From Candidatus Bathyarchaeota archaeon (lineage in GTDB: Archaea > Thermoproteota > Bathyarchaeia > Bathyarchaeales > Bathycorpusculaceae), in contig JAOZHT010000004.1 in assembly GCA_026014735.1 (NCBI GenBank), positions 281,321-345,320 of the forward strand: DNA of 64,000 bases, read 5' to 3'. The stretch's first letter is position 1, and the number at the start of each line of letters is the position of its first letter. The notes below the pieces were generated by a model. The model had not been told where the DNA came from and ran no database searches. It saw only the letters and a list, made by a program, of their open reading frames with translations. This document shows, piece by piece, positions 1 to 64,000 of the stretch. The position numbers and the translations under genes were made by a program.

Positions 1-461
1 GGCAGAAACAGGGTGTCGATGCCTGTTTTGGAGTAATATACGCCTAGGCAGTTGGGGCCCAGCACGCGGATGCCGCCTTTTGCTGCGGCAGCGATAACTT
101 GGGCTTCCAGGTCTTTGTTGCCGACTTCCTTGAAGCCTGAGCTGATGATAATGGCTGTTTTAACTTTTTTAGCCACTGCCTCCTCCATGACGGAGGGCAC
201 GATTTTTGCTGGTACAATTACAACGATGAGTTCGACTTCTCCGGGGATTTTGCTTAGGCTCTTGTGGCATTTGTAGCCTAAGATGGAGTCTTCGCCGGGG
301 TTAACTGGGTAAAGTTCGCCTTTAAAGACGCTGCGGTCCTTGTTGGTGGCGAGGTTTTTGAAGATGACATATCCTGCTTTATCGACTTTTTTGGTTGCGC
401 CGATAACCGCGACTGACTTTGGGTTAAAGAAGGCATCTAGCTTCTGAAGTTCTGCGTCCAT
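1..461 (-). CDS. Acyl/acetyl-CoA synthetase (ADP-forming), CoA-binding N-terminus, partial
   Basis: About 153 N-terminal residues are present; the gene runs off the window start. The protein opens with a FNPKSVAVIGATKKVDKAG motif, the CoA-binding Rossmann fold of NDP-forming acyl-CoA synthetases. It continues with the family signatures LYPVNPG, VELIVVIVPA, AIIISSGFKEVG and VLGPNCLGVY. These enzymes make ATP from ADP and acetyl-CoA (or another acyl-CoA) in archaea that ferment or use peptides. The start at 461 is the only ATG that gives the complete Rossmann motif. Whether the alpha and beta domains are fused cannot be seen here. Confidence 0.88.
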   Translation of the reverse strand, partial: MDAELQKLDAFFNPKSVAVIGATKKVDKAGYVIFKNLATNKDRSVFKGELYPVNPGEDSILGYKCHKSLSKIPGEVELIVVIVPAKIVPSVMEEAVAKKVKTAIIISSGFKEVGNKDLEAQVIAAAAKGGIRVLGPNCLGVYYSKTGIDTLFL

Positions 462-562
462 ACGTATCCCATCTTTTTCGGTAACTGCTTCTAAGGCACA
501 TTTTTATGTGTTGCCCTCTAAAAGTTCTCTCTTATCTTAGCCTAAATAGTTTTTCAGCGCTT

Positions 563-1411
563 TTAACTTTTAACGACCCTGCGCACCACGACCAGGGGCT
601 TATGCGTCACAGAAGCAAGCATTTCCCAGCTAACTTGATCCACCTCAACGTGGAAACGCGCAGCCATATCCCAAACAGTGGCGCCTGAGCCGGGTCCTCT
701 TGCGCGGTCAGCGATGTTAGTTATCGTTAAAGCTTGCCCCGCTGAGAGCTTGCAGCCCCAAACCGCCAGAGGCGTGGAGCTCCGCTTAAGCCGCAGCATA
801 CGCCCCAAAACGTAGCTGAAGACCCCGCCAAACGAATGTATGCCTATCAGGGGGTCTGGGCGGGGGGTGAAGTAGAAGTTGCGGAAGCGGTAGGTTTTGT
901 CGGTGTCAGCGACTACAACGCAGACGTTGACGCCGAGTTGGCTTTGCAGGTGAAGCTGGATTTTCTTTGCAAACCCCCCGGCGTCTTTGAGGGGCAGGCT
1001 CACGTAGGAGTAGGCAAGGTTTGAGCCGTCGATGCCGCCCTCTGACCCAAACAGCAGCGCCTGAAGCAGCCCCGCATGTTCCAGAGTAGCCTGCTTGTGG
1101 CGGCTCCCCGACGCCGAAGGATAATTTCGCAGTCGCTTTAGCAGTCGCTGCCCAAAACCGCAGAGTATCCCCAGCGGGTACCCCCATGCCCGCCGCATCC
1201 AGAACCCCGCGATGAACCGCGCGTTTGAGTTCGGCTTTATTCGTGATTCATCTTGGATGCAGCCTGTCGCCACCGCCAACGCCTTCTCGGAAACAACCAC
1301 GAAGTCGCCGTCTTGGATTTTGCCCTCCAGAGATCTGAGAATCTGTGCTAGGTAGTTGCTGTTTGGTTTCCAGTAGCTGGTGGAGACTGCTAAAGCCTGA
1401 TACCGGTGCAT
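563..1411 (-). CDS. Coenzyme F420-0:L-glutamate ligase-like (CofE family) protein
   Basis: A 282-residue protein. Near residues 35-55 it has GDFVVVSEKALAVATGC, the start of the CofE-type fold (GD.VVV.EK..S.AEG in true CofE). Near residue 125 it has EGGIDGSNLAYSYVSLP, and then a substrate-binding region with VVVADTDKTYRF. Real CofE adds glutamates to F420-0. This copy belongs to the divergent archaeal relatives, so F420 polyglutamylation is only one possibility. It is a single gene with no F420 biosynthetic neighbours in the window. Family assignment is fairly secure, substrate is not. Confidence 0.65.
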   Translation of the reverse strand: MHRYQALAVSTSYWKPNSNYLAQILRSLEGKIQDGDFVVVSEKALAVATGCIQDESRIKPNSNARFIAGFWMRRAWGYPLGILCGFGQRLLKRLRNYPSASGSRHKQATLEHAGLLQALLFGSEGGIDGSNLAYSYVSLPLKDAGGFAKKIQLHLQSQLGVNVCVVVADTDKTYRFRNFYFTPRPDPLIGIHSFGGVFSYVLGRMLRLKRSSTPLAVWGCKLSAGQALTITNIADRARGPGSGATVWDMAARFHVEVDQVSWEMLASVTHKPLVVVRRVVKS

Positions 1412-1486
1412 ATAGTTGGCACTGCTATTATGGTCTAATCTGCTTGCTTAATAAGCGTAAATAAAAAAGATGTGGAGAGTTGATGT

Positions 1487-1930
1487 TTAGGTTGGTACAA
1501 TGTAGTCGTAGTCGGTTTCGGTGATGGTTTCGTTTTGATATGTGCCTTGCCAATCGATGGTAACTTGGTTTGCAGTGTCATTGTAGACGGCGCTGATTGT
1601 GTAGATTGGGTCAAGAACAACAGGGTTGGTGATTGTTACATTCCAGTTTCCTGCAGTGTAGATGTAGGTTTCTGAGCCGACAAGCCCCGTTTCCTGTCTT
1701 CCACCGCTCCAAGTGAGATCAGTGGTTAACGATGCGATGTCTTCATGGTTGGCGGCAATATACGTCATCGCTGAGTCCCTGACGGTCTCCTGGACGACGG
1801 GTTCAGGGGTCGGAGAAGGCGTCGGGGTTGCCGCAGGCTGATTCAGCATTCCAGAACCCACCACATACGCTCCAACAACTATTACAATAACTACAATCGC
1901 AACAATTCCGAGTAATACCGATTTTTTCAT
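1487..1930 (-). CDS. Membrane-anchored extracellular hypothetical protein
   Basis: A 147-residue protein with a short basic N-terminus and one hydrophobic segment (about residues 5-27). A low-complexity PTPSPTPEP linker at about 33-45 is followed by an exposed domain of about 100 residues rich in Thr, Asn and aromatic residues. This is the usual build of archaeal surface proteins with an N-terminal anchor or uncleaved signal. No catalytic motif or named family was recognised. Confidence 0.7.
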   Translation of the reverse strand: MKKSVLLGIVAIVVIVIVVGAYVVGSGMLNQPAATPTPSPTPEPVVQETVRDSAMTYIAANHEDIASLTTDLTWSGGRQETGLVGSETYIYTAGNWNVTITNPVVLDPIYTISAVYNDTANQVTIDWQGTYQNETITETDYDYIVPT

Positions 1931-2081
1931 TTATTGTCCCTTAAGAAATGGAATTAGACAGATTAACTATATAGCGTTTGCCTAGCTGCCCTCAAAGGCA
2001 CCTGGAGACAAATTTTTTGTTCTGCTTGCGGATAGCTCCACAACCCGTTTAAGATAAGCATTTCTTTATAATGAATCAGCG

Positions 2082-3137
2082 TCAGAACAGGGCATAGGGG
2101 AACCGTTGGGCATTCTGGTGGAGTTTGCCTTTGATGGGGATTGTTTGTCCGCAGACGGGGCAATGCATGTCCTCGGTGAGGTTCCACTGGATTACATCGA
2201 AGGCTTCTCGGCGAATCACCGGGGTGTCGCAGTTGGGGCAAACCGTGTTTTCAGCGGGGTGGCCCGGCACGTTGCCGATGTAGACGTAGTTGAGGCCCTG
2301 GTTTTTGGCGGTAAGGTAGGCTTGCTCCATAGTCTGCACGGAGGTAGCTGGAACCGTGCTCATTTTGTATTCGGGGTGAAACCGGAGCAGATGAAGCGGC
2401 GTATCAGGCCCCAGATAATCCCTTACCCATTTAGCTAACTCGCGGATGCGATCCATCGAGTCGCCGCCGCCGGGCACAACCAGGTTGGTGAGTTCCAGAT
2501 GTACGCCGCAGAGTTTGAGTTCTTTTAGGCTCTCAAAGATGGGTTTCACATCAGGCACCCCCATGACGGAGCGGTAAAAGGCCGGGTCGGCGCCTCCCTT
2601 AAAATCCACGGTTGCCGCGTCAAGGTAGGGTGCGATGGTCTGGACAGCTTCGGGCGTCATGTAGCCGTTGGTGACAAAAGTGTTAAACAGCCCCGCCTGC
2701 CTTGCTAGCTTAGCGGTGTCATAGGCGTACTCCATGAAGATGGTGGGTTCAGTATAGGTGTAGCTTATACCCTGGCAGCCTGCATTCTGTGCGGCTTTAA
2801 CCACTTCCTCAGGGGGGAAATCTCTTCCGGCGACATCGTGGTCCTGGCTTATCATCCAGTTATCGCAGAATTGGCAGCGAAAGTTGCAGCCAGCCGCCGC
2901 AATCGACATCACCAAGGCGCCGGGGTTGAAGTGGCTGAGGGGTTTTTTGCCGATGGGATCCACGCCTGCGGAGACGGCTTTGCCGTAGTTGAGGGTGAAG
3001 AGGGCGCCGCCTTCGTTTCGGCGTACGAGGCAGAAGCCGGGTGCGTCGGGGCTGATTTGGCAGCGGCGGGCGCAGAGGCAGCATTTGGTTTTTTGGTCTT
3101 TTTCGCGGGTGTAGAGCATAGCTTCATGCAGAGACAT
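2082..3137 (-). CDS. amrS: AmmeMemoRadiSam system radical SAM enzyme (AmrS-like)
   Basis: A 351-residue radical SAM protein. The 4Fe-4S motif is CNFRCQFC (C84, C88, C91). The N-terminus carries a Cys cluster, CCLCARRC and GFC (residues 19-36), typical of the AmrS/PflA-like branch. Near the C-terminus CPNC and CPVCG pairs form a zinc ribbon. YTEPTIFMEYAYD is also typical of the family. AmrS is named for its co-occurrence with AMMECR1 and Memo proteins; neither is in this window, and the substrate of the archaeal enzyme is not established. It is a single gene with no clear Shine-Dalgarno (SD) site, so it may be leaderless. Confidence 0.88.
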   Translation of the reverse strand: MSLHEAMLYTREKDQKTKCCLCARRCQISPDAPGFCLVRRNEGGALFTLNYGKAVSAGVDPIGKKPLSHFNPGALVMSIAAAGCNFRCQFCDNWMISQDHDVAGRDFPPEEVVKAAQNAGCQGISYTYTEPTIFMEYAYDTAKLARQAGLFNTFVTNGYMTPEAVQTIAPYLDAATVDFKGGADPAFYRSVMGVPDVKPIFESLKELKLCGVHLELTNLVVPGGGDSMDRIRELAKWVRDYLGPDTPLHLLRFHPEYKMSTVPATSVQTMEQAYLTAKNQGLNYVYIGNVPGHPAENTVCPNCDTPVIRREAFDVIQWNLTEDMHCPVCGQTIPIKGKLHQNAQRFPYALF

Positions 3138-3257
3138 AACAATTCACAAAGGATAGAAAGAGAAAACGCTTTAAAAGCGTTAACTACAGGCGCTTGATTT
3201 AGAATGCTTGGTTATTGTAGAGTTGCCAGTATATTATGCTTGTTTAATGACTTTAAG

Positions 3258-3282
3258 TTTTTTTGAAAAACAAAAAGAAAAG
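3258..3282 (-). terminator. T-rich terminator of the his operon
   Basis: Just past the hisI stop codon the minus strand reads through two runs of T separated by single C or G residues. No strong hairpin precedes them. Oligo-T tracts are the normal archaeal terminator, and the next minus-strand gene begins about 100 bases further on, so an operon end here is plausible. Confidence 0.55.
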
Positions 3283-3615
3283 TTAGAGGAGTTTGTTGTA
3301 GAAGCAGCTGTATTCTCCGGTGTGGCAGGCTGGTCCGGTTTGCTCAACTATGTATAGCAGCGAGTCGTAGTCGCAGTCGGTGGCGACGGAGACGATTTTC
3401 TGTGTGTTTCCGCTGGTTTCGCCTTTCACCCAGATTTCGTTGCGGCTGCGGCTCCAGTAGGTGGCTTTCTTGGTTTTAAGGGTGAGTTCGACGGCTTCTC
3501 TGTTGGCATATGCCTGCATCAGCACCGCCTTGGTTTTAGCGTCCTGGGTGATGACGGGTATGAGTCCGTTGCCTTTGCTGAAATCAAGTTTTGCAAGTAA
3601 TTCTTCGGGGGTCAT
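3283..3615 (-). CDS. hisI: Phosphoribosyl-AMP cyclohydrolase
   Basis: A 110-residue single-domain HisI, which opens the adenine ring of phosphoribosyl-AMP in the third step of histidine synthesis. The metal-binding signature is visible: [12 protein letters not shown], then [13 protein letters not shown] with the conserved Cys and His. The protein stops after this domain, so it carries no fused HisE pyrophosphohydrolase. It is the last gene of the operon, and its ATG overlaps the hisF stop in an ATGA (4 bp). Confidence 0.96.
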
Positions 3616-4415
3616 GTTCGTATAGTCACCCCCATCTTACGCAGGTAATCCTTCACAACTGGGACAGGATACTGGTTGTAGTGGAAAATCGAGGCTGCCA
3701 ACGCCGCGTCGGCTTTGCCCTCCGTGAACACGTCAAGCAGATGCTTAGGTTCCCCGGCGCCGCCGCTGGCGATGACGGGTACGTTGCCGCGTTCACTGAT
3801 GGCGCGTGTGAGCTCGATGTCGTAGCCGTCTTTGGTGCCGTCGCGGTCCATCGAAGTCACCAAAAACTCGCCTGCCCCCAGCTGCTCTGCTTGTCTGACC
3901 CATGCGAGGGCGTCGATGCCGGTGGGTTTGCGTCCGCCGTAGGTAACCACTTCAAACCAGAGTTTACCCTCCGCGGTGTCCACGGTGATTTTGCCCTCGG
4001 TTGGGGTACGGTTGCGTCTGGCATCGATGGCGCAGACCACGCATTGCCTGCCGAATACGTTGGCGAGTTCAGTGATGAGTTTGGGGTTCTCGACGGCTGC
4101 TGTGTTAACGGAGACTTTGTCTGCGCCGCTGCATAGCACCGCCCTTGCGTCTGCTACGCTTCGGATGCCGCCTCCGACGGTGAAGGGGATGCTGATGGTT
4201 TTGGCGACGCCCTCCACGTATCGGCGCATAATGTCGCGTTTCTCGCTGGATGCAGTGATGTCGAGGAAGACAAGTTCGTCGGCTCCGTCGTCGCTGTAGC
4301 GCTTGGCCATCTCCACGGGGTCGCCTGCGCATTTGGGGTTAAGGAAATTTATGCATTTAACGACTTTTCCGTGGTCCACATCGAGGCAGGGCACGATTCT
4401 TTTTGCAAGCGGCAT
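3612..4415 (-). CDS. hisF: Imidazole glycerol phosphate synthase, cyclase subunit
   Basis: A 267-residue TIM barrel. The start [20 protein letters not shown] carries the first catalytic Asp (D12). [13 protein letters not shown]-type and GGGIRS motifs, and the second Asp in [12 protein letters not shown], are also visible. HisF takes ammonia from HisH and makes IGP and AICAR. It is translationally coupled to hisI and lies 3 bases behind hisA. Length is normal for the family. Confidence 0.97.
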
Positions 4416-4418
4416 CTT

Positions 4419-5147
4419 TTAGGCTCCTATCTTCTCTAAAGCTTCCTTCAAAGTGAACCTTCCCTCATATAGGGCTTTTCCAATAACTGCGCCGCTGCAG
4501 CCGATTTCTTTAAGCGCCGCGAGGTCGCCGATGGTGCCGATTCCGCCTGCCGCGATGATTTTGGCTTTAGGGTACTGGGCTGCGAAGCTGAGCGTCTGCA
4601 AGTCGGGCCCTGTTAGCATCCCATCCTGCACGATGCTGGTTACAAGGAAAGTTTCGACTCCAAGCTCGGCGTATTTCTCCAGCGCCATCTCCACAGTCAT
4701 GGGGGTCTCGGTTTGCCATCCCTCCACCATGATGCGGCCGTCACGGTTGTCAAGGGCAACGATGACGGAGTCATATCCAAACCGCTTCTGGATTTGCTCG
4801 ATTACGGCGGGGTCACTGAAGGCTAAGGAGCCCAAAATGACCTGTGCGACGCCTACCTTGAGAAGCTTCTCCGCGACCTCGTAGCTGCGTATGCCTCCGC
4901 CCACCTGAATGGGCAAGGAAACGTTTTTTGCGATTTCCGCGATGACGTCACGGTTATCTGCGATGCCAAACGCTGCGTCGAGGTCGATGATGTGGAGTTT
5001 GCCTGCGCCTTCGTTGCGCCACCGCTCCGCTGCCTGCAGGGGTTTGCCGAATTGTTCGGTGTAGACTTTGGCGGTTTCGGCTTTGCCTCGGGTTAAACGC
5101 ACGATTTCTTTGCCCATAAGGTCAATTGCGGGAATAAGCTGCATCAA
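4419..5147 (-). CDS. hisA: ProFAR isomerase (HisA)
   Basis: A 242-residue half-barrel duplication, homologous to HisF. It isomerises ProFAR to PRFAR. Motifs are LIPAIDLMGKEIVRL with the catalytic Asp8, IQVGGGIRSYE, and a second active-site Asp in VTSIVQDGMLTGPD. AAGGIGTIGDL and GAVIGKALYEG close the phosphate sites. It sits between hisH and hisF with a 1-3 base gap on each side. TACK archaea can use one enzyme for HisA and TrpF, but nothing here tests that. Confidence 0.96.
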   Translation of the reverse strand: MMQLIPAIDLMGKEIVRLTRGKAETAKVYTEQFGKPLQAAERWRNEGAGKLHIIDLDAAFGIADNRDVIAEIAKNVSLPIQVGGGIRSYEVAEKLLKVGVAQVILGSLAFSDPAVIEQIQKRFGYDSVIVALDNRDGRIMVEGWQTETPMTVEMALEKYAELGVETFLVTSIVQDGMLTGPDLQTLSFAAQYPKAKIIAAGGIGTIGDLAALKEIGCSGAVIGKALYEGRFTLKEALEKIGA

Positions 5148-5148
5148 A

Positions 5149-5754
5149 TCACCTTACAACTGCCCGCGCAAAGTTTTTAAGGATTTTCAGGCCGACGTCG
5201 CCTGATTTTTCGGGGTGGAACTGGGTGCCGTAGATGTTGCCTTTGGCGACTGCGCTGGTGAAGGTTGTGCCGTACTCGGTTCTGGCAACCACTATACTTT
5301 GGTCTTTGGGCGCGGGGTAGAGGCTGTGGACGAAGTAAACGTAGGTGCCCTCGTCGATGCCGTCGAAGAGCGGGTTGGCTTTGGTGAAGCTCAGGGTGTT
5401 CCAGCCCATATGCGGCACCTTCACGGTAGATGGCAACTGCATGTTTCTGCCGCCGAAGAAGCCTAAGCCCTCGCCGGGGCCCTCCTCGCTGGATTCAAAG
5501 AACAACTGCAGCCCCAAGCATATGCCTAACAGCGGCGTGCCCTCTGAGACTTTAGCCTGCAGGGTCTCTTTGACTTTGCCCAGTTGCTCAAGCGCGGCGG
5601 TGAAGCTGCCTACGCCGGGCAATGCGATGGCATCTGCGCCTTTAAGGTCCGCGGCGGTGGTGCCGATGGATGCATCTAAGCCTGCTTTCTCCAGCGCGGT
5701 TTTGAGGCTCAGCAAGTTGCCTACGCCATAGTCGAATATGACTGCGTTTGCCAC
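5149..5754 (-). CDS. hisH: Imidazole glycerol phosphate synthase, glutaminase subunit
   Basis: A 201-residue class I glutamine amidotransferase that delivers ammonia to HisF. The triad is visible: C79 in LLGICLGLQLF, and H180 and E182 in FHPEKSGD. The oxyanion segment is ALPGVGSF. It follows hisB by one base and precedes hisA by one base, consistent with co-translation of the HisH and HisF subunits. Confidence 0.96.
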   Translation of the reverse strand: MANAVIFDYGVGNLLSLKTALEKAGLDASIGTTAADLKGADAIALPGVGSFTAALEQLGKVKETLQAKVSEGTPLLGICLGLQLFFESSEEGPGEGLGFFGGRNMQLPSTVKVPHMGWNTLSFTKANPLFDGIDEGTYVYFVHSLYPAPKDQSIVVARTEYGTTFTSAVAKGNIYGTQFHPEKSGDVGLKILKNFARAVVR

Positions 5755-5755
5755 G

Positions 5756-6331
5756 CTACATGGCTCCTTTGCTGCTGGGGACGCCTCTGCGGCGGGGATC
5801 CTGGGCGATGGCTTGGCGCAGCGAAAGCGCGAGGGCTTTGGTGGCGGCTTCGGCTTTGTGGTGGTCGTTGCTGCCGTATTCCACGTAGATGTGCACGTTA
5901 GCCTGCAGGGTCTGGGTTAGGGACTCGTAGAAGTGCACGATGTCTTCGGTGGGCATTTCCTCCACTTTTCGTCCTTTGAGTTTGAGGTTGATTACGAAGT
6001 AGGGGCGCTTCACTAGGTCCACGGCGCAGAATGCCAACGAGCAATCCATGGGGGCGGCGGCGTTGCCGAAGCGTGCGATGCCTTCGCGGCTGCCCAGCGC
6101 CTTGTTTAGGGCTTCGCCTAAGCCGAGGGCGAGGTCTTCGACCATGTGGTGAACGAGGTCGCCTTCCACGGAGGCTTCGATGTCGATTAGGCTATGCGTG
6201 GCCAGCGAGGTGAGCATGTGGCTTAGGAACGGCACGGGTGTTTTGATTTGGGCTTTGCCTTCGCCGTCTAGGTTCACTTTGACTTTCACGGTGGTTTCTT
6301 TGGTTTTTCGAGTAACCTCTTCTGTCCTCAT
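5756..6331 (-). CDS. hisB: Imidazoleglycerol-phosphate dehydratase
   Basis: A 191-residue monofunctional HisB with no phosphatase domain. It dehydrates IGP to imidazole acetol phosphate. The two halves of the fold carry the manganese ligands in FLSHMLTSLATHSLID and VHHMVEDLALGLGEAL, then in DIVHFYESL and GSNDHHKAEA. It overlaps the hisC stop by 4 bp (ATGA). Because the phosphatase domain is missing, histidinol-phosphate phosphatase must be encoded elsewhere, possibly by the IMPase-family gene at 52587-53411. Confidence 0.96.
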   Translation of the reverse strand: MRTEEVTRKTKETTVKVKVNLDGEGKAQIKTPVPFLSHMLTSLATHSLIDIEASVEGDLVHHMVEDLALGLGEALNKALGSREGIARFGNAAAPMDCSLAFCAVDLVKRPYFVINLKLKGRKVEEMPTEDIVHFYESLTQTLQANVHIYVEYGSNDHHKAEAATKALALSLRQAIAQDPRRRGVPSSKGAM

Positions 6332-7452
6332 GTTTTGTCACCTTGAATATCCTTTAATGCCTCAATCAGCTTCGCATTCATCGCGGGCAACCCCACGGTA
6401 ACGCGGAAGCAGTTGGGGTAGCTGAGTAATTTGCCCCACTTCTTGAGCATGATGCCCCGCGCCAGAAGCTTCTCGTAGACTTCATCAGCGGGTCGGGCGG
6501 TGTTGATGAGCACAAAGTCCGCCTGCGAAGGAAATGCTTGTACGCCCTCAATCTGGTTAAGTTGCTTTATGAGTTTTCCCCGCTCCTCTACAAGCGCCGC
6601 TACTGCTGTCCGTTCGATGTCTTGGTTTTGGAGCATCTTGATGCCCATGCGAATCGTGAAGCCGCTCACAGGATAGGGCAACGGCGCTTTTTCTCGGAGG
6701 ATTGTGGCAAGCGGGGGGTTTGCAACTGCGTAGCCCAGACGCAGCATCGCAAGTCCGAAGGCTTTGCTAAACGTGCGTAGGATTATCATGTTGGGGAATT
6801 CTCGGATGCGCTTCACGAAGCTGTAGTCGGCGAATTCTCCGTAGGCTTCGTCGAGGATGACTATGCCGGGGAACGCTTTTGCCAGCTTTTCGATGTCTTG
6901 TGGCTTCATCTGGTTGCTGGTGGGGTTGTTGGGGCTGCAGATGTAGAGTAAACGCGTCTTATCCGAGAAAACCGCCAGCATGCCCTCAACGTCCAGCTGG
7001 AAGTCGCTTTTCAGCGGTACAGTTACGTAGTCGCCTTCTTGGCGCTTCACGCAGAGCCGCGGAATCGCAAAGGTGGGCGTAAACGAGACGGCGACGTCGC
7101 CTTTCTCGATGAAGAGCCGCACTACGCGGTCGATTAATTCGTCGCCTGCGTTGCTTATCGCCAAGTAATCCGCGGGCACCCCCATGTAGCCGGTGAGTTC
7201 CTCTCGAAGCTTGGATTCCTCATCCTCGGGGTACATGCGCAAATCGATTTCTTCTGCCAGCTCCTTCATCAGCTGGGTCTGCCTTGCGCGGTCAACGAAG
7301 AGGTTCTCGTTGAAGTTCAGCTTCACAATTTCCGATTCATCCACGCCAAGCCGCTTCGCTATGGTTTCGGGTGTAGCGCCGGCGCTGTAGCAGTCAATGG
7401 CCTCCAGCTTCTTGAGTTTCTGCTCTAGCCAAGCCTGGTAAGATGCGCTCAT
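6328..7452 (-). CDS. hisC: Histidinol-phosphate aminotransferase
   Basis: A 374-residue fold-type I PLP aminotransferase. The PLP lysine is in LRTFSKAFGLAMLRLGYA, and YICSPNNPTSN and VILDEAYGEF are the other PLP-binding motifs. The N-terminal LNFNENLF is the HisC substrate loop. It overlaps both neighbours by 4 bp. Length is normal. Confidence 0.95.
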   Translation of the reverse strand: MSASYQAWLEQKLKKLEAIDCYSAGATPETIAKRLGVDESEIVKLNFNENLFVDRARQTQLMKELAEEIDLRMYPEDEESKLREELTGYMGVPADYLAISNAGDELIDRVVRLFIEKGDVAVSFTPTFAIPRLCVKRQEGDYVTVPLKSDFQLDVEGMLAVFSDKTRLLYICSPNNPTSNQMKPQDIEKLAKAFPGIVILDEAYGEFADYSFVKRIREFPNMIILRTFSKAFGLAMLRLGYAVANPPLATILREKAPLPYPVSGFTIRMGIKMLQNQDIERTAVAALVEERGKLIKQLNQIEGVQAFPSQADFVLINTARPADEVYEKLLARGIMLKKWGKLLSYPNCFRVTVGLPAMNAKLIEALKDIQGDKT

Positions 7453-8750
7453 TGCCCAAACCTCGCGGCTACGGCCTTGTAGTGGTTGGGAAGGTTCTCT
7501 GTGTCCGTTAGAACTTTAATTTGCGCTTTGACTTTCTCGAGGCCCTCGCGGCTGCATTCTGCGATGCTGACTCGCCGCATAAAATCCACTGCGGAGAGCC
7601 CCGAGAAGGCATGTGCAAAGCCGCCTGTAGGCAACACATGGTTGGTTCCGCTGGCGTAGTCGCTTAGGGGCACGGGGCTGTAGGGGCCGATGAGGATTAA
7701 GCCTGCGACGAGGCGCCCGGCGAGGACGCTGGCGTCTTTTGTTAGGACTTCAAGGTGCTCGGCGGCGAATTGATTAGTTAACTTCACTGCTTCATCAAGG
7801 TCTTTGCAGACCACTATGAAGCCGTATTTGCTGAGGGATTCAGCGATTTTATCTGCTCTGGGCGCCACCGCGGTGAATGCTGCAAGGTTCTCCTGGACCT
7901 GCGTGGCAAGCTTGGCGGAGGGAGTTATAAGCGCCGCGACGCTGTCGGTGCCGTGTTCCGCCTGAGAAATCATGTCGTAGGCGATTAGCCGCGCATCTGC
8001 TGCTTCATCTGCCAGCACCAGCACTTCGCTGGGACCTGCCGGCATATCTATGGCGACGTCCTGGGAAACCTGCACTTTGGCGGCGGTGACGTATTTGCTG
8101 CCTGGACCCACAATCTTGCGGACAGGCGCTATCGTTTTTGTGCCATACGCGAGTGCGGCGATGGCTTGGGCGCCGCCGACCTTGTAGACCTCGTCTACAC
8201 CGCAGATGCCACAGGCAACCAGAACCAGCGGATTCACCTTGCCAGCCGCGTCGGAGGGCGAGCAAACCACGATTCGGCGGACACCTGCGATTTTAGCGAC
8301 AAGCGCAGTCATCACGACAGTGCTGGGGTAAGCGGCTTGCCCGCCGGGCACGTAGCAGCCGACGCTTTCGATGGGACGCAGCACAGTCTGAACCATGATG
8401 CCCTCGTTGAAGGCTCGCACGTCGCTGCTGGATAAAAGCTGCCTCTGAAAGACGCTTACCCGTTTCTTCATGAATTCTATGGCGGCGACCTGCTGGGGGC
8501 TGACTTTGCCGTAGGCTTCCTCGACCTCTTCGGGGGTAACTCGGAGGGTTTCGGCTGTGAGGTTAGCGTTGTCGAATCGGAAGGCAAAGTCAAGGAGCGC
8601 ATTGTCTCCTTCGGCTTTAACTTGGGCTATGATGGCTTGGACGCGGGCTTCCAGTTCGCCTGTGGCTTTCTGGTCCACCTGCTGGCGCCGATACCAGTCA
8701 GCGGGTAAATTCTTTGATTCCCAAACTTTTACTGCTGGTCCTTCCTGCAT
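7449..8750 (-). CDS. hisD: Histidinol dehydrogenase
   Basis: A 433-residue zinc enzyme that oxidises histidinol to histidine with two NAD. Visible motifs are GCYVPGGQAAYPSTV, ASGTNHVLPTGG near the C-terminus, and the signature around VGPGSKYVTAAKVQVS with IDMPAGPSEVLV. The catalytic pair sits in NQFAAEHLEV. The start overlaps hisG by 22 bp. An internal start could shorten that overlap, but no other ATG lies near the first conserved block. Confidence 0.96.
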   Translation of the reverse strand: MQEGPAVKVWESKNLPADWYRRQQVDQKATGELEARVQAIIAQVKAEGDNALLDFAFRFDNANLTAETLRVTPEEVEEAYGKVSPQQVAAIEFMKKRVSVFQRQLLSSSDVRAFNEGIMVQTVLRPIESVGCYVPGGQAAYPSTVVMTALVAKIAGVRRIVVCSPSDAAGKVNPLVLVACGICGVDEVYKVGGAQAIAALAYGTKTIAPVRKIVGPGSKYVTAAKVQVSQDVAIDMPAGPSEVLVLADEAADARLIAYDMISQAEHGTDSVAALITPSAKLATQVQENLAAFTAVAPRADKIAESLSKYGFIVVCKDLDEAVKLTNQFAAEHLEVLTKDASVLAGRLVAGLILIGPYSPVPLSDYASGTNHVLPTGGFAHAFSGLSAVDFMRRVSIAECSREGLEKVKAQIKVLTDTENLPNHYKAVAARFGQ

Positions 8751-9730
8751 TGACCTTCGCTTCTCCGTGCAATCTCATCCAGCGCCAAAACCTGACGCGG
8801 CTCATACACCACCAATCCCTGCGCAAGCTTACGGATCTTCGGCAGCAACTCAAGGAAGCAGTCCTTCTCGATGACGGTGTTGACGCCCACCCAGGACTCG
8901 TCGGCTAGCGGCGAGATAGTTGGGTTTCGCAGCGCCGGCAACTCCGTTAGCAATGTCTGCAGGTTCTCCTTTTTGACGTTGACAAAGATGTGTATCCGCT
9001 TAGAGCCATCCACTACACCCTTGAGCAACGCGACGATGTCGAAGATTTTTTCGCGTTTCTGGGGGTCCTCCATCGTTTTTTTGTTGGCAATGAGGACGGC
9101 GGCGGAGCGCATGACGGTTTCGATGATTCGGAGGTTGTTGGCTTCGATGGTGGTTCCTGTCTCAGTTACATCCATGATGCAATCGCTGTTTTCCGGCGGC
9201 TTAGCCTCGGTGGCGCCAAACGAGAGGAAGATTTTTGCGCGGGGGTTATCGCCTTTGCGCCACCAGGGCGTCACCAGCTGGGGGTCGGCGTCGCCGAAGC
9301 GTGCCTTGTACTGGGGCAGGTTTTTGAGGTACTCGCTGGCGATGTTTAGGTATTCGGTGCTGACTCGGAAGTTTCTGCCCTCCGCCCACACTGACTCCAT
9401 GAATTCGCCCAGAGTGGTGCCTTCGGGGACGCTGTTTGGCACGGCGATGACGAGGCGGATTTTGCCGTACTCCAGATTCTGCAGCACCTCGACGTCGGCT
9501 CTGTTTTCGCGGACCCAGTCTTCGCCGGTGATGCCTATGTCCTGCAAGCCCTCGTTTACGAAGACGGGGATTTCCTGTGGACGCAGCACTTTTAGCTCGA
9601 TTTGGGGGTCGTTTATGCTTGGTCGGTACGTGCGGTCTGAGGCGCCTATTCTGAAGCCTGATTTGCTGAAGAATTCGGCTGTTGCTTTTTCCAGGGAGCC
9701 TTTGGGTATTGCAAATTTTATTTTATCCAT
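8729..9730 (-). CDS. hisG: ATP phosphoribosyltransferase
   Basis: A 333-residue HisG, first and committed step of histidine synthesis. The start IKFAIPKGSLEKAT and the motifs DIGITGEDWV and IMDVTETGTTIEANNLRII are diagnostic. The C-terminal region (about 230-333), which extends beyond the short catalytic core, contains an ACT-like segment. This suggests the long, histidine-inhibitable form that does not need HisZ. It is the first gene of the operon. SD GGTGA lies 7 nt before the ATG. Confidence 0.95.
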   Translation of the reverse strand: MDKIKFAIPKGSLEKATAEFFSKSGFRIGASDRTYRPSINDPQIELKVLRPQEIPVFVNEGLQDIGITGEDWVRENRADVEVLQNLEYGKIRLVIAVPNSVPEGTTLGEFMESVWAEGRNFRVSTEYLNIASEYLKNLPQYKARFGDADPQLVTPWWRKGDNPRAKIFLSFGATEAKPPENSDCIMDVTETGTTIEANNLRIIETVMRSAAVLIANKKTMEDPQKREKIFDIVALLKGVVDGSKRIHIFVNVKKENLQTLLTELPALRNPTISPLADESWVGVNTVIEKDCFLELLPKIRKLAQGLVVYEPRQVLALDEIARRSEGQCRKDQQ

Positions 9731-9741
9731 AAATTTTCACC

Positions 9742-9790
9742 TAAACGTTTAGAGAGTAGTCTGGTTTGGTTTTGTTTTGCAGAAACGTTT
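9742..9790 (-). promoter_or_regulatory. Two AAACGTTT palindromes ahead of hisG
   Basis: The sequence TAAACGTTTA (9742-9751) is a perfect 10-bp palindrome that ends 12 bases before the hisG start codon, next to its ribosome site. A second AAACGTTT lies at 9783-9790, 40 bases away (near four helical turns). A TATA-like stretch TTATTGTAAATTAG lies further upstream on the minus strand at about 9805-9820. This layout suits a repressor site for the his operon. The regulator is unknown. Confidence 0.4.
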
Positions 9791-9974
9791 TGCTGGGGGG
9801 CTGCGCCTAATTTACAATAAGATTTCGTTAAGCTTTCAATGAAGGCAATCGCCTTGTATGAACGCAATCCCTCATCATACGTCACTAAACGACACCACAA
9901 CAGCGCTCACCCTAATAAACCGTTCCACTAATATTTAACCTTCAAAAAACACTATGGAACAGGAGCGGCCTCAG

Positions 9975-10553
9975 CTAATTCTTTTTTATGTGGAAAACCA
10001 GGGGCGGCACAGAATTCTGCGTCTCCAACTCCACGCCCAGCAGCCCCTCTATAATGCCCCGCCAGATTTCCGCGTCGCTGATGACCGGTGCTTTGATGAG
10101 CAGGAAGCGGTCTTTTAGGTATAAGTCGCCTAAACCTTGGACTTTTAGGCGTTTGAAGATGGCTTCCCAGTTTTCTTTGTTGGAAGAGTCAATGCCCAGT
10201 GTGGACTGAATGGACACTTTGAGGGCGTTGCCCATGCGGGCTCCGATTTCATGAAATTTCTCTTTTGGCACGTACTGCGAGAAGATGTTTATGAGCTCCA
10301 CGTTGATGATGGCGATTCTGCTGATGCCGCAGTAGTATTCGCCTGGGAAATTCCAGTCGTCGATGTTGAGGCTTCGGTAAATGTCCAGCATCTTGGAGAT
10401 GAGCTGTTTGATGCCGGCTTCTTTGCCCTCCGCGATGAGGGATTCGATGTATTCGCGTTCGCTCCGCTCCAAAATTATGGTGGTGCGCTTGATTTCGTCG
10501 CCCTTAGATGGAAGCGGAGGCTTACCTGGCATAACCGATATTTTCTCAGCCAT
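9975..10553 (-). CDS. Hypothetical protein with RHH-like N-terminus
   Basis: A 192-residue protein of unknown function. Residues about 22-62 (KRTTIILERSEREYIESL and onward) look like a ribbon-helix-helix DNA-binding segment: a beta strand followed by two helices. Residues 70-190 form an alpha/beta domain with GISRIAIINVELINIF and GLGDLYLKDRFLLIKAP that I do not recognise. It could be a sensor-regulator. It lies upstream of and in line with the his operon, but a 244-base gap separates them, so co-transcription is not implied. Confidence 0.6.
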   Translation of the reverse strand: MAEKISVMPGKPPLPSKGDEIKRTTIILERSEREYIESLIAEGKEAGIKQLISKMLDIYRSLNIDDWNFPGEYYCGISRIAIINVELINIFSQYVPKEKFHEIGARMGNALKVSIQSTLGIDSSNKENWEAIFKRLKVQGLGDLYLKDRFLLIKAPVISDAEIWRGIIEGLLGVELETQNSVPPLVFHIKKN

Positions 10554-10711
10554 ACATAATATGCCTTATGTATTGGCAAAACGAATTCAAAATAAACTAA
10601 AGAACGTTAATTAAACTGGGCTTGCCCTAATGGGGTGCCGATGAAGAGATTAAAAAGCTGACTGATGATGCACTCTAGGGTATCTGAGGCAAAAATTTTG
10701 GAAAATAAGGT

Positions 10712-10945
10712 TTAGGTTATGACTTTCTTGCGGATCAAATAGATCAGCATGCCTAAGCCCACCACGAACAGGGCAAAGCCAACGCCTATGGAGGCAAAGT
10801 AGTTTAGACCCAGCACTTTTCCCAGTAGGTACGGCACATATGTGGGGCCGGCGAACAGCAAAATCACTGAGAGAAACGTCAGGGTAATTCGGGTGGATTT
10901 AGATTCGATTCCGCTTACTTGAACTTCTTGGTTAACTTCAGTCAT
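10712..10945 (-). CDS. Small two-helix membrane protein
   Basis: A 77-residue protein with a polar N-terminus and two predicted membrane helices (about residues 20-40 and 46-70), ending in IRKKVIT, which suggests a cytoplasmic C-terminus. It is separated by 12 bases from the PAC2 gene upstream and probably shares its transcript. No family was recognised. Confidence 0.6.
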   Translation of the reverse strand: MTEVNQEVQVSGIESKSTRITLTFLSVILLFAGPTYVPYLLGKVLGLNYFASIGVGFALFVVGLGMLIYLIRKKVIT

Positions 10946-10957
10946 GCATCCCCACTC

Positions 10958-11629
10958 TTATTGCTCTTCAATTGGATTGTTGTCTACAAAACCTTCTTTT
11001 ATTTCTTTTCCTAAAGCCTTCATTAAAAACTTGAAAACCAAAAATCCAGCGCCCTTATCCGCCTTAAAACCCATCGTTGTACCCAGCAAACTGACCCCGT
11101 CGATTTTACGTTCCTTCGCCAAAGCCAAAGTTAAGCCCGTGCCCCCCACGATTTTGCCCTTACTGTAGATGACTCCGCCCTTCTCCATGAATTCAGCAGC
11201 AAGACGCGGCGAAGACGCGGCGATGTACACCTGCGCTTTATCCTCGGTTATGGGGACTCCGCCCATGGTGACTACGAAGTGGCAGCCGATTTCCTCCACA
11301 AAATCCAACACGGAATCGCAGACCACATAGTGGGCGACGACGTCGTCGAAGCTGGGCTGCACTTCGCCTGTCATGATGATGAGGTTGTTTTTCTCCATGG
11401 GCGCATAATAGAATTCGTATCTGGGCAGGTGCGCGATGCCTTTGGTGGATATGCCGATGTAGTCGGGGAAGGTGGGCGAGTAGAGTTCCGCGAAGGGTTT
11501 AGCGTCGCAGAATTTGATGAGCAGATGAGCCGCTATTCGTCCTACGTTGCCGAAGCCCGGTAGCCCCTGAACGAAGATTGGGTTGTCTAAGGGGGGGTTG
11601 GTGAGTTTACGTAGGTAGGGCTTATCCAT
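10958..11629 (-). CDS. PAC2 family protein (proteasome assembly chaperone-like)
   Basis: A 223-residue protein of the PAC2/DUF75 family. The signature PIFVQGLPGFGNVGRIAAHLLI at the N-terminus, LIIMTGEVQPSF, VVTMGGVPI and the late GGTGLTLALA are characteristic. Archaeal PAC2 proteins are homologues of eukaryotic proteasome-assembly chaperones. Biochemical roles in archaea are poorly settled. The start at 11629 leaves the family motif about 17 residues in, which is normal. Confidence 0.85.
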   Translation of the reverse strand: MDKPYLRKLTNPPLDNPIFVQGLPGFGNVGRIAAHLLIKFCDAKPFAELYSPTFPDYIGISTKGIAHLPRYEFYYAPMEKNNLIIMTGEVQPSFDDVVAHYVVCDSVLDFVEEIGCHFVVTMGGVPITEDKAQVYIAASSPRLAAEFMEKGGVIYSKGKIVGGTGLTLALAKERKIDGVSLLGTTMGFKADKGAGFLVFKFLMKALGKEIKEGFVDNNPIEEQ

Positions 11630-11759
11630 CAGTGTCCATCCGCCCTTAGGGAAATAAACTCGACACTAAAATCCTTTTGCAGTAGGCGAAAAAGAAACTA
11701 TTAATATTCGAGGTGATGTTTATAGGGTTCACCCAAGCCTGGTTTGTCTAAGTATATGT

Positions 11760-11838
11760 AGCGGGGTGGGGTAGCCAGGATTAACCCGCTGGGCTCATAA
11801 CCCAGAGATCAGTAGTTCAAATCTACTCCCCGCTACCA
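11760..11838 (+). tRNA. Initiator tRNA-Met (CAT)
   Basis: The gene folds into a full cloverleaf: acceptor AGCGGGG/CCCCGCT, anticodon stem CTGGG/CCCAG around loop CTCATAA (anticodon CAT), and T arm AGTAG-TTCAAAT-CTACT. The A1:U72 pair and three consecutive G:C pairs in the anticodon stem mark it as the initiator rather than the elongator. The body ends at 11835 and CCA is encoded at 11836-11838. A TATA-like GTTTATAGG lies about 40 bases upstream. No intron is present. Confidence 0.95.
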
Positions 11839-11929
11839 ACACTTTTCAGCAACCGTTAGCTTTTCTTGCGCAAAACGGGTTTGCAAGCTTTATTAAAACC
11901 GCCGTTTCATCTTTTTTGGGGAAAACTGC

Positions 11930-12862
11930 TTGTCAATCGATGAAACCACGGTATTAGACATTATAGAGAAAGCCAGCAAAAGCGTCGTCAACATATCCAC
12001 CGTCAAGCTAGTCCACAACATCTTCTACCAAGCCGTGCCCGTGGGCGGCATGGGCTCAGGAACCATCATCGACCAAGCAGGCTTAATCTTAACCAACAAC
12101 CACGTGGTCGGCGGCGCAGAAAAAATCACTGTAACCCTCTGGAACAACCAGGTCCTAGAGGGCACCTTGGTGGGCAACTGCGCCATCCATGACTTAGCCG
12201 TTGTTAAGGTGGAGGCGGCGGATTTGCCCTCGGCGCAGTTATCTGACTCTGAGAAGCTGCGGGTGGGGCAGCGGGTCTACGCCATCGGCAACCCCTTCGG
12301 CCTCGCAGGCGGACCCAGCGTCACCAGCGGCGTAGTCAGCGCCATAAACCGCACCATCGAATCCGAACGTGGCTTAATCGAGGGGCTGGTGCAGACCGAC
12401 GCAGCCATCAACCCCGGTAACAGCGGCGGCCCCCTGCTGGATGTATCGGGTGAAGTGGTGGCTATAAGCACCGCCATCATTCCCTACGCGCAGGGCATCG
12501 GCTTTGCCATCCCCATAAACGCGGCTAAACGCTGCACCCACGACTTAATCACCGAAGGCGCCCAACCTAAACCCTGGCTGGGCATCGTCGGCTTAACGCT
12601 GACGCCGCAAGTGGCTCGCTACTACAGCTTACCCGTGGACCACGGAGTCTACGTGACTAAGGTGGCATCTGGCAGCCCAGCGCAGGCAGCCGGCATGGTT
12701 CAAGGCGACATCATCCTGCAGATCGGCAACGTGGAAACCCGCAGAATCGAGGATTTAGTGTCTGAGGTGCAGCGGCGAGGCGTAGGCGAGGCAACCCGGG
12801 TTTTCGCGGTTAGGGGAGGACGCGAATACTACTTTGACCTTAAACTCAGCGAGGCGCCATAG
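11930..12862 (+). CDS. HtrA/DegP-like trypsin-type serine protease with PDZ domain
   Basis: A 310-residue S1C protease. The triad is H58 (TNNHVVGG), D88 (HDLAVVKV) and S165 (NPGNSGGPLL). A PDZ domain covers about 205-305, with VTKVASGSPAQAAGM and GDIILQIGN. There is no signal peptide or membrane segment, so it is probably cytoplasmic. This form is unlike the periplasmic bacterial DegP. Start is TTG at 11930; no ATG lies between it and the conserved N-terminal helix. The next gene follows after 3 bases. Confidence 0.9.
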   Translation: MSIDETTVLDIIEKASKSVVNISTVKLVHNIFYQAVPVGGMGSGTIIDQAGLILTNNHVVGGAEKITVTLWNNQVLEGTLVGNCAIHDLAVVKVEAADLPSAQLSDSEKLRVGQRVYAIGNPFGLAGGPSVTSGVVSAINRTIESERGLIEGLVQTDAAINPGNSGGPLLDVSGEVVAISTAIIPYAQGIGFAIPINAAKRCTHDLITEGAQPKPWLGIVGLTLTPQVARYYSLPVDHGVYVTKVASGSPAQAAGMVQGDIILQIGNVETRRIEDLVSEVQRRGVGEATRVFAVRGGREYYFDLKLSEAP

Positions 12863-12865
12863 TAG

Positions 12866-13294
12866 ATGAGCCAGAGCCAAATCCGCGAAATCCTGCTCAA
12901 ATATCGGGTGATCGCCGTCGTGGGGTTATCTGACGAGCCAGGCAAACCCAGCTACAGCGTCGCAGCGTACCTCCAAAAACATGGCTACCGAATAATCCCC
13001 GTTAACCCCAACATCGAATCGGCGCTGGGACAAAAAAGCTACGGCAGCCTCCTTGAAGTGCCCCCGGAAATCCAGTGCAGCATCGAGGTGGTGGATATTT
13101 TTCGGCGAAGCAACGCGGTCGCGCCGATCGTCGAGCAAGCCATCATGCTTAAGCGGAGGCTTGGGCGCCCCATGGTGGTTTGGATGCAGATGGGCGTTGC
13201 CGATTTGCATTCGGCTGCCCTAGCACAGAAGGCGGGGTTAGCTGTGGTTATGAATAAGTGTATGATGGAGGAGCATTTTAGGCTGCTGCATTAG
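12866..13294 (+). CDS. CoA-binding protein (YccU-like)
   Basis: A 142-residue single-domain Rossmann protein. It shows IAVVGLSDEPGKPSYSVA, the CoA-binding loop, then GYRIIPVNPN, IEVVDIFRRSNAV, VVWMQMG and a terminal VVMNKCMMEEH motif typical of the YccU/CoA_binding_2 family. The role is unknown. It is probably co-transcribed with the protease (3-base gap). Its stop overlaps the convergent VIT-like gene by 4 bases. Confidence 0.88.
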   Translation: MSQSQIREILLKYRVIAVVGLSDEPGKPSYSVAAYLQKHGYRIIPVNPNIESALGQKSYGSLLEVPPEIQCSIEVVDIFRRSNAVAPIVEQAIMLKRRLGRPMVVWMQMGVADLHSAALAQKAGLAVVMNKCMMEEHFRLLH

Positions 13295-14154
13295 GCGCCG
13301 CCTAGAATCAGCGAGGCAATGGTGGCGATGAGGACTATGGCGAAGGTTTCCGCTAAGGTGATTTTCCAGTTCACCCGGGTTTTTTTGCTGCGGTAGCGGA
13401 CCAGAAATACGCCTACGATGCCGGTGACCAGCAGCAGCGAGACGCCGACGTTATAGTACATGGGCAACGCCAGATAGGTTGCTATGGGGATGATGCCGGC
13501 TATGAAGGTTGTGACTCCGCAGATGATGGCGGCGTAGAGGTTGGAGCGGTGGATTTCTTTTCCCAGCAGCACAAAGAGTTTCTGCACCAGCATCAGGGAT
13601 TTGTCGCGTTCTTTCTTGTCGGGGATGTCGCTGAGGCTGTAGTTCATCAGGTTCTGCAGGGTCATGATGTCGTTGAGGTCCTCAGTGATGCCTCCTAGCA
13701 GGAAACTGGAGAAGTTGGTGATGGAGACGGCGCTTAACGTGAGGAAAGCGGCGAAGATGACGGCGGGTTGATTAGACAGAAAACTTGATGTTCCCGTGAA
13801 GGTGGCTATGAAGGCGGAGAGGATAACCACGAGGCTAGTGATGGAGCCATCTACCAAGCCGGCCACGACCTCCATGATGGGTTCCTTCTTCAGCAGCAGG
13901 CTCTCCCATTCCTTGCCGAGTTTTTGGCCCTGAGGCGTCAGGTAGACGTATTCGTCTTCTTCCACGATGAGTTTTTCAGCTGCCATCTCGCGGAGGGCTT
14001 TATCGAGCTCTGAGGTGTCGATGCAGGCACGTTTAGAGCAGACGCGGTCGATGCGGCGTTTGAGCGTTTGCCTTTTAAGTTTAGCACCTTTGGTTAAATT
14101 CAGAAGAACAACTATGCGGATAACGTCAGGTAATTCTTGAACTTCAAAGGACAC
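13291..14154 (-). CDS. wHTH-VIT/CCC1-like membrane protein fusion
   Basis: A 287-residue protein. Residues 1-80 form a winged-helix-like domain, ending EEDEYVYLTPQGQKLGKEW. Residues 90-287 are a membrane domain with about five helices. Its start EVVAGLVDGSITSLVVILSAFIA resembles the vacuolar iron transporter (VIT1/CCC1) entry helix, where GLVDG is conserved. A charged cytoplasmic stretch (about 170-190) follows the second and third helices, as in VIT proteins. Metal transport is inferred by similarity. The attached DNA-binding-like domain is unusual. Confidence 0.65.
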   Translation of the reverse strand: MSFEVQELPDVIRIVVLLNLTKGAKLKRQTLKRRIDRVCSKRACIDTSELDKALREMAAEKLIVEEDEYVYLTPQGQKLGKEWESLLLKKEPIMEVVAGLVDGSITSLVVILSAFIATFTGTSSFLSNQPAVIFAAFLTLSAVSITNFSSFLLGGITEDLNDIMTLQNLMNYSLSDIPDKKERDKSLMLVQKLFVLLGKEIHRSNLYAAIICGVTTFIAGIIPIATYLALPMYYNVGVSLLLVTGIVGVFLVRYRSKKTRVNWKITLAETFAIVLIATIASLILGGA

Positions 14155-14273
14155 TCAAATAGTCACCGAATACAACAATCAATCAACTATTTCTTTGAGA
14201 CCCTAAATAACTTTGTGCGAAGAAATAGCGATATGCCCCATGATGGGCACGCATTTTTTGCTAAGGTTACTTT

Positions 14274-14831
14274 TCAGGTAAGGGGCACATCCGCCAGCTT
14301 AGCCAGCTCAATGTACCGTTGCTCCACGATTCCTCGCAGCATCCCCTTAAGTTCCTCACCCTCGAGGCCGCGCTGCTTAAGCAACCCCACTTTTTTTGCG
14401 AGTTCCTCATCGCCTAATCCCCTGAACCATGCTTCGAAGTCTCCGCGTGCCATATGGAACTGCAGAGAGGCAACGCTGACTTTTTCGAGGTTAACTGAGA
14501 AGCCGCGGAGGTTATGCGCATGAATATGGAGAGGTGTGTCGACGGCTGAGTAGAAGTTGAAAGCTTTGTCATGTGGGGCGTAGGCAAGAATGGAGGCTGC
14601 TTTCTCTTTAGTGGTTTCCGGGAGTCCCAAGGCATGTTTGCCCTGTGCGGTTATGATGTAGAGTCCCTTTTGGGGTGAAGTGGCATACCCCATTTTGATG
14701 AGTCCCAGCAGGTGCATCATGGTTGGCTGGAATTCTTTTTTTGATGCTTTAGCGATATCCATGGCTTTCTGCGGGGTTTCAGATAGGAGCATGGATTCGA
14801 GAATTTCTTGTTTAACTGGTGACAAACTCAT
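14274..14831 (-). CDS. wHTH protein with DUF5752-like domain
   Basis: A 185-residue protein. Residues 1-70 form a winged helix ending in the wing GLYIITAQGKHALGL. Residues 90-180 contain FNFYSAVDTPLHIHAHNL, SLQFHMARGDFEAWFRGLGD and LEGEELKGMLRGIVEQRY. This matches the DUF5752 pattern often found beside archaeal glycosyltransferases. It is divergent from the GT4 gene across a 167-base spacer and may regulate it, which is inference from position. Confidence 0.65.
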   Translation of the reverse strand: MSLSPVKQEILESMLLSETPQKAMDIAKASKKEFQPTMMHLLGLIKMGYATSPQKGLYIITAQGKHALGLPETTKEKAASILAYAPHDKAFNFYSAVDTPLHIHAHNLRGFSVNLEKVSVASLQFHMARGDFEAWFRGLGDEELAKKVGLLKQRGLEGEELKGMLRGIVEQRYIELAKLADVPLT

Positions 14832-14889
14832 TTCTGGGCACCTACCTCTAGCTTATGCAAATGTGGCTAATCAAAGTTTTCCTTGCGGA

Positions 14890-14907
14890 TGCATCGTAAG
14901 CGATGCG
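14890..14907. promoter_or_regulatory. Inverted repeat GCATCG-TAAG-CGATGC in a divergent promoter region
   Basis: Six-base arms pair perfectly around a 4-base centre (14891-14906), and outer bases extend the pairing. It lies between the divergent wHTH-DUF5752 gene and the GT4 gene, where an operator would be expected. It could also form a short RNA hairpin in the leader of either gene. Confidence 0.35.
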
Positions 14908-14998
14908 TAATTCGCCTGTATGAACGCATGGTTCAGGCTGGGCAAAGCTTTAGTATTGTGTCTCCTACTCCCTAATGATAAACTGGTGACAAACTAGG

Positions 14999-16249
14999 AT
15001 GAAGATTGCCGTTTTCGTCTACGAGTACCCACCGAAAATCGTCGGGGGATTAGGCACCTACGCAGCAGAAATCACGCGGAAATTCGTCTTAAACGACCAC
15101 GACGTAACCGTCTTTACCATGAACGACGACGCCGGCTCCCTGCCGACCCGGGAAATCTGGCGCGGCATAGAAATCCATCGTCCCCTCCACATCGATGTCT
15201 CCGACTCGTTGCCCGACGTCATCGCCGAGGACATCCGCAAATGGGGCCGCGGCATCCACCTCTTCGGCAAACTCATGGTTTACAATTACCTCTCCGCCGC
15301 CAAGCTAGTAAACGAGCTTATCAAACGCGAAGGCATGAAATACGATGTGGTCGTCGCGCATGACTGGCTCTCCGCGATGGGCGGCATAACCGTTAAACGC
15401 GAAACCGGCTTACCGTTTGCCTTCCATGTGCACAGCACCGAGAAGGGCCGCACTCTAGGCAACGGATCAGGCGTAGTCAGCAACATCGAGTTGCGGGCAG
15501 GCAAAATGGCGGATATGGTGGTTACGGTCTCCTACGCCATGAAAGACGAGTTAATCGGCCTGGGCTTTCCTAAGGAGAAGATTCAAGTCAGCTACAACGG
15601 CGTGGACCCACAGAAGTATAATCCACAAAACATCGCCAAAGAGGACATCCAGCGTATCCGCGCCAAATACGGCATAAAAGACGACGAATACATGATACTC
15701 TTCTTGGGCCGCCTAGTCGGCGTGAAGGGCGTGGATAAACTCATCATGGCTATGCCGCATATCCTGCCTAAGATCCCCAAAGCCAAACTAGTCATCGTCG
15801 GCGTCGGCGACCTGCAGGAGTACCTCTCCAACCTCACCCGAACCATCCGCCTCGACGAATACGTCAAGTTCTGCTTCGACTTCATCCCCGAGGAGGAACG
15901 CATCCTCCACTACGCCGCCTGCGACATAGCCGTCTTCCCCAGCTTCTATGAGCCCTTCGGCATCGTCGCACTTGAAGCCATGAGCATGGAGAAGCCCGTG
16001 GTGGTTGGCGCTGCAGGCGTCAGCGGCATGCGTGAAATCGTGATTTGCTGCGGACCCGAACAATGCGGCTACCACGTTGACCCCAACAACCCAAGCGACA
16101 TCGCCTGGGGCGTCGTCTCCGCTTTGGAGAGCCCAGAGAAAAGCAAGATGCTGGGCAAGAACGGACGCAAACGGGTGCTAGCAGAGTTCACCTGGAGCAA
16201 GATTGCCCAGAAAACCGTGGAGCTCTATGAAACCATCGCTAAACGGTAA
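14999..16249 (+). CDS. GT4 family glycosyltransferase (glycogen synthase-like)
   Basis: A 416-residue GT-B enzyme. The N-terminal donor loop is VYEYPPKIVGGLGTYA; the KxGG-type loop is characteristic of ADP/UDP-glucose glycogen and starch synthases and related GT4 enzymes. In the C-terminal half are LFLGRLVGVKGVDKLI, the EX7E-type motif in FPSFYEPFGIVALEAMSM, and PVVVGAAGVSGMREIV. The product could be glycogen or another cytoplasmic glycan. The next gene overlaps its end by 23 bases. No signal or membrane segment is seen. Confidence 0.85.
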   Translation: MKIAVFVYEYPPKIVGGLGTYAAEITRKFVLNDHDVTVFTMNDDAGSLPTREIWRGIEIHRPLHIDVSDSLPDVIAEDIRKWGRGIHLFGKLMVYNYLSAAKLVNELIKREGMKYDVVVAHDWLSAMGGITVKRETGLPFAFHVHSTEKGRTLGNGSGVVSNIELRAGKMADMVVTVSYAMKDELIGLGFPKEKIQVSYNGVDPQKYNPQNIAKEDIQRIRAKYGIKDDEYMILFLGRLVGVKGVDKLIMAMPHILPKIPKAKLVIVGVGDLQEYLSNLTRTIRLDEYVKFCFDFIPEEERILHYAACDIAVFPSFYEPFGIVALEAMSMEKPVVVGAAGVSGMREIVICCGPEQCGYHVDPNNPSDIAWGVVSALESPEKSKMLGKNGRKRVLAEFTWSKIAQKTVELYETIAKR

Positions 16250-16865
16250 CGGCACAGCAAACGAGGATCTCAAGCGCCGCGTGGCAAGAGAAGCCGCGGT
16301 TCTGCTCTACTTCGGAGCGGAAAAAGAGTACAAGCAAGCTAAGATGCATGCCGCGGAAACCTTTGCTACACATTTTTTGCCCTCTAACCTTGAGGTAGCC
16401 CTGGAACTGGACCGGGTAGCGGAGGAAAACGAGGGCGACGCCCGCAGAACACGCCTTATCCAGATGCGCCAAGAAGCCCTCGCCGTGATGCGGCTGCTCT
16501 CTGGATTTTATCCGGTGCTTATCGGCAGCGTCTGGCGCGGCACCATAAAGCGGGGCAGCGACATCGACATAGCCGTCTACACCGACAGCCCCGACCAAGT
16601 TGCCACCGCACTGAAAGACGGAGGTGTAAAAGTCACTAAATCCCAATGGAGCACCGTCAACAAGAAAGGCGCCACCCTAGAGTCCCTGCATCTCTATGCC
16701 CAAACCGCCTCTGGGCACGGCTTGGAGGTTGTGGTGCGGGCAGCTGAGGAAGCAGCTAAGAAGCGGAGATGTGAAACCTTCGGGGATGAAATGCGCGGCT
16801 TAAACATAAACCAGCTTGAACGGGTGCTTGCGACTCACCCCACGCAGCAATTTATCCCCCAGTGA
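16227..16865 (+). CDS. Nucleotidyltransferase-domain protein
   Basis: A 212-residue protein with a helical N-terminal region (1-85) and a pol-beta-type nucleotidyltransferase domain. The motif is LIGSVWRGTIKRGSDIDIAVY, with GS and the paired Asp. A later acidic residue is in HGLEVVVRA. I chose the ATG at 16227 because GGAG lies about 5 bases ahead. A longer frame starting at 16203 would add eight residues inside the upstream gene. Its substrate is unknown. Confidence 0.75.
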   Translation: MKPSLNGNGTANEDLKRRVAREAAVLLYFGAEKEYKQAKMHAAETFATHFLPSNLEVALELDRVAEENEGDARRTRLIQMRQEALAVMRLLSGFYPVLIGSVWRGTIKRGSDIDIAVYTDSPDQVATALKDGGVKVTKSQWSTVNKKGATLESLHLYAQTASGHGLEVVVRAAEEAAKKRRCETFGDEMRGLNINQLERVLATHPTQQFIPQ

Positions 16866-16940
16866 CACCTATAAAACCACACTATTTTTTCAATAAAGGA
16901 CTTAAAGAACCAAAACAAATTCTAGACTCAGTGATGCCTC

Positions 16941-17351
16941 ATGGAAAAGAAAGACATCAGAAAAATGTTCCCTCACCTCATAGACGAACTCGAATCAGGC
17001 GACGCCAAAGTCTCCATCGGCGGAATCCGCAAAAACGCCGCTGAAGCCGAAGGAGAAGTAGACGAATGCTTCTGCGAAGACCATGAAGCCGCCGAGGAAG
17101 AGGCAGAAATGCTTGCCAGAACCGAGACGCCTGATAAGCTGCGGCACTTCAATCCAGAGGCCGTGGATTTTCTGCGTCGATGCGACACTGAAGCGCAGGC
17201 AGAGGAGATAATCGCGTACCTAGAGAAGAAGGGCGAAATCAGCGGGGAATACGCTAAGGAGCTGCGGTGTCAGCTGAAGCGGGATGGCGTGCGCGGTTTT
17301 GGGCCTAAGAAAGAGGAGTTCCACTACTTCAAAGAAGGCGGCATCTACTAA
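16941..17351 (+). CDS. DUF2095-like archaeal conserved protein
   Basis: A 136-residue acidic protein starting MEKKDIRKMFPHLIDELESG. A Glu/Cys-rich middle has CFCEDHEAAEEEAEM, and the C-terminus is GFGPKKEEFHYFKEGGIY. This pattern matches the archaeal DUF2095 family; function is unknown. It lies 75 bases after the nucleotidyltransferase gene and may belong to the same transcript. C42 and C44 could bind metal, but only two Cys are close together. Confidence 0.65.
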   Translation: MEKKDIRKMFPHLIDELESGDAKVSIGGIRKNAAEAEGEVDECFCEDHEAAEEEAEMLARTETPDKLRHFNPEAVDFLRRCDTEAQAEEIIAYLEKKGEISGEYAKELRCQLKRDGVRGFGPKKEEFHYFKEGGIY

Positions 17352-17424
17352 TAGTATTCTCATACATGCATTCAATACATGTAGCGCCTGCTTTTTGAAC
17401 TAACATTTGAACCTTCGTTGACTC

Positions 17425-17450
17425 TTTATATAAGGGAGGGGAGAGGTGGG
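17425..17450 (+). promoter_or_regulatory. TATA-plus-G-run element, copy 1
   Basis: TTTATATAAGGGAGGGG is followed by AGAGGTGGGCAAAGCAACAG. The copy at 40013-40034 (minus) aligns to it without gaps over about 43 bases, with roughly three quarters of positions identical. It sits 74 bases after the DUF2095-like stop and faces away from any gene on the same strand until 19659. It resembles a promoter for a short untranslated RNA; no transcript can be proven from sequence. Confidence 0.4.
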
Positions 17451-17547
17451 CAAAGCAACAGTGGCTTGCATGGGGCTGCGCATACGTTTCCATATACTGG
17501 CTATTTAAAAGGGGCTATATTTCTTTCTTCACATCAGCCAGACTTGT

Positions 17548-17580
17548 TTTTTAAAAAGAGAAAGAAAAAGAAAGGTTTGA
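17548..17580 (-). terminator. T-rich terminator of fbp-aldolase unit
   Basis: Immediately after the FBPase stop codon the minus strand is a run of pyrimidines dominated by T, interrupted by single C residues. This is a typical archaeal termination tract and closes the two-gene aldolase-FBPase unit. Confidence 0.55.
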
Positions 17581-17587
17581 TGGGGGT

Positions 17588-18571
17588 TTAGGTGATTTGG
17601 CGGTAGATGGGGTGCTCTTTGAATTTAAGGATGGTCTGTGACCACTCGATGGTTCCGCTTGGCAGCCTTGTGCAGAGTGACTGGACTTTGGCGCCTCCCG
17701 CGATGAATCGCACGCCGTCAAGCATTTCGCCTTTGGTGATTCCTGACGCCGCAAAAATCATCTCGTTGCCCTTGGCAAGTTCCTCTTCCGTGTAGGTTTT
17801 ATCGACATCTACGCCTGCTGCTTCCAGCCGCTTCATCCTGCCTGCATCGTCTTTTTTGTCCTTCCAAACCTTAACCAGCATCGTGCCGCCTAAACATTTC
17901 ACGGCGGTTGCCGCAATGGTTGCCTCTGCGCCTGCACCTGCACCTAAAAGCAAATCTACACCTGAATCAGGCAGACATGTAACGATGGAGCCAGCGATGT
18001 CGCCGTCAGCGATAAGGATGATTCTAACACCCATATTCCGCAGCCGCGCCAATATATCATCGTGGCGTGGACGCTCCAACATTATCACCGTGAAATTCGT
18101 CAGCGGCCTCTTCTTGAGGGCAGCGACGGTGGTGATGATTTCCTCAATGGACATGTCCAAGCTAATTTTGCCCTTGGCTGCACCGTTAGTTGCGACCTTA
18201 AAGTAGTAGCCATCGTCGGGCAGCACCTGCAGGCAACCCGCTGGGGCACATGCCAACGCGGATATCGCGTCTTTTTTGCCTTTGCTGGTTGCGGTTGTGC
18301 CGTCAACTTGATCGATGACGAATTCCACTTTAGGGCCGTTTCCAGTGCCGACTTTCTCGCGGTTGTTAAATGCCGGCGCATTATCTTTAGGTCCCTCGCA
18401 GCAGATGACTTCGCCGTCTACTTCAGTTTGGTTAAGCACTGCACGGGAGAAATCCAGAGCGGTTTGGTCTACCATGTCGGGGTTGCCTTTGCCTATGTGT
18501 AATGCCGCGCCGACTGCGCCTGCGGTGGTGATGCGGGTTAAGGAGGGTGAAAGTGAACGTAGCGATGTCAT
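17588..18571 (-). CDS. glpX: Fructose-1,6-bisphosphatase, class II (GlpX type)
   Basis: A 327-residue phosphatase of the GlpX family. D87, D90 and GTT in VIDQVDGTTATSKG form the metal site. Other family motifs are VDQTALDFSRAVLNQ, GEVICCEGPKDNAP and ADGDIAGSI, with LLLGAGAGAEATI. I start it at ATG 18571 because an upstream extension would overlap the preceding gene and lacks conserved residues. Most archaea use the bifunctional type V FBP aldolase/phosphatase, so a GlpX enzyme here is notable. The aldolase-like gene ends 5 bases before it. Confidence 0.9.
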   Translation of the reverse strand: MTSLRSLSPSLTRITTAGAVGAALHIGKGNPDMVDQTALDFSRAVLNQTEVDGEVICCEGPKDNAPAFNNREKVGTGNGPKVEFVIDQVDGTTATSKGKKDAISALACAPAGCLQVLPDDGYYFKVATNGAAKGKISLDMSIEEIITTVAALKKRPLTNFTVIMLERPRHDDILARLRNMGVRIILIADGDIAGSIVTCLPDSGVDLLLGAGAGAEATIAATAVKCLGGTMLVKVWKDKKDDAGRMKRLEAAGVDVDKTYTEEELAKGNEMIFAASGITKGEMLDGVRFIAGGAKVQSLCTRLPSGTIEWSQTILKFKEHPIYRQIT

Positions 18572-18576
18572 GGCGT

Positions 18577-19497
18577 CTACTTCCTCTCGTTTTGCCAGAG
18601 CTCTACAAACTCGATGTAGTTCTGGGCGATTTTCTGCACTGCTGCTGGGCGATCGATTTTTCCAGCGCGGAACTCCACCAGCGGATCCCAAAAGATCGTG
18701 CGGCCCACAGCAAAGCCGATGATGCCCGGGATTTTTGCTCCCACACTAAGCCACTCTTTAACTTTATCTTTAGATTCGCCGCGTCCAAGCGTAATTACGC
18801 CGGCTTTGCGTCCACCCGCCTGCGCCTGCGCCACGATGGCTTTTGCATCCTCAGCCTTATCCACGCCCTCAAGCTTCCAGATTTCGGGTTCAACACCGGC
18901 CGCCTGGATTTGCTTTAAGCTCGCACACATAAGCCCTGGACGAAGCTTTGTATCGTAAGCCGCCTTGTCGCCGCCGACCTTAGCTAACTGACCTGGAGTA
19001 GCGGGAACAATAAGCTCAAAGAGGAAGGGTCTGCCGGTTTTATGGAGGTAATCACTGAGTTTCTTGAGGCGCAACAGTTGCCGCTGGTTAAGTGCAACTT
19101 CACTTTCAGGGTTAAAGCGCACCAGAACCTTCAGAAAAGTAGGTTTAAAACATTCGATGTGCTCAACAAATTTGTCGCCGTACTCAAAATCAAACTCGTC
19201 CTGCCCCGATTTTTCGGCTGGCATCGCAAAATTGAAGCCTTCCGCCTTAGCTTCCACCAGCACACTGGTGCCATATTCTTCATCCACCAGCAGCCCAGCG
19301 ATCTGCTTTGGCACCTTCTTCTGCAGCGCCACTTTGAAGCCTTCAAAAATTATTGTTTTGGCTTCCTCAATCTTGGCTTTCTCGTCTGCGGTCGGGGGAC
19401 GCCCTTTGATTCCGAAGAGTTTCTCAACAAAAGAGGATCTATGGTCAAACGCTAAAATCAATAAGTCCTTTTTAGACCAGTCGGTCAATATGTTCAC
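18577..19497 (-). CDS. IolC-C-terminal/LacD-like aldolase (DUF2090 family)
   Basis: A 306-residue barrel protein. The N-terminus DLLILAFDHRSSFVEKLFG is the signature of the DUF2090/2-deoxy-5-keto-gluconate 6-phosphate aldolase domain fused to IolC in bacteria. Other motifs are GLLVDEEYGTSVL, FLFELIVPATP and GRGESKDKVKEWL, then GFAVGRTIFWDPL. The likely Schiff-base Lys is K203 in EIWKLEG. As it lies directly upstream of the FBPase, it may make fructose-1,6-bisphosphate for gluconeogenesis. That role is inference. Confidence 0.75.
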   Translation of the reverse strand: MNILTDWSKKDLLILAFDHRSSFVEKLFGIKGRPPTADEKAKIEEAKTIIFEGFKVALQKKVPKQIAGLLVDEEYGTSVLVEAKAEGFNFAMPAEKSGQDEFDFEYGDKFVEHIECFKPTFLKVLVRFNPESEVALNQRQLLRLKKLSDYLHKTGRPFLFELIVPATPGQLAKVGGDKAAYDTKLRPGLMCASLKQIQAAGVEPEIWKLEGVDKAEDAKAIVAQAQAGGRKAGVITLGRGESKDKVKEWLSVGAKIPGIIGFAVGRTIFWDPLVEFRAGKIDRPAAVQKIAQNYIEFVELWQNERK

Positions 19498-19658
19498 CGT
19501 GCAGTAATCTTGTCTTTCTTACATAAATCGTTATTGCTAGAATGCAGGCAACCAACGCTACAGGATAGCCTTTGGCTGGTTGGCTGACAAACGGTTGACG
19601 GGTTTTGCAGAAAACATGAAATAACCAAACCGCCCATAATCACCTGTGAGGGCAAGCA

Positions 19659-20159
19659 TTGACTGACATGCATATAGTCACCGTTAAACTGCCAGAGGAA
19701 ACCTACCAGGAGATGGCGCTGCGGGTGCCTGAGGGTGAACGAAGCGACTTTATACGGGAAGCCATAAGCGAGAAACTCCAGAAAACCCCCAAACCCGACA
19801 CGCTTCTTGCCCTGCAGCAGCGCATGAGCCGCCTCGAAGAGGAATTCGGCCAAATCCGCAAGTACCTCTCAGACCTTGACATCCTCACTTTCCAGCATGG
19901 CAAAATCAACCCCTACCAATACGCCGCAGACGAAGTTGACCGCAAAATAATCGAGTATCTGCTTAACTACAAATCCGCCACCACCCCCGAATTGGCAGAG
20001 TACCTTAAAACCAACCGCTGGCTCGTACTCAATAGACTGCGGAAAATCGAGAAAACCAGCCGCAAACAAGTCGGCAAACCCATCATCGAATACTACGCAG
20101 GAGAAAAATCAGGCAAAAAGAAGGCATGGTGGATCGACGACGCGTTGATTGAGCAGTAA
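19659..20159 (+). CDS. RHH-coiled coil-wHTH regulator
   Basis: A 166-residue protein in three parts: ribbon-helix-helix at 4-40 (HIVTVKLPEETYQEMAL, FIREAISEKL), a coiled-coil-like helix at 50-72, and a winged helix at 85-150 (YLLNYKSATTPELAEYL, NRLRKIEK). The TTG start at 19659 has GTGAGG about 7 bases ahead. An in-frame ATG at 19668 is the alternative. Two DNA-binding modules in one short protein suggest a local transcription factor. Confidence 0.7.
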   Translation: MTDMHIVTVKLPEETYQEMALRVPEGERSDFIREAISEKLQKTPKPDTLLALQQRMSRLEEEFGQIRKYLSDLDILTFQHGKINPYQYAADEVDRKIIEYLLNYKSATTPELAEYLKTNRWLVLNRLRKIEKTSRKQVGKPIIEYYAGEKSGKKKAWWIDDALIEQ

Positions 20160-20206
20160 ACGTGGGTTAGCTTTAAATTGTCTTGTATGTTTCGTTTCTG
20201 CATTGT

Positions 20207-20281
20207 GGGCTCGTAGTCTAGTACGGATAAGGCATCGGCCTCCGGAGCCGAGAATCCTGGGTTCAAATCCCAGCGGGCCCG
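20207..20281 (+). tRNA. tRNA-Arg (CCG)
   Basis: A full cloverleaf: acceptor GGGCTCG/CGGGCCC with one T:G pair, anticodon stem TCGGC/GCCGA, loop CTCCGGA with anticodon CCG (reads CGG), and T arm CTGGG-TTCAAAT-CCCAG. The discriminator is G281. CCA is not encoded because the following bases are CCT. A TATA-like CTTTAAATT lies about 35 bases upstream. There is no intron. Confidence 0.95.
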
Positions 20282-20364
20282 CCTCTTTAACTTCTAAACC
20301 GATAAAACTGTCAGCCAAAACTTATAATCTCTAAGGTAGACTCACAGACGAGAATGGGCATCTA

Positions 20365-21366
20365 ATGTCTGTAAGCATTTCAGAGAAAACATTCGTTGAT
20401 ATCAACGGCGTAAAACAAGGGATGTTTATCAAAGGCAAAAACACTGCCAATCCAGTGCTGCTCTACCTTCACGGTGGATTGCCTGATTACTTCCTAACCA
20501 AGAAGTATCCCACTGGTCTTGAAGACCTTTTTACTGTGGTTTGGTGGGAACAACGTGGCTCAGGCCTCTCCTACAACCCTAAAACGCCAAGAGAGACATT
20601 GACACTAAAGCAAATGGTCTCTGACACATTGGAAGTTACGAACTATTTATGCCAGCGCTTTAACAAAAAGAAAATCTACTTGATGGGCCACTCAGGAGGA
20701 TCATTTATTGGTATACAAACAGCTGCACAGGAACCACAGCGGTATTATGCCTACATAGGCGTTGCTCAGATGTCAAATCAACTTAAATCTGAAAAGCTGG
20801 CTTACGATTACATGCTTGAGCGTTTCAGAGAGAAGGGAAACAAAAAAATGGTTCGACGGCTTGAAGCGGCGCCAGTCACCATGACGGATGGGATACCCCA
20901 TGAATACCTATCGATACGTGATAAAGCCATGCATAGCCTTGGCGTTGGCACAACCCATGATATGAAATCAGTAGTGACCGGAGTCTTTTTTCCGTCGCTG
21001 ACAAGCCAAGAGTATACGCTGCGTGAGAAGATCAATCTATGGCGAGGCAAAGCTGCAGCCGGTGTAAGTTGCCTCTGGGATGAGATGACAGCTACGGATT
21101 TAGGCAGACAGCTGCTAAAATTTGATCTTCCAATATACTTCGCTGAGGGCATTTATGATTATACTTGCTGCTACACGGTCGCTAAGGAATATTTTGATAA
21201 ACTGCAGGCGCCAATAAAGGGATTCTATACATTTGGTTGTTCTGCTCATAGCCCCATGTTTGAGGAACCGCAGAAAATGAAGGAAATATTACAGGAGGAT
21301 GTGTTGGCGGCAAAAAGTAAACTTGCCGATCTAGATATCTCTGGTTTTTCAACTGCAAGCACCTAA
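20365..21366 (+). CDS. Alpha/beta hydrolase (proline iminopeptidase-like)
   Basis: A 333-residue alpha/beta hydrolase. The oxyanion loop is LLYLHGGLPD, the strand-loop WWEQRGSGLSY is typical of proline iminopeptidase relatives, and the nucleophile elbow is MGHSGGSF. The acid is probably the Asp in EGIYDYTC, the His is in CSAHSPMFEEP. The substrate is unknown. It follows the tRNA by 83 bases and precedes a broken aldo/keto reductase, so the segment may be partly acquired. Confidence 0.85.
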   Translation: MSVSISEKTFVDINGVKQGMFIKGKNTANPVLLYLHGGLPDYFLTKKYPTGLEDLFTVVWWEQRGSGLSYNPKTPRETLTLKQMVSDTLEVTNYLCQRFNKKKIYLMGHSGGSFIGIQTAAQEPQRYYAYIGVAQMSNQLKSEKLAYDYMLERFREKGNKKMVRRLEAAPVTMTDGIPHEYLSIRDKAMHSLGVGTTHDMKSVVTGVFFPSLTSQEYTLREKINLWRGKAAAGVSCLWDEMTATDLGRQLLKFDLPIYFAEGIYDYTCCYTVAKEYFDKLQAPIKGFYTFGCSAHSPMFEEPQKMKEILQEDVLAAKSKLADLDISGFSTAST

Positions 21367-21429
21367 TCCGATGGATGCTGAATTCTCGATAACCTAAATA
21401 GCGCATTAATTTCGCCGGCAGTCCCCCAA

Positions 21430-21716
21430 CAGGAGGATAAAACAGCTTGTAGTGGGCGAATTACTCAAAGGCTGGACGAAAAGTTAAGGTAGCTGCCTAT
21501 AAGACAGGCTGGAAAAACATGACCGTTAATGTGCCCCAAAACACCACTGCGTCAGCGCTTCTCAATTATGCCCTCTATCAACCGGGTGTATGCACTGCAG
21601 TCACTGGCGTATCTTCACTTGAGGAGCTTACTGCAAACCTGCGTTTTTTTGAGGCGACAGACATCGAGAAGGATTACCGTCAGCTAATGGAATGCATAAA
21701 GTTTGAGTCCACCTAA
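21430..21716 (+). pseudogene. Aldo/keto reductase remnant
   Basis: A short N-terminal-like piece reads LVVGELLKGW in one frame and continues as RKVKVAAYKTGW in another, needing a one-base shift near 21476. The KVKVA(T)KTG pattern is the early strand of aldo/keto reductases. It then jumps directly to a C-terminal part (21519-21716): LLNYALYQPGVCTAVTGVSS and LEELTANLRFFEA, the family's cofactor-binding end. About 200 internal residues are missing. It is best read as a decayed gene with an internal deletion and a frameshift. Confidence 0.65.
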
Positions 21717-21890
21717 GAATCCTCTGCCAACAAACGGTTGCTCCCCTCTCCTACCCTATCGACTTAATTTTGGCTCCCTTTTCCATCTGCCGATGTAAAC
21801 AAACCTGAAGCAGAAAGTTGCGTCTTAGTCAAAAACCGCCACCTAAAAAGTTATTAGCCAATAAAGATACGTTGGGTTGAAGGAATCGCT

Positions 21891-22754
21891 GTGAGATCAA
21901 ATATGCGGAGAAGGAGCCCTCAACTGCTTGTTTGGGCGATTTTAGATATCTTCATCGTAAGTGCCTGCGTTGGCTATGGCCTGGCAAATCCTGTTGCCCT
22001 AACCGGTGAAGCGCCCCCTGACTCGCAAACCTATCCGCCCACAATCACCATAACATCGCCTTGCAACAACACCGCCTATAACACAAGCCGGCTGCCGCTG
22101 GCGTTTAGTGTGACGGCTCCGGAATCAAGAACCGCTGAATCCACAACTGTGATAAATGTCAGCTACGAAACCTCTTGGAAGAAAGAAGCGATTGATGTTT
22201 TACATGGCGGCCAAGAGCACCCTTCATTTGAGCTTATGCTCTCAAACATCCCCGAAGGAGAACATAATATAGTGATAAAAGCCAGGGGATATGGCCTCTA
22301 CAAGCAAGATGGGGTTTTTTTTAAGTGGTTTTTCATAAGTTCCTCAGCCACAATTTACTTTACAGTTGACTACACGGCGCCAACCCTGACAGTTCTGCCT
22401 CCAACAAACGTGTCCGCAGCCTCGACGATTCCGCTCAACTTCACAGTCAACGAAGCCTACAAGGAAGCCGCCTACAGCCTAAACGGGCAACAGAACCTAA
22501 CCGTCAGCGGAAACTCCACCCTCCCCTGTTTGCCTGCGGGGCAGTACAACGTGACCTTCTACGCTTGGGACCTGGCGGGCAACGTTGGTGCCTCTGAAAC
22601 TGCTGACTTTACGGTGACGGAAGTGGCGCATTTAGCGGCAGAACCGGCTGATGATTCTTTGATGGTGCCTGTCGCCGCTGTTTTGTCTGCGGCTGCAATT
22701 TTGGGCATCGTTTTGGCGCTGAAAAGGCGCTCCAAAGCATCAAAGCATAATTGA
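21891..22754 (+). CDS. Secreted Ig-like surface protein with C-terminal membrane anchor
   Basis: A 287-residue protein with GTG start (AAGGA 6 bases ahead). Signal segment is about residues 12-32. The ectodomain contains two immunoglobulin-like beta domains, each opening with a Pro-Thr strand (PPTITITSP and APTLTVLPP) and carrying many N-glycosylation sites. A C-terminal helix (about 262-279) is followed by KRRSKASK, so the protein is anchored outside the cell. Similar modules are common in archaeal surface proteins. Confidence 0.75.
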   Translation: MRSNMRRRSPQLLVWAILDIFIVSACVGYGLANPVALTGEAPPDSQTYPPTITITSPCNNTAYNTSRLPLAFSVTAPESRTAESTTVINVSYETSWKKEAIDVLHGGQEHPSFELMLSNIPEGEHNIVIKARGYGLYKQDGVFFKWFFISSSATIYFTVDYTAPTLTVLPPTNVSAASTIPLNFTVNEAYKEAAYSLNGQQNLTVSGNSTLPCLPAGQYNVTFYAWDLAGNVGASETADFTVTEVAHLAAEPADDSLMVPVAAVLSAAAILGIVLALKRRSKASKHN

Positions 22755-22840
22755 AGCGAAAAGTTATCGCTTCTAAAAGGGGCGGCTGGTTAAGCTAAAA
22801 TCCCTGTGGCCCAAGTCATCCCCTGATTGCCTTTGGAAAC

Positions 22841-24298
22841 TCATTTGGTTTTCTTCTTTTTCAGCATAAACGCATAAGCCAAAAGCGCGGCTGCACCCAC
22901 GATTAGCCCGATTCCAAGAGCTTCATAGAGGTACTGTGGAGGGGCGAATTCAGCGGGGTTATCTTTTGTTTGCTGCTGAGGCGTGGGTGTTGCAGTGGGG
23001 AGTGGTGTCGCCGTCGGCGTTGGGGTGGACTGTTTTGGCGGGGACCCGGTGGATGTTGGGTTGGAGGTGGATGAAGACGAGCTGGAGGATGAGGATGGAG
23101 ATGATTGCGTGGGGGGCGGCGTCGGGGTGGGAACCGTCACTATTGGAAAAGCGTAAACGGTGCCGTTGCTTGAACCCACATAGACTGTGCCGTTTGCTAT
23201 AGCCGCCGTAGAGGACCCGCCTAGATTATAGGTTACAAGTTCGCTGCCTGTTGCGGCATTTAATGCATAAAACTTAGCGGCGCCTACACACTCCACGTAG
23301 ACAACCCCGTTTGCAATCACCGGAGACGCATCAAGCCCGGTGCCGCTGGTTTGGAAATGCCATATTTCGCTGCCGTTGAAAGCGTTTAGGGCGTAAATGT
23401 AGCCGTCGTCTGCGGAAACATACACTATGCCGCCTGTAACCGCGGGGCAAGTTGACACTGAAGCGGATTGGGAAAGCGGATACAGCAGCGGATAAGACCC
23501 TATTTGGTGGCTCCAGATTTTAGCGCCACCTGAGGCATTCAACGCGTAAACGGTGCCATTGCTTGAGCCTATGTAAACTGTGCCGTCGGCAACGCAGGGG
23601 TCTGCTTCAACGGTGCCCCCGAGGGTGTAGTTCCATGCCTGAGCGCCGCTTAGGGTCTCAAACGCGTAGATGTTTCCGTCAGCTGACCCAACATAGACTA
23701 AGCCGCCTGACACTGCAGGGGAAGAGTAAACCGGACCTCCGGTCATGGAGTTCCATACTTTGCTGCCCGTGGTGGCATTCAACGCGTACAGGTTGCCATC
23801 CGGCGACCCCACATAGAGAACGCCGCTGTCGACGACGGGAGCCGAACTAGTTAGCCCGCCTATACTATAGTTCCATTTTATGTTGCCTAGAAATGCGTCG
23901 AAGGCATAGATGCGCCCGTCATTTCCGCATACGCAGACCAATCCGTTTCCGCCGTTATCGACATAGCAGGGAGATGAAGCCCCACAGGGGATGTAGTACA
24001 CTCGGACAAACCCACCTGTATCCATGCGCAGCGTGAAGAGGCCTGTATTTGAAGTTATACTGACCATGCCGCGGGCGATAGCTGGAGAGGTAACTACTGA
24101 AGCGCCTATCTGGTAGGTCCATTGGGTTGTGCTTGGGGTTTGAGCTGTGGGTATACTGCCTGAGTGGCTGGAGTCATACTGAAACATCGGATATTCGCTG
24201 GAAGAAGCCGCCTGCACGCCAAGAGGAGCATGGCTTAGAAGTATGATGCTTGCGGCGAGCATAAGCGTTAAAAAAAGGGCATTTACGGGTTTGTTCAT
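22841..24298 (-). CDS. Secreted PQQ-type beta-propeller protein
   Basis: A 485-residue surface protein with a signal peptide at 1-31. From about 55 to 390 it carries repeated blades of the form GTVYVGSSNGTVYALNA and NIYAFETLSGAQAWNYTLG, with A.[DN]..G...W pattern, i.e. PQQ-like beta-propeller repeats. A Ser/Thr/Pro-rich stalk (about 395-450) then leads to a C-terminal membrane helix and KKKKTK. I prefer the Met at 24298; four more residues are possible. It probably works as a binding or scaffold domain; no catalytic residues are evident. Confidence 0.8.
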   Translation of the reverse strand: MNKPVNALFLTLMLAASIILLSHAPLGVQAASSSEYPMFQYDSSHSGSIPTAQTPSTTQWTYQIGASVVTSPAIARGMVSITSNTGLFTLRMDTGGFVRVYYIPCGASSPCYVDNGGNGLVCVCGNDGRIYAFDAFLGNIKWNYSIGGLTSSAPVVDSGVLYVGSPDGNLYALNATTGSKVWNSMTGGPVYSSPAVSGGLVYVGSADGNIYAFETLSGAQAWNYTLGGTVEADPCVADGTVYIGSSNGTVYALNASGGAKIWSHQIGSYPLLYPLSQSASVSTCPAVTGGIVYVSADDGYIYALNAFNGSEIWHFQTSGTGLDASPVIANGVVYVECVGAAKFYALNAATGSELVTYNLGGSSTAAIANGTVYVGSSNGTVYAFPIVTVPTPTPPPTQSSPSSSSSSSSSTSNPTSTGSPPKQSTPTPTATPLPTATPTPQQQTKDNPAEFAPPQYLYEALGIGLIVGAAALLAYAFMLKKKKTK

Positions 24299-24428
24299 TA
24301 TCAATCGCATCTCGTCTTCAGGTGGGGGCTTGGCAGTTATAAAATTTACGTTTTCTCATGGAAATTCTCCAGCTTATCCACCAAAATTTTTTAATCGAAA
24401 AATACTTCCAAATTAATTGAAAACTGCC

Positions 24429-25913
24429 CTACCTAAAGAGGCTCCTAATGTACTTGACGATAAGCTGCGGCTGACTAAACGCCGTCCCAAGCGCCCTCCG
24501 AGGATTCTTCGCCAAATTAACCAGATGAATACGCTTGTACTCCGCCAGTGCCTTAGCCGCAATATCCCTGACTTCCCGCGGCGTAAACTCGCCAGTGGTA
24601 ATCAGCGGCAAACCCCGCGCCTGCCTCGCCACAGAAAAACTGTTCCATGACAAGTCCTCGGGAAGGTACCCTTTGGCTTTGCATTCCTCATAGAGCCTTG
24701 TGCCATAGCTGGGCGTCGCCGCAAACAGATGCATCCCCACATCATACCTGCGCTTCATCTCCAAAGCGAAATCAACGGTGCGCTGCATGTTCTGCTTGGT
24801 TTCGCCGGGGAACCCGATGATGTAGAAGGCGCCGGTTTTAAGCCCGATTTCCTTGGCGTTTCTGGCGAACTCCACTACGCGGTTAAGGTCTAGGCTTTTG
24901 CAGATGACTTCGTCGAGGATTTGCTGGTCGCCGGATTCGACGCCGACAAATACGCTTTTGCAGCCCGACGCCTTCATCTTGCGCAGAAGCGGCATGTTGA
25001 GGCGATCGGCGCGGACGCCGTTGGGGGTTTCCCAGCCTATCTTGAGTTTCCTCTCGATGATGCCGTCGCAGATAGCTTCGAAGCGTTTAAGGTCCAAGGT
25101 GAGGTTATCGTCTTCGAAAAAGATGTTTTTGACCTTGTACTTGTCCACAACGTATTGGATGTGGTCAAGGACGTATTTGGCGCTGTGTGCACGGAAGCCC
25201 TTGCCCATGTGAAGATGCACCGAGCAGAAGCAGCAGTTAAAGGGGCAGCCGCGGCTCGTCACCATCGAGATTGCTCGGGTTTGGAAGCTGCGGTAGCCAA
25301 TTTTGCTTGGCCCAAGATACTGCTCCATGTCCACTAAGTCGTAGGCGGGGTAAGGCAATTCATCGAGGTTGTCGATGAAGGGTCTGCGCTCGTTGACGGT
25401 AACGGCGCCGTTTTGGCGGTAAGCGATGCCCCTTATTTCGCTGAGCTGCGTTTTGCCCTCGAAGTGCTGGGCGATTTCAAGCATTGCGTATTCGCCTTCG
25501 CCACAAACAGCAATGTCCACTGACTGGGCTTCTTCTAGGAACTCTTTGGGAACCAAGGTGACGTGTGGTCCACCCACCACAGTCAGAATGTTTGGGTTAG
25601 CTTCTTTGGCGGCTTTGCTGACTTTGATGGCGTGGCCGATTTGGCTGGTGAAGGGACCCGCTATGCCCACTACGTCGGGTTTTCTGCTCCGTATTTCCTC
25701 TTCAATTCGCTTAATGGGTAAGCCGATGGTTACTTCGTCGCCGTTTTTCTCCTCAAACTCCGCGCCAGCCATAAAGGCATCCAAAATCTCCACTGTGTAG
25801 CCGCTTTTCTGGAGCACCGAGGCTATGTACATTAATCCAAGCGGCAAATTCCCTGCTGGCGGATCGGAACCTGGATAGAACGTCTGCGGCGGGTTAACGA
25901 GGAGAACCTTCAT
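24429..25913 (-). CDS. B12-binding-domain radical SAM protein
   Basis: A 494-residue enzyme. Residues 1-150 are a cobalamin-binding Rossmann domain, beginning KVLLVNPPQTFYPGSDPP. The radical SAM motif CPFNCCFC is at C223, C227 and C230, followed by DDNLTLD and FVGVESGDQQILD. The C-terminal region is typical of the BchE/HpnP-like class, which often does methylation or cyclisation on lipids, cofactors or antibiotics. I start it at 25913, not at a farther upstream codon: AGGTG lies 5 bases ahead, and a TATA box at 25950-25960 fits a start there. Confidence 0.85.
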   Translation of the reverse strand: MKVLLVNPPQTFYPGSDPPAGNLPLGLMYIASVLQKSGYTVEILDAFMAGAEFEEKNGDEVTIGLPIKRIEEEIRSRKPDVVGIAGPFTSQIGHAIKVSKAAKEANPNILTVVGGPHVTLVPKEFLEEAQSVDIAVCGEGEYAMLEIAQHFEGKTQLSEIRGIAYRQNGAVTVNERRPFIDNLDELPYPAYDLVDMEQYLGPSKIGYRSFQTRAISMVTSRGCPFNCCFCSVHLHMGKGFRAHSAKYVLDHIQYVVDKYKVKNIFFEDDNLTLDLKRFEAICDGIIERKLKIGWETPNGVRADRLNMPLLRKMKASGCKSVFVGVESGDQQILDEVICKSLDLNRVVEFARNAKEIGLKTGAFYIIGFPGETKQNMQRTVDFALEMKRRYDVGMHLFAATPSYGTRLYEECKAKGYLPEDLSWNSFSVARQARGLPLITTGEFTPREVRDIAAKALAEYKRIHLVNLAKNPRRALGTAFSQPQLIVKYIRSLFR

Positions 25914-26287
25914 TGGTACACCTAGATAAATGTAGTTCAACTCTGCCCGATATTTAAATTGCTCAAAAACAGCAAAAACCAGCCTGCTGACTACATCTCC
26001 AATTTCCATCTTTGCCATCTGGGCAAATGAGTCTGCAGGGGGCTGTGTAGGGTTTTCATTCATGGCGCCATGTGAAGGGTTAGTTGCTGATCAAAGAAAC
26101 TTTGATTATACACTTGCTTGTGGAGTTCTCAGGCGGCATTTCTTGTTGATTGGTGTGTAGATGAAGGGCCCGTATTCAAATTGAGTTTAGCTAAGTTGCT
26201 CGCGGGTTTAGTTCATAAATCTTGACCAAACATATCGTTTCCCCTCACAAGATCTTGACAAAAAACCCTAAATACCAAAGTCCAACA
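25914..26287. other. Divergent intergenic region with TATA box for the radical SAM gene
   Basis: The span has no convincing gene. The minus strand has a strong TATA box, AATTTAAATAT (25950-25960), about 37 bases ahead of the radical SAM start. Frames that would extend that gene upstream lack conserved residues. Toward 26288 on the plus strand I see no clear TATA box or SD site. Confidence 0.5.
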
Positions 26288-28852
26288 ATGCAACTATTGA
26301 ATCAAATGATAGCAAAAATAAAAAAGCCATTCACAGTAATAATCCTGTCAGCGATAGTTATTTCAAGCTTAGCCTCAGCATGCGCCACCGCTACGGGTCA
26401 GAGCCCACAGTCTTCGGCACCCGCGCTTGATTGGCAACAGATGCGCTCGGCTACCCATGCAGAATGGGTTGGTCAATCCGTCGCTGGCGTCATTACAGTT
26501 CTTATTCCCGGAATAAACGCCCCAAATCGTGGATTTACCCGATGCGCATACGTGGAGGGCTTCGGTTCATCTGGTAATGTTTTGTGGCACAAGGAGTTTA
26601 ACGCGCCCTTCCCAGAGGTCATGATAACTACAAGTGACGGCGGCTACGCATACACAACGCGCAGTGAAGAAAAATACGCTAGCTTTACGGGTCCAATAAC
26701 AATCCATAAACTCAACGCTGCCTGCAAGCAACAATGGCAAACAAAACTCCCCGACAGCTATGTTGGCAGAGTAATGTTCATACAAACATCTGATGGTGGC
26801 TACGCCCTTGTCACCCAAGCTGCAATCCACGCTTCCAACCGACAAATAGTAATAGCTAAAACTGACTCCGCGGCAGAACTCCAATGGACAAAAAACATCA
26901 CATCCATAAATGAGCAATATTCTATTCACTCGTTTATCCAAACAAACGATAAAGGATACGGGTTTGCAGGCGCATACAATGACCCCTCAGGCGTAAATGG
27001 AAGCGACTTTTTCATAGCCAAGACAGATGCCAACGGCAATCTCCAGTGGATAAAAACGTTTGGAGGAATCAACGAGGACTCTGCCAACTCGCTAATCCAA
27101 ACCACGGATGGCGGATTTGCAATGGTTGGTAACACGGCTTCTTTTGGCGCCGGCGGCACAGATGCGTTACTGATTAAAACTGATGCCCAAGGTAACCTGT
27201 TGTGGGCTCATACTTATGGTGGAGTAGGACCAACAATGGTGATTTCGGGGCAGTCAGACAGATGGGGCAACCATGTTCCTGACGTGGTCCAAAGCTTTTC
27301 GGACTCCGGATCTAAGAACGATTACGCTGATTGTTTGGTGGAGACAAAAGATGGCGGCTTAGCTTTTGCAGGTGAAACACAATGGGGCGAATTCTCCTAC
27401 AACATGATGTGGCTGGTGAAAACAGATGCAAATGGAGTTGAACTGTGGGCTCAAGCGTACGGCGATTTCAAATCAGCAATAGTTTACGCAGACAAGATTA
27501 GGTGGAGCTTAAGTTCCTTTACTCAGCTAGAGGACGGCTCTTTCGTGTTAGCTGGACAAGCAGGGGGCCAGAGTGTTATGGACCAATCCAGCTTTATAGT
27601 TAAAACTAAACCAGACGCCTCCATCCCGACAACTTCCCAATCTTGCTTCCAATCGTCTATGGTGCTTCCTACTGTTTTGATTAACTCAGATGGTACTGTC
27701 TCACCATCAAATGCCCCAATAACCCGCGAAGGCAACCAGTACCGATTAACTCATGACTTCAATGGCTCGCTAATTATCCAAGCAAACAACATCGTGCTTG
27801 ATGGGCAAGGACACTTACTCAGTGGCAACGGTACGGTAGATGGTCTTTTTGTCAGGTTGACCCAAATAGGCGTCGATGCCTCAGATGCCAAAAATGTAGA
27901 AATAAGCAACCTAAAAATCGAGAACTTCAAAATCGGGGTTCTGTTAGACAACTCGGACAACATAATAGTCTCTGATAGTATATTCCGTTTTAACGAACAA
28001 GCCGTGGCAGCTACCCGAATTGTAGACACAAAGCTCACCAATAATAATTTTATCAGTGAAGTCACGACGCAAAAAGAAACCATCCGATTAACCTACGCTT
28101 TAAACTCTCAAATAAGCAACAATTTGCTGGTTCTGGATTCAGTTTGGATTGAGAATTCAAGCGGCGCCGTCATCTCAAACAATGAATTCCGGGGAGTTGC
28201 CTTGGGTACTGCAAGACAAGGAGGCGGAATCATCCTTACTGTCTGCAATAATGCGCTTGTTTGCGGAAACAATTTTTTCTCTTGCCCAACCGCCACCAAC
28301 ATTATTAGTTCTGCAGATGTGATAGTGGCTGCAAATAATTACACCAACTGTGCTGAAGCAATCTCTGCTTATGGAGTTCCAGGCACTCTGATCTACATGA
28401 ACAACTTCGTTGACAATTCAAACATTTGGTGTTTGCAGGCACAACTCGCTTGGAGCGAACCGCCTATTTACATAAACGAGGTTTGGGATAACGGACAAGT
28501 CGGCAACTACTACAACAACTACACCAACCAATATCCAAACACACAGCAGACGAGTAATTCAGAAACATGGAATATGCCCTACGAAATTGACGAAAACAAC
28601 ACAGATAACCATCCACTTGTCGCCCCAGGATCCACGGAGACGATGCAGAACCTGGCACAGTCTCTGATTTCAGCGCATTCACCATCGGTTAACTTGACAT
28701 CCGCCTTCACCGTGGCAAATCTGATAACCACGGTTTCTGTTGTGGGGGCGCTACTCGTAGCTTTGCTTGTATCCTTTTTACTTGTTAGAAGAAAGCGGAA
28801 ACACACTCCAAGTGTGGCAAAAACAAATTTGCCTCGCCCGCTTAATACCTAA
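26288..28852 (+). CDS. Large secreted protein: beta-propeller-like repeats plus parallel beta-helix
   Basis: An 854-residue surface protein. A hydrophobic signal lies at about 14-35. Residues about 90-430 contain repeats of the form FFIAKTDANGNLQWIKTFGG followed by DSANSLIQTTDGGFAMVG, a seven- or eight-bladed-type pattern. From about 520 to 720, NIVLDGQGHLLSGNG, NVEISNLKIENFKIGVLL and similar rungs form a NosD/PbH1-type right-handed beta-helix. A membrane helix (about 815-835) and RRKRK tail anchor it. I start at 26288. This combination suggests carbohydrate or surface-polymer binding. Confidence 0.75.
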   Translation: MQLLNQMIAKIKKPFTVIILSAIVISSLASACATATGQSPQSSAPALDWQQMRSATHAEWVGQSVAGVITVLIPGINAPNRGFTRCAYVEGFGSSGNVLWHKEFNAPFPEVMITTSDGGYAYTTRSEEKYASFTGPITIHKLNAACKQQWQTKLPDSYVGRVMFIQTSDGGYALVTQAAIHASNRQIVIAKTDSAAELQWTKNITSINEQYSIHSFIQTNDKGYGFAGAYNDPSGVNGSDFFIAKTDANGNLQWIKTFGGINEDSANSLIQTTDGGFAMVGNTASFGAGGTDALLIKTDAQGNLLWAHTYGGVGPTMVISGQSDRWGNHVPDVVQSFSDSGSKNDYADCLVETKDGGLAFAGETQWGEFSYNMMWLVKTDANGVELWAQAYGDFKSAIVYADKIRWSLSSFTQLEDGSFVLAGQAGGQSVMDQSSFIVKTKPDASIPTTSQSCFQSSMVLPTVLINSDGTVSPSNAPITREGNQYRLTHDFNGSLIIQANNIVLDGQGHLLSGNGTVDGLFVRLTQIGVDASDAKNVEISNLKIENFKIGVLLDNSDNIIVSDSIFRFNEQAVAATRIVDTKLTNNNFISEVTTQKETIRLTYALNSQISNNLLVLDSVWIENSSGAVISNNEFRGVALGTARQGGGIILTVCNNALVCGNNFFSCPTATNIISSADVIVAANNYTNCAEAISAYGVPGTLIYMNNFVDNSNIWCLQAQLAWSEPPIYINEVWDNGQVGNYYNNYTNQYPNTQQTSNSETWNMPYEIDENNTDNHPLVAPGSTETMQNLAQSLISAHSPSVNLTSAFTVANLITTVSVVGALLVALLVSFLLVRRKRKHTPSVAKTNLPRPLNT

Positions 28853-28939
28853 TCCATCAAACAATCCTCTATGGCAGCGGTTTGCAAAATCAGCAACCAA
28901 CAACTCCAAGTCCATGGAAACAACCCCCCGTTCCTGAGA

Positions 28940-28961
28940 CTATTTTTTGTCTAATTACCCA
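28940..28961. repeat. Intergenic motif CTATTTTTTGTCTAATTA, copy A
   Basis: This 22-base stretch matches 30178-30200 except for one base change and one extra base. Both lie in intergenic sequence 1.2 kb apart. Copy A falls between the large surface protein and the VOC gene. Confidence 0.3.
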
Positions 28962-29125
28962 AGCTACAATCCCATGAACCCTTGCAGCTGAGAGCTAAAA
29001 CGCGATAATATCGAAACGTGACAATGCATAGAACAGGGCTAGCAAAAACTTCAAAGAAGCCCTTTCAAGCAAAAAGCACTAATACAGTTAAAGGGTAAGA
29101 ACCGCAGAAAAATGGGTGATCAGAG

Positions 29126-29503
29126 ATGGCTAAGAATCTAAAAAACGGGTTTGTTTTTCACGAGCTTATGACAACCGATGTCGAAGGTGCCAAAAATTTC
29201 TATCAAAAAATTACCGGACTAAATGTGATGCCAGGTCCCTATCCCATGCTAATGGACAACAATCAACCAGTCGCTGGACTAGTGGGTCCAAGAGCCGACG
29301 GATCAGCGTGGCCTTCAGGTGGTCCAGAATCACACTGGATTGCCTATTTTAGCGTCGATGATGTGGACGCAACGGCGAGAAAAGCGAAGCAACTCGGAGG
29401 TAAGGTGCTGCTACCCCCCACCGACGTCCCAGGGTTTGGTCGAGCAGCCGTCCTAAGGGACCCGCAAGGAGCAGCATTCGGCATATTCACCCAACTGAAA
29501 TAA
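29126..29503 (+). CDS. VOC (glyoxalase/bleomycin-resistance superfamily) protein
   Basis: A 125-residue single VOC protein made of two beta-alpha-beta-beta-beta halves. The start FVFHELMTTDVEGAKNFYQ contains the first metal-ligand His of this fold. HWIAYFSVDDVDATARKAK opens the second half with its His, and DPQGAAFGIF contains the closing strand. Such proteins are metal-dependent lyases, dioxygenases or resistance proteins; which one cannot be told. It stands alone. Confidence 0.85.
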   Translation: MAKNLKNGFVFHELMTTDVEGAKNFYQKITGLNVMPGPYPMLMDNNQPVAGLVGPRADGSAWPSGGPESHWIAYFSVDDVDATARKAKQLGGKVLLPPTDVPGFGRAAVLRDPQGAAFGIFTQLK

Positions 29504-29598
29504 CAGTAGTCTTTGCCGCGTTTGTATTCACGCCAGCGACAGAAGCAACGATAGAAGTACGAAAGTCACAATCAAAGGAATTGCCCCATCCAACACTA

Positions 29599-29943
29599 AC
29601 CCTCACCTTCATTACCACGTACATCGGAACCTTGACCCGTCTGGTTCTTGTCATCCCAGAGTTCCCAACCAAACTTGACAGCGTTCTTTCGGAACTCTGC
29701 GGCTCGAACCAGTCCAAGCTCAGCGGCTTTTATGAGGTCGGAGGGCACAAGCTCAGGTGTTTCGGGGCTGCCAAAATTGAGCCTAACCTTTGCTTTAGCA
29801 GCGTCTAAACCAGCTTGCGATACCGTGACAGCGGAGATTTCTTTTTCGGCCTGGCGCTTGATGTGGCTCTGAATGGGTAGCCTGCAGCTTTGTAGGGCAG
29901 AGGCATGTTTTTGCCCTCGGGGGTGGTGTTCTGCTGCAGATGC
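29599..29943 (-). pseudogene. Open frame without a start (gene fragment)
   Basis: The frame between stops at 29944-29946 and 29596-29598 encodes about 115 residues in a protein-like composition: QAEKEISAVTVSQAGLDAAK, RLNFGSPETPELVPSDL and EFRKNAVKFGWELWDD. There is no ATG and no SD site. It looks like an internal piece of a larger, lost protein. I do not recognise the family with confidence. Chance coding by the opposite strand cannot be excluded because there is no plus-strand gene here to explain it. Confidence 0.35.
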
Positions 29944-30041
29944 CTAGCGTTCCTGCAACTTCTCCTGCAACCGCACAAACCTCCACGCCTCAAATCCACA
30001 ATCATAGGCTTTTCTCTGCGTTTTTTCAGCAGGTGTGGAGC

Positions 30042-30063
30042 CTATAAATAGAGGGGGGATAGA
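30042..30063 (+). promoter_or_regulatory. TATA-plus-G-run element, copy 2
   Basis: CTATAAATAGAGGGGGG is identical to the copy at 39959-39980 (minus) over 22 bases. It lies in non-coding sequence about 250 bases ahead of the first KGG gene and points toward it. It may be the promoter of a leader or a small RNA. Confidence 0.4.
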
Positions 30064-30177
30064 GAGAAAATCGCACGCCAGAAGCAGACGCTGTTTGCTA
30101 AAGGCTCAACGGGTTGTGGAATACGCCCACACCAGCTGCAACCAACCCAGACATAGACCAATCAACCCTCATATGAG

Positions 30178-30200
30178 CTATTTTCTGTCTAATTATCCCA
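30178..30200. repeat. Intergenic motif CTATTTTCTGTCTAATTA, copy B
   Basis: Near-copy of 28940-28961. It lies between the TATA-plus-G-run element and the conserved KGG upstream site. Confidence 0.3.
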
Positions 30201-30232
30201 TATTGCCCTAGTTCTTCTTAGGCTGTGTTGGC

Positions 30233-30267
30233 ATGTTGCTGCCTTGCGACAACAACATATGTTTATG
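30233..30267 (+). promoter_or_regulatory. KGG-array upstream element 1 (ATGTTGCTG-N13-ACATATGTTTATG)
   Basis: The same two blocks at identical spacing occur at 30984-31018. ACATATGT is palindromic. Copy 1 lies about 60-95 bases ahead of the first KGG start codon. The conserved halves separated by an unconserved 13-base core look like a regulator site or promoter shared by two transcription units. TTTAATTG at about 30281-30289 may be the TATA box. Confidence 0.5.
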
Positions 30268-30326
30268 AGCGGTTATTCGGCTCTTTAATTGTTAACTTTT
30301 CCGTAGTATAGTAGGAGGTGAATTTT

Positions 30327-30650
30327 TTGAGTACACGATCAGAAGAGGCAAGAAAAGGCAAAATGACCGTGGCGGAGGCAGGCAGGAAAGGAGGACAGAA
30401 AACCGCATCCACCCACGGACGAGAATTCTACGAGGAAATCGGACGCAAAGGCGGCGAAAAAGTCTCAGCGGAACGCGGACCAGAATTCTACAGCGAAATC
30501 GGCAGCAAAGGCGGATCCGAACGCGCAAAACAGCATGAAGGATCAGCTGAAGCCATGGGCAAAACCAGCCTAGAAGAGGCAGGACACCGAGGCGGCCAAC
30601 GCGTTCGGCGCCTGATTCAGGCTGGAAAAGAGCGTGAGGCAGCGGAATAA
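30327..30650 (+). CDS. Em/KGG-repeat stress protein 1
   Basis: A 107-residue, very hydrophilic protein related to plant group 1 LEA (Em) and Bacillus GsiB-type KGG proteins. It has three repeats: GGQKTASTHGREFYEEIGRK, then GGEKVSAERGPEFYSEIGSK, and a GHRGG-RLIQ end. The start is TTG at 30327 with AGGAGGTGA at 30312-30320 (6-base spacer). GTG at 30318 overlaps the SD and is unlikely. Such proteins are expected to be disordered in water and protect against drying or osmotic stress; a stress role here is inferred. Confidence 0.8.
   Translation: MSTRSEEARKGKMTVAEAGRKGGQKTASTHGREFYEEIGRKGGEKVSAERGPEFYSEIGSKGGSERAKQHEGSAEAMGKTSLEEAGHRGGQRVRRLIQAGKEREAAE
30481..30604 (+). repeat. 124-bp near-identical block, copy A
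   Basis: This part of KGG gene 1 matches 31167-31290 in KGG gene 3 at 122 of 124 positions; both differences are transitions, one of them silent in the third codon position. It encodes the GPEFYSEIGSKGG repeat through GHRGGQR. It points to recent duplication or gene conversion inside the array. Confidence 0.85.
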
Positions 30651-30720
30651 GCGCCTACTTTTTTGTTTTAGCTTGTTCCCCCTCATTTTCTTAACAGCAA
30701 TTTTAGGAGGTGAACATGGT

Positions 30721-30909
30721 TTGGAAGAGAAGAAAGGCAAAATGACCGTTGAAGAGGCAGGACGCAGGGGCGGATTGAAAACAGCGGAAACGCATGGAGA
30801 AGAATTCTACAGCGAAATCGGCCGAAAAGGAGGACGAATAGGTGGCCCTAAAGGCGGTCAAAGAGTCCGTAAACTCATCGAGGAAGGCAAAGCGCACGAA
30901 GAAGAATAG
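30721..30909 (+). CDS. Em/KGG-repeat stress protein 2
   Basis: A 62-residue protein. It starts MEEKKGKMTVEEAGRRGG, then TAETHGEEFYSEIGRKGG and ends GGQRVRKLIEEGKAHEEE. The TTG start at 30721 has AGGAGGTGA 7 bases ahead; an upstream ATG-like frame would include a hydrophobic stretch that no paralogue has. It sits 70 bases behind copy 1. A T-rich terminator follows, so copies 1 and 2 probably form one unit. Confidence 0.8.
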   Translation: MEEKKGKMTVEEAGRRGGLKTAETHGEEFYSEIGRKGGRIGGPKGGQRVRKLIEEGKAHEEE

Positions 30910-30915
30910 TTAATT

Positions 30916-30945
30916 CCCCTTTTTTGTTTCTCGTTTTTTTCGTTG
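30916..30945 (+). terminator. T-rich terminator after KGG gene 2
   Basis: Two runs of six and seven T, separated by GTTTCTCG, follow the second KGG stop by about 10 bases. The next conserved upstream element begins at 30984, which supports a transcript end here. Confidence 0.5.
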
Positions 30946-30983
30946 GATAGCTCTTTCTGTAGGCCTAAATTAGAATGCATCCG

Positions 30984-31018
30984 ATGTTGCTGTAAAAGAA
31001 CAGCCACATATGTTTATG
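30984..31018 (+). promoter_or_regulatory. KGG-array upstream element 2
   Basis: ATGTTGCTG, 13 bases, then ACATATGTTTATG, exactly as at 30233-30267. The 13-base spacer sequence is not conserved but its length is. It lies 64 bases ahead of KGG gene 3. Confidence 0.5.
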
Positions 31019-31081
31019 TGCCATGTTTAAGGCTAGGACATTAGAAAAACGACCGTTTAACCTTTTTTGGAGGTGAAATGT

Positions 31082-31333
31082 TTGAGTGAAGACAAAAGGA
31101 AAGGAAAAATGACCGTTGAGGAAGCAGGTCGGCTGGGAGGCGAAAAAACCTCTGAAACACATGGGCCAGAATTCTACAGTGAAATCGGCAGCAAAGGCGG
31201 ATCCGAACGCGCAAAGCAGCATGAAGGATCAGCTGAAGCCATGGGCAAAACCAGCCTAGAAGAGGCAGGACACCGAGGCGGCCAACGCGTCCGGGAACTC
31301 ATCGAGGAAGGCAAAGAACGTGAAGAGGGTTAA
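31082..31333 (+). CDS. Em/KGG-repeat stress protein 3
   Basis: An 83-residue paralogue starting MSEDKRKGKMTVEEAGRLGG. Its middle repeat block is nearly identical in DNA to copy 1. Ends RELIEEGKEREEG. TTG start at 31082 with GGAGGTGA about 5 bases ahead; the nearby ATG (31078) is followed in frame by a stop two codons later, so it cannot be the start. This is the clearest proof that TTG is used. Confidence 0.82.
   Translation: MSEDKRKGKMTVEEAGRLGGEKTSETHGPEFYSEIGSKGGSERAKQHEGSAEAMGKTSLEEAGHRGGQRVRELIEEGKEREEG
31167..31290 (+). repeat. 124-bp near-identical block, copy B
   Basis: See copy A at 30481-30604. The flanking sequence on both sides diverges quickly, so the block ends are sharp, as expected after gene conversion. 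Confidence 0.85.
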
Positions 31334-31388
31334 TCCCCTTGTATTCTAACTCCCTCTGCAGGTTCTATTTTGCTAGGAGGTGAATTAA

Positions 31389-31571
31389 TTGGATGAGGAG
31401 CGAAAGAAGGGAACGATGAGCGTTGAAGAAGCGGGGCGGTTGGGCGGCCAGAAAGGTGGACGTAAAACCGCGGAGACTCATGGTCGCGAATTTTATGAGG
31501 AGATCGGACATAAAGGCGGACAGAAGGTTCGACGGCTCATCGAGGAAGGCAAAGAGTACGAAAACGAGTAA
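31389..31571 (+). CDS. Em/KGG-repeat stress protein 4
   Basis: A 60-residue protein: MDEERKKGTMSVEEAGRLGG, then TAETHGREFYEEIGHKGG and RRLIEEGKEYENE. TTG start with AGGAGGTGA about 5 bases ahead. It has one complete Em repeat. It follows copy 3 by 55 bases and precedes copy 5 by 50 bases. Confidence 0.82.
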   Translation: MDEERKKGTMSVEEAGRLGGQKGGRKTAETHGREFYEEIGHKGGQKVRRLIEEGKEYENE

Positions 31572-31621
31572 TCAGTCTCTTGCATGATTAATGTCAAAAC
31601 TATGTTTGGAGGTGAAATATT

Positions 31622-31789
31622 TTGAGTGATAAAAAGAAGGGAAAGATGACCGTTGAAGAAGCAGGACGCATGGGTGGAGAGAAGACCTCGGAAACTCACG
31701 GCGAAGAATTCTACAGTGAAATCGGCCACAAAGGCGGCCAGAAAGTAAAGAGACTTATCGAGGAAGGAAAGGAGTATGAGGGCAAGTAA
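31622..31789 (+). CDS. Em/KGG-repeat stress protein 5
   Basis: A 55-residue protein too short for ordinary gene calling: MSDKKKGKMTVEEAGRMGG, then TSETHGEEFYSEIGHKGG and KRLIEEGKEYEGK. The TTG start at 31622 has GGAGGTGA (31608-31615) 6 bases ahead. It is clearly homologous to its neighbours over its full length. Confidence 0.82.
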   Translation: MSDKKKGKMTVEEAGRMGGEKTSETHGEEFYSEIGHKGGQKVKRLIEEGKEYEGK

Positions 31790-31869
31790 CCCCATGCCTG
31801 TTTCTTTTCAGTTTCCAAATTTCATTTTTCAATATCCTTTTTAGTAGCCCTTTTGGAGGTGACAATCCA

Positions 31870-32151
31870 ACGAGTGAACAGACAACAACTGAAAGGCGAA
31901 GAGGAATCGGTCAAGGCAGAGGAACCCGAAGACAATATACTAGCCGAAACGGCGGCGCCGGACACGTTAGCCCCGCTATCGTAGAGAAGTACCTGGCGGG
32001 TATGCATTACCCTGCGGAGAAGAAGAAACTGGTCAGCAACGCCCAAGGTAAAGATGCACCCGAAGACGTCATGGATCTCATCAACAAGCTTCCCGATAAA
32101 ACCTACAATTCGCCCATAGACATCACAAAAGAAATCGGCAAAATCGAGTAG
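31870..32151 (+). CDS. DUF2795 domain protein with apparent ACG start
   Basis: A 93-residue protein. The N-terminal part (2-45) is Arg/Gly/Gln-rich (SEQTTTERRRGIGQGRG). The C-terminal part is a DUF2795 domain: VEKYLAGMHYPAEKKKLVSN, DAPEDVMDLINKLPDKTY and SPIDITKEI. A perfect GGAGGTGA (31855-31862) is followed 7 bases later by ACG AGT GAA. This lines up with TTG AGT GAA in KGG gene 3. No ATG, GTG or TTG is in frame until within the domain. Either ACG is the start, or a base was mutated or misread. Confidence 0.7.
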   Translation, partial: TSEQTTTERRRGIGQGRGTRRQYTSRNGGAGHVSPAIVEKYLAGMHYPAEKKKLVSNAQGKDAPEDVMDLINKLPDKTYNSPIDITKEIGKIE

Positions 32152-32238
32152 AAGCCACTGATTACCCAAATTTTTTGTAATCTACAAACCTGCAGTTCAA
32201 TGGCTGCAAACCGAGGTCTTGTTTTGGAGGTGAAGAGG

Positions 32239-32481
32239 TTGGAAACGAAAAGCGAAGAGAAACCAAAGATGACACGGCAGCAAGCAGGCAGACTTGGCGG
32301 CGAAAAGGTCTCCAGGGAAAGGGGACCTGAATTCTATCGGCAAATCGGAAGGAAAGGCGGCGAAAAAGTCGCTGAGCAACGGGGACCTGAATTTTACCGT
32401 GAAATCGGACGTAAAGGCGGAGAAAGCCGCACAAACAAATCATCCAAAACAAAGAAACGCGCCAAAAAACACGGCGCATAA
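32239..32481 (+). CDS. Em/KGG-repeat stress protein 6
   Basis: An 80-residue protein with two close repeats, GGEKVSRERGPEFYRQIGRK and GGEKVAEQRGPEFYREIGRK. It has a basic tail, SKTKKRAKKHGA, unlike the acidic ends of its paralogues. TTG start at 32239 with GGAGGTGA 4-6 bases ahead. It follows the DUF2795 gene by 87 bases. Confidence 0.82.
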   Translation: METKSEEKPKMTRQQAGRLGGEKVSRERGPEFYRQIGRKGGEKVAEQRGPEFYREIGRKGGESRTNKSSKTKKRAKKHGA

Positions 32482-32539
32482 GTGCCTCCATTTTGAGTTA
32501 AGCAAAATGTTGAAATATTTTGTGGGCGCCTTTTAAGCT

Positions 32540-32980
32540 ATGAAGAAAGTACTTGTTTTATACTATAGCCGCAGTGGCAACACTGAAAAAATGGCTAAAG
32601 CCGTTGCTGAAGGAGCCCAATCCGTCGGCGGCGTCCAAGTTGACCTTAACTTCCATGTGGAAGTCTCCGAACTCGCAGGTTATGATGCCGTCATCGTTGG
32701 GGCACCAACCTACCGTCATGAGTTGCCGGTGGATTTCAAAAACCTCTTTGAAGGCGCTGAGGTTAAGCGTTTGAATTTGAAGGGGAAAATCGGTGGGGTT
32801 TTTGGTTCCTATGGATGGAGCGGCGAAGCCCCCAAACAGTTGACCGACATCATGGCAAAGCTTGGGATGCAAACACCCCAACCGCCGGTTTTAGCAAAAT
32901 ACGCTCCTGACTCGGCAGCGCTGGATGCATGCCGGAGCTTGGGAAAGAAAATTTCCGAAACCTTGATGAATACGCCTTAG
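32540..32980 (+). CDS. Flavodoxin-fold protein
   Basis: A 146-residue flavodoxin. YYSRSGNTEKMAKAVAEGA binds the FMN phosphate. GAPTYRHELP and GVFGSYGWSGEAPKQL are the FMN ring loops, as in the C-terminal domain of FprA-type flavoproteins. It may carry electrons to a reductase or an oxygen- or peroxide-consuming partner. It sits between the KGG array and a ferritin-like gene, suggesting a shared stress setting. Confidence 0.88.
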   Translation: MKKVLVLYYSRSGNTEKMAKAVAEGAQSVGGVQVDLNFHVEVSELAGYDAVIVGAPTYRHELPVDFKNLFEGAEVKRLNLKGKIGGVFGSYGWSGEAPKQLTDIMAKLGMQTPQPPVLAKYAPDSAALDACRSLGKKISETLMNTP

Positions 32981-33005
32981 CATAAGAGAAATGGAGCGTT
33001 GTTTT

Positions 33006-33494
33006 ATGGAAGAAAAAAAGAAGGATGAATTAGTTGAGTTCCTTAAGAACCAGGTTACTGTAGAGAAGGAAATCGTGGATTCTCTTGAGAAAGCGCTTGT
33101 CGGCATGAAAAACCCAGCGGTTAAGGGCGTTTTGAAGGGTGTTTCGCTGGATTCGGTTAAGCATGCCGAACTCTACACTTCCGCAGTAACGTTGCTTACC
33201 AGTGCCTCAACCGCGTTAGCGCAAGAGGACTATGACCAACAGAGAGCGCTAATCAAAAAACACATCGAAGTAGAAGCCAACCTGATCAGGGTGCTTAAAG
33301 AAAAAATCCCTGAAATCAAAAATGAAAAAGTTGTTTTCCTCCTAAAAGCCATATTAGAAGATGAAATTCGGCACCACGCGATGCTCAAGATGGTTCAGGA
33401 AATCATCGTTCACGGCGAGACGATCACTGAAGATGACTGGTGGAAGCTGCTCTGGGAAGGCGTTCCGTTCCATGGCGCACCCGGCGGTGGGTAA
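33006..33494 (+). CDS. Ferritin-like four-helix protein
   Basis: A 162-residue, largely helical protein. Two helices have metal-ligand patterns, SVKHAELYTSAV and EDEIRHHAMLKMV (E..H type), in the ferritin/rubrerythrin superfamily order. Other candidate ligands are E24 and E95 in EKEIVDSLE and VEANLIRVL. The C-terminus has WWKLLWEGVPFHG and then a Gly-Pro tail. Binding of a di-iron centre is likely, a specific activity is not known. I start at 33006. Confidence 0.65.
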   Translation: MEEKKKDELVEFLKNQVTVEKEIVDSLEKALVGMKNPAVKGVLKGVSLDSVKHAELYTSAVTLLTSASTALAQEDYDQQRALIKKHIEVEANLIRVLKEKIPEIKNEKVVFLLKAILEDEIRHHAMLKMVQEIIVHGETITEDDWWKLLWEGVPFHGAPGGG

Positions 33495-33513
33495 ACAAAA
33501 AAAGAGTGGATGA

Positions 33514-34458
33514 TTAAGCGTTTTCATTTGTGTGGAAAACCTGCTGTGAATAACTCCAGGTTTCCTCAACTGCCTGTGAAAGCTCCCCAAGCACCGAAGA
33601 TAGTAATTCCCCTTTTGATGTTAAACCGTATGCCTTGGGGGTTTTGCGGACGAAAACCAGTTTTTTACCCTTCAAACCCCGAAGGTACTTGTAGGTTCGC
33701 CTCATCGACAAACCGGTTTCTTTGGAGAGTTTACCTGCAGACATGCCTTCGACGGCGATGGCGTCATAGACTTTTCTTTCTGTTTCTGTGAAGGTTTCCT
33801 TGTCGGGGTCACGTTTGGATTTAAAGAAGAAGATGTAGTCGCGTTCTTCAGGCGTTTCAATCAAGCCTACTTCTCGTAGACGCTTAAGGATGCGGGAAGC
33901 AATTTTGGGGGAAATGATAGCTTCGATATCCTCGAAGGTTTTTGGGCCCGAGGATAAAGCGGTCAAAAGCGTTTCTTCATAGCATTCGGAGTGAGCAGGC
34001 AGCACTTCGGCGAATTCCGGGAAAACGCCGAGAATTTCAGTTAAGCGCCCGCCAAAGTTGGTTGCGTGGTACTGGTCGCATGATTCGTTAGCTAACCCCA
34101 CTGATAGAAGGGGACGCAGGTACTCCTCGTTTAGGGTGTCTTGGCTGTGATTGTGCCCGTTTCTTTTGAGTTCCTGCTGTAGTTGGCTAACGGAGTATTT
34201 GCCTTCAGCTATTGCTTTAAGGATATGGAGGCGGGTTTCATTTTTGAGTACGTTGAATAATTCTTTTAGATAGTTTGGTTTATCCATGGCGTCGCGGAGG
34301 CGGCGAAGTTCATTTTTTAGTTTGTAGGTTTGGCAGCGGTTTATGCATTCGAGCGGTGAGGTGGGTGCGCAGTTGCGGCATTCGGCGTTGAGGGTCTGCA
34401 GCATTGATGCGAGGTTGCGTTTTTCACCGTTGCGGGTGGGTTGGAGGACGTTGCCCAT
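33514..34458 (-). CDS. wHTH transcription regulator with N-terminal Cys cluster
   Basis: A 314-residue protein. A cysteine cluster near the N-terminus (CRNC, CINRC) could bind zinc or iron-sulphur. Winged helices occur at about 60-125 (NVLKNETRLHILKAIAEGKY), about 165-230 and 240-305 (KLSKETGLSMRRTYKYLRG). The ATG at 34458 has AAGGAG 11 bases ahead; an upstream frame adds a low-complexity stretch. It is divergent from the regulator at 34623 across TGAC/GTCA palindromes, which may be its operator. Confidence 0.7.
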   Translation of the reverse strand: MGNVLQPTRNGEKRNLASMLQTLNAECRNCAPTSPLECINRCQTYKLKNELRRLRDAMDKPNYLKELFNVLKNETRLHILKAIAEGKYSVSQLQQELKRNGHNHSQDTLNEEYLRPLLSVGLANESCDQYHATNFGGRLTEILGVFPEFAEVLPAHSECYEETLLTALSSGPKTFEDIEAIISPKIASRILKRLREVGLIETPEERDYIFFFKSKRDPDKETFTETERKVYDAIAVEGMSAGKLSKETGLSMRRTYKYLRGLKGKKLVFVRKTPKAYGLTSKGELLSSVLGELSQAVEETWSYSQQVFHTNENA

Positions 34459-34545
34459 TTTTTGTTTGTTCTCCTTGCGACGTGTGTCAGGACGGGAAGG
34501 AGTGAGAGGTTGGGTGGTTGCTGCGTTTGGGATTGGTGTCCGTCT

Positions 34546-34578
34546 TGACACGCGTCATAACTTATGACAAGCGTCATA
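34546..34578. promoter_or_regulatory. Tandem TGAC-N4-GTCA palindromes between divergent regulators
   Basis: TGAC-ACGC-GTCA (34546-34557) and TATGAC-AAGC-GTCATA (34563-34578) are two close inverted repeats. GCGTCATA is repeated directly. A TATA-like TTAAATAA (34580-34587) immediately follows on the plus strand. The layout is typical of an autoregulatory operator that also blocks the rightward promoter. Confidence 0.55.
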
Positions 34579-34622
34579 CTTAAATAAGTTATCCCACAAA
34601 ATACCCTAATTCAGGTGTTAAC

Positions 34623-35000
34623 TTGATACTGCCCTGCGAAGTCGGAGTAAAAACCGTGCTGCCAGCCGTCAAAGCCATAATGGCACGCACCATAGTAGAA
34701 AAACATGGCTACAACGAAAAACAAACCGCAAACCTCCTCGGACTCTCACAATCCGCCGTCAGCCGCTACGTCGGCAGAGAACGAGGCGCCAACATGGTAG
34801 CCCTCGAAAGCACCGCCGAAATCATAACCCTCATCGAAGAGATGGTTGTCTGCCTCATAGAAGACCCCGAAAACCGCAGCCGGGTACTCGAACTCTTCTG
34901 CCAAACCTGCGCTACCATACGCCAAAAAGGCCTCATGTGCCCCAAATGCCAAGAGGGGCTACCGCAGAAATGGGCCGAGAAATGCTTCTTCTGCCGCTAA
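34623..35000 (+). CDS. HTH regulator with C-terminal zinc-ribbon-like Cys motif
   Basis: A 125-residue protein resembling the COG2522-type archaeal helix-turn-helix regulators: LPCEVGVKTVLPAVKAIMAR, then KQTANLLGLSQSAVSRYVG. The C-terminus has CPKCQEGLPQKWAEKCFFCR, a Cys4 site. TTG start at 34623; AGGTG lies 4 bases ahead and the TATA box 35-40 bases ahead, so the leader is short. In thiamine-pathway relatives this domain is fused to ThiN; here it is alone. Confidence 0.7.
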   Translation: MILPCEVGVKTVLPAVKAIMARTIVEKHGYNEKQTANLLGLSQSAVSRYVGRERGANMVALESTAEIITLIEEMVVCLIEDPENRSRVLELFCQTCATIRQKGLMCPKCQEGLPQKWAEKCFFCR

Positions 35001-35143
35001 GCCCTCAGCCACCTATAACTTTAAAATCTAAATTTCTTATTTTTAGCTCTTTTGCCCAGAAACCGTTTCGGGTCACTGTTTCATATCTGTTTCAGCCAAC
35101 ATCCAAACCACCCCAAGCCCATAGTGTAGTTGAGGTGAAAAGA

Positions 35144-35500
35144 ATGAACACAAAAATTATCCTCGCAACTGTGGCGGTTGCCATCGTGGCTACTGCTCTT
35201 GTCGGAGTGGCCGCAGCGCAATTCGCAAACCAATCATTTTTAACATCAGCATCTAACAGTCAGACTGCAGCTCCCTGCGTAACCGGCGACTACACTGGTG
35301 CTTCCCGATGCGTTAACAGCACAACCGGCGAGCCCTGCGGCTACGTCAACGGCACCTGTGTTGGCACCCGATGTAGCGGTGCAGGTGATGGCTGCCAGAA
35401 CGGCTACTGCGATGGGTCTCAAGTGCAAAGCCAGAACCGGAATCAACAAGGCTGGGGCATGATGAGCCAAAGCGGCTATGCACATGGATGCCGTCGATAA
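35144..35500 (+). CDS. Secreted Cys-rich small protein
   Basis: A 118-residue protein with signal peptide (1-25). The mature part has eight Cys with repeats of CVxG, CxNGT and GYCDG, probably disulphide-linked. Gln/Ser-rich tail. The start at 35144 is supported by GAGGTGA 6 bases ahead; a longer frame reading through upstream sequence lacks a signal. Function is unknown. Confidence 0.65.
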   Translation: MNTKIILATVAVAIVATALVGVAAAQFANQSFLTSASNSQTAAPCVTGDYTGASRCVNSTTGEPCGYVNGTCVGTRCSGAGDGCQNGYCDGSQVQSQNRNQQGWGMMSQSGYAHGCRR

Positions 35501-35507
35501 AATGCGG

Positions 35508-35532
35508 CTCCTTCTCTTTCTTTTTCTTTGAG
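35508..35532 (+). terminator. T-rich terminator
   Basis: A pyrimidine tract dominated by T follows the Cys-rich protein gene by about 10 bases. Confidence 0.45.
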
Positions 35533-35681
35533 AACCAAACTCATGTAAGCCCACGATAATGATTGCCAGGGGATAAGTTGGGGTAAGCGCAAGTGACTAA
35601 GTATTTGAGGTTTAAAAAATGTTTGAATAATAAAAGGGAAGCTCTCTCATGACTGAGAGACGGACTGGTTGCCTGAACCGT

Positions 35682-35861
35682 TTACTCGATAACCTGAATG
35701 GCACCTTCAGGACATTGTGCTTCACATGCTCTGCAAACCAAACATTCACTTTCTTTGGTTGGAACAGATTTGCCGGCTTTGATTTCGTAAACGCCGACGG
35801 GGCAAGTGTTCACACAAGTTTCGCATCCAGTACATTTGGCATCGACAACAATTTTTACCAT
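35682..35861 (-). CDS. 2[4Fe-4S] ferredoxin
   Basis: A 59-residue ferredoxin. First cluster ligands are CTGCETCVNTCP, second CLVCRACEAQCP. I start at 35861 (MVKIVVDAKC) because GAGGT lies 9 bases ahead; the ATG three codons earlier touches the SD. It may feed the ferredoxin:thioredoxin reductase encoded at 38077, which is inference from proximity. Confidence 0.92.
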   Translation of the reverse strand: MVKIVVDAKCTGCETCVNTCPVGVYEIKAGKSVPTKESECLVCRACEAQCPEGAIQVIE

Positions 35862-35927
35862 TTTTGTCATACCTCTTGCGTTATTTTCATCCAAAGCTGG
35901 CAAGTAAAATAAAAGGTTTTAGGTGAC

Positions 35928-37736
35928 CTAACGGATTTTTTCACGTAACCGCATCAAAATTCCGTTGATGGCTGACTGGGCTTTCTCCCGCATCTTTTGG
36001 TAGTCACCGATGCTTTTCTTGTAGGATTCCAAGGATATTTCGCCTTTGCTGTAGCGCTGCTCAAGAGTCCGTATGTTCTGGTCTGCTAAAGAAAGGTCAG
36101 ATTCAGCTAGATCCAGCTGCCGTATTAGGTCAGGGTAGGTTCCGCCTGAACCGCGAAACAGCGCCTTGGCGCGTTCGAGGCTGCGGGTTAAACCTTCCAC
36201 GCGTACTTCAACAGCGTTCTTCTGAACCTTGTATTGGCGCCGGGGAATCTTGCCCTTCTGTGCACGTGCCTCAAGCGTCCGCAGTTCCCCGTAGAGCTGG
36301 GTTCGGTCATCATATGCGTCGACGAAGGAGCGTATGTTATCTGCGGTTATCTGCTGCCCAGTTTTAATCTCGTAAACGGATGCTTCCTGCTGCGGAGTAG
36401 GCATCTGAGTGGAGAGTTCTTCAGCACGTATCCGATAGGGTTCCTTTTTGGGTCTAGCCACACGGTAAACAACTGCGCCTAGACAGGCGAACGCTGCTGC
36501 GGATGCGGCATAGAAGGTTGGTCTAAACGAAACCCACACTGGGTTGTAGTTGTAGGATAAATCTAAGCTGTTAGGCTGAGGCGCCAGGTAATCCACGTAG
36601 CTTATGCCGCTTTCTGTCACGGTAAGGGTGTCTTGGTAGGCGCTGCGGGTAAGCGAAGAGGAGATATCTAGGGATTGAGGCTGCGGCGAAACGATGGTTG
36701 CGCCTTCAGGGGTGTTAAATGTCATGGTGGCATGGTCCACGAAGTAGTGGAAACTCGGAAAAAGCTTGAATTCCAGCATGTAGTTTGAACCCACAAGTTG
36801 GGTGCTTGGCAAGCTGTACTGAGCTTTCAGCTGGGTGGTCTGGTCACTTGTCAAGGAGGAAACAAAAGTTATGTTAGCAAGCAACACGTCGCTGTCTGTG
36901 GAAGGGGAGAAGCTGCTTTTGAGGTCTGCGCCATACTGGTCAGTTATGCCGATGTTTGTCGAGTGCTGTGGAAGGCACAGAACAAAGGAAGTTAATGGCG
37001 AGGTGGAGTTGCTGATGATTTCGTAGGTGTCGGTGGCTGATAGGGCACCGTTTGTGTCGATGGTTATTTGCCGATCTAAACCCGTTATGGTGCATAACTG
37101 GAGGGTAGCTGCAGGCAGGGTAAAGGTTGCCTTTGCTACAGAGTATGTGTATGCGGGCAGATTATTCGCCGTGTAGGCAGCGTCATGGACGCTTCCGTCG
37201 TCTTTGGATATTGATAAGGCAGTTGGGTTACCTGGAAAGGATAAGCTAACACTGCATACCTGGGCATCCAAGGTTAAGCTGGGGTACGCGGGGTACTCAA
37301 GGACAAAGGCACCGTTGTCTAATTCGGTGACGAGACGGTTAGAGAGAATAAAAGCAACCGTGAATTGGGTAGGGTGCTCGCCGTTGAAGTTGATTTCGGC
37401 GCCGTAGAATCCGCTTGAGCGGTTACCCAGTTTCATGCCCAGATTTATCTGGTAAACATGGGTGTCATCGTATGCTAAGCCTTTAAGCAGGTAGGCGCTG
37501 TACTGGTAGGGTAACCCAATCATGAAGCCATCCTGCGCTGGCTCCGCAAGGTGTATGGTGTCTAAGATGACGACTTGACCCGAATACATGACTTGGATTT
37601 TGCTCTCCACGCTTGTGACTGTATTGCTGGTTTGGGCGGCTACCATCGAGTTTGGGAGGGCGAGGGGTAAAATTATCAGTAAAGTGAACACTGCTATCAA
37701 GAGGGATACAGGGGTTCGCTTCACTGGGGTCACCAA
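35928..37736 (-). CDS. Surface protein with single membrane helix and cytoplasmic coiled coil
   Basis: A 602-residue protein. Signal peptide about 10-35. Ectodomain about 40-400 has a beta-rich composition with an early VVILDTIHLAEPAQDGF strand. One membrane helix (about 405-425) is followed by RPKKEP and then a long alpha-helical cytoplasmic region (480-600, EVRVEGLTRSLERAKALF, YKKSIGDYQKMREKAQSA). The upper half vaguely recalls ribophorin-like domains, but I cannot support that from motifs. The start codon (TTG 37736 or GTG 37733) is uncertain. Confidence 0.65.
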   Translation of the reverse strand: MVTPVKRTPVSLLIAVFTLLIILPLALPNSMVAAQTSNTVTSVESKIQVMYSGQVVILDTIHLAEPAQDGFMIGLPYQYSAYLLKGLAYDDTHVYQINLGMKLGNRSSGFYGAEINFNGEHPTQFTVAFILSNRLVTELDNGAFVLEYPAYPSLTLDAQVCSVSLSFPGNPTALSISKDDGSVHDAAYTANNLPAYTYSVAKATFTLPAATLQLCTITGLDRQITIDTNGALSATDTYEIISNSTSPLTSFVLCLPQHSTNIGITDQYGADLKSSFSPSTDSDVLLANITFVSSLTSDQTTQLKAQYSLPSTQLVGSNYMLEFKLFPSFHYFVDHATMTFNTPEGATIVSPQPQSLDISSSLTRSAYQDTLTVTESGISYVDYLAPQPNSLDLSYNYNPVWVSFRPTFYAASAAAFACLGAVVYRVARPKKEPYRIRAEELSTQMPTPQQEASVYEIKTGQQITADNIRSFVDAYDDRTQLYGELRTLEARAQKGKIPRRQYKVQKNAVEVRVEGLTRSLERAKALFRGSGGTYPDLIRQLDLAESDLSLADQNIRTLEQRYSKGEISLESYKKSIGDYQKMREKAQSAINGILMRLREKIR

Positions 37737-37925
37737 ACAGGCTTGTTTACTGTTAGGTTGACATGTTTATTTACCTTTACCGTAAACAAGGCTCCTCTGG
37801 GATTGAAAGCGAAAAGCAGAGGAGAAGAGTATTGTCCTTTGCCCAAAAACCTCAACAGGGTTTGCTTGGCTGCGGAGACAAAGCTTTTCTGCCCCGCCCC
37901 TATAAGCCTCTGAGGGAAAAATAGC

Positions 37926-38087
37926 ATGAGCGTAAAACTCAAAGTAGACGGAAAAGACATCCCCATCAACGATTTCGTCGAAAAAATATTGGGCGGCAGC
38001 ATAACTGGAGCTGTGACCTCGCTGCATGGCATCGCTGAGGATTGGCAGAAAATCGAAATCCAAATTCAGCGGCAGCCTAGCCGTTAA
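37926..38087 (+). CDS. Small conserved archaeal protein
   Basis: A 53-residue protein, too short for ordinary gene calling: MSVKLKVDGKDIPINDFVEK, LGGSITGAVTSLHGIAEDW and EIQIQR. The pattern V.V.G..IPLN.FV..V....L.....LKG...W..I.I is a widespread small archaeal family I recognise only as conserved. GAGGG lies about 11 bases before the ATG. The last 11 bases overlap the convergent FTR gene. Confidence 0.7.
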   Translation: MSVKLKVDGKDIPINDFVEKILGGSITGAVTSLHGIAEDWQKIEIQIQRQPSR

Positions 38088-38622
38088 ACTTGACTTCCGC
38101 GTCGATTTCCGCGAACATTTCCCGTTTAGCCTTGCATATGGGGCAGACGTAGGGAGGGTCTTCGCGGAACACCACGTAGCCGCATTGTCGACAGTACCAC
38201 AGTTTCTTTTTTGGGGCTTGGGGCGGCTGTTTGGGTTTTTCCTCTTCCATTGGCTGCTGTGATGGCTGCTTTGGGGTGCCGTATGCGCGTTTCTGCTTTT
38301 CGAGGGGGCGTCGCTCGGGGACTTCGGGGAGGTTTTGGCTTTCATACACTGCTTTGTTAACGTAGAGGCGACAGTAGCAGGCGCCATATTGGGCAACGTC
38401 TGGGTCGCGGTAATCGCAGGGGCAGATGATGTCGCGGTCGATTTCCAGGTTGCCGGTTGCTAAGCGGCAGGGGCAGCTGGGGTAGCCGTAGCGTTCCTCG
38501 TTTGTTTTTAGGCCTTCAAGGAACATCTGCAGAAGTTCAGGCTGCGGGGTCAGGTAGTACCCGTAGGTTTTTGCGTCGGCTTCGGCTCGGCGGCGGACCT
38601 GCTCGATGGGGACATTGTTCAA
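38077..38622 (-). CDS. Ferredoxin:thioredoxin reductase catalytic chain fused to a rubredoxin-like domain
   Basis: A 181-residue fusion. Residues 1-95 are FTR-beta-like with ligands C50, C52, C67, C69, C82 and C84 (CPCR, CPCDYRD, CYC). A proline/lysine linker (95-140) then leads to a rubredoxin/rubrerythrin-type metal site at C144, C147, C160 and C163 (WYCRQCGYVV, YVCPICKA). FTR reduces disulphides with electrons from ferredoxin. The glutaredoxin-like gene just upstream overlaps it by 4 bases, suggesting a partner. Confidence 0.9.
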   Translation of the reverse strand: MNNVPIEQVRRRAEADAKTYGYYLTPQPELLQMFLEGLKTNEERYGYPSCPCRLATGNLEIDRDIICPCDYRDPDVAQYGACYCRLYVNKAVYESQNLPEVPERRPLEKQKRAYGTPKQPSQQPMEEEKPKQPPQAPKKKLWYCRQCGYVVFREDPPYVCPICKAKREMFAEIDAEVKFNG

Positions 38623-38915
38623 AAGCCCAGTGCCTCTTTTATTTGGTCCTTACGGAATCCTGTGATTACGGTTTTGTCATCGATGATGGTTGTGGGGTAA
38701 CTTAGAGATCCGCCTTTGCTTTGGATAATCTCATGCACAGAGTTTTTGTCGGCTGCATCCAGCAGGTCAACGTCAACGAAATCGTAGGCGACGCTGTTTT
38801 CGCTGAGATACTGCTTGGTTAGTTTGCACCAGACACATGTGCTTAATGCGTATATGACAACTTTGTGGTCGTTTCTCTTACCGGACACTTTAGAATACTG
38901 CATCGAAAAATTCAC
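38619..38915 (-). CDS. Glutaredoxin-like protein
   Basis: A 98-residue thioredoxin-fold protein with CVWC active site (C27, C30) in VVIYALSTCVWCKLTKQYL. It has the cis-Pro in SLSYPTTIIDD and a short GFRKDQIKEALG end. It probably exchanges disulphides with the FTR encoded next to it (ATGA-type overlap). Start at 38915 or at an internal Met (38903). Confidence 0.9.
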   Translation of the reverse strand: MNFSMQYSKVSGKRNDHKVVIYALSTCVWCKLTKQYLSENSVAYDFVDVDLLDAADKNSVHEIIQSKGGSLSYPTTIIDDKTVITGFRKDQIKEALGF

Positions 38916-38979
38916 CGTCTAGAAAGTTGATTTCGGGGGCATATAACTGTTTAGATGCGACGCTAAATGGGCTGCTGGG

Positions 38980-39783
38980 TTAACCTGCAGTTTCCGGCTT
39001 GCCTCTCCACCAGACGAAGACTCCTCGAACAACGATTATGCTGCCTATGGCGCCCAGCAGAGCCATAACCAAAAGCTGTATCCACGTGGGCATGATTGCA
39101 CCAACAATGCCTGTGGGCGTCGGAGAAGCGGTAGGTGAAGGCGAAGGTGAAGCCGTTGGGGTCGGCTGATTGGCGCTCGATGGGGGCGAAGGCGTCACTG
39201 GCGCGTATCCGCCTAATCCGGTTAGCATTTGGCTGCTACTCCACTCGCTTGAACCTGCTGCCTCCAAGACTTCTTGGCTGACTCGAACCCACTTGTTATC
39301 TACTCTTTCAAAGTGCCAGCGTGTAACGAGGTGAGCTGTTATTGTTCGCGCTTGGAAATCCAGGTTAGGCATACTGGAGGGATAGAGTATTGAGCAGTGA
39401 GCGGTGGTTGTTCTGCCTCCACTCTGCTCGGGGTAATCGTCATTGTCAAAGATGGTGTGCCATCCGGTGAGCATTTCGGGTTTAGAGTGGTCTTTGTAGC
39501 GGATGTCATAGAGGAGGGTGTACCCGCTGTTGATGTATTCGGTGGCGACTGCGCTGCTAAAGGTGATTTCTAGTTCAGCCCTATCGTAATCTGTCACTGT
39601 GGCGGTTCCGTTGGCTGCGGTGCCGTTGATTGAAGTGACGTTGTATGCGATGCTGACAACCTTGATGGTGAAGTCAGGGGGAGGAATCGGGGTTGTTAAG
39701 CCATAGGTAGCTGAGGGCACCGTAAGAGCTGAGGCTGCAAACAGCAAAAAGAAAACGAAAGCTGCGAGCCTGCTAGCATGCAT
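38980..39783 (-). CDS. Secreted surface protein with C-terminal membrane anchor
   Basis: A 267-residue protein: signal peptide (about 1-30), an ectodomain of beta type, a Thr/Pro/Ser linker (about 205-228) and a membrane helix (about 231-253) with basic tail. No named family. It has the same build as the gene at 1487 and others in this window. Confidence 0.65.
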   Translation of the reverse strand: MHASRLAAFVFFLLFAASALTVPSATYGLTTPIPPPDFTIKVVSIAYNVTSINGTAANGTATVTDYDRAELEITFSSAVATEYINSGYTLLYDIRYKDHSKPEMLTGWHTIFDNDDYPEQSGGRTTTAHCSILYPSSMPNLDFQARTITAHLVTRWHFERVDNKWVRVSQEVLEAAGSSEWSSSQMLTGLGGYAPVTPSPPSSANQPTPTASPSPSPTASPTPTGIVGAIMPTWIQLLVMALLGAIGSIIVVRGVFVWWRGKPETAG

Positions 39784-39958
39784 AATTACTTTTGAGTAAT
39801 TCCAAGTTAAAACTTTACCGCTAATTTTGACTTTGGGGAAAAACTGAGTTAAAGAGCAGAATTCGGTTCATTACAATCGCAGTTGTATTCACCGTCCTCA
39901 GCTCCTGTTACAGCTGAAGCAGTTGCAAAGCACAGGTTCAATCGTGCGCTCTGCCACA

Positions 39959-39980
39959 TCTATCCCCCCTCTATTTATAG
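39959..39980 (-). promoter_or_regulatory. TATA-plus-G-run element, copy 3
   Basis: Identical to copy 2 (30042-30063) over 22 bases: CTATAAATAGAGGGGGG on the minus strand. It lies 148 bases after the RuBisCO stop and 176 bases ahead of the surface-protein gene at 39783, so it could be the promoter of either a small RNA or that gene's long leader. Confidence 0.4.
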
Positions 39981-40012
39981 CAACATAGCCAAAGACACTG
40001 CTGCTTCACCAG

Positions 40013-40034
40013 CCTCTCTCCCCCTCTATATAAA
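40013..40034 (-). promoter_or_regulatory. TATA-plus-G-run element, copy 4
   Basis: TTTATATAGAGGGGGAGAGA on the minus strand. It aligns to copy 1 without gaps and shares the downstream AAGC.(G/A)CAGTG. It lies 94 bases after the RuBisCO stop. Confidence 0.4.
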
Positions 40035-40077
40035 GCCGAAGTCAGCTCTGGCTGTCGCAGCAACGAGGGGCTGCATG

Positions 40078-40106
40078 AAGATAAAATAAAAGAGAAGAGG
40101 GAAAAC
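40078..40106 (-). terminator. T-rich terminator of RuBisCO
   Basis: Pyrimidine-rich minus-strand sequence with several T runs follows the RuBisCO stop by 20 to 50 bases. Typical archaeal termination tract. Confidence 0.45.
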
Positions 40107-40127
40107 CCGATGCCGGTTAGGGCCGCT

Positions 40128-41351
40128 TTAGGCGGTCCACTGCTGCAGCGCCAACGCAAGTTCCCTGTGGCTTTCCCCATACTGCTCAAGGGTTTTGCCC
40201 TCCAGCACCGCATCCACTGCTTGCCGCATCGCCTTCGCGCCTGACACAGTGCCCCCGGGGTGACCATGGATGCCGCCGCCGGCCTGCAAAACCACATCGC
40301 AGCCAAACGTATCCAGCAGCGCAGGCACAAGCCTCGGATGCAAGCCACCTGACGCCACCGGCAACACCGCTTTAAGACCGCCAATTTCGGTCTTGCAGGC
40401 ATCGATGTTCTCAAGCACTTCCTGCTGGGTCTCCGACATCTTACCCACAACAGTGCCCACGTGAAGCTGGTCAACGCCGATGATGCGTGCCACCGCCGCG
40501 ATGGGTTTCATGGAGATGCCATGCAGGGGGTTTTTGGTGAATGCCGCGTGTCCAGCCCGGTGGGCATGGAGAACCAGTTTGAAGTTTTGGTCGCGCAGGC
40601 TCTGAAGCGCCGCCCAGCCGCAGGTTAAGATATCCACCATGACGTATTCGCCGCCCTGATCCTGCACCATCTGCGCCCGCTTAATCATCAACTCATTGTC
40701 GGCGGTTATGTTAATCATGTAGACTTTGCGTTCGCCAGTTTCGGATTGGGCTTTGTCGCGTGCCTCCAGGGTCTGTACTAGCCGCTCGGGGAAGGGGTTG
40801 AATTTTTGGCTGCTGAGGTTCTCGTCGTCTTTAACTACGTCGCAGCCGCCCAGCCATGCGTTGTAGGCGACTTGGGCGTGGTCAGCTGTTTTTAAGCCGA
40901 GTTTAGGCTTGATGATGGTGCCGACGAGGGGGCGCTTGGGCACTTTGAGGAGTTCCCGGATGCCGCCGATGCCATAGCGGGGGCCCTTAAAGCTGTCTAG
41001 AAGCATCTGGGGGAACTCGATGTCGAGGAGCCGCAGGTTCCGGAGCGCTTTAAGCCCAAACACGTTGCCTGCGACGCTGCTAAGGATGTTTGGCATGTTG
41101 GATGTTTCGAAGAGCCCGATGGGATAGGCGATTTTGATGACGTTGCCTTCGATGCTGAATACGTGGGCTGCCAGCGCTTTAACGTAGGGTTTCTCGGTGG
41201 TGAGCTCGGTCCATGTGCCCACGCTGCTTTCCGCCGCAACGCCGCCTGCCGCCTCCTGCAGACTGATGCCCTCGGGCTCCACGGTGAAGGTGCAGATTAA
41301 ATCGGATGGTTGGGGTTTGTAGGTTAAATCGACAAAGTCAAGATACTTCAA
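40128..41351 (-). CDS. rbcL: Ribulose-1,5-bisphosphate carboxylase, form III
   Basis: A 407-residue RuBisCO large subunit. Catalytic residues are visible: K148 in GTIIKPKLG, the carbamylated K174 and its metal ligands D176 and E177 in GGCDVVKDDENLS. The length and the N-terminus, DFVDLTYKPQPSDLICTF, fit archaeal form III, used for nucleotide salvage rather than the Calvin cycle. The start is TTG at 41351: an in-frame stop lies three codons ahead and GGAG about 11 bases ahead. AMP phosphorylase is divergent, 86 bases away. Confidence 0.93.
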   Translation of the reverse strand: MKYLDFVDLTYKPQPSDLICTFTVEPEGISLQEAAGGVAAESSVGTWTELTTEKPYVKALAAHVFSIEGNVIKIAYPIGLFETSNMPNILSSVAGNVFGLKALRNLRLLDIEFPQMLLDSFKGPRYGIGGIRELLKVPKRPLVGTIIKPKLGLKTADHAQVAYNAWLGGCDVVKDDENLSSQKFNPFPERLVQTLEARDKAQSETGERKVYMINITADNELMIKRAQMVQDQGGEYVMVDILTCGWAALQSLRDQNFKLVLHAHRAGHAAFTKNPLHGISMKPIAAVARIIGVDQLHVGTVVGKMSETQQEVLENIDACKTEIGGLKAVLPVASGGLHPRLVPALLDTFGCDVVLQAGGGIHGHPGGTVSGAKAMRQAVDAVLEGKTLEQYGESHRELALALQQWTA

Positions 41352-41437
41352 AGAAGGTTACTCTCCAACTTAACATGGGGTGGGTTTCCTTAAAATCTTT
41401 AACTATTTCAAGCCCTAAGTAGTAATCGGGGTTATAG

Positions 41438-42982
41438 ATGCAGCTTATCGTTGAACTCTTAAACATCACCACAGGCGGCAACCGTATAGCCGTTCTTAGT
41501 CAGCAAACAGCCAGCCAGCTGGGCGTGCATAGCTCGGACAGAATAAAAATCAGCGTCGAGGGCAGAGAAATGATTGCCCTATCCAACATCGCCGAGCATT
41601 TCCCCAACGACCGCATAGGCTTCTTTGAGGAAGCCGAGGGCGCGCTAGGCGTCAAAGACGATGATGTAGTGGATGTGCAGCTTGCCTCGTTGCCGGAATC
41701 GCTCTTTAACATCCGCGCTAAGCTCCATGGCGAGCGTCTCCGAGAAAAAGACATAGTCGCCATCGTCAAAGACGTTGTGGAGCGGCATCTAAGCCAAGTG
41801 GAAATCGCCGCTTTCCTCACAGCACTCAGCATTCATGGCTTAAGCACCGCCGAAACTGAGGCGCTGTCCAGGGCGATGATTATGACGGGAAGAACGCTGG
41901 ATTTTGGACGTGGACCCATCCTTGATAAGCATAGCGTAGGCGGCATCCCAGGCGACAAAACCAGTATGCTCGTGGTGCCCATCGTGGCGGCGGCAGGCTT
42001 CACCATCCCCAAAACCAGTAGCCGCGCTATCACCTCGCCCGCGGGAACCGCAGACCGCGTGGAAACCCTCTGCCCGGTTACATTGGCAACCGAGGAAATC
42101 AAAGCAGTCGTCAAGAAAACCGGGGGCTGCCTTGTCTGGGGCGGCTCGTTGGAGCTGGCGCCGGCAGATGACCTCTTCATCCAAGTTGAATATCCCCTGG
42201 GCATAGACCCGATGCTTCTGCCATCGATTCTAAGTAAAAAGAAAGCCATAGGCGCCACCCACGTCGCCGTCGACATCCCCACGGGTATGGGCGCCAAAAT
42301 CAAGACGCGACAGGAAGCCTACAGCTTAGCCGCGGACTTCGTGGATCTGGGCAAACGGCTGGGCTTAAACATCCAATGTGCCCTCACGTTTGGTGATCAG
42401 CCGCTGGGCTGCGGAATCGGACCCGCCTTGGAGGCGCGAGAGGCGCTTTGGACACTTATGGGGCAGGGCCCACCGGACCTGCGTGAGAAAGCTGTGAGCC
42501 TTGCCAGTATGCTCTTTGACATGGTGGGCGTTGAGAATCCGCGGGTGATGGCCGAGGACATGGTGGATTCAGGTAAAGCCCTCTGTAAGCTACGTGAAAT
42601 CATCGGGGCGCAGGGCGGCAACTCAGCGGTGAAACCTGAGGATTTGCCGGTTGGACCCTACAAGGCCGCTGTGCATTCGCAGCAAGCAGGCAAAGTGCTG
42701 TGGCTAAGCACCGACGACATCGTGCGCATCGCCCGCATGGCAGGTGCCCCCAAAGAGAAGGGCGCCGGTGTTATGCTGCATGCTAAACTCGGCGAGACAG
42801 TGCGGAAAGAGGGCGTGTTGCTTGAGGTTTATGCTGAACGTGAAAGCAAGCTGTCGGCTGCGCTGGAACTCGCCAACAATCTCAGTCCAATTGTGCTCTC
42901 TAAGAAACCTGAAGAAAAGATGGTTTTAGACACCGTTCCAGAGAAAACCACGCATGAGAAAGCCTTCATGCTTGACAGATAA
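41438..42982 (+). CDS. deoA: AMP phosphorylase (archaeal DeoA type)
   Basis: A 514-residue enzyme. An N-terminal extension of about 85 residues precedes the thymidine-phosphorylase-like core. The phosphate-binding motif KHSVGGIPGDKTSM is at about 164-177, and SRAITSPAGTADRVET follows. It splits AMP, CMP and UMP with phosphate, giving ribose-1,5-bisphosphate. Ribose-1,5-bisphosphate isomerase then makes ribulose-1,5-bisphosphate for RuBisCO. The isomerase is not in this window. It is divergent from RuBisCO across an 86-base spacer. Confidence 0.92.
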   Translation: MQLIVELLNITTGGNRIAVLSQQTASQLGVHSSDRIKISVEGREMIALSNIAEHFPNDRIGFFEEAEGALGVKDDDVVDVQLASLPESLFNIRAKLHGERLREKDIVAIVKDVVERHLSQVEIAAFLTALSIHGLSTAETEALSRAMIMTGRTLDFGRGPILDKHSVGGIPGDKTSMLVVPIVAAAGFTIPKTSSRAITSPAGTADRVETLCPVTLATEEIKAVVKKTGGCLVWGGSLELAPADDLFIQVEYPLGIDPMLLPSILSKKKAIGATHVAVDIPTGMGAKIKTRQEAYSLAADFVDLGKRLGLNIQCALTFGDQPLGCGIGPALEAREALWTLMGQGPPDLREKAVSLASMLFDMVGVENPRVMAEDMVDSGKALCKLREIIGAQGGNSAVKPEDLPVGPYKAAVHSQQAGKVLWLSTDDIVRIARMAGAPKEKGAGVMLHAKLGETVRKEGVLLEVYAERESKLSAALELANNLSPIVLSKKPEEKMVLDTVPEKTTHEKAFMLDR

Positions 42983-43034
42983 AACCAGTTAGCAGCGGCA
43001 ATATGAGTCTGCGTCGGCTACAGCGATGAAAAAA

Positions 43035-43442
43035 CTAGACGACATTTCGCCTGTAATTGGGAGTAGGCTGCCATGTTTGCTGATTCACTAAGCCGCCTAT
43101 GAAGCCTCCGATGACCGCGAGGACTATGGCAACGATTCCGGCTAAGACACTTAATGCCAAGCCCGCGATGCCGCCCAGTATGGCGCCGAGGATTCCGTAT
43201 TGGGCACCGCCCTCTAAGACAAAGCCGAAGAAAGTAAGAATTGTCATGACAATAGCGCTAAAGACCCCGGAGATAAACCCCGAGATGGACCCACCCATGG
43301 CTCCCCGGGCTATGAGTCCGGCAACTAGGCCGCCGAGAAGAGCGCCGAAGAGATAACCCAGCCCCGGGTAGATGATGCCCAGAACCACGGTTAACAGAAA
43401 ACCAACCAATGCGCCAAGCCCAATACCAGCCATAAGGTTCAC
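43035..43442 (-). CDS. Glycine-rich membrane protein (DUF5518-like)
   Basis: A 135-residue protein with four hydrophobic, Gly/Ala-rich membrane segments (about 2-22, 28-46, 52-77 and 85-120). It resembles the small DUF5518-type archaeal and bacterial membrane proteins. A role is not known. It lies 42 bases behind the TIGR00266 gene, with a T-rich tract in between. Confidence 0.65.
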   Translation of the reverse strand: MNLMAGIGLGALVGFLLTVVLGIIYPGLGYLFGALLGGLVAGLIARGAMGGSISGFISGVFSAIVMTILTFFGFVLEGGAQYGILGAILGGIAGLALSVLAGIVAIVLAVIGGFIGGLVNQQTWQPTPNYRRNVV

Positions 43443-43453
43443 TTATGTTGGCT

Positions 43454-43480
43454 TAAGAAAAAAAGAAGATAAAAAGCTTG
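43454..43480 (-). terminator. T-rich terminator
   Basis: A T-dominated minus-strand tract between the TIGR00266 gene and the membrane-protein gene; it may end the first transcript. Confidence 0.4.
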
Positions 43481-43484
43481 TTAC

Positions 43485-44192
43485 TCAACGCGCCCTCTCG
43501 CTTCGAACTTTGGGGGCTAAAAGCGTCCAGAGCCACTCCGTGAATTCCTGCAGGTTCTTGGTTTGGATATGCACTTCACCGGGCCCCGTTATTTGGGTAA
43601 CTAGGCCTTCGCCGCTTAGCAGGGTTTCTTTGAGGCCGCCTAGCCGCGTGACCTTGTAGCTGCAGGTTTCGCTAAAACCGACGAGGTGAAAGTTATCTAC
43701 GATGAGGGTTTGCCCGGCTGATAGCATGTGAGTGTCGATGGCGCCAAAAGTGTTGATGAACATTTGTCCGCTGCCTGTGGCTTTAATCATGAATAAGCCT
43801 TGACCGAAAAGCCCCTTAGTGAAGCCTTCCCATTTCACGTCAAGATCGATGCCTGAGGTGGAGGCGATGTAGGCGGATTTCTGGATGACGTAGCCGCTGC
43901 CGGGGGCAACGTCGAGTTGCTTGATGTCGCCGACTGGCGCCGCCACGAAGGCAGCTTCGCCGGAACCGTTCTGTGCGGTGAAGTCGTTAACCCAGAAGGA
44001 TTGGCCTCCGATGAGGCTGAGTCCTAGGCTGCCCCAGATGCTTTTTTCGCGTTTGCGGGTATGTACTTCTATGTTGGGGGTCATGTAGGTTAATGCGCCG
44101 GATTCGGCGGTGATGGCTTCGCCCTGCTCTAAGCTTGCCACGAGCATAGCGTAAGAGGGCTTGTATTTGATTTCGAACCTCAATTCTATCAA
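43485..44192 (-). CDS. TIGR00266/AIM24 family protein
   Basis: A 235-residue protein with three repeated beta-rich segments and the family motifs PSYAMLVASLEQGEAITAES, GALTYMT, GQSFWVNDF and GSGYVIQKSAYIASTSGIDL. TIGR00266/AIM24 proteins form a TRAP-like beta fold; in mitochondria AIM24 affects cristae, in prokaryotes the role is unknown. Length is normal. Confidence 0.85.
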   Translation of the reverse strand: MIELRFEIKYKPSYAMLVASLEQGEAITAESGALTYMTPNIEVHTRKREKSIWGSLGLSLIGGQSFWVNDFTAQNGSGEAAFVAAPVGDIKQLDVAPGSGYVIQKSAYIASTSGIDLDVKWEGFTKGLFGQGLFMIKATGSGQMFINTFGAIDTHMLSAGQTLIVDNFHLVGFSETCSYKVTRLGGLKETLLSGEGLVTQITGPGEVHIQTKNLQEFTEWLWTLLAPKVRSERAR

Positions 44193-44380
44193 CCTCTAAG
44201 ACGGTAATGGGAATTGACGATTTATGGTTAACGCGGCAGGATCATCTTTCATGAGGGTACTAGCACTTTTCTGGTTTCAGGCGGCGTCGATTTTCCCGGA
44301 TATTGGTTGCGGCGCAGGATTTGGTTAGGCGGGTCTTTTGGGAAAACAACTAAATAGTTGAAGACTTCCATCATTAAGCT

Positions 44381-45070
44381 ATGACCTACAACAAGAAGCC
44401 CAGCCACAAAAAACTCTACCTGGCAATTGCACTCATAGTTATCCTCGTTGCAGCTTCCGCCGCAGCAGTTTACTTCGCAACCCTTCCAAAGCCCATAAAA
44501 GTCGGCGTCAAAGCCGGAGACACCTTCACCTATCACATCCAAGGCATCTCCGTTTTAGGCGTCAACGTAACAAACCCCGATACAGACTTTGCACGCTACA
44601 ATAACACAGAGTACTTCAGAGTCACCGTGACATCCGTCAAAAACAACACCGTCGGGCTAGCGACAGAGTGGAAGTTCAAGAACGGAACCGTAGTCAACGA
44701 TAACCAAGAGATAAACGTGGCAAGTGGAGAGAAATCCAACGAGTATGGTTACTGGGCAGTCTACCCCTCGAATTTAGCCGTAGGCGATTTGCTAAGACCA
44801 CAAGGTTTTGATGGCAAAACAGTGAACGCAACTGACACATCAACTTATTCAAGCGGCACAAGGCAAAAGAACTATTTCTATGTCGAAGGCGAATTCAGCG
44901 ATATGACTGACGAAACACAGAGCACCTACCGATATGATTATGTGGGCGTGAACTTTGACCAGGAAACTGGCATGATGGTTACCATGCAGAACTGGCAGGA
45001 ATACAACAATCCCCAGTACCGCTTAGTCATACTCTACACGTTGACCAACACAACCGCCTGGGCGTTTTAA
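44381..45070 (+). CDS. Membrane-anchored extracellular hypothetical protein
   Basis: A 229-residue protein with a Lys-rich N-terminus, one membrane helix (about 11-32), and an ectodomain of about 190 residues. It starts with VGVKAGDTFTYHIQGIS and has several Asn-X-Ser/Thr sites. The KAGDTFTY phrase is common in archaeal surface proteins of unknown function. It stands alone. Confidence 0.65.
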   Translation: MTYNKKPSHKKLYLAIALIVILVAASAAAVYFATLPKPIKVGVKAGDTFTYHIQGISVLGVNVTNPDTDFARYNNTEYFRVTVTSVKNNTVGLATEWKFKNGTVVNDNQEINVASGEKSNEYGYWAVYPSNLAVGDLLRPQGFDGKTVNATDTSTYSSGTRQKNYFYVEGEFSDMTDETQSTYRYDYVGVNFDQETGMMVTMQNWQEYNNPQYRLVILYTLTNTTAWAF

Positions 45071-45215
45071 AAGCCCGCTACCCCCCGGTAGCAAAATAAA
45101 CACTGATTTTTCTTAACTATAATGAATATTTTTGGCTCATCAGAATTCATTTTTGCTTTTTTGGGTCAGACAAGGTATTTATAGCGTCTAATCCTTGAGT
45201 ACTAGTGGTGTTTTT

Positions 45216-45440
45216 ATGGTAAATAAAGATGAAACCATCAGCAAAGCCTCTGACTCTATGCAGAAAACCGCCCAAACCATGGGCGACACAATCATCGCGG
45301 TCCTTGACAAGCTCGCAGGCAAACAATCCGACCTTAAACTCAGTTTCGAGCAGCTGACACTTGACACAGGAGTCATGAAAGCAACCATCAACGGCGCAAT
45401 CGTTTTAGATGTTGTCATGGCAAAAGAAGCCGTCACCTAA
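45216..45440 (+). CDS. Small conserved hypothetical protein
   Basis: A 74-residue protein beginning MVNKDETISKASDSMQKTAQ, with a helical first half and a beta-rich second half (LKLSFEQLTLDTGVMKATIN). I prefer ATG 45216 because a TATA-like TATTTATAG (45176-45184) places the transcript start near 45207; the upstream TTG frame has no SD. Family is not recognised. Confidence 0.55.
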   Translation: MVNKDETISKASDSMQKTAQTMGDTIIAVLDKLAGKQSDLKLSFEQLTLDTGVMKATINGAIVLDVVMAKEAVT

Positions 45441-45531
45441 AACCCTGCGTAGGCTAAGCAGTGCGCAATTAACCACTTGCTAGTTGAAACTTTAAGCCTG
45501 GAAAAATCGGAACCAAGGCGCCCCTTTTTCC

Positions 45532-47448
45532 TCATTTTTTGTTTTTAGCTTTAATCGCCGCTAATTTGCCGCCTGCCAAAACCATCTCGCGTTCCAAACC
45601 GCTAAGGCTCAGAGTCACCGCTATCTTGGTGCCCTTGGTCCTGTTCAACACCGTTAAATGCTCTTTTAAGCCGTCAACCTCCAGCTCCAACACATCACCT
45701 AAATCCAGTGTATCGTAGTCTTTTTTATCCGCGAAGGTCAAGGGCAAGATGCCGAAGTTCACCAGATTAGCCATGTGAATACGCGCAAAGGACTTGGCAA
45801 GGATAGCTTTTATCCCCAGGTACTTAGGCGCCAACGCTGCATGTTCGCGGCTGCTGCCCTGCCCATAGTTTTCGCCGCCCACAATGAATCCTCCATCCTT
45901 CTCCTTGGCGCGGCCCGCAAAGGTCTTGTCGACATAGCAGAAGGTGTAGGTGCTGATTTGGGGTATGTTGCTGCGTAGCGACATGATCTCGGAGCCCCCT
46001 GGCAGGATGTCGTCGGTTGAGATGTTATCGCCGGTTTTCAGGAGCACTTCGCCGCTGAGCTTTGCAGGCAAGGGCGGAAAAGACGGCAGAGGCCGAATGT
46101 TGGGGCCCATAATCACCGCGGAGCCCACGCATTGGCTAGGCTGAATAAACATGGAGTCGCTGATCAAGAAACGGCTGGGCATCTGGATTTCTGGGAAGCC
46201 GCCGAGTTTGCGGGGATCAGTGATTTTGCCCGTTAACGCTGCTGCAACGGCGGTTTCGGGGCTGACAAGGTAAACCTTTGCATCCTGGGTTCCGCTGCGT
46301 CCCTTAAAGTTGCGGTTAAAGGTGCGAAGCGACACGCCGCCGGAGGTGGGAGCCTGCCCGATGCCGATGCAGGGGCCGCAGCCGTTTTCCAGAATCCGCG
46401 CGCCGGACTGGATGATGGATTCAAGCTCGCCTGAAGAGGCCAGATTCACCATGACCTGACGGGACCCTGCCGAAACGGTGAGGCTGGTGTTCTCGGAGAC
46501 GGTTTTGCCCTTGAGCAGTGCAGAAACGATTTTGAGGTCACGTAGCGAGCTGTTGGTGCAGCTGCCGATGCAGACCTGATCGACGGGGGTGCCTTCGAGT
46601 TCCGAGACGGTTTTGACGTTGTCGGGGCTGTGGGGCAACGCTATAAGCGGCTCCACCTTTGAGAGGTCGATTTCAAATGTTTCATCGTACACGGCGTCCT
46701 CGTCTGTTGCCAGTTCAACCCACTGTACCAAGCGTCCCTGCGCCTCCAGAAACGCGCGTGTAGTCTGGTCGGAGGGGAAAATAGAGGTGGTGGCGCCTGT
46801 TTCGGTGCCCATGTTGGTTATGGTTCCCCGTTCAGGCACACTCAGCGTTTCGACGCCTGGCCCGTAGTATTCGAGGATTTTGTTGACGCCGCCCTTGACG
46901 GTTAAACGTTTTATCACTTCGAGGACAACGTCTTTGGCGGAGACAAACGGCGCCAGTTTACCCGTGAGTTTGATGCCGACAATTCGGGGCATTTCAAGGT
47001 AGAAGGGTTCACCTGCCATAGCTGCCGCGACATCTAAGCCGCCTGCGCCGATGGCTATCATGCCCATGCCTCCAGCCGTTGGGGTGTGGCTGTCGCTTCC
47101 AAGCAGGGTTCTGCCGGGGCGTGCGAAGCGTTCAAGGTAGAGTTGGTGGCAGATGCCGTTGCCGGGGCGACTAAAGAGGATGCCGTATTTGGCGGCGACG
47201 CCTTGGAGGTAGCGGTGGTCGTCGGCGTTGCGGAAGTCGTTTTGAAGCATGTTGTGGTCGACGAAGCTGACGCTAAGCTCGGTTTTAACTTTAGCCACAC
47301 CCATGGATTCGAATTCAAGGTACGCCATGGTGCCTGTGCTGTCCTGGGTTAAGGTGTGATCGATTTTAAGCGCGATTTCTTCGCCGGCAACCATTTCACC
47401 CTCAACTAGGTGTTCTGCTATGATTTTTTGAGCTAACGTTTTCAGCAT
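45532..47448 (-). CDS. acnA: Aconitate hydratase
   Basis: A 638-residue aconitase with catalytic [4Fe-4S] Cys ligands in IGSCTNSSLRD and NGCGPCIGIG. Other motifs are GSDSHTPTAGGMGMIAIGAG and the swivel domain SSREHAALAPKYLG with its arginine. It interconverts citrate and isocitrate. The short length is like mitochondrial-type and archaeal enzymes rather than the ~900-residue AcnA/IRP1. No TCA neighbours are in the window. Confidence 0.92.
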   Translation of the reverse strand: MLKTLAQKIIAEHLVEGEMVAGEEIALKIDHTLTQDSTGTMAYLEFESMGVAKVKTELSVSFVDHNMLQNDFRNADDHRYLQGVAAKYGILFSRPGNGICHQLYLERFARPGRTLLGSDSHTPTAGGMGMIAIGAGGLDVAAAMAGEPFYLEMPRIVGIKLTGKLAPFVSAKDVVLEVIKRLTVKGGVNKILEYYGPGVETLSVPERGTITNMGTETGATTSIFPSDQTTRAFLEAQGRLVQWVELATDEDAVYDETFEIDLSKVEPLIALPHSPDNVKTVSELEGTPVDQVCIGSCTNSSLRDLKIVSALLKGKTVSENTSLTVSAGSRQVMVNLASSGELESIIQSGARILENGCGPCIGIGQAPTSGGVSLRTFNRNFKGRSGTQDAKVYLVSPETAVAAALTGKITDPRKLGGFPEIQMPSRFLISDSMFIQPSQCVGSAVIMGPNIRPLPSFPPLPAKLSGEVLLKTGDNISTDDILPGGSEIMSLRSNIPQISTYTFCYVDKTFAGRAKEKDGGFIVGGENYGQGSSREHAALAPKYLGIKAILAKSFARIHMANLVNFGILPLTFADKKDYDTLDLGDVLELEVDGLKEHLTVLNRTKGTKIAVTLSLSGLEREMVLAGGKLAAIKAKNKK

Positions 47449-47533
47449 CGTTTATCCCTACAGCTGTTCAGTTTAATGAAGCGTATACTTAGTGTTATTA
47501 TGCATTTTGCGAGAGAAATTAAGGTTATCTTAG

Positions 47534-47558
47534 GAAATTCAAGGTTTTACTGAATTTC
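47534..47558. other. Perfect 8-bp inverted repeat in an intergenic region
   Basis: GAAATTCA, 9 bases, then TGAATTTC. It lies between aconitase and the accessory segment. It could be an operator or a weak hairpin. Confidence 0.3.
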
Positions 47559-47686
47559 TCGTTATGAGCAAGAATTCAAAGGTGACTCCAACGTTAGCGT
47601 TAACTGTTGAACCGACACAGCGCACTGGCAGCTTGGGCAGCAATTAGACTACTACAAACCCTATTGCAGTAAACCCCATTTCCTAT

Positions 47687-47971
47687 TCATGTTTCTGTAT
47701 TTTGTGGTTTAATGTTAGCCATAAAACCGTTAGCAAAGCCGTCAAACCGCAAAGTCTCCATCATCAACAGCCCTACGGCACTGCATGCACTGCCCCAGTC
47801 CCCTCTAATTGTGTGGTCTATTTCGTTTAAAGTTGTGATTTTCTTTTCATCCAACGCCTGACAAAGATAAGTTATGTAGCCTATGGCACCTTCCAACCGT
47901 GCCTTCTGCAACAGCATATCGAGTTCACAACGGTTTAGGAGCACTTCGGAGTCAGCTATACTTTCACCCAT
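47687..47971 (-). CDS. Small hypothetical protein
   Basis: A 94-residue, mainly helical protein (MGESIADSEVLLNRCELDML, YITYLCQALDEKK, LLMMETLRFDGFANGFM). I start at ATG 47971, with GGTG 6 bases ahead. It is divergent from an AbrB-like gene across AGTACT repeats. I do not recognise it; a toxin, antitoxin or regulatory partner are possibilities by position only. Confidence 0.5.
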   Translation of the reverse strand: MGESIADSEVLLNRCELDMLLQKARLEGAIGYITYLCQALDEKKITTLNEIDHTIRGDWGSACSAVGLLMMETLRFDGFANGFMANIKPQNTET

Positions 47972-47988
47972 TTTTTTCACCTAATTTA

Positions 47989-48046
47989 AGTACTCTCACA
48001 GTACTCAATAAGGACGCGATTCTTATAAAAGTATCTTTAAAGTACT
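47989..48046. promoter_or_regulatory. Three AGTACT sites in a divergent promoter
   Basis: The palindrome AGTACT occurs at 47989-47994, 48000-48005 and 48041-48046; the last two are in the phrase AGTACTCAATAA. They lie between divergent small genes where an AbrB-type protein could bind and autoregulate. TCTTATAAAA (about 48021-48030) is a possible TATA box for the plus-strand gene. Confidence 0.45.
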
Positions 48047-48060
48047 CAATAAAATAGGTT

Positions 48061-48228
48061 ATGGAAATGCCAATCAAGCTAGAAGTAAGCGTAATGCAAG
48101 TGGGAAATTCCCTCAGAATAACAATCCCAAAAGAAGTAGCCGCACATTTAGAGCTAAAAAAAGGCGATATAGTGCAGATATGGGCAGACGATAACCACGT
48201 ATTTTTAGAGAAAAAAAATGCACCTTAG
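48061..48228 (+). CDS. AbrB/SpoVT-like DNA-binding protein
   Basis: A 55-residue protein, too short for ordinary gene calling: KLEVSVMQVGNSLRITIPKE, then LELKKGDIVQIWADDNHVFL. This is the swapped-hairpin AbrB fold, found in archaeal regulators and in type II antitoxins. AAAATAGG lies ahead of the ATG. The gene is beside AGTACT repeats. Confidence 0.8.
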   Translation: MEMPIKLEVSVMQVGNSLRITIPKEVAAHLELKKGDIVQIWADDNHVFLEKKNAP

Positions 48229-48456
48229 ACAAATATTACGTATCAGGCATAAGAGTTGACTTTTAGGGGGGTTGGCGTATTGGACGTAACCCGCCTACTG
48301 GGCTTAGTGATCTAATAGACTTCTCTGTTTCCATCATAATTAACCCTAAAATCAGTAATTGCTGGGTCTATATGTGAGCTTTTTATCTGGCTCGATTCAC
48401 CGAGCAGGTAAGCGGGATCGTAGCATCAAACTGTAAAAAACAATAAGGGGATTAAG

Positions 48457-49679
48457 TCAAAAATCATATTTTTTAATCCATTCTTCTTTTAATTTACCGC
48501 CATCGATAAAGTGAATATATCGCCTATTTGCGTATGTTCCAGTGATGATTGTTGTTTTTGCTTGAGGGCTTATGCCTTTTGACGTCACGACATACAGTAC
48601 ATGCACACACTTGGATTCGTTTGTCAGTGGGTCATTAAATGGTGTAGTAAAGGCTTCTTGTATTTGGTTTAATATGGGCGTTATACGAGTTCCTTCTGAA
48701 CGAGTTGCATTGCCGTGAATTTCTCTAGCCTTTATTTGAAATGCAAAATTAATTCCAACGCCAAATCGATCATTCAAAAAGCACACAACATCTCTGCCAT
48801 GTTCATCCGAACCATGGATATCAGAAACATTCTTGAACCCCTTCAACCGAAGTAAGGGGATGATTACATTTTTTCTCAGAAGATTCTCATCATTTTTTGA
48901 ACCTTCAAATATTTCCTCAGCACTAACTGCGCTCTCTATCACGCCGATTGTTAATATTATAGAAAGTGAAGTTACAAATTCGTCAGTAGTGTGAGATATC
49001 TCAGTAGTCTGTGGAGTAACGTATATAGGAAGAACCGCATTGTGGACAAGGTAACCTTTACCAATAACCAGAGAAGATACGCCTGAAAATTCCCCTCTTC
49101 TGTATAGCGACTTATTGATTAACGATAAATTTGTAAAATATAGTATGCGCGTACAAAAGATGAGGTCGGTTAACGGCGCGCCATACTTTCGAGATAGCTT
49201 AGTACCAAAAGGGGTTAAGTTGCACCAACTGATTCCCATAGTTTCGTTTGCTTTTATTCCTGTGCTCTCTAAAAGCAAATTTAATCCAGTCCATCCAATG
49301 TCTGTTTCATTCTCCCCTGAGGAGTAGCACCAAAACGGCATCCCACATATTGAAACTACAATCCAGCCATAGACAGAAATATTACGTGCAATTTGACCCA
49401 AATAATCATGATAGTTTCCCATGACTCTGGCATAGGAATAGTTTCTCCATGTCCGTTTACCAATACTACCTTTTCTGGATGTGTTCGTACAAGCTGATCA
49501 AGTTCGTCCATTGATTGGATATGGACTACTTCATAACCTTCTTTGTTTCTACAAAACTCGATAATTCGATTAAGCACATTTGTCGGGTTATGTATGAAAC
49601 GATGGCGTACTCCATCAATGGCTAACACGTAAATTTGGGTAACCATAGCATGACAATAGCTTTTTTTGAAATTTAACAT
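48457..49679 (-). pseudogene. Frameshifted His-Gly/Cys domain plus PD-(D/E)XK nuclease protein
   Basis: Two frames on the minus strand, 49356-49679 and 48457-49422, encode one protein of about 400 residues if one base is added at the GGG at 49418-49420. The joined text reads VVLVNGHGETIPMPESW then GNYHDYLGQIARNI and IVVSICGMPFW. The C-terminal domain (about residues 185-320 of the second frame) has GSDEHGRDVV and FAFQIKAR, an Mrr-type D...QxK nuclease motif. The N-terminal His-Gly and Cys pair recalls caspase-like or ThuA-like folds. It may be broken, misassembled, or use a shifted frame. Confidence 0.6.
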
Positions 49680-50229
49680 TTGCTTAATTAAAAGTGGTTA
49701 GATAACTACAGGGCGGCGTTATCTTTTTACGGAACAGTTTAAAGTCTCCAAAATCGCCTCATACTCATAGCGATTGGCTATAAGGGTTTTTAGCTCCGAA
49801 CTACCATAAGTCTAATGGGAATTGGGTGAGGCGTGATTTTTCTCTTGTGTTTTTTGAAGCGCAAAATCGCTTATAGGGCGGCTTGACTTGGGGCCGTTGG
49901 GCGGTTGCCTGATTGTATGGGCTATGATAGTGCCCGACTTGTATGCGCTGTTCACTGCTAAGGTGCCGTTCTTGTGAATTCATAAGAAGACTGCGCATTG
50001 CTTCCACATCCACACCACAGCGGTTTCAACATGGAGCCATGCAGGATGTGTGGAGAAAAACCAATATCCCACACCCAAATAGACAAAGAAAACAAAACGC
50101 CAAAAGCAATCTGGTCCTCAAGCAGACTTGTGGCACCCCATAAACCGCCACACCCACACAAAGAACAAAAAGCACTAAAAACAAAAAAATGAAATAGGTA
50201 AGCCGCCATATCAATGACAGAGGAACACC
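49680..50229. other. Intergenic region, no convincing gene
   Basis: About 550 bases. Short frames occur on both strands (for example 49801-50013, minus) but have no ribosome site and no recognisable family. The sequence between 50090 and 50180 is unusually rich in A and C. I see no promoter or repeat I can defend. Confidence 0.5.
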
Positions 50230-50997
50230 ATGTCGTTTAAGGGTAAAATGCAGGAAGCCGCCAAAAGCAAAAACAGCCCCCTAATCTTAGCATTGGATTT
50301 CCCCTTCCAAGCCACCGAGAACCGAAACAACATCCTCATCAAAGCCCAAAAAATCCTCCAAGCCGTCCATCCCTACATCGCCGCCGTCAAAATCAATCAT
50401 CACCTCACCTTGCCGCTGGGCACCTTTGATGGCGTGCAATTTTTGGTGGAGCAGATTCGGGGCGCGGGGATGCTGGCGATTATGGATGCTAAGGTAAACG
50501 ACATAGGCGCCACTAACCAAACCATTGCGGAATACTATTTTGCCGCGGGGTTTGATGCCATCATCGCGAATCCGTTTGTAGGCTGGGAGGAGGGGTTAAA
50601 GCCGCTTTTTGATGTCTCCAAGCGGCTGAACCGCGGCGTGATATTGCTGACTTACATGAGCCATAAGGGCGCGGTGGAGGGTTACGGTCAAACCATAGTG
50701 GATCCCTACACTGGCTTGCAGACGCCGCAGTACATCTCGTTTGCTAAGAAGGCGCTTCAGTGGGGTGCAGACGGCGTGGTTGTGGGTGCAACGGTTCCGG
50801 AAAAAATCGCTGAGGTTAAGGCTATTTTGGGCGATAAAGTGGCGGTTTACTCCCCGGGCGTAGGGGCACAGGGAGGAGCAGCGGCTTCGGCGATGAGGGC
50901 AGGCGCCAGCTACCTTATAGTCGGCAGAGAAATCATGATGGCTTCTGACCCAGCGGAGGCTGCTCAGCGGATTCTATGCGCTATTAAGGGTTTGTAA
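50230..50997 (+). CDS. pyrF: Orotidine 5'-phosphate decarboxylase
   Basis: A 255-residue TIM barrel, last step of UMP synthesis. The active-site lysine and aspartates are in AIMDAKVNDIGATN, with LILALDFPF and AAVKINHHL at the substrate end, and SPGVGAQGGAA and LIVGREIM at the phosphate end. Length and motifs are normal for the archaeal enzyme. It stands alone, separated from the accessory segment by 230 bases. Confidence 0.95.
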   Translation: MSFKGKMQEAAKSKNSPLILALDFPFQATENRNNILIKAQKILQAVHPYIAAVKINHHLTLPLGTFDGVQFLVEQIRGAGMLAIMDAKVNDIGATNQTIAEYYFAAGFDAIIANPFVGWEEGLKPLFDVSKRLNRGVILLTYMSHKGAVEGYGQTIVDPYTGLQTPQYISFAKKALQWGADGVVVGATVPEKIAEVKAILGDKVAVYSPGVGAQGGAAASAMRAGASYLIVGREIMMASDPAEAAQRILCAIKGL

Positions 50998-51001
50998 GCG
51001 G

Positions 51002-51157
51002 TTATCTGCCGCGTTTGTTTTCCCAGAGTTCCTTTTTGAGCAGGTCGCGGACCGCGGAGCGGATGACGCTGCTTCGGCTGGGGTACATGTTGGCTCGGAC
51101 GAGTTCGTCGAGGCCTTCTAGGTAGGCTTCTGGCAACAAAACGGTTACTAACTTCAT
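51002..51157 (-). CDS. Small ribbon-helix-helix (CopG-like) protein
   Basis: A 51-residue protein, too short for ordinary gene calling: MKLVTVLLPEAYLEGLDELV, then MYPSRSSVIRSAVRDLL and KRGR. The beta strand TVLLPEAYLE and SRSSVIRSAVRD helix-turn-helix are an RHH DNA-binding fold. It may be an antitoxin or a local regulator. It is convergent with pyrF. Confidence 0.75.
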   Translation of the reverse strand: MKLVTVLLPEAYLEGLDELVRANMYPSRSSVIRSAVRDLLKKELWENKRGR

Positions 51158-51239
51158 TTTTGTATATCTCTCCCTGAAACTATGTTAGCCATATGTTATG
51201 TGGCAAATATAAGAGTTAGCCCCAGCAGAAACCGGTCAG

Positions 51240-51452
51240 CTACCCAACAATGATTTCTTTCTTCGCTAGCCCCTCAACCATCAACGGCACGATTTTGCTG
51301 GCTTTGAGGATCTCCAGGAACAGCGGCTCATCATTCTGGTCGACATGAACGATGAAATCTCCCATTTCTTTGGCGTGAGACAGTTTACCCTTACCTTTAA
51401 GCACAATCGTAAGAACATCTGCGTCCTGCTCATACTTTATTTTATAAGTCAT
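51240..51452 (-). CDS. DUF2283 protein (putative antitoxin)
   Basis: A 70-residue DUF2283-type protein: YKIKYEQDADVLTIVLKGKG and FIVHVDQNDEPLFLEIL. DUF2283 proteins usually lie beside DUF4258 proteins as a likely antitoxin. I start at 51452, which still overlaps the upstream gene by 11 bases; the frame extends three codons further. Confidence 0.75.
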   Translation of the reverse strand: MTYKIKYEQDADVLTIVLKGKGKLSHAKEMGDFIVHVDQNDEPLFLEILKASKIVPLMVEGLAKKEIIVG

Positions 51453-51723
51453 AACGCTCACGCCTCACTGGATAAAAGGTTATAACGACTAAAAAGCCTT
51501 TTCTGAGTTCATAGACCACTCTAACCGCATGTCTGGGGCTTATTTTTTTCGTTGCTAAAAATTGTCCTTCTATAGCATCTACCCGTTCAGGGTTTGATAT
51601 AGTGTCAATTATTTGCTCTTTACTTATTTCAAAGCCGTAGCTTTGCAGTAGCTTGAATTTATCAAGGGCATGTTTAGTAAATTGAATTTTTGACGCATCA
51701 CTCAAGTTGAAGACGCCTTGCAT
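51442..51723 (-). CDS. DUF4258 protein (putative toxin)
   Basis: A 93-residue protein with the DUF4258 pattern: IQFTKHALDKFKLLQSYGFE, then ISPRHAVRVVYEL and VVITFYPVRRERYD. This family is RelE-like in shape and is considered the toxin of DUF4258/DUF2283 pairs. The overlapping stop and start suggests translational coupling. Confidence 0.75.
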   Translation of the reverse strand: MQGVFNLSDASKIQFTKHALDKFKLLQSYGFEISKEQIIDTISNPERVDAIEGQFLATKKISPRHAVRVVYELRKGFLVVITFYPVRRERYDL

Positions 51724-51748
51724 CTTGTTGTAGGAAGTTAAGATAAAG

Positions 51749-52594
51749 TTAATCCAAATTCCGCAGCTGCCTTAGCGTCCCAAGATATGTTCCATCCAAC
51801 AGATACAGCTCAGAATCATCAATATCCACCGCCTCTGAGCGCAGGACAGGGCCAATTAATGCTTCACCGCCGATTTCCCTGCGTGGATGAGTATCGTTTA
51901 TGGGTCTGCCGCCGAGGAAATCGTTGAAGCTGGGCATAATGTAGAGTTCCTCCGCTCGCAACTTGACATTAAAGTGCCTCTGCAGCGTCTCCTCTACGGA
52001 GCCCTCGATTTTTGTGCCATGCTTAGCCAGCAGAACCTTCGCCAGCGCCATCCCATCGCAGCTCGCATGCATCCAGACCTGCCGCGTCATCTTGCAGCCG
52101 GCTGGGTCACGGAAAACCACCACGGGATGCAGGTGCCCCATAACTAGCGTCTTGCAGCCCAGCAGTGCAGGCGAGGGCCACTTGTGACCATGAAAAACAC
52201 CGACGTCGCCGACGACTGCGCCGCTGGAGGGGAGCAGCTGGATGTTTTCGGGGAGCAGCGGTTCAAGGTTGGCGTCGTGGTTGCCGCGGACGATGGCTAT
52301 GTCACCAATGTGGGTTTGCAGTTGCCTGAAGAAGTCGGGGATATCCTGCCATTCCGCGCGTTCGCTTTTAGTTACCGTGTACTTGACGTCTCCGAGAATA
52401 ATCAATTTGTCGGGCTTGTATTGGGACAGGATGGAGACGAGTTTGGTTAGAATCTTGGGGGTTTGGCTGGGCACATGGATGCCTCGGTCCTGAAGCTCCA
52501 TCTCCCAGCCGAGGTGGGGATCCGCGATTAGAAGGGTCTTGGTTTTTCCTTCTTTAACAAGCGCAGCTGGATGAGGCAGAAGCAGCTTAAGCAT
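51749..52594 (-). CDS. Metallophosphoesterase (COG1407-like)
   Basis: A 281-residue calcineurin-type phosphoesterase. All metal motifs are present: LLIADPHLGWE, LIILGDVKY, IVRGNHDANL, VFHGHKWPS and VMGHLHPVV. The family is archaeal COG1407, often near DNA-repair or helicase genes; function is not known. It overlaps the IMPase gene upstream by 8 bases. Confidence 0.85.
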   Translation of the reverse strand: MLKLLLPHPAALVKEGKTKTLLIADPHLGWEMELQDRGIHVPSQTPKILTKLVSILSQYKPDKLIILGDVKYTVTKSERAEWQDIPDFFRQLQTHIGDIAIVRGNHDANLEPLLPENIQLLPSSGAVVGDVGVFHGHKWPSPALLGCKTLVMGHLHPVVVFRDPAGCKMTRQVWMHASCDGMALAKVLLAKHGTKIEGSVEETLQRHFNVKLRAEELYIMPSFNDFLGGRPINDTHPRREIGGEALIGPVLRSEAVDIDDSELYLLDGTYLGTLRQLRNLD

Positions 52595-53411
52595 CGGGTT
52601 TTATCAGGCTCAAAAGGCGTTTATGCATCTCAACGTTGGCTGAGGCAACAAAACTCAGTGTCTGACGAGGATCCAGAGGCACATCAATAGGCTGGTTTTG
52701 GGCGTCGGTGACGATTCCGCCAGATTCCTCCACGATTAGAAAGCCAGCGGCGACATCGGTGGTGCGGATTTTGCAGCGTAAATCAATGAAGCCATCTGTT
52801 AAGCCCTCGGCGACGTAGCAGACCTCCAGTGCGTTGGCTCCGAAGTGGCGTGTGTGCTTGGTGTTGTGGATAACGGAGCTGAAGGTGGCTATGTCAGCGG
52901 GGGTTTTGTAGGTGTTAATGTCTATGCCTACTACGGCTTCGTCAAGCAGGGTTGTTGTGGAAGTGTGGAGGGGTTTGCCGTTGGCTGATGCGCCGTTTCC
53001 GCGATGGGCCAGGTAGGTGACGTCGTGGGCTAAATCCGCCACCATGCCCGCGTAGACGGAGCCAAGCGTGGGCTTGTCGGCTACCGCGATAGAGGAGGCG
53101 TAGAAGGGCAAGCCGTGGGTGAGGTTGGTGGTTCCGTCGATGGGGTCCACACATAAAAAGCAGCCGTCGGGTGAGGACCCGATTTTTTTTAAACCTGATT
53201 CCTCGCTGATAAGCGTGAAGGAAACGCCGTGGCTATGAAGGGTCTGCACGATGGCGGACTCCGCTGCAAGGTCCACGGGCTTCATTAAGTCGCCGCCTGC
53301 GCCTCTGCCTAGATTCGGCTGGGGTTCCCGGATGGTTGCCAGGCACGGCTTGATGGAGGCTTGGATGTTTTGTTTGCATTCAAAGAGGATTTGCAGCCAA
53401 TCAACGTTCAT
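52587..53411 (-). CDS. Inositol-monophosphatase/FBPase-family phosphatase
   Basis: A 274-residue phosphatase. Metal ligands are in LISEESG (E70), VDPIDGTTNL (D89, D92) and a late TTDVAAG. In archaea such enzymes hydrolyse myo-inositol-1-phosphate and often fructose-1,6-bisphosphate. Members of this superfamily act as histidinol-phosphatase (HisN) in some bacteria and plants, so it could serve the his operon, which lacks a phosphatase. It is co-transcribed with the phosphoesterase. Confidence 0.85.
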   Translation of the reverse strand: MNVDWLQILFECKQNIQASIKPCLATIREPQPNLGRGAGGDLMKPVDLAAESAIVQTLHSHGVSFTLISEESGLKKIGSSPDGCFLCVDPIDGTTNLTHGLPFYASSIAVADKPTLGSVYAGMVADLAHDVTYLAHRGNGASANGKPLHTSTTTLLDEAVVGIDINTYKTPADIATFSSVIHNTKHTRHFGANALEVCYVAEGLTDGFIDLRCKIRTTDVAAGFLIVEESGGIVTDAQNQPIDVPLDPRQTLSFVASANVEMHKRLLSLIKPDA

Positions 53412-53594
53412 TGCTTAGACCTTCGATGTATTATAAGCGGACGGGTTGATAAAGAATCACATCAGGCGACGTGCCCGTTTAGTGTCTTCCGAAATGAAAG
53501 CTGCCCTTTCTGCTTGTGGCAGGCTCCACAACCAGTCTGCAATGCGCCCCAGCGCCTGACGCAAAATCGGGTTGTTTCTGGTAAACCTTGGGTT

Positions 53595-53626
53595 GTTGTT
53601 GTGTAAAGAGGGGTCCCCACAACAAC
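53595..53626 (-). terminator. Hairpin between MFS and IMPase genes
   Basis: GTTGTTGTG pairs perfectly with CACAACAAC around a 14-base loop containing GGGG. It lies 62 bases downstream of the MFS stop on the minus strand, and would be in the RNA between MFS and IMPase genes. It could be a 3'-end or regulatory hairpin; no T tract follows. Confidence 0.35.
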
Positions 53627-53687
53627 TATACAAAAACAGTCAGTGCCAGATTTTTTGATCTGCTAATAATCAGTGAATAAACAGCTC

Positions 53688-54881
53688 TTAGCGTTGACAG
53701 GGTTCCCGTACCAGCCCAATCCAAATCAACGCGCCCAAAGCCCCAAGTCCACCCAGCACGATACCTAAAGCCTGATACCCATAGAGGTTCAACACTGTGC
53801 CGCCGACAAGCGACGCTAAAAGTATCCCCACATTCATGAATGCAGTGTTAAGCGACATCATGGTGCTGCGATATTTTGGCAACTGCTCAATAATGAGGCT
53901 GCCACCGGCGGTTGAAGCCATAGCGGAGAACCAGAAGCGCAGGATACTTAGAAGCCCAGAGAGCTCTGCAGTGGGCATAAAAGTGAACACCAAGGTAAGC
54001 ATGCAAGCGATCACAAGAGTTAAGGTTCCAAGCCTCTTGCGTCCAACACGGTTTACCATTAAACCCGCGATTGCTCCACCTACCGCCGCCATGATGTTTG
54101 CCACCAAAAAGTAAATTGTTCCCCATGCAATCGGCTCCGCGAATTGTTGCCGGTAGAAAGAAATGGTAAAGTAGCCGATGCCGCTTTCGCAGACCATAAA
54201 CATAGTGACTGATAACGCGGCAATTCCCGACACGCTTGAGAATGCTTGTTGGCAGGCCACCGAAAAGGGCTCCGGTATAAGCGTGGTTTTTGGTTTTGTG
54301 TGGTTTGGTACAAATAGGGTAGCTAAGACTAAGCTGGTTAGGGCAGAGGGTAAAGACAGAATGAGGGTGACGCTTCGCCAATCCAGAAACGCTGACATCA
54401 AACCCACCAGTGGGCTGCCGATGACGAAAGCAAGTATTGTTGAAGCAACAATTACTCCGACAGCTTTTCCTCTTTTCTCCAGCGGGTAAACGTCGCCGAT
54501 TATCGAGTAAGCCATCGTGACAACAATCGCTAACCCAGCGCCCACAGCGATGTTAGCGGATAAAAGCAGCGGAAAAGTCGGCGCAAAATAGTAGCCGAGA
54601 GCAGCTAAAATGTTGCAGACTAATCCGCAGAGCAGCAACACTTTGTGGTTGAAGCGGATGCTTATCACAGCCAGCACTAAACCGAAAACTATGCCTGAGA
54701 TTGCCCCCACCGAAGCCGCCATGCCTGCTGTGCCGACTTGAACTTGGAAGCTTGCAGCTATATCAACCATGAAAACTTGGAAGGCAACTGTCACCAGACA
54801 AGTAGATAGCGCTGAAAGAGCTAACGTGGAAAGCAGAAGCCTACTGTACACTAAAGGTGTATCTGCAATGCTTTTCTCCAT
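53688..54881 (-). CDS. Major facilitator superfamily transporter
   Basis: A 397-residue protein with about 12 membrane helices. GAGLAIVVTMAYSIIGDVYP with EKRGKAVGV is the MFS loop region, and GRKRLGT the second half loop. It is a single-substrate exporter or importer; the substrate is not predictable. I start at 54881, AAGGTGG 5 bases ahead. A GTG three codons upstream overlaps the SD and is less likely. Confidence 0.85.
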   Translation of the reverse strand: MEKSIADTPLVYSRLLLSTLALSALSTCLVTVAFQVFMVDIAASFQVQVGTAGMAASVGAISGIVFGLVLAVISIRFNHKVLLLCGLVCNILAALGYYFAPTFPLLLSANIAVGAGLAIVVTMAYSIIGDVYPLEKRGKAVGVIVASTILAFVIGSPLVGLMSAFLDWRSVTLILSLPSALTSLVLATLFVPNHTKPKTTLIPEPFSVACQQAFSSVSGIAALSVTMFMVCESGIGYFTISFYRQQFAEPIAWGTIYFLVANIMAAVGGAIAGLMVNRVGRKRLGTLTLVIACMLTLVFTFMPTAELSGLLSILRFWFSAMASTAGGSLIIEQLPKYRSTMMSLNTAFMNVGILLASLVGGTVLNLYGYQALGIVLGGLGALGALIWIGLVREPCQR

Positions 54882-54936
54882 GCCAGCCACCTTTAATCAT
54901 ATGACGTATATAAAATGAATCGAAGTATCCCCTCTG

Positions 54937-56109
54937 CTACCCCACGCACCAGCCGAACCGCTCGATATCAGCGGGGGAAAGATGCTGCTCCACCATTAAA
55001 TCCCGCAGACACACCGGATCCGACTCTAGATAGTCGCCTGTACATGCGTAGGCTCTGCCCCGGCATCCTCCACAGGCTTCACGGTACTCGCAGGCGCCAC
55101 ATTGCCCCTTAAGCATCTGCCTGCTCCGCAGGGTGTTGAGGATTTTGGAGCTACTCCAAATCTCCCGCAGGCTCTGCTCTCGGATGTTGCCGGCTTTTAT
55201 GGGCAGAAAGGTGCAGGGGTAAATGTCGCCGTTGGGGCGCAGGCTAAAGTACATGTTGCCCGCGTGGCAGCCGATGCCCTGATGGATATAGAATTCCTTG
55301 ATGAGCAAATCCTTGGGTTTGGTTCCGTGGCTGCGATGCATCTCCAGAGCGATTTCGGGGTAGAGTGGAATGCCGCCTGACATAGTGAAGGTCATCTCGG
55401 AATCCTCCTGGCGGCCCTGAAGCCACCGGATAAGGTTAACTCGCTGCTGCTGCGTCATAGCCTGATCCATAACGTCCTTGCCTCTGCCGACGGGCACCAA
55501 ATCATACACCGCCACCTCATCCACGCCTAACCCGTAGAGAAAATCGATACGCCTAGGCATCTCCGAAACGGTGTCTTTAAGCGCCATAGTGGTAACAATA
55601 ACCTCCAAGTCAATGTCTAAGCAGGTTCTGATGGCTTTGACAGCTTGGTTAAAGGTGCCGGGAAGATTACGGAGATGATCATGCTTCTCGGGGACCACAG
55701 AGTCAATGGGGATGCCGATGGCTTTGATGCCTGCCTCCTGCAGCTGCAAAGCCGTATGCGGCGTGATGAGGAGCCCGTTGCTGAGCAGCGCGGTTATTAT
55801 GCCGAGGTCATCGCAGCGCCGGGCAAGGGCTAAAACGAAGTCTTTGCGCAGCAGGGGTTCGCCGCCGCTGAAAATCACTGCCCGGGTGCCTAGGCTGTGC
55901 ATCTGGTCTATGGCGTTTAGGGCTTCTTTGAGGTTGAGTTCGTTAGGCATGGCTTCGCGTGCGGAGACGTGGCAGTGAAGGCACCGCAGGTTGCAGGCGC
56001 GTGTAACGGCATAGGAAACTATAAGGGGCGTGTTGGGTTCGCCACTTAGGCCTTGACCCAGCAGCTTCTGGCGAAGCATGAGTTCAAGGAGCTTAAGCGT
56101 GGTTCCCAT
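54937..56109 (-). CDS. Radical SAM/SPASM enzyme
   Basis: A 390-residue protein. The radical SAM motif CNLRCLHC is at C39, C43 and C46, followed by FSGGEPLLRKD. A SPASM-type extension near the C-terminus has CHAGN, CTF, CGACEYREACGGCRGRAY and CLRD, for extra iron-sulphur clusters. It resembles the heme-d1/AhbC or peptide-modifying branch; the substrate cannot be assigned. The neighbour genes do not help. Confidence 0.88.
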   Translation of the reverse strand: MGTTLKLLELMLRQKLLGQGLSGEPNTPLIVSYAVTRACNLRCLHCHVSAREAMPNELNLKEALNAIDQMHSLGTRAVIFSGGEPLLRKDFVLALARRCDDLGIITALLSNGLLITPHTALQLQEAGIKAIGIPIDSVVPEKHDHLRNLPGTFNQAVKAIRTCLDIDLEVIVTTMALKDTVSEMPRRIDFLYGLGVDEVAVYDLVPVGRGKDVMDQAMTQQQRVNLIRWLQGRQEDSEMTFTMSGGIPLYPEIALEMHRSHGTKPKDLLIKEFYIHQGIGCHAGNMYFSLRPNGDIYPCTFLPIKAGNIREQSLREIWSSSKILNTLRSRQMLKGQCGACEYREACGGCRGRAYACTGDYLESDPVCLRDLMVEQHLSPADIERFGWCVG

Positions 56110-56122
56110 GGCCTACGCCATC

Positions 56123-57052
56123 TTAGATTTTAGGTCGAATAATCCAGAGCTGGATAAATCGCCGTAGTAGCCAGGCCACCGCAAAGATGAGGGAAACCGC
56201 GATTACCACTATCATGATGTTGGGTCCGATGTCAAAGGCGTCTTCGCTTAGGTTCTGGGCTAAATCCACGATTTTAACGTCATCGATAGCTGCCAGTGCA
56301 TCGTGTCCAAAGTAGTATTCGGTGCCACTCATAACGTTGCCTTCGGGGTTCTGGGTGCCTGAGAGAATCTGGACAGCTTGCTCTTTGCCGTCGACGTAGA
56401 GGTGCATGCCGGTTGCTGTACGCGCGAACTCCACATTAACCCACTGGTTAAGCGGCACAGGCTCATTTGTTACGATCTCGTTTATGCCGCCTACGTCGGT
56501 GCATACAAAGCCGCTTAATGCGCCTTCGACGTACTGTTCGCCGTTTTCGGGGGTGCCTGCGCGGATGGCTAAGCCGAGGATGCGGGTGGTGTTCTGCCAG
56601 GCGCATGCTTGGTCGGGGTGGTTGCATTCTACGACTATGTTGTTGTATGTGGCGTCTTTGTAGCCGGGAACGTAAATCCATGCTTGGATGTCGAAGTACT
56701 TTTTGATTTCGAGGTTCGCTGAGATGTCAATGTACATGGGTTCTGGCATAGGTGGGAAACCGACGACGAATTTAATGGGGACATAGACGAGGTTGTCGCC
56801 GTCGAACTGCATGGCGCTGCCTACTTTGCCGTCGATGATTTGGGGCAGAGGATGCCCGCTGACTATCCCGTTGTTAATTCCCGTCGCGTCTGCCGTTACG
56901 TTGCCGCTGTCGGTTGATTGTATGCTATCAAGGGTCCAGTGGCCTACGGTTGCCTGTGTATCCATTGCCTGGGTGCTCGCCAGAAACATTGGGGAAATCA
57001 GGGTTGCTAAAAGAAGAATCGTGAAGACCGAGGTTTTTCTTTGAAGCATCAT
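56123..57052 (-). CDS. LamG-domain surface protein with C-terminal anchor
   Basis: A 309-residue protein. Signal peptide about 5-30. A concanavalin A/LamG-type sugar-binding fold follows: GHWTLDSIQSTDS, DATGINNGIVSGHP, DGKVGSAMQFDGDN and later MHLYVDGKEQ. A C-terminal membrane helix (about 280-300) has RRFIQLW and RPKI behind it. I start at 57052; the frame extends 40 codons further without a signal. Confidence 0.8.
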   Translation of the reverse strand: MMLQRKTSVFTILLLATLISPMFLASTQAMDTQATVGHWTLDSIQSTDSGNVTADATGINNGIVSGHPLPQIIDGKVGSAMQFDGDNLVYVPIKFVVGFPPMPEPMYIDISANLEIKKYFDIQAWIYVPGYKDATYNNIVVECNHPDQACAWQNTTRILGLAIRAGTPENGEQYVEGALSGFVCTDVGGINEIVTNEPVPLNQWVNVEFARTATGMHLYVDGKEQAVQILSGTQNPEGNVMSGTEYYFGHDALAAIDDVKIVDLAQNLSEDAFDIGPNIMIVVIAVSLIFAVAWLLRRFIQLWIIRPKI

Positions 57053-57191
57053 TTCAGTCACATACCTTGAAGCATCAATGTCATAGGGTTGCTTATAGCT
57101 CTCCCTAGAGAACAGCATGGTTCCCCGAAAAGAACGGGCCTGCAACAACGTGACCATACGGTAATATACCATCGCTGCCTATGCTTGCTGT

Positions 57192-57899
57192 ATGCGCAAA
57201 ATAAAAGCCCAAAACAGCTACCTCAAAAACCAAACCAGAAAAAACCTGGCCAAAGCAGCGCTTTGCATACTGATATTTGCTGCTGCCCTCTTCGGGTTGG
57301 CTTGGCGGGTGCTCTCCACATTGCAGGTTGGACAACTTGAGGCGGTATGGCTGGTTTTTTCGCTTCTCCCGCTTGGCGCATCCTATTTCTATCTGCGTAA
57401 ATACCGCATTTACCGCGGCGGTTGGGAAGGCGAAAAACAAGTTGCGCAGCACCTAAACAGAATGCTCAGCGATGATTTTTACCTTATAAACGACTTGTAC
57501 CTGGGAAGCGGCGGAGACATCGACCACGTGGTTTTGGCGCCCAGCGGGGTGTATGTTTTAGAAACCAAGAATTGGAGGGGCACCGTTAGCTGCAGGGGCG
57601 ATGAGTGGCAGCGGGAGGGCAAACACGCTTCAGCCAGTCCTAGTCTTCAGGTGAAACGCAACGCAGCAAAAATAAAGCGCTTAATCGGGAACGCTCCAGC
57701 ATTGAGGTCTTTGGACGTTTGGGTTGAAGGCATCGTTGTGTTAACTAACAGGCATGCCAAAATCCACCTGAGCAACCCCGCGGTGCCTGTCTTAAAACTT
57801 GAGCAGCTCCCCAGCTACTTATCCCGTCAAGGCGCTCGCCGACTCAGCGGGGAAGAACTGGCAGCTATCGGGAAAGAGATTGTGAAGCATAAGGCTTAG
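57192..57899 (+). CDS. NERD-domain membrane protein
   Basis: A 235-residue protein with two membrane helices (about 20-40 and 50-68), then a NERD (nuclease-related) domain: YRGGWEGEKQVAQHLNR, GGDIDHVVLAPSGVYVLETK and NWRGTV. The D...E.K order matches the PD-(D/E)XK-type fold. The NERD domain is thought to be nuclease-like, but activity is untested. It overlaps the convergent gene by 35 bases. Confidence 0.85.
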   Translation: MRKIKAQNSYLKNQTRKNLAKAALCILIFAAALFGLAWRVLSTLQVGQLEAVWLVFSLLPLGASYFYLRKYRIYRGGWEGEKQVAQHLNRMLSDDFYLINDLYLGSGGDIDHVVLAPSGVYVLETKNWRGTVSCRGDEWQREGKHASASPSLQVKRNAAKIKRLIGNAPALRSLDVWVEGIVVLTNRHAKIHLSNPAVPVLKLEQLPSYLSRQGARRLSGEELAAIGKEIVKHKA

Positions 57900-58587
57900 T
57901 TTGTCTCGTTTGGGGCGGCGTGATGCTTAGCCACGCTTTGCGTTTAACGAGCGCAAAGGAAGTTACCGCGGTTACAAACAGGCTAATTATGACAAAAGAG
58001 TTGGATAGCGCCCGCTCGCTGTTCTCAAGCGTCGAGAGAAAAATCGAGACGCTGCAGTACAGGGCAAAGCCGCCTAGCGCAAACTGGAGGATATGAAGCG
58101 CTTTTTTGGCTCTGCAAGCCTGCGTCTTTAACCAGTTCAGGCCCCTCTCCACACGTTTGGAGACATCAGGCAAGTCGTCGAGGAACAGCGCTAAACCACC
58201 TAGGAAAAACACGCGCCCTGCATTGACGGCTACTGTGCTGTTATCTACGAAGAATAGGCTTAGCAGCGGAATCGGCGTAAACACCATCACAAACGCGGAG
58301 GATGAGGCCAGCACGAAGAAGCCGTAGACGTAATGGTGGAAAAGGAACCTGCCAGTGTGGAGTGCGCGTCCGATGGCGGCGCTGGGGAAGATGTTGATGA
58401 GGGCTGCGGCAAGTGCCAGCCAGAAGATGTTTCCATCGAGGAGATAGGGCGCGTAGGGTTTCCAGTAGGGGTAGGCGTGGTAGTAGCCGTAGATTATGCC
58501 TGCGACGGAGGCTATGGAGATAAGCGAGTTAAAGATTAACGCTATGCTGAATGTTTTTTTAAGGATTACCCAAACGGAAGTAGCCAT
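57865..58587 (-). CDS. Polytopic membrane protein
   Basis: A 240-residue protein with about six membrane helices and a short charged loop (DLPDVSKRVERGLNWLKTQ) in the middle. HTGRFLFHHYVYGFFVL contains His residues near the membrane. No family is recognised. The upstream element at 58733-58754 might feed a 135-base leader. Confidence 0.6.
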   Translation of the reverse strand: MATSVWVILKKTFSIALIFNSLISIASVAGIIYGYYHAYPYWKPYAPYLLDGNIFWLALAAALINIFPSAAIGRALHTGRFLFHHYVYGFFVLASSSAFVMVFTPIPLLSLFFVDNSTVAVNAGRVFFLGGLALFLDDLPDVSKRVERGLNWLKTQACRAKKALHILQFALGGFALYCSVSIFLSTLENSERALSNSFVIISLFVTAVTSFALVKRKAWLSITPPQTRQTKPYASQSLSR

Positions 58588-58732
58588 GATTATGCCATGC
58601 CCTAACTGAGCCTGTAAACCGAGTTTTAGCTACATGGTTTGCCTGCAGGTTTTTATAATTAACGCATGTTGAGGGCAAAAACAGCAACAAAAACGGCTGC
58701 ATAAGGGCCTGCAGGCTTAGCTGCTCCACAAC

Positions 58733-58754
58733 GTCTACCCCCCTCTATAAATAG
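58733..58754 (-). promoter_or_regulatory. TATA-plus-G-run element, copy 5
   Basis: CTATTTATAGAGGGGGG on the minus strand. It is like copies 2 and 3 except that AAA in the centre is TTT and the trailing bases differ. It lies 35-56 bases past the antiporter stop. Confidence 0.4.
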
Positions 58755-58788
58755 CGTCTCAAGAGGCAACCGATATTGCTTCAGGGCG

Positions 58789-60075
58789 CTATTCATGGAA
58801 TTCCAGAGGATAAGTGGGAATATAGTCGGGTGCTGATTGGTCGTCGTTAGGCATTTCCTCTTCAGGAGCCTCCTTTTCGCAGGCGCGGCGGAGGAGCAGC
58901 GGCGCAATAAGCGTGGTAATCATAATCATGCCTAGAATCGCGGCGTAGGTGCTTTGGGCTATGGCGCCGGCTGATATGGCGACACCTGCCACGATTAGCC
59001 CCACTTCCCCTCTTGAAATCATGCCATAGCCCACTTTGGTGCCTTTACTGCGGTCTTTAAGGAAGTAAGCCGCGGGTATAGCACAGCCAATCATCTTGCT
59101 TACAACAGCCACTACAACTAGTGCAGCGAAGAAAGCGTAGAAGAACCAGTCAGTTGTAACGAAGGCTCTAAGGTCAAACTGTGCCCCTGCCAAAGCAAAG
59201 AACACAGGCGAGAAGACAACGCTGATTTTTTTGGTGTAATCGCGGATTTTCTCGATGACATTTGAGCTTGCCACAGCCATGCCTGCTGCGAAGGCCCCGA
59301 CGATGGGAGATAAACCAATGGCGGCAGCTAAAGCGGATGCGCCGAAGCATGATGCGGTGGCGGCGGCTTCCACGGTTGCATCGTGTTTGCCTTTTGAAGT
59401 CCAGTTGATTATGCGTGGAACCACCAGGGAGGAGAACACAGTCATGGCTAGCCAGAGCCCCAGGGAGGTAGCGATGACCGTGATTATGTTTAGGGCGTTC
59501 ATAGGGGCTGAGGATGATATGAAGGAGACGATGACACCTAAAATCGCAAGCCCCAAAACATCATCCACGACGGCTGCGCTAATCATCATGCGTGACTCTA
59601 CCTTTCGATGCTGATTCATCTCCTGCAAAACCAGCGCCGTAATGGAGATGCTGGTGGCTACGAGCGCGGCTGCGACGACCATACTGGTTATTGTGTCGAA
59701 GCCTAAAAGGAACGAGAGCCCATAGCCCATAGCGAAGGGAACAATTACACCGGTGGTTCCGATTATAAACCCAGCGGCGCCTACTTTGCGGAAATCCTTA
59801 AACGTCATCTCTAAACCTGCAACAAACAGAATGAGGATGCCACCGATTTCTCCGAAGGCTTTGACTATTTCGTTAATTTGAATAAGCGGGGTTCCGTTGA
59901 TGGCGATTATGGAGCCTAAAGCGTATGGTCCAAGTATGATTCCAGCGGTTAATTCTCCGAGGACCGCGGGGATTTTACGCCAAGAAAAGATTTCTCCCAG
60001 AACCTTGGCTGAGAACACCAGAATGCAGATGGTGACGATTCCTGTAAGTGCACTGTCTAAAGCCAAGGGAGACAC
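58789..60075 (-). CDS. CPA2-type Na+/H+ antiporter (NapA/KefB-like)
   Basis: A 428-residue transporter with about 12 membrane helices. ELTAGIILGPYALGS at the first helices, GLEMTFKDFRKVG, and the paired acidic residues of CPA2 in VVDDVLGLAIL are visible. The Gly-rich helix GVGLI-type region GMISRGEVGLIVAGVAIS is diagnostic. A short acidic C-terminal tail (EKEAPEEEMPNDD) is present but there is no RCK domain. It exchanges H+ for Na+ or K+. Confidence 0.88.
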   Translation of the reverse strand: MSPLALDSALTGIVTICILVFSAKVLGEIFSWRKIPAVLGELTAGIILGPYALGSIIAINGTPLIQINEIVKAFGEIGGILILFVAGLEMTFKDFRKVGAAGFIIGTTGVIVPFAMGYGLSFLLGFDTITSMVVAAALVATSISITALVLQEMNQHRKVESRMMISAAVVDDVLGLAILGVIVSFISSSAPMNALNIITVIATSLGLWLAMTVFSSLVVPRIINWTSKGKHDATVEAAATASCFGASALAAAIGLSPIVGAFAAGMAVASSNVIEKIRDYTKKISVVFSPVFFALAGAQFDLRAFVTTDWFFYAFFAALVVVAVVSKMIGCAIPAAYFLKDRSKGTKVGYGMISRGEVGLIVAGVAISAGAIAQSTYAAILGMIMITTLIAPLLLRRACEKEAPEEEMPNDDQSAPDYIPTYPLEFHE

Positions 60076-60213
60076 CTTTCCTTAGTGGGCACACCGTTAA
60101 TTACCTATTTAAAATTAGCCCAATGAATCCTAATTTTTAATCATAAAGAGAAAATGTTTGTTTTTAAAAAATGGAAGAAAATTTATGGGTTTGGTTTACA
60201 TCTTATGGACGAT

Positions 60214-60501
60214 TTAGGCTTTTGCTAAAGTAATCTCCATCGTGGAAACCATTCTGGACTTGCTTTCTCCCTCACGTGGCGGCATCTCGGCAGTGCCAAT
60301 GGCAATCTTAGATACTTTGAGGTCTTTAATGAACCGGTTTCTTGCGATCTCTGCTACGTCAACTGCGGTGGTTATGGCTTGGCCTCTGGCTTTTAGGGTG
60401 ATTGCTTTTAGGTTGCCTGAGGAGAGACTTGTGATTATTGCCAGAACATAGCTCATGGGGGGTTTGTTTCCGACGAAGATAACATCTGCATTTTCAGTCA
60501 T
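60214..60501 (-). CDS. albA: Chromatin protein Alba
   Basis: A 95-residue Alba, which coats archaeal DNA and binds RNA. VIFVGNKPPMSYVLAIITSL, KARGQAITTAVDVAEIARNR and PREGESKSRMVSTMEITL are characteristic. The Lys in KPPM is the position acetylated in Sulfolobus. It is monocistronic. Confidence 0.95.
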   Translation of the reverse strand: MTENADVIFVGNKPPMSYVLAIITSLSSGNLKAITLKARGQAITTAVDVAEIARNRFIKDLKVSKIAIGTAEMPPREGESKSRMVSTMEITLAKA

Positions 60502-60631
60502 ATCTATTTACTCCTTTATGATGCTTAAGTGTAACGTTGCTGTTTGCGCTCGGCTGAGCGGAACGTTACTGCAAAATTAAGTGCCAAAACTTCCTTATAA
60601 GTCCATTGAAAACCATGCCATTTAGAGACAG

Positions 60632-61342
60632 ATGTTCAACAAAGCGGGTAAGAAAGGCTTTTCTACAGCCTGCCCGTATTTGGCTAATACAAACGAGACC
60701 CGAAAAGCTGTGCTGACCAAACTAAAAAAGCAAATCCAGCAACTCCTCACCGGACAAGCAGAGATAGCGCATAAGATGGGGTTAACACCCAACCACATCA
60801 GCGTAATCGGCTTCATCTTAGCCTTCGCCTCCGCCATCTCCTACGCCCTGTTCACCCCCCAAACCAGCTGGCTGCTGCTTCTAGCTACATTTTTCCTTTT
60901 GGCATCAGGCTACTGTGACACAATGGACGGCATCGTCGCCCGTACCTTTAAGCAAAGCAGCTCTTTTGGCGGCTTCTTTGATTCGGTGCTGGATCGATTC
61001 GCTGATGGCACCTCATATGCCGGGATTATTGTTGCGGGGTTATGCAGTGCAGCGTTTGGTTGGTACTGGGGAACCATTGTGGCGTTGTCTGCTTTGGTGG
61101 CTTCCATGCTGGTAAGTTACACCCGGGCTAGAGCTGAGATAATTGGGGTAAAAATGGAGTCGGTGGGTATTGCGGAACGCGCCGAGCGTATGCTTATCTT
61201 GGCTGCGGTAAGCATAATCGGATTCTTCAAACTCGAAATTCTCGGGTACGGCGTAGCCCTTATCGCGGTACTCTCAGCAATAACGGTTCTGCAAAGAGTA
61301 CTGCATGTTCATAGAGAATTAAAGAAAAAAGCAGCAGAATAG
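60632..61342 (+). CDS. CDP-alcohol phosphotransferase (archaetidylinositol phosphate synthase-like)
   Basis: A 236-residue membrane enzyme. The family motif D-x2-DG-x2-AR-x8-G-x3-D-x3-D is visible as DTMDGIVARTFKQSSSFGGF followed by DSVLDR. Five or six membrane helices follow. In archaea this family uses CDP-archaeol and inositol phosphate or glycerol phosphate; the first is likeliest given its size and the Glu/Arg residues in TRARAEIIGVKMESVGIAER. It ends 4 bases before the convergent rps26e. Confidence 0.85.
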   Translation: MFNKAGKKGFSTACPYLANTNETRKAVLTKLKKQIQQLLTGQAEIAHKMGLTPNHISVIGFILAFASAISYALFTPQTSWLLLLATFFLLASGYCDTMDGIVARTFKQSSSFGGFFDSVLDRFADGTSYAGIIVAGLCSAAFGWYWGTIVALSALVASMLVSYTRARAEIIGVKMESVGIAERAERMLILAAVSIIGFFKLEILGYGVALIAVLSAITVLQRVLHVHRELKKKAAE

Positions 61343-61346
61343 CCGC

Positions 61347-61640
61347 TTAGTATCTTCTTTTATAGCCTCTGGAATGTCGCTCGTTTTCAGCGCGGACCTT
61401 AACGATGCCGCGGTGAACAGCGCATGAGATACAGTAATATTTCGTGTCAACCCACGAAGCTAAAAATGTGCCTTTCTGCCTGAGTTCCTTAGCTAACTGC
61501 GGCTCTACGAATGATACTCTGCGAGTAGATCGTTTCGCCTTGTCCCGTGGCACCATTGCACCGCAATTTACACATTGAACAAGGGTACTGCTTCCTTTGC
61601 TTCCTTTAGCTCTTCCTCGGCTTTTTCGCTTACTGGGCAT
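61347..61640 (-). CDS. rps26e: 30S ribosomal protein S26e
   Basis: A 97-residue ribosomal protein with a C4 zinc finger: VQCVNCGAMVPRDKA and YYCISCAVHRGIVKV. S26e is present in TACK archaea and eukaryotes but absent from most Euryarchaeota, which is useful for placing this genome. A basic N-terminus SKRKSRGRAKGSKG binds RNA. Monocistronic. Confidence 0.93.
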   Translation of the reverse strand: MPSKRKSRGRAKGSKGSSTLVQCVNCGAMVPRDKAKRSTRRVSFVEPQLAKELRQKGTFLASWVDTKYYCISCAVHRGIVKVRAENERHSRGYKRRY

Positions 61641-61852
61641 TATTTTGACCTACTTTTTTCCTTTTTGTTCCATTTATTGAATTAACTATCTTATATATCT
61701 GCCTTAACTTTGCCCGTGAAGCCATGGAAGCAAATTGTCTTCAGGTAAGCATTTTTACCGTGAGACTCGGAGTTAAGCAACTCTTAAATTATGCGCCTCG
61801 CCTATTTCTTCAATTAGTAGTTAAGCCTATCTGATTGTCGAAGTGAACCTTT

Positions 61853-62431
61853 ATGGCGGAAATTGGTCTGAGAACAAAAATGCTTGTAAGAGACGTTATG
61901 AGCAGCCCAGTGGTAACGATGAGTGAAGATGAAACAGCAAACCGTGCTGCCTCAAACATGGACATGAACGATTTAGGCGCCGTCATCGTACAGAGCAACA
62001 CAGGAAAATCCATCGGCATAATAACTGAACGCGACATCGTTAAGCGGGTTGTAGCAAAAAACCTCAAACCCGACACCGTTAAAGCCAAAGAAATCATGAC
62101 TACCCCGCTAGTCACCATAGAGCCTGAGGCAACCATCACTGATGCCGCTCGAAGGATGACTCGGCTGGACATCCGGCGGCTAGGCGTAATCTACAAGGGC
62201 AATCTGGTAGGCATCATCTCAAGCAAAGATATCCTAGGCGTTATGCCTGAACTTATCGAGATTATGCAGGAGCGTCAACGCATCGAAGGCGCCGAGAGCA
62301 CCGAGGAAACCGAGGAGGTTCCGCTCTCAGGTTACTGCGACCGCTGCAACGCTTACTCTGAGAGCCTCAAGGAACGCAACGGACAAAACATCTGTGATGA
62401 ATGCCGCATAGAGCTTGAACAAGAAAAATAA
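61853..62431 (+). CDS. CBS-domain pair protein with C-terminal Cys motif
   Basis: A 192-residue protein: two CBS domains (about 10-65, LVRDVMSSPVVTMSEDET; about 75-130, AKEIMTTPLVTIEPEATI) and a C-terminal CDRC/CDEC pair likely to bind zinc (about 160-185). CBS pairs bind adenine nucleotides and act as energy sensors. The Zn tail suggests a nucleic-acid or protein partner. Confidence 0.88.
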   Translation: MAEIGLRTKMLVRDVMSSPVVTMSEDETANRAASNMDMNDLGAVIVQSNTGKSIGIITERDIVKRVVAKNLKPDTVKAKEIMTTPLVTIEPEATITDAARRMTRLDIRRLGVIYKGNLVGIISSKDILGVMPELIEIMQERQRIEGAESTEETEEVPLSGYCDRCNAYSESLKERNGQNICDECRIELEQEK

Positions 62432-62448
62432 TTTTTCTTTTTTTTTCG
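62432..62448 (+). terminator. T-rich terminator after the CBS gene
   Basis: A run of five T, C, then nine T directly follows the stop codon, a typical archaeal termination tract. Confidence 0.6.
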
Positions 62449-62507
62449 GCGCATGCTGAGGGTTGAATTCAGCTAGGCCTGTTTCAGTGAAATAATCAGA
62501 GTTTGGT

Positions 62508-63113
62508 TCAGAGAGTTCCAAGCGGGTCAAGTTTCCATTTCACAACTTGAAAAGCCTCGACATGCCGCCTTTCTCTAATAAGTTGGTATGCTCTATACTT
62601 AGCCAAGCACCTGATGGCCTCAGAAACAAACTCTACTTCGTCTGCTGATTTATGAAAACTCATCGCCTTTATCTTCTCAGCCAATGTTGCATCTATATCA
62701 ACGTAGATTTGGGGCTTAAACTCCACGGTGGTTGGCGTTTCATATAACAATACATTGCTAACTGTCCTGCCTGCGGATATGCCAGCGTTGCCTCCGTTCC
62801 GGTGGTCCTGATGCCTATCGTGGGGGCTTGGAACAAAAACGATGTCAGCTCTGACTTTTCTGAATTCACGTTCTATCCAAGATACAGAGTCGACATCGTC
62901 GGTTAGCTTGCCATCCTCGAAATCAGCGTAAACCAAAGAGGCACCGATAAGCGAACAAGCGGATTCCGCTGCCCTTAGCCGCTCCGCCTTTTCTCCGCCT
63001 CTTTCGCCCCCAGTCAACAAGAGAACTGTAACATCAACGTTTCTTTTTCTATAAAGAGCCAAGGTGCCAAAGCATCCGCTTTCAACATCATCAGGGTGAC
63101 AGCCTACAGCCAC
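62508..63113 (-). CDS. PIG-L family deacetylase
   Basis: A 201-residue LmbE/PIG-L protein, which removes acetyl from N-acetylglucosamine-type substrates with zinc. Ligands are in CHPDDVESG (HPDD) and HDRHQDH. Start is GTG 63113, the only start codon after an upstream in-frame stop; no SD is near, so it may be leaderless. Substrate could be an inositol- or thiol-linked glucosamine. Confidence 0.85.
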   Translation of the reverse strand: MAVGCHPDDVESGCFGTLALYRKRNVDVTVLLLTGGERGGEKAERLRAAESACSLIGASLVYADFEDGKLTDDVDSVSWIEREFRKVRADIVFVPSPHDRHQDHRNGGNAGISAGRTVSNVLLYETPTTVEFKPQIYVDIDATLAEKIKAMSFHKSADEVEFVSEAIRCLAKYRAYQLIRERRHVEAFQVVKWKLDPLGTL

Positions 63114-63342
63114 TACAGATACCGTTCGCTTTTCACCGTCCTTATGGTACTAAACAACCTTTACATGTGCCCAAACAGAAAGGTAGACTGGGACTCTATT
63201 TAGGTTACCCCGTTATCTGCTGGCGAACTTTCCCAGCCAATCAGCTATTATTTTTTGCAGAAGATTCCTTGTTTATGAGACTCGACCATGTAAAACGGTG
63301 GTTTGGAGCATCAAAATTAATATCCCAATAGTGGATTAGTTC

Positions 63343-64000
63343 ATGGCAGAGAAGCTTTTCGGGGGCCAGCTAATGAAGGATGAATGCGGCATCTGCGGCA
63401 GAGTTATGCGCACCACATACATGCGGCAGTGTCAACGCTGCAAAAAAATGTTCTGCCGCGACTGCATGGTCCCCGATGTAGCCACAGGCGACCCCAACGC
63501 CATGCTTTGCCTCCACTGCGCCCGCAGGATTGTTTCTCCGCGAACCGTCTCCAAATATGCGGGTCTGGAGAGTCACCTTAAATTCCGCGCCGCCTTCACA
63601 GACAAAGTAACCCTCAAATTCGCACGCATCGACGGCTTAATCGGCAGTAACCTACCCATGGCGGCTTACCGCGAAGAGGCATGGTGGAGCAACACGCCCT
63701 CAGGTGTCCATGCGAAGGCGTGGCTGAATGCAGGCTGGGAAGTGGAGCAGGTAAACCTCAAAGAGGGCACAGTAACCTTCCATAAAGTCCGCGTTCTACC
63801 CAAGAAACGCAAGAAGAACACGCTGGAAATCACTGAGCCCTTCACGCCTGTGCGGGTGCGTCCGCTGCGCTCCAAGGTGCCCTCGAAAACCAAGGTTTCC
63901 AAGCTTTATGCAAGAATCAAGAATCTTGAGCGGCAACGCAACATGCCCCAGCAGCCCTTAAGGGGCTTTAAGCCTAAGTCAAGGTACCAAAAGAAGCTTT
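63343..64000 (+). CDS. Zinc-ribbon protein with DUF7662-like domain, partial
   Basis: At least 219 residues; the gene runs off the window end. N-terminal zinc-binding segment: CGICGRVMRT, CQRCKKMFCRDC and CLHC (about 15-60). A DUF7662-like domain follows: RIDGLIGSNLPMAAYREEAW, WWSNTPSG and WLNAGWEVEQVNLKEGTV. A long basic tail (KKRKKNTLEIT, RIKNLERQRN) comes after it. DUF7662 is mostly bacterial and often near DNA-related genes; the archaeal zinc fusion is unusual. Function unknown. Confidence 0.65.
   Translation, partial: MAEKLFGGQLMKDECGICGRVMRTTYMRQCQRCKKMFCRDCMVPDVATGDPNAMLCLHCARRIVSPRTVSKYAGLESHLKFRAAFTDKVTLKFARIDGLIGSNLPMAAYREEAWWSNTPSGVHAKAWLNAGWEVEQVNLKEGTVTFHKVRVLPKKRKKNTLEITEPFTPVRVRPLRSKVPSKTKVSKLYARIKNLERQRNMPQQPLRGFKPKSRYQKKL

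Follow-up and report, generated by a model that had tools for sequence, protein, structure and literature searches.

Six KGG-family genes and a DUF2795 gene, preceded by perfect Shine-Dalgarno sites and apparently non-AUG starts, form a conserved array in a Bathyarchaeota archaeon

YciG and YmdF of E. coli and Salmonella belong to the KGG family, of which GsiB of Bacillus is also a member. The YciG-type proteins have been described as small hydrophilins under stress control (PMC5437024, PMC7161692), and it has been reported that the loss of KGG proteins reduces stress survival in Salmonella (PMC7161692). YciG and YmdF share their repeat, size and hydrophilicity with the proteins of the archaeal array studied here. 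The array differs from YciG, YmdF and GsiB in its clustering of six genes whose slot architectures are distinct, in the RVRxLIEEGK cap conserved at the C-terminus, in its non-AUG starts and in its probable DUF2795 partner. Group 1 LEA proteins have been noted in archaea (Campos et al. 2013, as cited in PMC12904285), and the latter source advises caution against naming archaeal KGG-like proteins LEA or KGG before functional work. The group 1 LEA (Em) proteins carry a related repeat, GG-x-K...G-x-EFY-x-EIG-x-KGG, and the array proteins give weak matches to the LEA_5 profile; however, these matches are below the cut-off, and the array proteins are much shorter and are encoded in a multi-gene cluster.

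Near-cognate start codons are familiar from E. coli, where infC and pcnB have regulated AUU starts. ACG starts occur in chloroplast and viral mRNAs (PMC9845219). In these cases, as in the array, a near-cognate start is conserved as a feature at the level of translation, whereas the present case is archaeal, Shine-Dalgarno-led and genus-wide. In archaea, aIF1 is regarded as a factor that discriminates against codons other than AUG (PMC6237735, PMC8211752).

The window analysed is a stretch of 64,000 nt from Candidatus Bathyarchaeota archaeon (GCA_026014735.1, contig JAOZHT010000004.1, positions 281,321-345,320, forward strand). The host was placed within the genus of Ca. Bathycorpusculum, whose recorded habitats include peat, sediments, digesters and termite guts (PMC10684969). 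A scan of the window against Rfam returned two tRNAs and nothing else. Reading of the ORFs together with Pfam searches confirmed the compact array of a preliminary description of this DNA: six KGG genes and one DUF2795 gene, all on the plus strand, within 2.2 kb at 30327-32481. Each gene is preceded by a perfect Shine-Dalgarno site, GGAGGTGA, and all the KGG genes start with TTG. The genes are KGG1 (30327..30650, 107 aa, site at 30314..30321), KGG2 (30721..30909, 62 aa, site at 30706..30713), KGG3 (31082..31333, 83 aa, site at 31069..31076), KGG4 (31389..31571, 60 aa, site at 31376..31383), KGG5 (31622..31789, 55 aa, site at 31608..31615), the DUF2795 gene (31870..32151, 93 aa, inferred ACG start, site at 31855..31862) and KGG6 (32239..32481, 80 aa with a lysine-rich tail, site at 32226..32233). 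An ATG at 30716 was rejected as the start of KGG2, since it is out of frame and its frame holds three stops; the start is the TTG at 30721. The 80-aa KGG6 most likely starts at the TTG at 32239 behind its Shine-Dalgarno site, rather than at the ATG at 32200.

Judged by the Pfam gathering cut-offs, the assignment of all six proteins to the KGG family (PF10685) was borne out: KGG1, KGG3 and KGG5 scored 52.1, 29.7 and 34.8 bits, KGG6 scored 46.8 bits on the longer reading from 32200, and KGG2 (20.7) and KGG4 (21.6) barely exceed the cut-off of 20.4 bits. Likewise, the gene said to sit among them matches DUF2795 (PF11387) at 59.1 bits against a cut-off of 25. The proposed match to Em/group 1 LEA proteins did not hold by this measure, as all six KGG proteins fall below the LEA_5 (PF00477) cut-off of 40, at 15.9-31.7 bits; in addition, a LEA_5 search of the host genome gave nothing above the cut-off, and none of the seven proteins matched an NCBIfam model above a cut-off. 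All six KGG-model matches in the host genome fall in the array. Two more short KGG-like ORFs, dispersed in this genome, were found through the Shine-Dalgarno pattern, and these are below the Pfam KGG cut-off or have no score.

The KGG profile was matched in 22 of 32 congeners; the other 10, some of which are incomplete assemblies, have no match, so the KGG system is dispensable. In a sample of the phylum, KGG was found in 12 of 398 genomes, 11 of these being in the host genus. The view that such an array is unusual in archaea thus stands within the host phylum. Methanogens, however, also carry KGG genes, and some bacteria have them in clusters of 3 to 6. The comparison of gene order that had been proposed showed the array to be syntenic across the genus, so that both profile matches and similar arrays in relatives of this archaeal host were found. 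KGG1 is under purifying selection, with a dN/dS of 0.022-0.031 in the seven of 16 pairs with finite dS, dS being saturated in the other nine. Furthermore, gene conversion between KGG1 and KGG3 has taken place in some genomes, and their C-terminal cassettes differ by 1.1% in DNA within the same genome. Synteny across related genomes, together with purifying selection, shows this to be more than a chance arrangement, and the array of six KGG genes with a DUF2795 gene is real. We consider it fairly likely that these genes form an operon-like cluster, conserved throughout the genus, in which KGG hydrophilins are joined by a DUF2795 partner, and that this cluster is stress-induced and has weak starts that depend on the Shine-Dalgarno sites.

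The sequence GGAGGTGA occurs seven times on the plus strand of the window, always in the array, and zero times on the minus strand. The starts that follow these sites are non-AUG, mostly UUG, with ACG for DUF2795. Across the loci compared, the start of KGG1 is TTG in 18/18 with a readable start (loci L118, L122 and L124, cut at this point, were excluded) and that of KGG2 in 20/20; only these two counts were used because the automatic start calls are partly wrong, as for KGG6 of the window. A common hairpin hiding the Shine-Dalgarno sites was also considered and rejected, as single-sequence folds of the seven window leaders showed no common structure by eye. It is possible, if doubtful, that the two kinds of weak start, UUG and ACG, are neutral relics without regulatory meaning, mutation away from AUG having been tolerated because a strong Shine-Dalgarno site compensates. 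In prokaryotes, stronger Shine-Dalgarno sites have indeed been reported to compensate for poor start codons (Belinky et al., PMC5622118), and elsewhere in the host genome GGAGGTGA precedes TTG at 26 sites (control 12) and ATG at 17 sites (control 2). On the other hand, the same report finds the change from AUG to UUG at starts to be strongly selected against, and UUG is fixed in KGG1 and KGG2, and ACG kept in 14 of 17 DUF2795 genes, even though synonymous sites are saturated.

The six KGG proteins have GRAVY values of -1.26 to -1.76 and 15.0-21.0% glycine, and are without Cys or Trp. Hydrophilins are characterized by a glycine content of >6% and a hydrophilicity index of >1, and by Gly and GRAVY all six have such a composition. 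The hydrophilin concept itself is set out in PMC5437024. These tiny proteins are probably disordered, though perhaps not fully, as an AlphaFold2 model of KGG1 drew helices with low confidence (its pLDDT averaged 58.2, and no residue reached 90). Their charge varies: of the 80 residues of KGG6, 24 are Lys/Arg and 11 Asp/Glu, and KGG2-KGG5 are near-neutral. One may ask whether the KGG proteins, instead of protecting against desiccation or osmotic stress, are factors associated with nucleic acids or the envelope; they might, for instance, compact chromatin during dormancy, with lysine-rich KGG6 and the basic-tailed DUF2795 protein taking part. KGG1-KGG5 weakly resemble the small acid-soluble spore proteins (SASP), which bind DNA (11.7-19.4 bits), the basic tail of DUF2795 is conserved, and KGG6 is rich in Lys/Arg; however, every SASP match is below the cut-off of 22 bits and may merely reflect short GG-rich helices, and the near-neutral charge of KGG2-KGG5 also speaks against this reading, which we regard as improbable.

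A promoter-like element, CATANNTTTATG, lies upstream of KGG1 (30256..30267, plus strand) and is kept in 17/17 loci examined, and a second copy lies upstream of KGG3 (31007..31018, plus strand), found by exact pattern in 7/17 loci. These are the only two occurrences of the pattern in the window, and it is a putative promoter. Downstream of the array follow, on the plus strand, a flavodoxin-like gene (32540..32980; Pfam Flavodoxin_1 69.5 bits), present in nine of 16 named congener loci, and a ferritin/rubrerythrin-like gene (32991..33494) with sub-threshold Pfam scores (Ferritin_2 18.4 bits against 24.7, Rubrerythrin 18 against 22.8). A PDB sequence search with the latter protein gave nothing convincing, the best match being a designed helix bundle at E 0.0014. 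A convergent winged-helix regulator (ArsR/TrmB-like; 33514..34551, minus strand; HTH_5, HTH_45 and TrmB above cut-off) occurs in 10 of the 16 loci. The glyoxalase-like gene at 29126-29503 was rejected as a member of the unit, being absent from all 16. In the yciGFE locus of enteric bacteria, a KGG gene precedes genes of ferritin-like proteins. By analogy with this locus, named yciGFE(katN) in PMC7161692, the array could be a redox or iron-stress island in which the KGG and DUF2795 proteins support the ferritin-like and flavodoxin proteins encoded next to them. The ferritin-like gene is the most constant downstream neighbour (14/16 loci) and stays beside the array also in loci that have lost KGG6 and flavodoxin, and its E/H residues are conserved in 15/15 aligned copies. 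Nevertheless, such an island seems rather unlikely, since neither neighbour gene has a perfect Shine-Dalgarno site, and neither homologue lies beside KGG in the other 62 loci, save on one Bathyarchaeota contig (L043).

The DUF2795 ORF of the window has no ATG, GTG or TTG before 32002, a position within the domain, and its Shine-Dalgarno site points to the ACG at 31870. Among 17 congeners, ACG is found at this position in 14 and ATG in three (the cut locus L134 was excluded, and L133 was entered as ATG, though a GTG precedes that ATG), whereas ACG accounts for four of the 106 Thr codons elsewhere in these genes (Fisher p 4.6e-15, kinship ignored). In six of the 14 ACG congeners the frame is closed by a stop just one or two codons ahead of the ACG; in nine of the 14 the open frame before the domain has no ATG, GTG or TTG, and in the other five such codons lie solely in or upstream of the Shine-Dalgarno site. 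The gene therefore combines a conserved ACG, a proper Shine-Dalgarno distance and the lack of a usable canonical start, and it appears to begin with ACG, which is presumably used in the cell. General use of ACG in this genome was rejected, the 21 ACG sites with a strong Shine-Dalgarno being fewer than the 61 of the reversed control, although the pattern used fell one base short of covering the site in the array itself. In the literature searched no case of an archaeal ACG start was found, and our pattern scan of other archaeal DUF2795 starts was too strict, reading one of 11 loci. The predicted protein consists of a conserved basic N-terminal tail, RRRGIGQGRG-RRQYT, and the DUF2795 domain, modelled by AlphaFold2 as four helices in residues 35-92. 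With this protein, a PDB sequence search gave no match, Foldseek against the PDB gave 0 matches at E <=0.001, and VIA-align reached a best Z of 3.1 (RecX), with no family standing out. That translation begins at an internal codon, be it the ATG of GMHYPA or a different one, leaving the upstream part untranslated, is very unlikely: elsewhere ACG serves very poorly as a start codon, and an ATG is present at 32002, but VSPAI and GQGRG upstream are kept as protein while synonymous sites vary, the inner ATG is missing in four of 17 congeners (Val in one, Ile in three) and would remove the first helix of the domain, and the ACG lies 8-10 nt behind GGAGG, with ATG at the corresponding place in three congeners.

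The linkage of KGG and DUF2795 recurs outside the host. In the gammaproteobacterial family of Stutzerimonas azotifigens, KGG is directly followed by DUF2795 in 11 of 17 DUF2795 loci, against a background adjacency of 0/64 segments, and strand and order are the same in all nine resolved pseudomonad loci. The same succession is found in three alphaproteobacterial arrays; in S. azotifigens (L057) and in Methylocystis/Hyphomicrobiales (L063-L065) several KGG genes precede a DUF2795-type gene on the same strand, as in the host array. The nine resolved pseudomonad DUF2795 genes start with ATG, unlike the ACG of the host, and the alphaproteobacterial partner scores higher for DUF5789 than for DUF2795, with one of three copies just below the DUF2795 cut-off. 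Among KGG-bearing bacteria DUF2795 adjoins KGG in four of 46 genomes and usually lies elsewhere, and none of 17 other archaeal DUF2795 loci has a KGG neighbour. A search for plasmid DUF2795 gave 15 records, and in the two inspected, one of them without annotation there, no KGG gene was recognised nearby. Given the recurrent order in proteobacteria, KGG hydrophilins probably have DUF2795 as a partner. The preliminary description mentioned neither the recurrence of this linkage nor the translation-start architecture.

In the operon-like cluster that we propose, one conserved promoter before KGG1, often with a second before KGG3, would transcribe the array genes when triggered by water, heat or redox stress. 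The small, glycine-rich, hydrophilic KGG proteins, made in bulk, might then surround proteins or nucleic acids as a flexible shield, a function already suggested for YciG, GsiB and the group 1 LEA proteins; a role in stress protection is inferred by analogy with YciG and GsiB. DUF2795 would be their folded, sub-stoichiometric partner. Because the starts are weak (UUG) or very weak (ACG), initiation would depend on the very strong Shine-Dalgarno sites, and the weak starts may keep output, that of DUF2795 above all, low or conditional on initiation stringency (aIF1). More tentatively, and with some doubt, the whole operon could be set for conditional translation, its perfect Shine-Dalgarno sites driving six starts at UUG and an obligatory one at ACG. 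Output, and the ratio of DUF2795 to KGG, would then track start-codon stringency (aIF1 level, cold, drying), and KGG with DUF2795 would be one ancient, undescribed stress module of archaea and proteobacteria.

Standard gene callers take ATG, GTG and TTG as starts, and callers so limited would truncate or miss the DUF2795 gene, so that similar genes may be hidden. The array documents hydrophilin clusters in an uncultured archaeal genus and provides a natural setting in which near-cognate initiation at ACG in archaea can be tested by comparison, and DUF2795, a family without a known role, gains a concrete probable partner in the KGG hydrophilins.

Six short KGG-repeat hydrophilin genes and one DUF2795 gene form an array on the + strand at 30327-32481 of the window, in the order KGG1 (30327-30650), KGG2 (30721-30909), KGG3 (31082-31333), KGG4 (31389-31571), KGG5 (31622-31789), the DUF2795 gene (31870-32151) and KGG6 (32239-32481). 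All six KGG proteins exceed the Pfam KGG cut-off (20.7-52.1 bits versus 20.4), two of them narrowly, and the DUF2795 protein scores 59.1 bits against a Pfam cut-off of 25. The preliminary description had also likened the repeats to plant Em proteins; none of the six passed the cut-off of LEA_5, the Pfam Em/group 1 LEA family (15.9-31.7 bits versus 40), and an NCBIfam search of the array proteins returned nothing above a cut-off. A sub-threshold likeness to SASP, the spore DNA-binding proteins, was seen in KGG1-KGG5 (30327-31789; 11.7-19.4 bits, cut-off 22). The KGG proteins are hydrophilic (GRAVY -1.26 to -1.76), contain 15-21% glycine and are devoid of Cys and Trp, and disorder of KGG1 is likely, since its AlphaFold2 model has a low confidence (58.2) though helices are drawn. 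Elsewhere in the window (40128-42982), an ORF that by eye resembles form III RuBisCO is divergent from one that by eye resembles AMP phosphorylase.

Seven copies of the perfect Shine-Dalgarno sequence GGAGGTGA are present on the + strand of the 64-kb window, with none on the - strand, and each copy precedes one of the seven array genes; the downstream flavodoxin gene and most ferritin-like genes are without such a site. KGG1 starts with TTG in 18/18 readable loci, and KGG2 in 20/20. Of 17 congeners (L117-L133), 14 have ACG and three have ATG as the codon located 8-10 nt behind GGAGG in the DUF2795 gene (window 31855-31875); in one of the three (L133) the N-terminus is changed and a GTG precedes. 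Among the other Thr codons of the same genes, ACG accounts for 4 of 106 (Fisher p 4.6e-15, kinship ignored). Furthermore, an in-frame stop lies one or two codons ahead of the ACG in six of the 14 ACG congeners; ATG, GTG and TTG are absent from the open frame ahead of the domain in nine of them, and the remaining five have canonical codons only inside or upstream of the Shine-Dalgarno site. Judging from these data, ACG is very probably the start codon of the array DUF2795 gene. Our searches of open-licence literature found no case of an ACG start in archaea, and a term search of a review of archaeal initiation (PMC7531240) returned no ACG.

A search of the host's own genome for the perfect Shine-Dalgarno sequence ahead of a given codon gave 26 sites with TTG (control 12), 17 with ATG (control 2) and 21 with ACG (control 61), the last pattern being one base too short to cover the array's own ACG site; therefore, strong Shine-Dalgarno sites are combined with TTG more widely in this genome, whereas their combination with ACG is not a general feature. 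Two KGG-like ORFs dispersed in the genome, 36 and 47 codons long (L161, C1:101719; L177, C2:267515), also carry GGAGGTGA and a TTG start, their Pfam KGG score being under the cut-off or absent, and four other loci (L163, L166, L171 and L178) hold short ORFs of 44-87 codons behind GGAGGTGA and TTG, some zinc-finger-like by eye. This combination of a strong site with UUG could be the signature of a group of small proteins in this genome.

Of 398 genomes sampled from the phylum, 12 have KGG matches, 11 of these being among the sample's 16 congeners, and a profile built from the array matched 22/32 congeners (17/23 among the better assemblies). The congeners, which include the Ca. Bathycorpusculum termitum and hydrogenotrophicum genomes, belong to GTDB genus PALSA-986, whose members live, according to PMC10684969, in peat, sediment, digesters and termite guts. 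In 16 named congener loci, chosen by similarity to the array and some broken at contig ends, KGG1 and KGG2 are both always found, and less often the ferritin-like gene (14/16), DUF2795 (12/16), the winged-helix gene (10/16), KGG6 and flavodoxin (9/16 each); the upstream glyoxalase gene is found in none. The dN/dS of KGG1 is 0.022-0.031 in 7/16 pairs, dS being saturated in the other nine; the DUF2795 domain has a saturated dS in 11/12 pairs and a dN/dS of 0.045 in the twelfth. As each KGG gene preserves its slot-specific architecture between species, the array is older than the genus radiation covered by the sample. In 5/14 genomes the C-terminal cassettes shared by KGG1 and KGG3 are closer to each other than to the KGG1 of any other species (in the window, 1.1% difference against 17.2%), with two ties and seven genomes without such excess, which is evidence of recurrent gene conversion in some members of the genus. 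A conserved element, CATANNTTTATG, lies 60-70 nt upstream of KGG1 in 17/17 loci and also before KGG3 in 7/17, and is read as a putative part of the promoter.

A DUF2795-type gene adjoins arrays of at least three KGG genes in Stutzerimonas azotifigens (L057) and at three Hyphomicrobiales/Methylocystis loci (L063-L065), that is, at four of the six multi-gene KGG loci noticed outside Bathyarchaeota (also L029 and L041). In the family of S. azotifigens, the Pseudomonadaceae, DUF2795 occurs in 16/198 genomes, and 11/17 of their DUF2795 loci have a KGG ORF no further away than about 1.5 kb (10/16 without the locus that prompted the search); in all nine resolved cases DUF2795 is immediately downstream of KGG, on the same strand and with an ATG start. 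The search pattern used for these KGG ORFs matched none of 64 background segments of 2 kb, taken from flanks of other KGG loci rather than from genomes of this family. On the other hand, DUF2795 is present in 19 of 46 genomes that carry KGG and is adjacent to it in only four, and 17 other archaeal DUF2795 loci showed no KGG neighbour; thus the linkage is real in some lineages and not universal. Seven of these 17 are a second, unlinked paralogue in congeners (L135-L141), whose Shine-Dalgarno site is followed by an in-frame TTG and which, unlike the array DUF2795, has no basic tail. Nine DUF2795 matches (L148 and others), several of them side by side near C1:141684-144746, and one KGG match come from genome G390, a member of the phylum that lies outside the genus. 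On plasmid LR606149.1 of Rhizobium sp. Q54 (L252:1921-2692), a DUF2795 gene lies immediately behind that of a sigma-70-type factor also matching the PhyR sigma-like domain, which hints at the general stress response. A full-text search of open-licence literature returned DUF2795 in two papers, with a single mention in each.

Group 1 LEA-like/KGG proteins of archaea are already in print, reportedly in Campos 2013. They are also discussed, and doubted for Methanocella, in PMC12904285. We infer a stress role of the array proteins by analogy, because enteric KGG proteins are described in PMC5437024 as RpoS-controlled hydrophilins, and deletion of one led to poorer survival of heat and antimicrobial peptides (PMC7161692). 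The non-AUG starts of the array could represent regulation or, alternatively, tolerated drift. According to PMC6237735 and PMC8211752, archaeal aIF1 discriminates against non-AUG starts, and PMC5622118 reports strong selection against AUG-to-UUG start changes as well as compensation of poor start codons by stronger Shine-Dalgarno sites. The array would yield small flexible protectants, the KGG proteins, together with one folded partner, the DUF2795 protein, in low amount, and the pairing of weak start codons with perfect Shine-Dalgarno sites suggests a role for the stringency of initiation.

What the first reader, a model, noticed from the sequence alone, without database searches (positions are those of the whole stretch)
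48457..49679. Frameshifted fusion: His-Gly/Cys domain with Mrr-like nuclease domain
Two overlapping frames make sense as one protein if the GGG at 49418-49420 had one more base. The N-terminal domain has VVLVNGHGE and IVVSICGMP, a spacing that recalls clan CD (caspase-like) peptidases, though ThuA-like folds are an alternative. The C-terminal domain has a D...QxK nuclease motif. Peptidase-nuclease fusions are known in some defence systems. The surrounding segment is A+T-rich and accessory.
Basis: partly seen in the sequence, partly recalled or inferred. Interest (0 to 1): 0.62.

Follow-up and report, generated by a model that had tools for sequence, protein, structure and literature searches.

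The report
Broken archaeal two-domain nuclease gene
An A+T-rich insert in an archaeal (Bathyarchaeota) genome carries one gene, broken by a one-base frameshift, that encodes an Mrr-type restriction-nuclease domain joined to an undescribed archaeal domain; it is not a caspase-like peptidase, and it looks like a sporadic, probably defensive nuclease that is now damaged or mis-sequenced.

Summary
ORF A (49679-49356) and ORF B (49422-48457) are two pieces of one protein. A family profile is covered 2-75 by A and 75-210 by B, without overlap or gap, while other archaea read across the break in one frame. A same-genus relative has the same domain order.

The C-terminal domain is Mrr_cat-like: HHalign 96% over the full domain, with D...QxK aligned, and a homologue above Pfam's cut-off. 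The N-terminal domain is not caspase-like: the His is kept in 16 of 49 relatives and the Cys is private to this copy. It belongs to an archaeal family that no Pfam model recognises, mostly secreted or membrane proteins. A low-confidence model has GATase1/ThuA-like topology, unsupported by profile comparison.

The gene lies in a ~2.65-kb insert (40% G+C against 51%) between aconitase and pyrF, which are 118-358 bp apart in 20 same-genus genomes. Only 5 of 257 genomes of the class carry the nuclease domain; one of those copies is also frameshifted. I found no defence island and no canonical slippery site near the break.

Best reading: a sporadic two-domain nuclease, plausibly defensive, broken by mutation or sequencing error (undecidable without reads). 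New variant of a known kind; modest interest.

The parts
49356..49679 (-). ORF A: N-terminal piece (likely real start at Met12, 49646); carries VVLVNGHGE
   Evidence: profile 2-75
48457..49422 (-). ORF B: rest of N-terminal domain plus Mrr-like domain
   Evidence: (profile 75-210)
49417..49424 (-). point where the reading frame changes (one base short relative to in-frame relatives); no canonical slippery heptamer nearby
49021..49634 (-). uncharacterised archaeal domain (N-H/F-G-E-x-x-P-x-P ... W ... G-Y-P-F), possibly GATase1/ThuA-like Rossmannoid; split by the frameshift
48475..48870 (-). Mrr_cat-like PD-(D/E)XK nuclease domain; D codon 48792-48790, QIK codons 48738-48730
47534..50180 (.). 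A+T-rich insertion between divergent aconitase (47448-45532, -) and pyrF (50230-50997, +)

Best explanation
The finding is one accessory gene, inserted between aconitase and pyrF, for a roughly 395-residue two-domain protein: an uncharacterised archaeal Rossmann-like domain (possibly GATase1/ThuA-like) followed by an Mrr-type PD-(D/E)XK endonuclease domain. In the sequence as given it is broken by a single-base frameshift inside the first domain. Shown: the two domains, their order, the frameshift, the insertion, the sporadic distribution. Inferred: in intact relatives the first domain acts as a regulatory or ligand-binding module that gates DNA cleavage by the Mrr domain, most likely against foreign DNA, as stand-alone Mrr-type enzymes do. 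The copy here would give at most an N-terminally truncated product from ORF B's internal ATG, so it is probably a pseudogene unless the missing base is a sequencing error.
For: Collinear, gapless coverage of one domain profile by ORFs A and B. Continuous reading across the break in L007/L036 and L037. In G015 the domain runs from profile 2 to 183 at the end of contig C22 and from 183 to 211, in frame with an Mrr domain, at the start of C36; the two contig ends share an inverted 23-mer, so the architecture very likely exists independently. Mrr membership: Pfam Mrr_cat E=0.00068 for the isolated domain, above the gathering score in the homologue L074 (25.7 vs 21 bits), HHalign 96%, E=4e-9, with D and QxK aligned. 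Insertion: 20 empty sites in the genus. Sporadic: 5 of 257 class genomes. Defence by analogy: a homologous domain is fused to NACHT in a Desulfosarcina ovata plasmid protein, and Mrr-like REase domains are reported as effectors of prokaryotic conflict systems (PMC7159879).
Against: No PADLOC model hits any of these proteins (only LmuA at E=0.042). The gene and its homologues sit as single genes among metabolic genes, with no defence island recognised. The related G015 copy lacks the Lys of QxK (QIS), so activity is not conserved in every member. The fold of the window's own protein was not obtained: the model of ORF B has pLDDT 31. The gating role of the first domain is pure inference.
Confidence: 0.6

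Rival explanations
1. Sequencing or assembly error: the gene is intact in the organism and the frameshift is an artefact, so the protein is functional.
For: One missing base at a short G run; both domains remain open on either side, with motifs kept and no further stop. Another member of the first family is also split in a different genome (L013), and so is a nuclease homologue (G016:C15).
Against: About ten neighbouring genes match two close relatives (G029, G031) in single frames; one short multi-frame match was flagged and not followed up. The local error rate therefore looks low.
Confidence: 0.4
2. Caspase-like (clan CD) peptidase fused to a nuclease.
For: His and Cys occur in the order and rough spacing expected, after hydrophobic strands.
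Against: His in 16 of 49 relatives (F in 23, C in 7); Cys only in the window copy. No HHalign similarity to archaeal Peptidase_C14. No caspase among the 50 best fold matches. No Pfam C14 hit.
Confidence: 0.03
3. Programmed -1 frameshifting joins ORF A and ORF B, regulating nuclease output.
For: The change needed is -1; a nuclease homologue in G016 also needs a -1 change upstream of its Mrr domain.
Against: No canonical X XXY YYZ heptamer in frame near the break; the only one in ORF A (AAATTTC) is at its start, where frame B is closed. No homopolymer for slippage at the break. The two breaks lie in unrelated N-terminal regions. Relatives read straight through.
Confidence: 0.04
4. A transcriptional or metabolic regulator rather than a defence protein: the first domain senses a small molecule and the Mrr domain acts on host DNA or has lost activity.
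For: Location beside metabolic genes, no defence genes nearby; QxK altered in G015.
Against: Sporadic distribution and an insertion absent from relatives do not fit a housekeeping role; D and QxK are kept in the window copy.
Confidence: 0.2

Closest known systems
Mrr_cat restriction endonuclease domain (Pfam PF04471)
   Same: Full-length profile alignment with the D and QxK positions and the C-terminal strand-helix part aligned; a homologue passes Pfam's cut-off.
   Different: Carries an insertion of about 30 residues between QxK and the C-terminal strands, and an H-x-x-x-E-x-G-x-D start to the active-site loop; a divergent sub-family, itself below the cut-off in the window copy (17.1 bits full length, 20.2 isolated, vs 21).
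NACHT protein WP_155326374.1, Desulfosarcina ovata plasmid Do28_1
   Same: N-terminal domain 31% identical to the window's nuclease domain.
   Different: The partner is a NACHT NTPase instead of the archaeal domain.
ThuA / class-I glutamine-amidotransferase-like fold (4jqs, 4pxy; also 3soz and GATases)
   Same: Among the best Foldseek matches of the model of the G186 homologue; alternating beta-alpha order.
   Different: Low-confidence model (mean pLDDT 48), TM-scores 0.27-0.38; no HHalign or Pfam similarity to ThuA.
Archaeal 430-470-aa membrane/secreted proteins with the same first domain (own paralogue G000:C1:669211)
   Same: N-x-x-G-E-x-x-P-x-P and W...G-Y-P-F motifs.
   Different: N-terminal hydrophobic segment, no nuclease, His replaced by Phe or Cys.

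Membership tests
Mrr_cat (PF04471) PD-(D/E)XK nuclease | Sequence-profile similarity over the domain | tested here: met
   HHalign 96%, E 4e-9; homologue L074 above gathering score; the window copy itself is just below it
Mrr_cat (PF04471) PD-(D/E)XK nuclease | Catalytic D...(Q/E)xK | tested here: met
   D at 48792-48790 and QIK at 48738-48730, aligned with Mrr positions; K missing in G015
Mrr_cat (PF04471) PD-(D/E)XK nuclease | Fold | tested here: inconclusive
   Model of ORF B has pLDDT 31
Clan CD (caspase-like) peptidase | Conserved His-Cys dyad | tested here: not met
   His 16/49, Cys only in the window copy
Clan CD (caspase-like) peptidase | Profile similarity to Peptidase_C14 | tested here: not met
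   HHalign probability 0.05%
ThuA (PF06283) | Profile similarity | tested here: not met
   HHalign 0.08%; no Pfam hit
ThuA / GATase1-like fold | Overall fold | tested here: inconclusive
   ThuA-like entries rank 1 and 2, but the model is low-confidence
Known anti-phage defence system | Match to a catalogued system or defence-island context | tested here: not met
   PADLOC without convincing hits; no defence genes recognised around six related loci, by reading ORFs only
Known anti-phage defence system | Protective activity | not testable with these tools
   needs experiment

The most novel reading that the evidence does not exclude
A new archaeal sensor domain, widespread on cell-surface proteins, has been recruited into the cytoplasm to gate Mrr-type nucleases. 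The nuclease genes are so costly that copies are repeatedly inactivated: a frameshift here, a frameshift in G016, a changed catalytic Lys in G015.
Probability: 0.15. Interest if true: 0.5.

Novelty: new variant of a known kind. Interest (0 to 1): 0.27.

Why it matters
It links an undescribed, widespread archaeal domain to a restriction-type nuclease, which gives a first functional hint for that domain, and it places a sporadic nuclease insertion in a poorly studied archaeal group. The peptidase-nuclease reading, which would have been more exciting, does not hold.

Tried and rejected
Caspase reading: rejected on conservation and profile comparison. Two separate genes: rejected, the pieces share one domain profile without overlap. 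Programmed frameshift: no canonical slippery site at the break. Mobile element with terminal repeats: only weak chance-level repeats at the insert, no other copy in the genome. Viral origin: no relatives in viral contigs, none of the nuclease domain in phage records, no PHROG for ORF A or ORF B. Folding ORF B alone gave nothing. PDB sequence searches gave no convincing relative. Literature on ThuA-Mrr fusions or Mrr nucleases in Bathyarchaeia: none found in the held library.

Full report
What is there. The two minus-strand frames are real. ORF A (49679-49356) ends in a short out-of-frame tail; ORF B (49422-48457) starts at an ATG exactly where the frame changes. A profile built from the joined first domain and its two best relatives, then iterated over the fetched loci, is covered 2-75 by ORF A and 75-210 by ORF B. 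Relatives read across the same place in one frame: a same-genus genome G015 (L007/L036, Candidatus Bathyarchaeota isolate palsa_986) and G186 (L008/L037, isolate bin257), with ...NSHGEALPLP..WLRFIRRIGENVRDAGWIWASVTGYPFFYY... and ...NLHGEIMPVP..WKDFYVDLGNVVKNYGWILVNLTGYPFYY.... So the window copy carries a single-base frameshift relative to its family.

The first domain. It belongs to a family found in 53 of 398 sampled genomes of the phylum and in 30 of 257 of the class, and no Pfam model recognises it. Most members are 300-470-residue proteins with a hydrophobic N-terminal segment; the window genome has one (C1:669211, 460 aa). In 50 aligned instances the positions N75, G78, P82, P84, G113 and G132 are invariant or nearly so. 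His77 is F in 23, H in 16, C in 7; Cys112 is found only in the window copy. That rules out a conserved His-Cys catalytic dyad. AlphaFold2 on the intact G186 homologue gave a low-confidence model (mean pLDDT 48; blocks of the domain mostly 45-80) with alternating strands and helices; Foldseek's three best PDB matches are two entries of a ThuA-like protein (4jqs, 4pxy) and 3soz, followed lower down by glutamine amidotransferases. Profile comparison with archaeal ThuA and Peptidase_C14 members gave nothing for either. I therefore call it a probable Rossmann-like domain, perhaps GATase1/ThuA-like, not a member of ThuA.

The second domain. Pfam Mrr_cat matches weakly in the window protein (17.1 bits full length, 20.2 isolated, cut-off 21) and above cut-off in the homologue G247 (25.7). 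HHalign of seven members against 25 Mrr_cat domains from the class gives 96% probability, E 4e-9, across the domain, aligning HGRD and QIK with the Mrr active site and the terminal I..IDG..L segment. A homologous domain is fused to NACHT in a Desulfosarcina ovata plasmid protein. In the class only 5 of 257 genomes carry the domain.

The architecture elsewhere. In G015 the first domain runs off the end of contig C22 at profile position 183; contig C36 starts with profile 183-211 followed in frame by the Mrr domain. The contig ends share an inverted 23-mer. I take this as the same fused gene cut by the assembly. In G186 the first domain follows a helical region instead. Other Mrr-domain members have different N-terminal parts. 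G016:C15 is itself broken by one frameshift relative to the intact G247 protein, and G015 has QIS in place of QxK.

The location. In 20 same-genus genomes aconitase and pyrF are 118-358 bp apart; here 2781 bp. Homology to relatives resumes at about 47533 and 50181. The insert has 40.3% G+C against 51.3% elsewhere. It has no clear terminal repeats, no second copy in the genome and no tRNA nearby. It also holds a 97-aa ORF (47687-47980) with 71-80% identical copies in G026.

Frameshift: artefact or decay? About ten neighbouring genes match two close relatives in single frames, so the local indel error rate looks low; one short multi-frame match at 43080-43630 was not resolved. Reads are needed. 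No canonical slippery heptamer lies at the break; the single one in ORF A is at its start, where frame B is closed.

Mechanism. Shown: domain content, order, break, insertion, sporadic spread. Inferred: intact relatives are single-gene nucleases whose first domain regulates an Mrr-type endonuclease, probably against foreign DNA. Support is by analogy (Mrr family; NACHT-fused homologue; Mrr-like REases reported as effectors of conflict systems, PMC7159879). Against: no defence island seen, no PADLOC match. I put the defensive role at about 0.45 and the architecture at about 0.85.

Noticed in passing
G000:C1:669211-669465 and L009-L035, L039-L067: A widespread archaeal domain without a Pfam model (N-x-[HFC]-G-E-x-x-P-x-P ... 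W ... G-Y-P-F), mostly on proteins with an N-terminal hydrophobic segment; some proteins carry it twice (L048, L050).
   Followed up: partly
window 47687-47980 (-): 97-aa ORF in the same insert, with 80% and 71% identical copies in one same-genus genome (G026); no family match.
   Followed up: partly
L196 7773-8665 (G016:C15): Mrr-like gene also broken by one frameshift, upstream of its nuclease domain, relative to the intact G247 homologue.
   Followed up: yes
L076 379-2874 (Desulfosarcina ovata plasmid Do28_1): 831-aa protein with the related Mrr-like domain followed by a NACHT NTPase; no PADLOC match.
   Followed up: partly
L013 (G069:C10): A membrane-type member of the first-domain family is also split between two frames.
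   Followed up: no
window 43080-43630: One protein of G031 matches the window in two frames here; overlapping genes or a small frameshift, not resolved.
   Followed up: no
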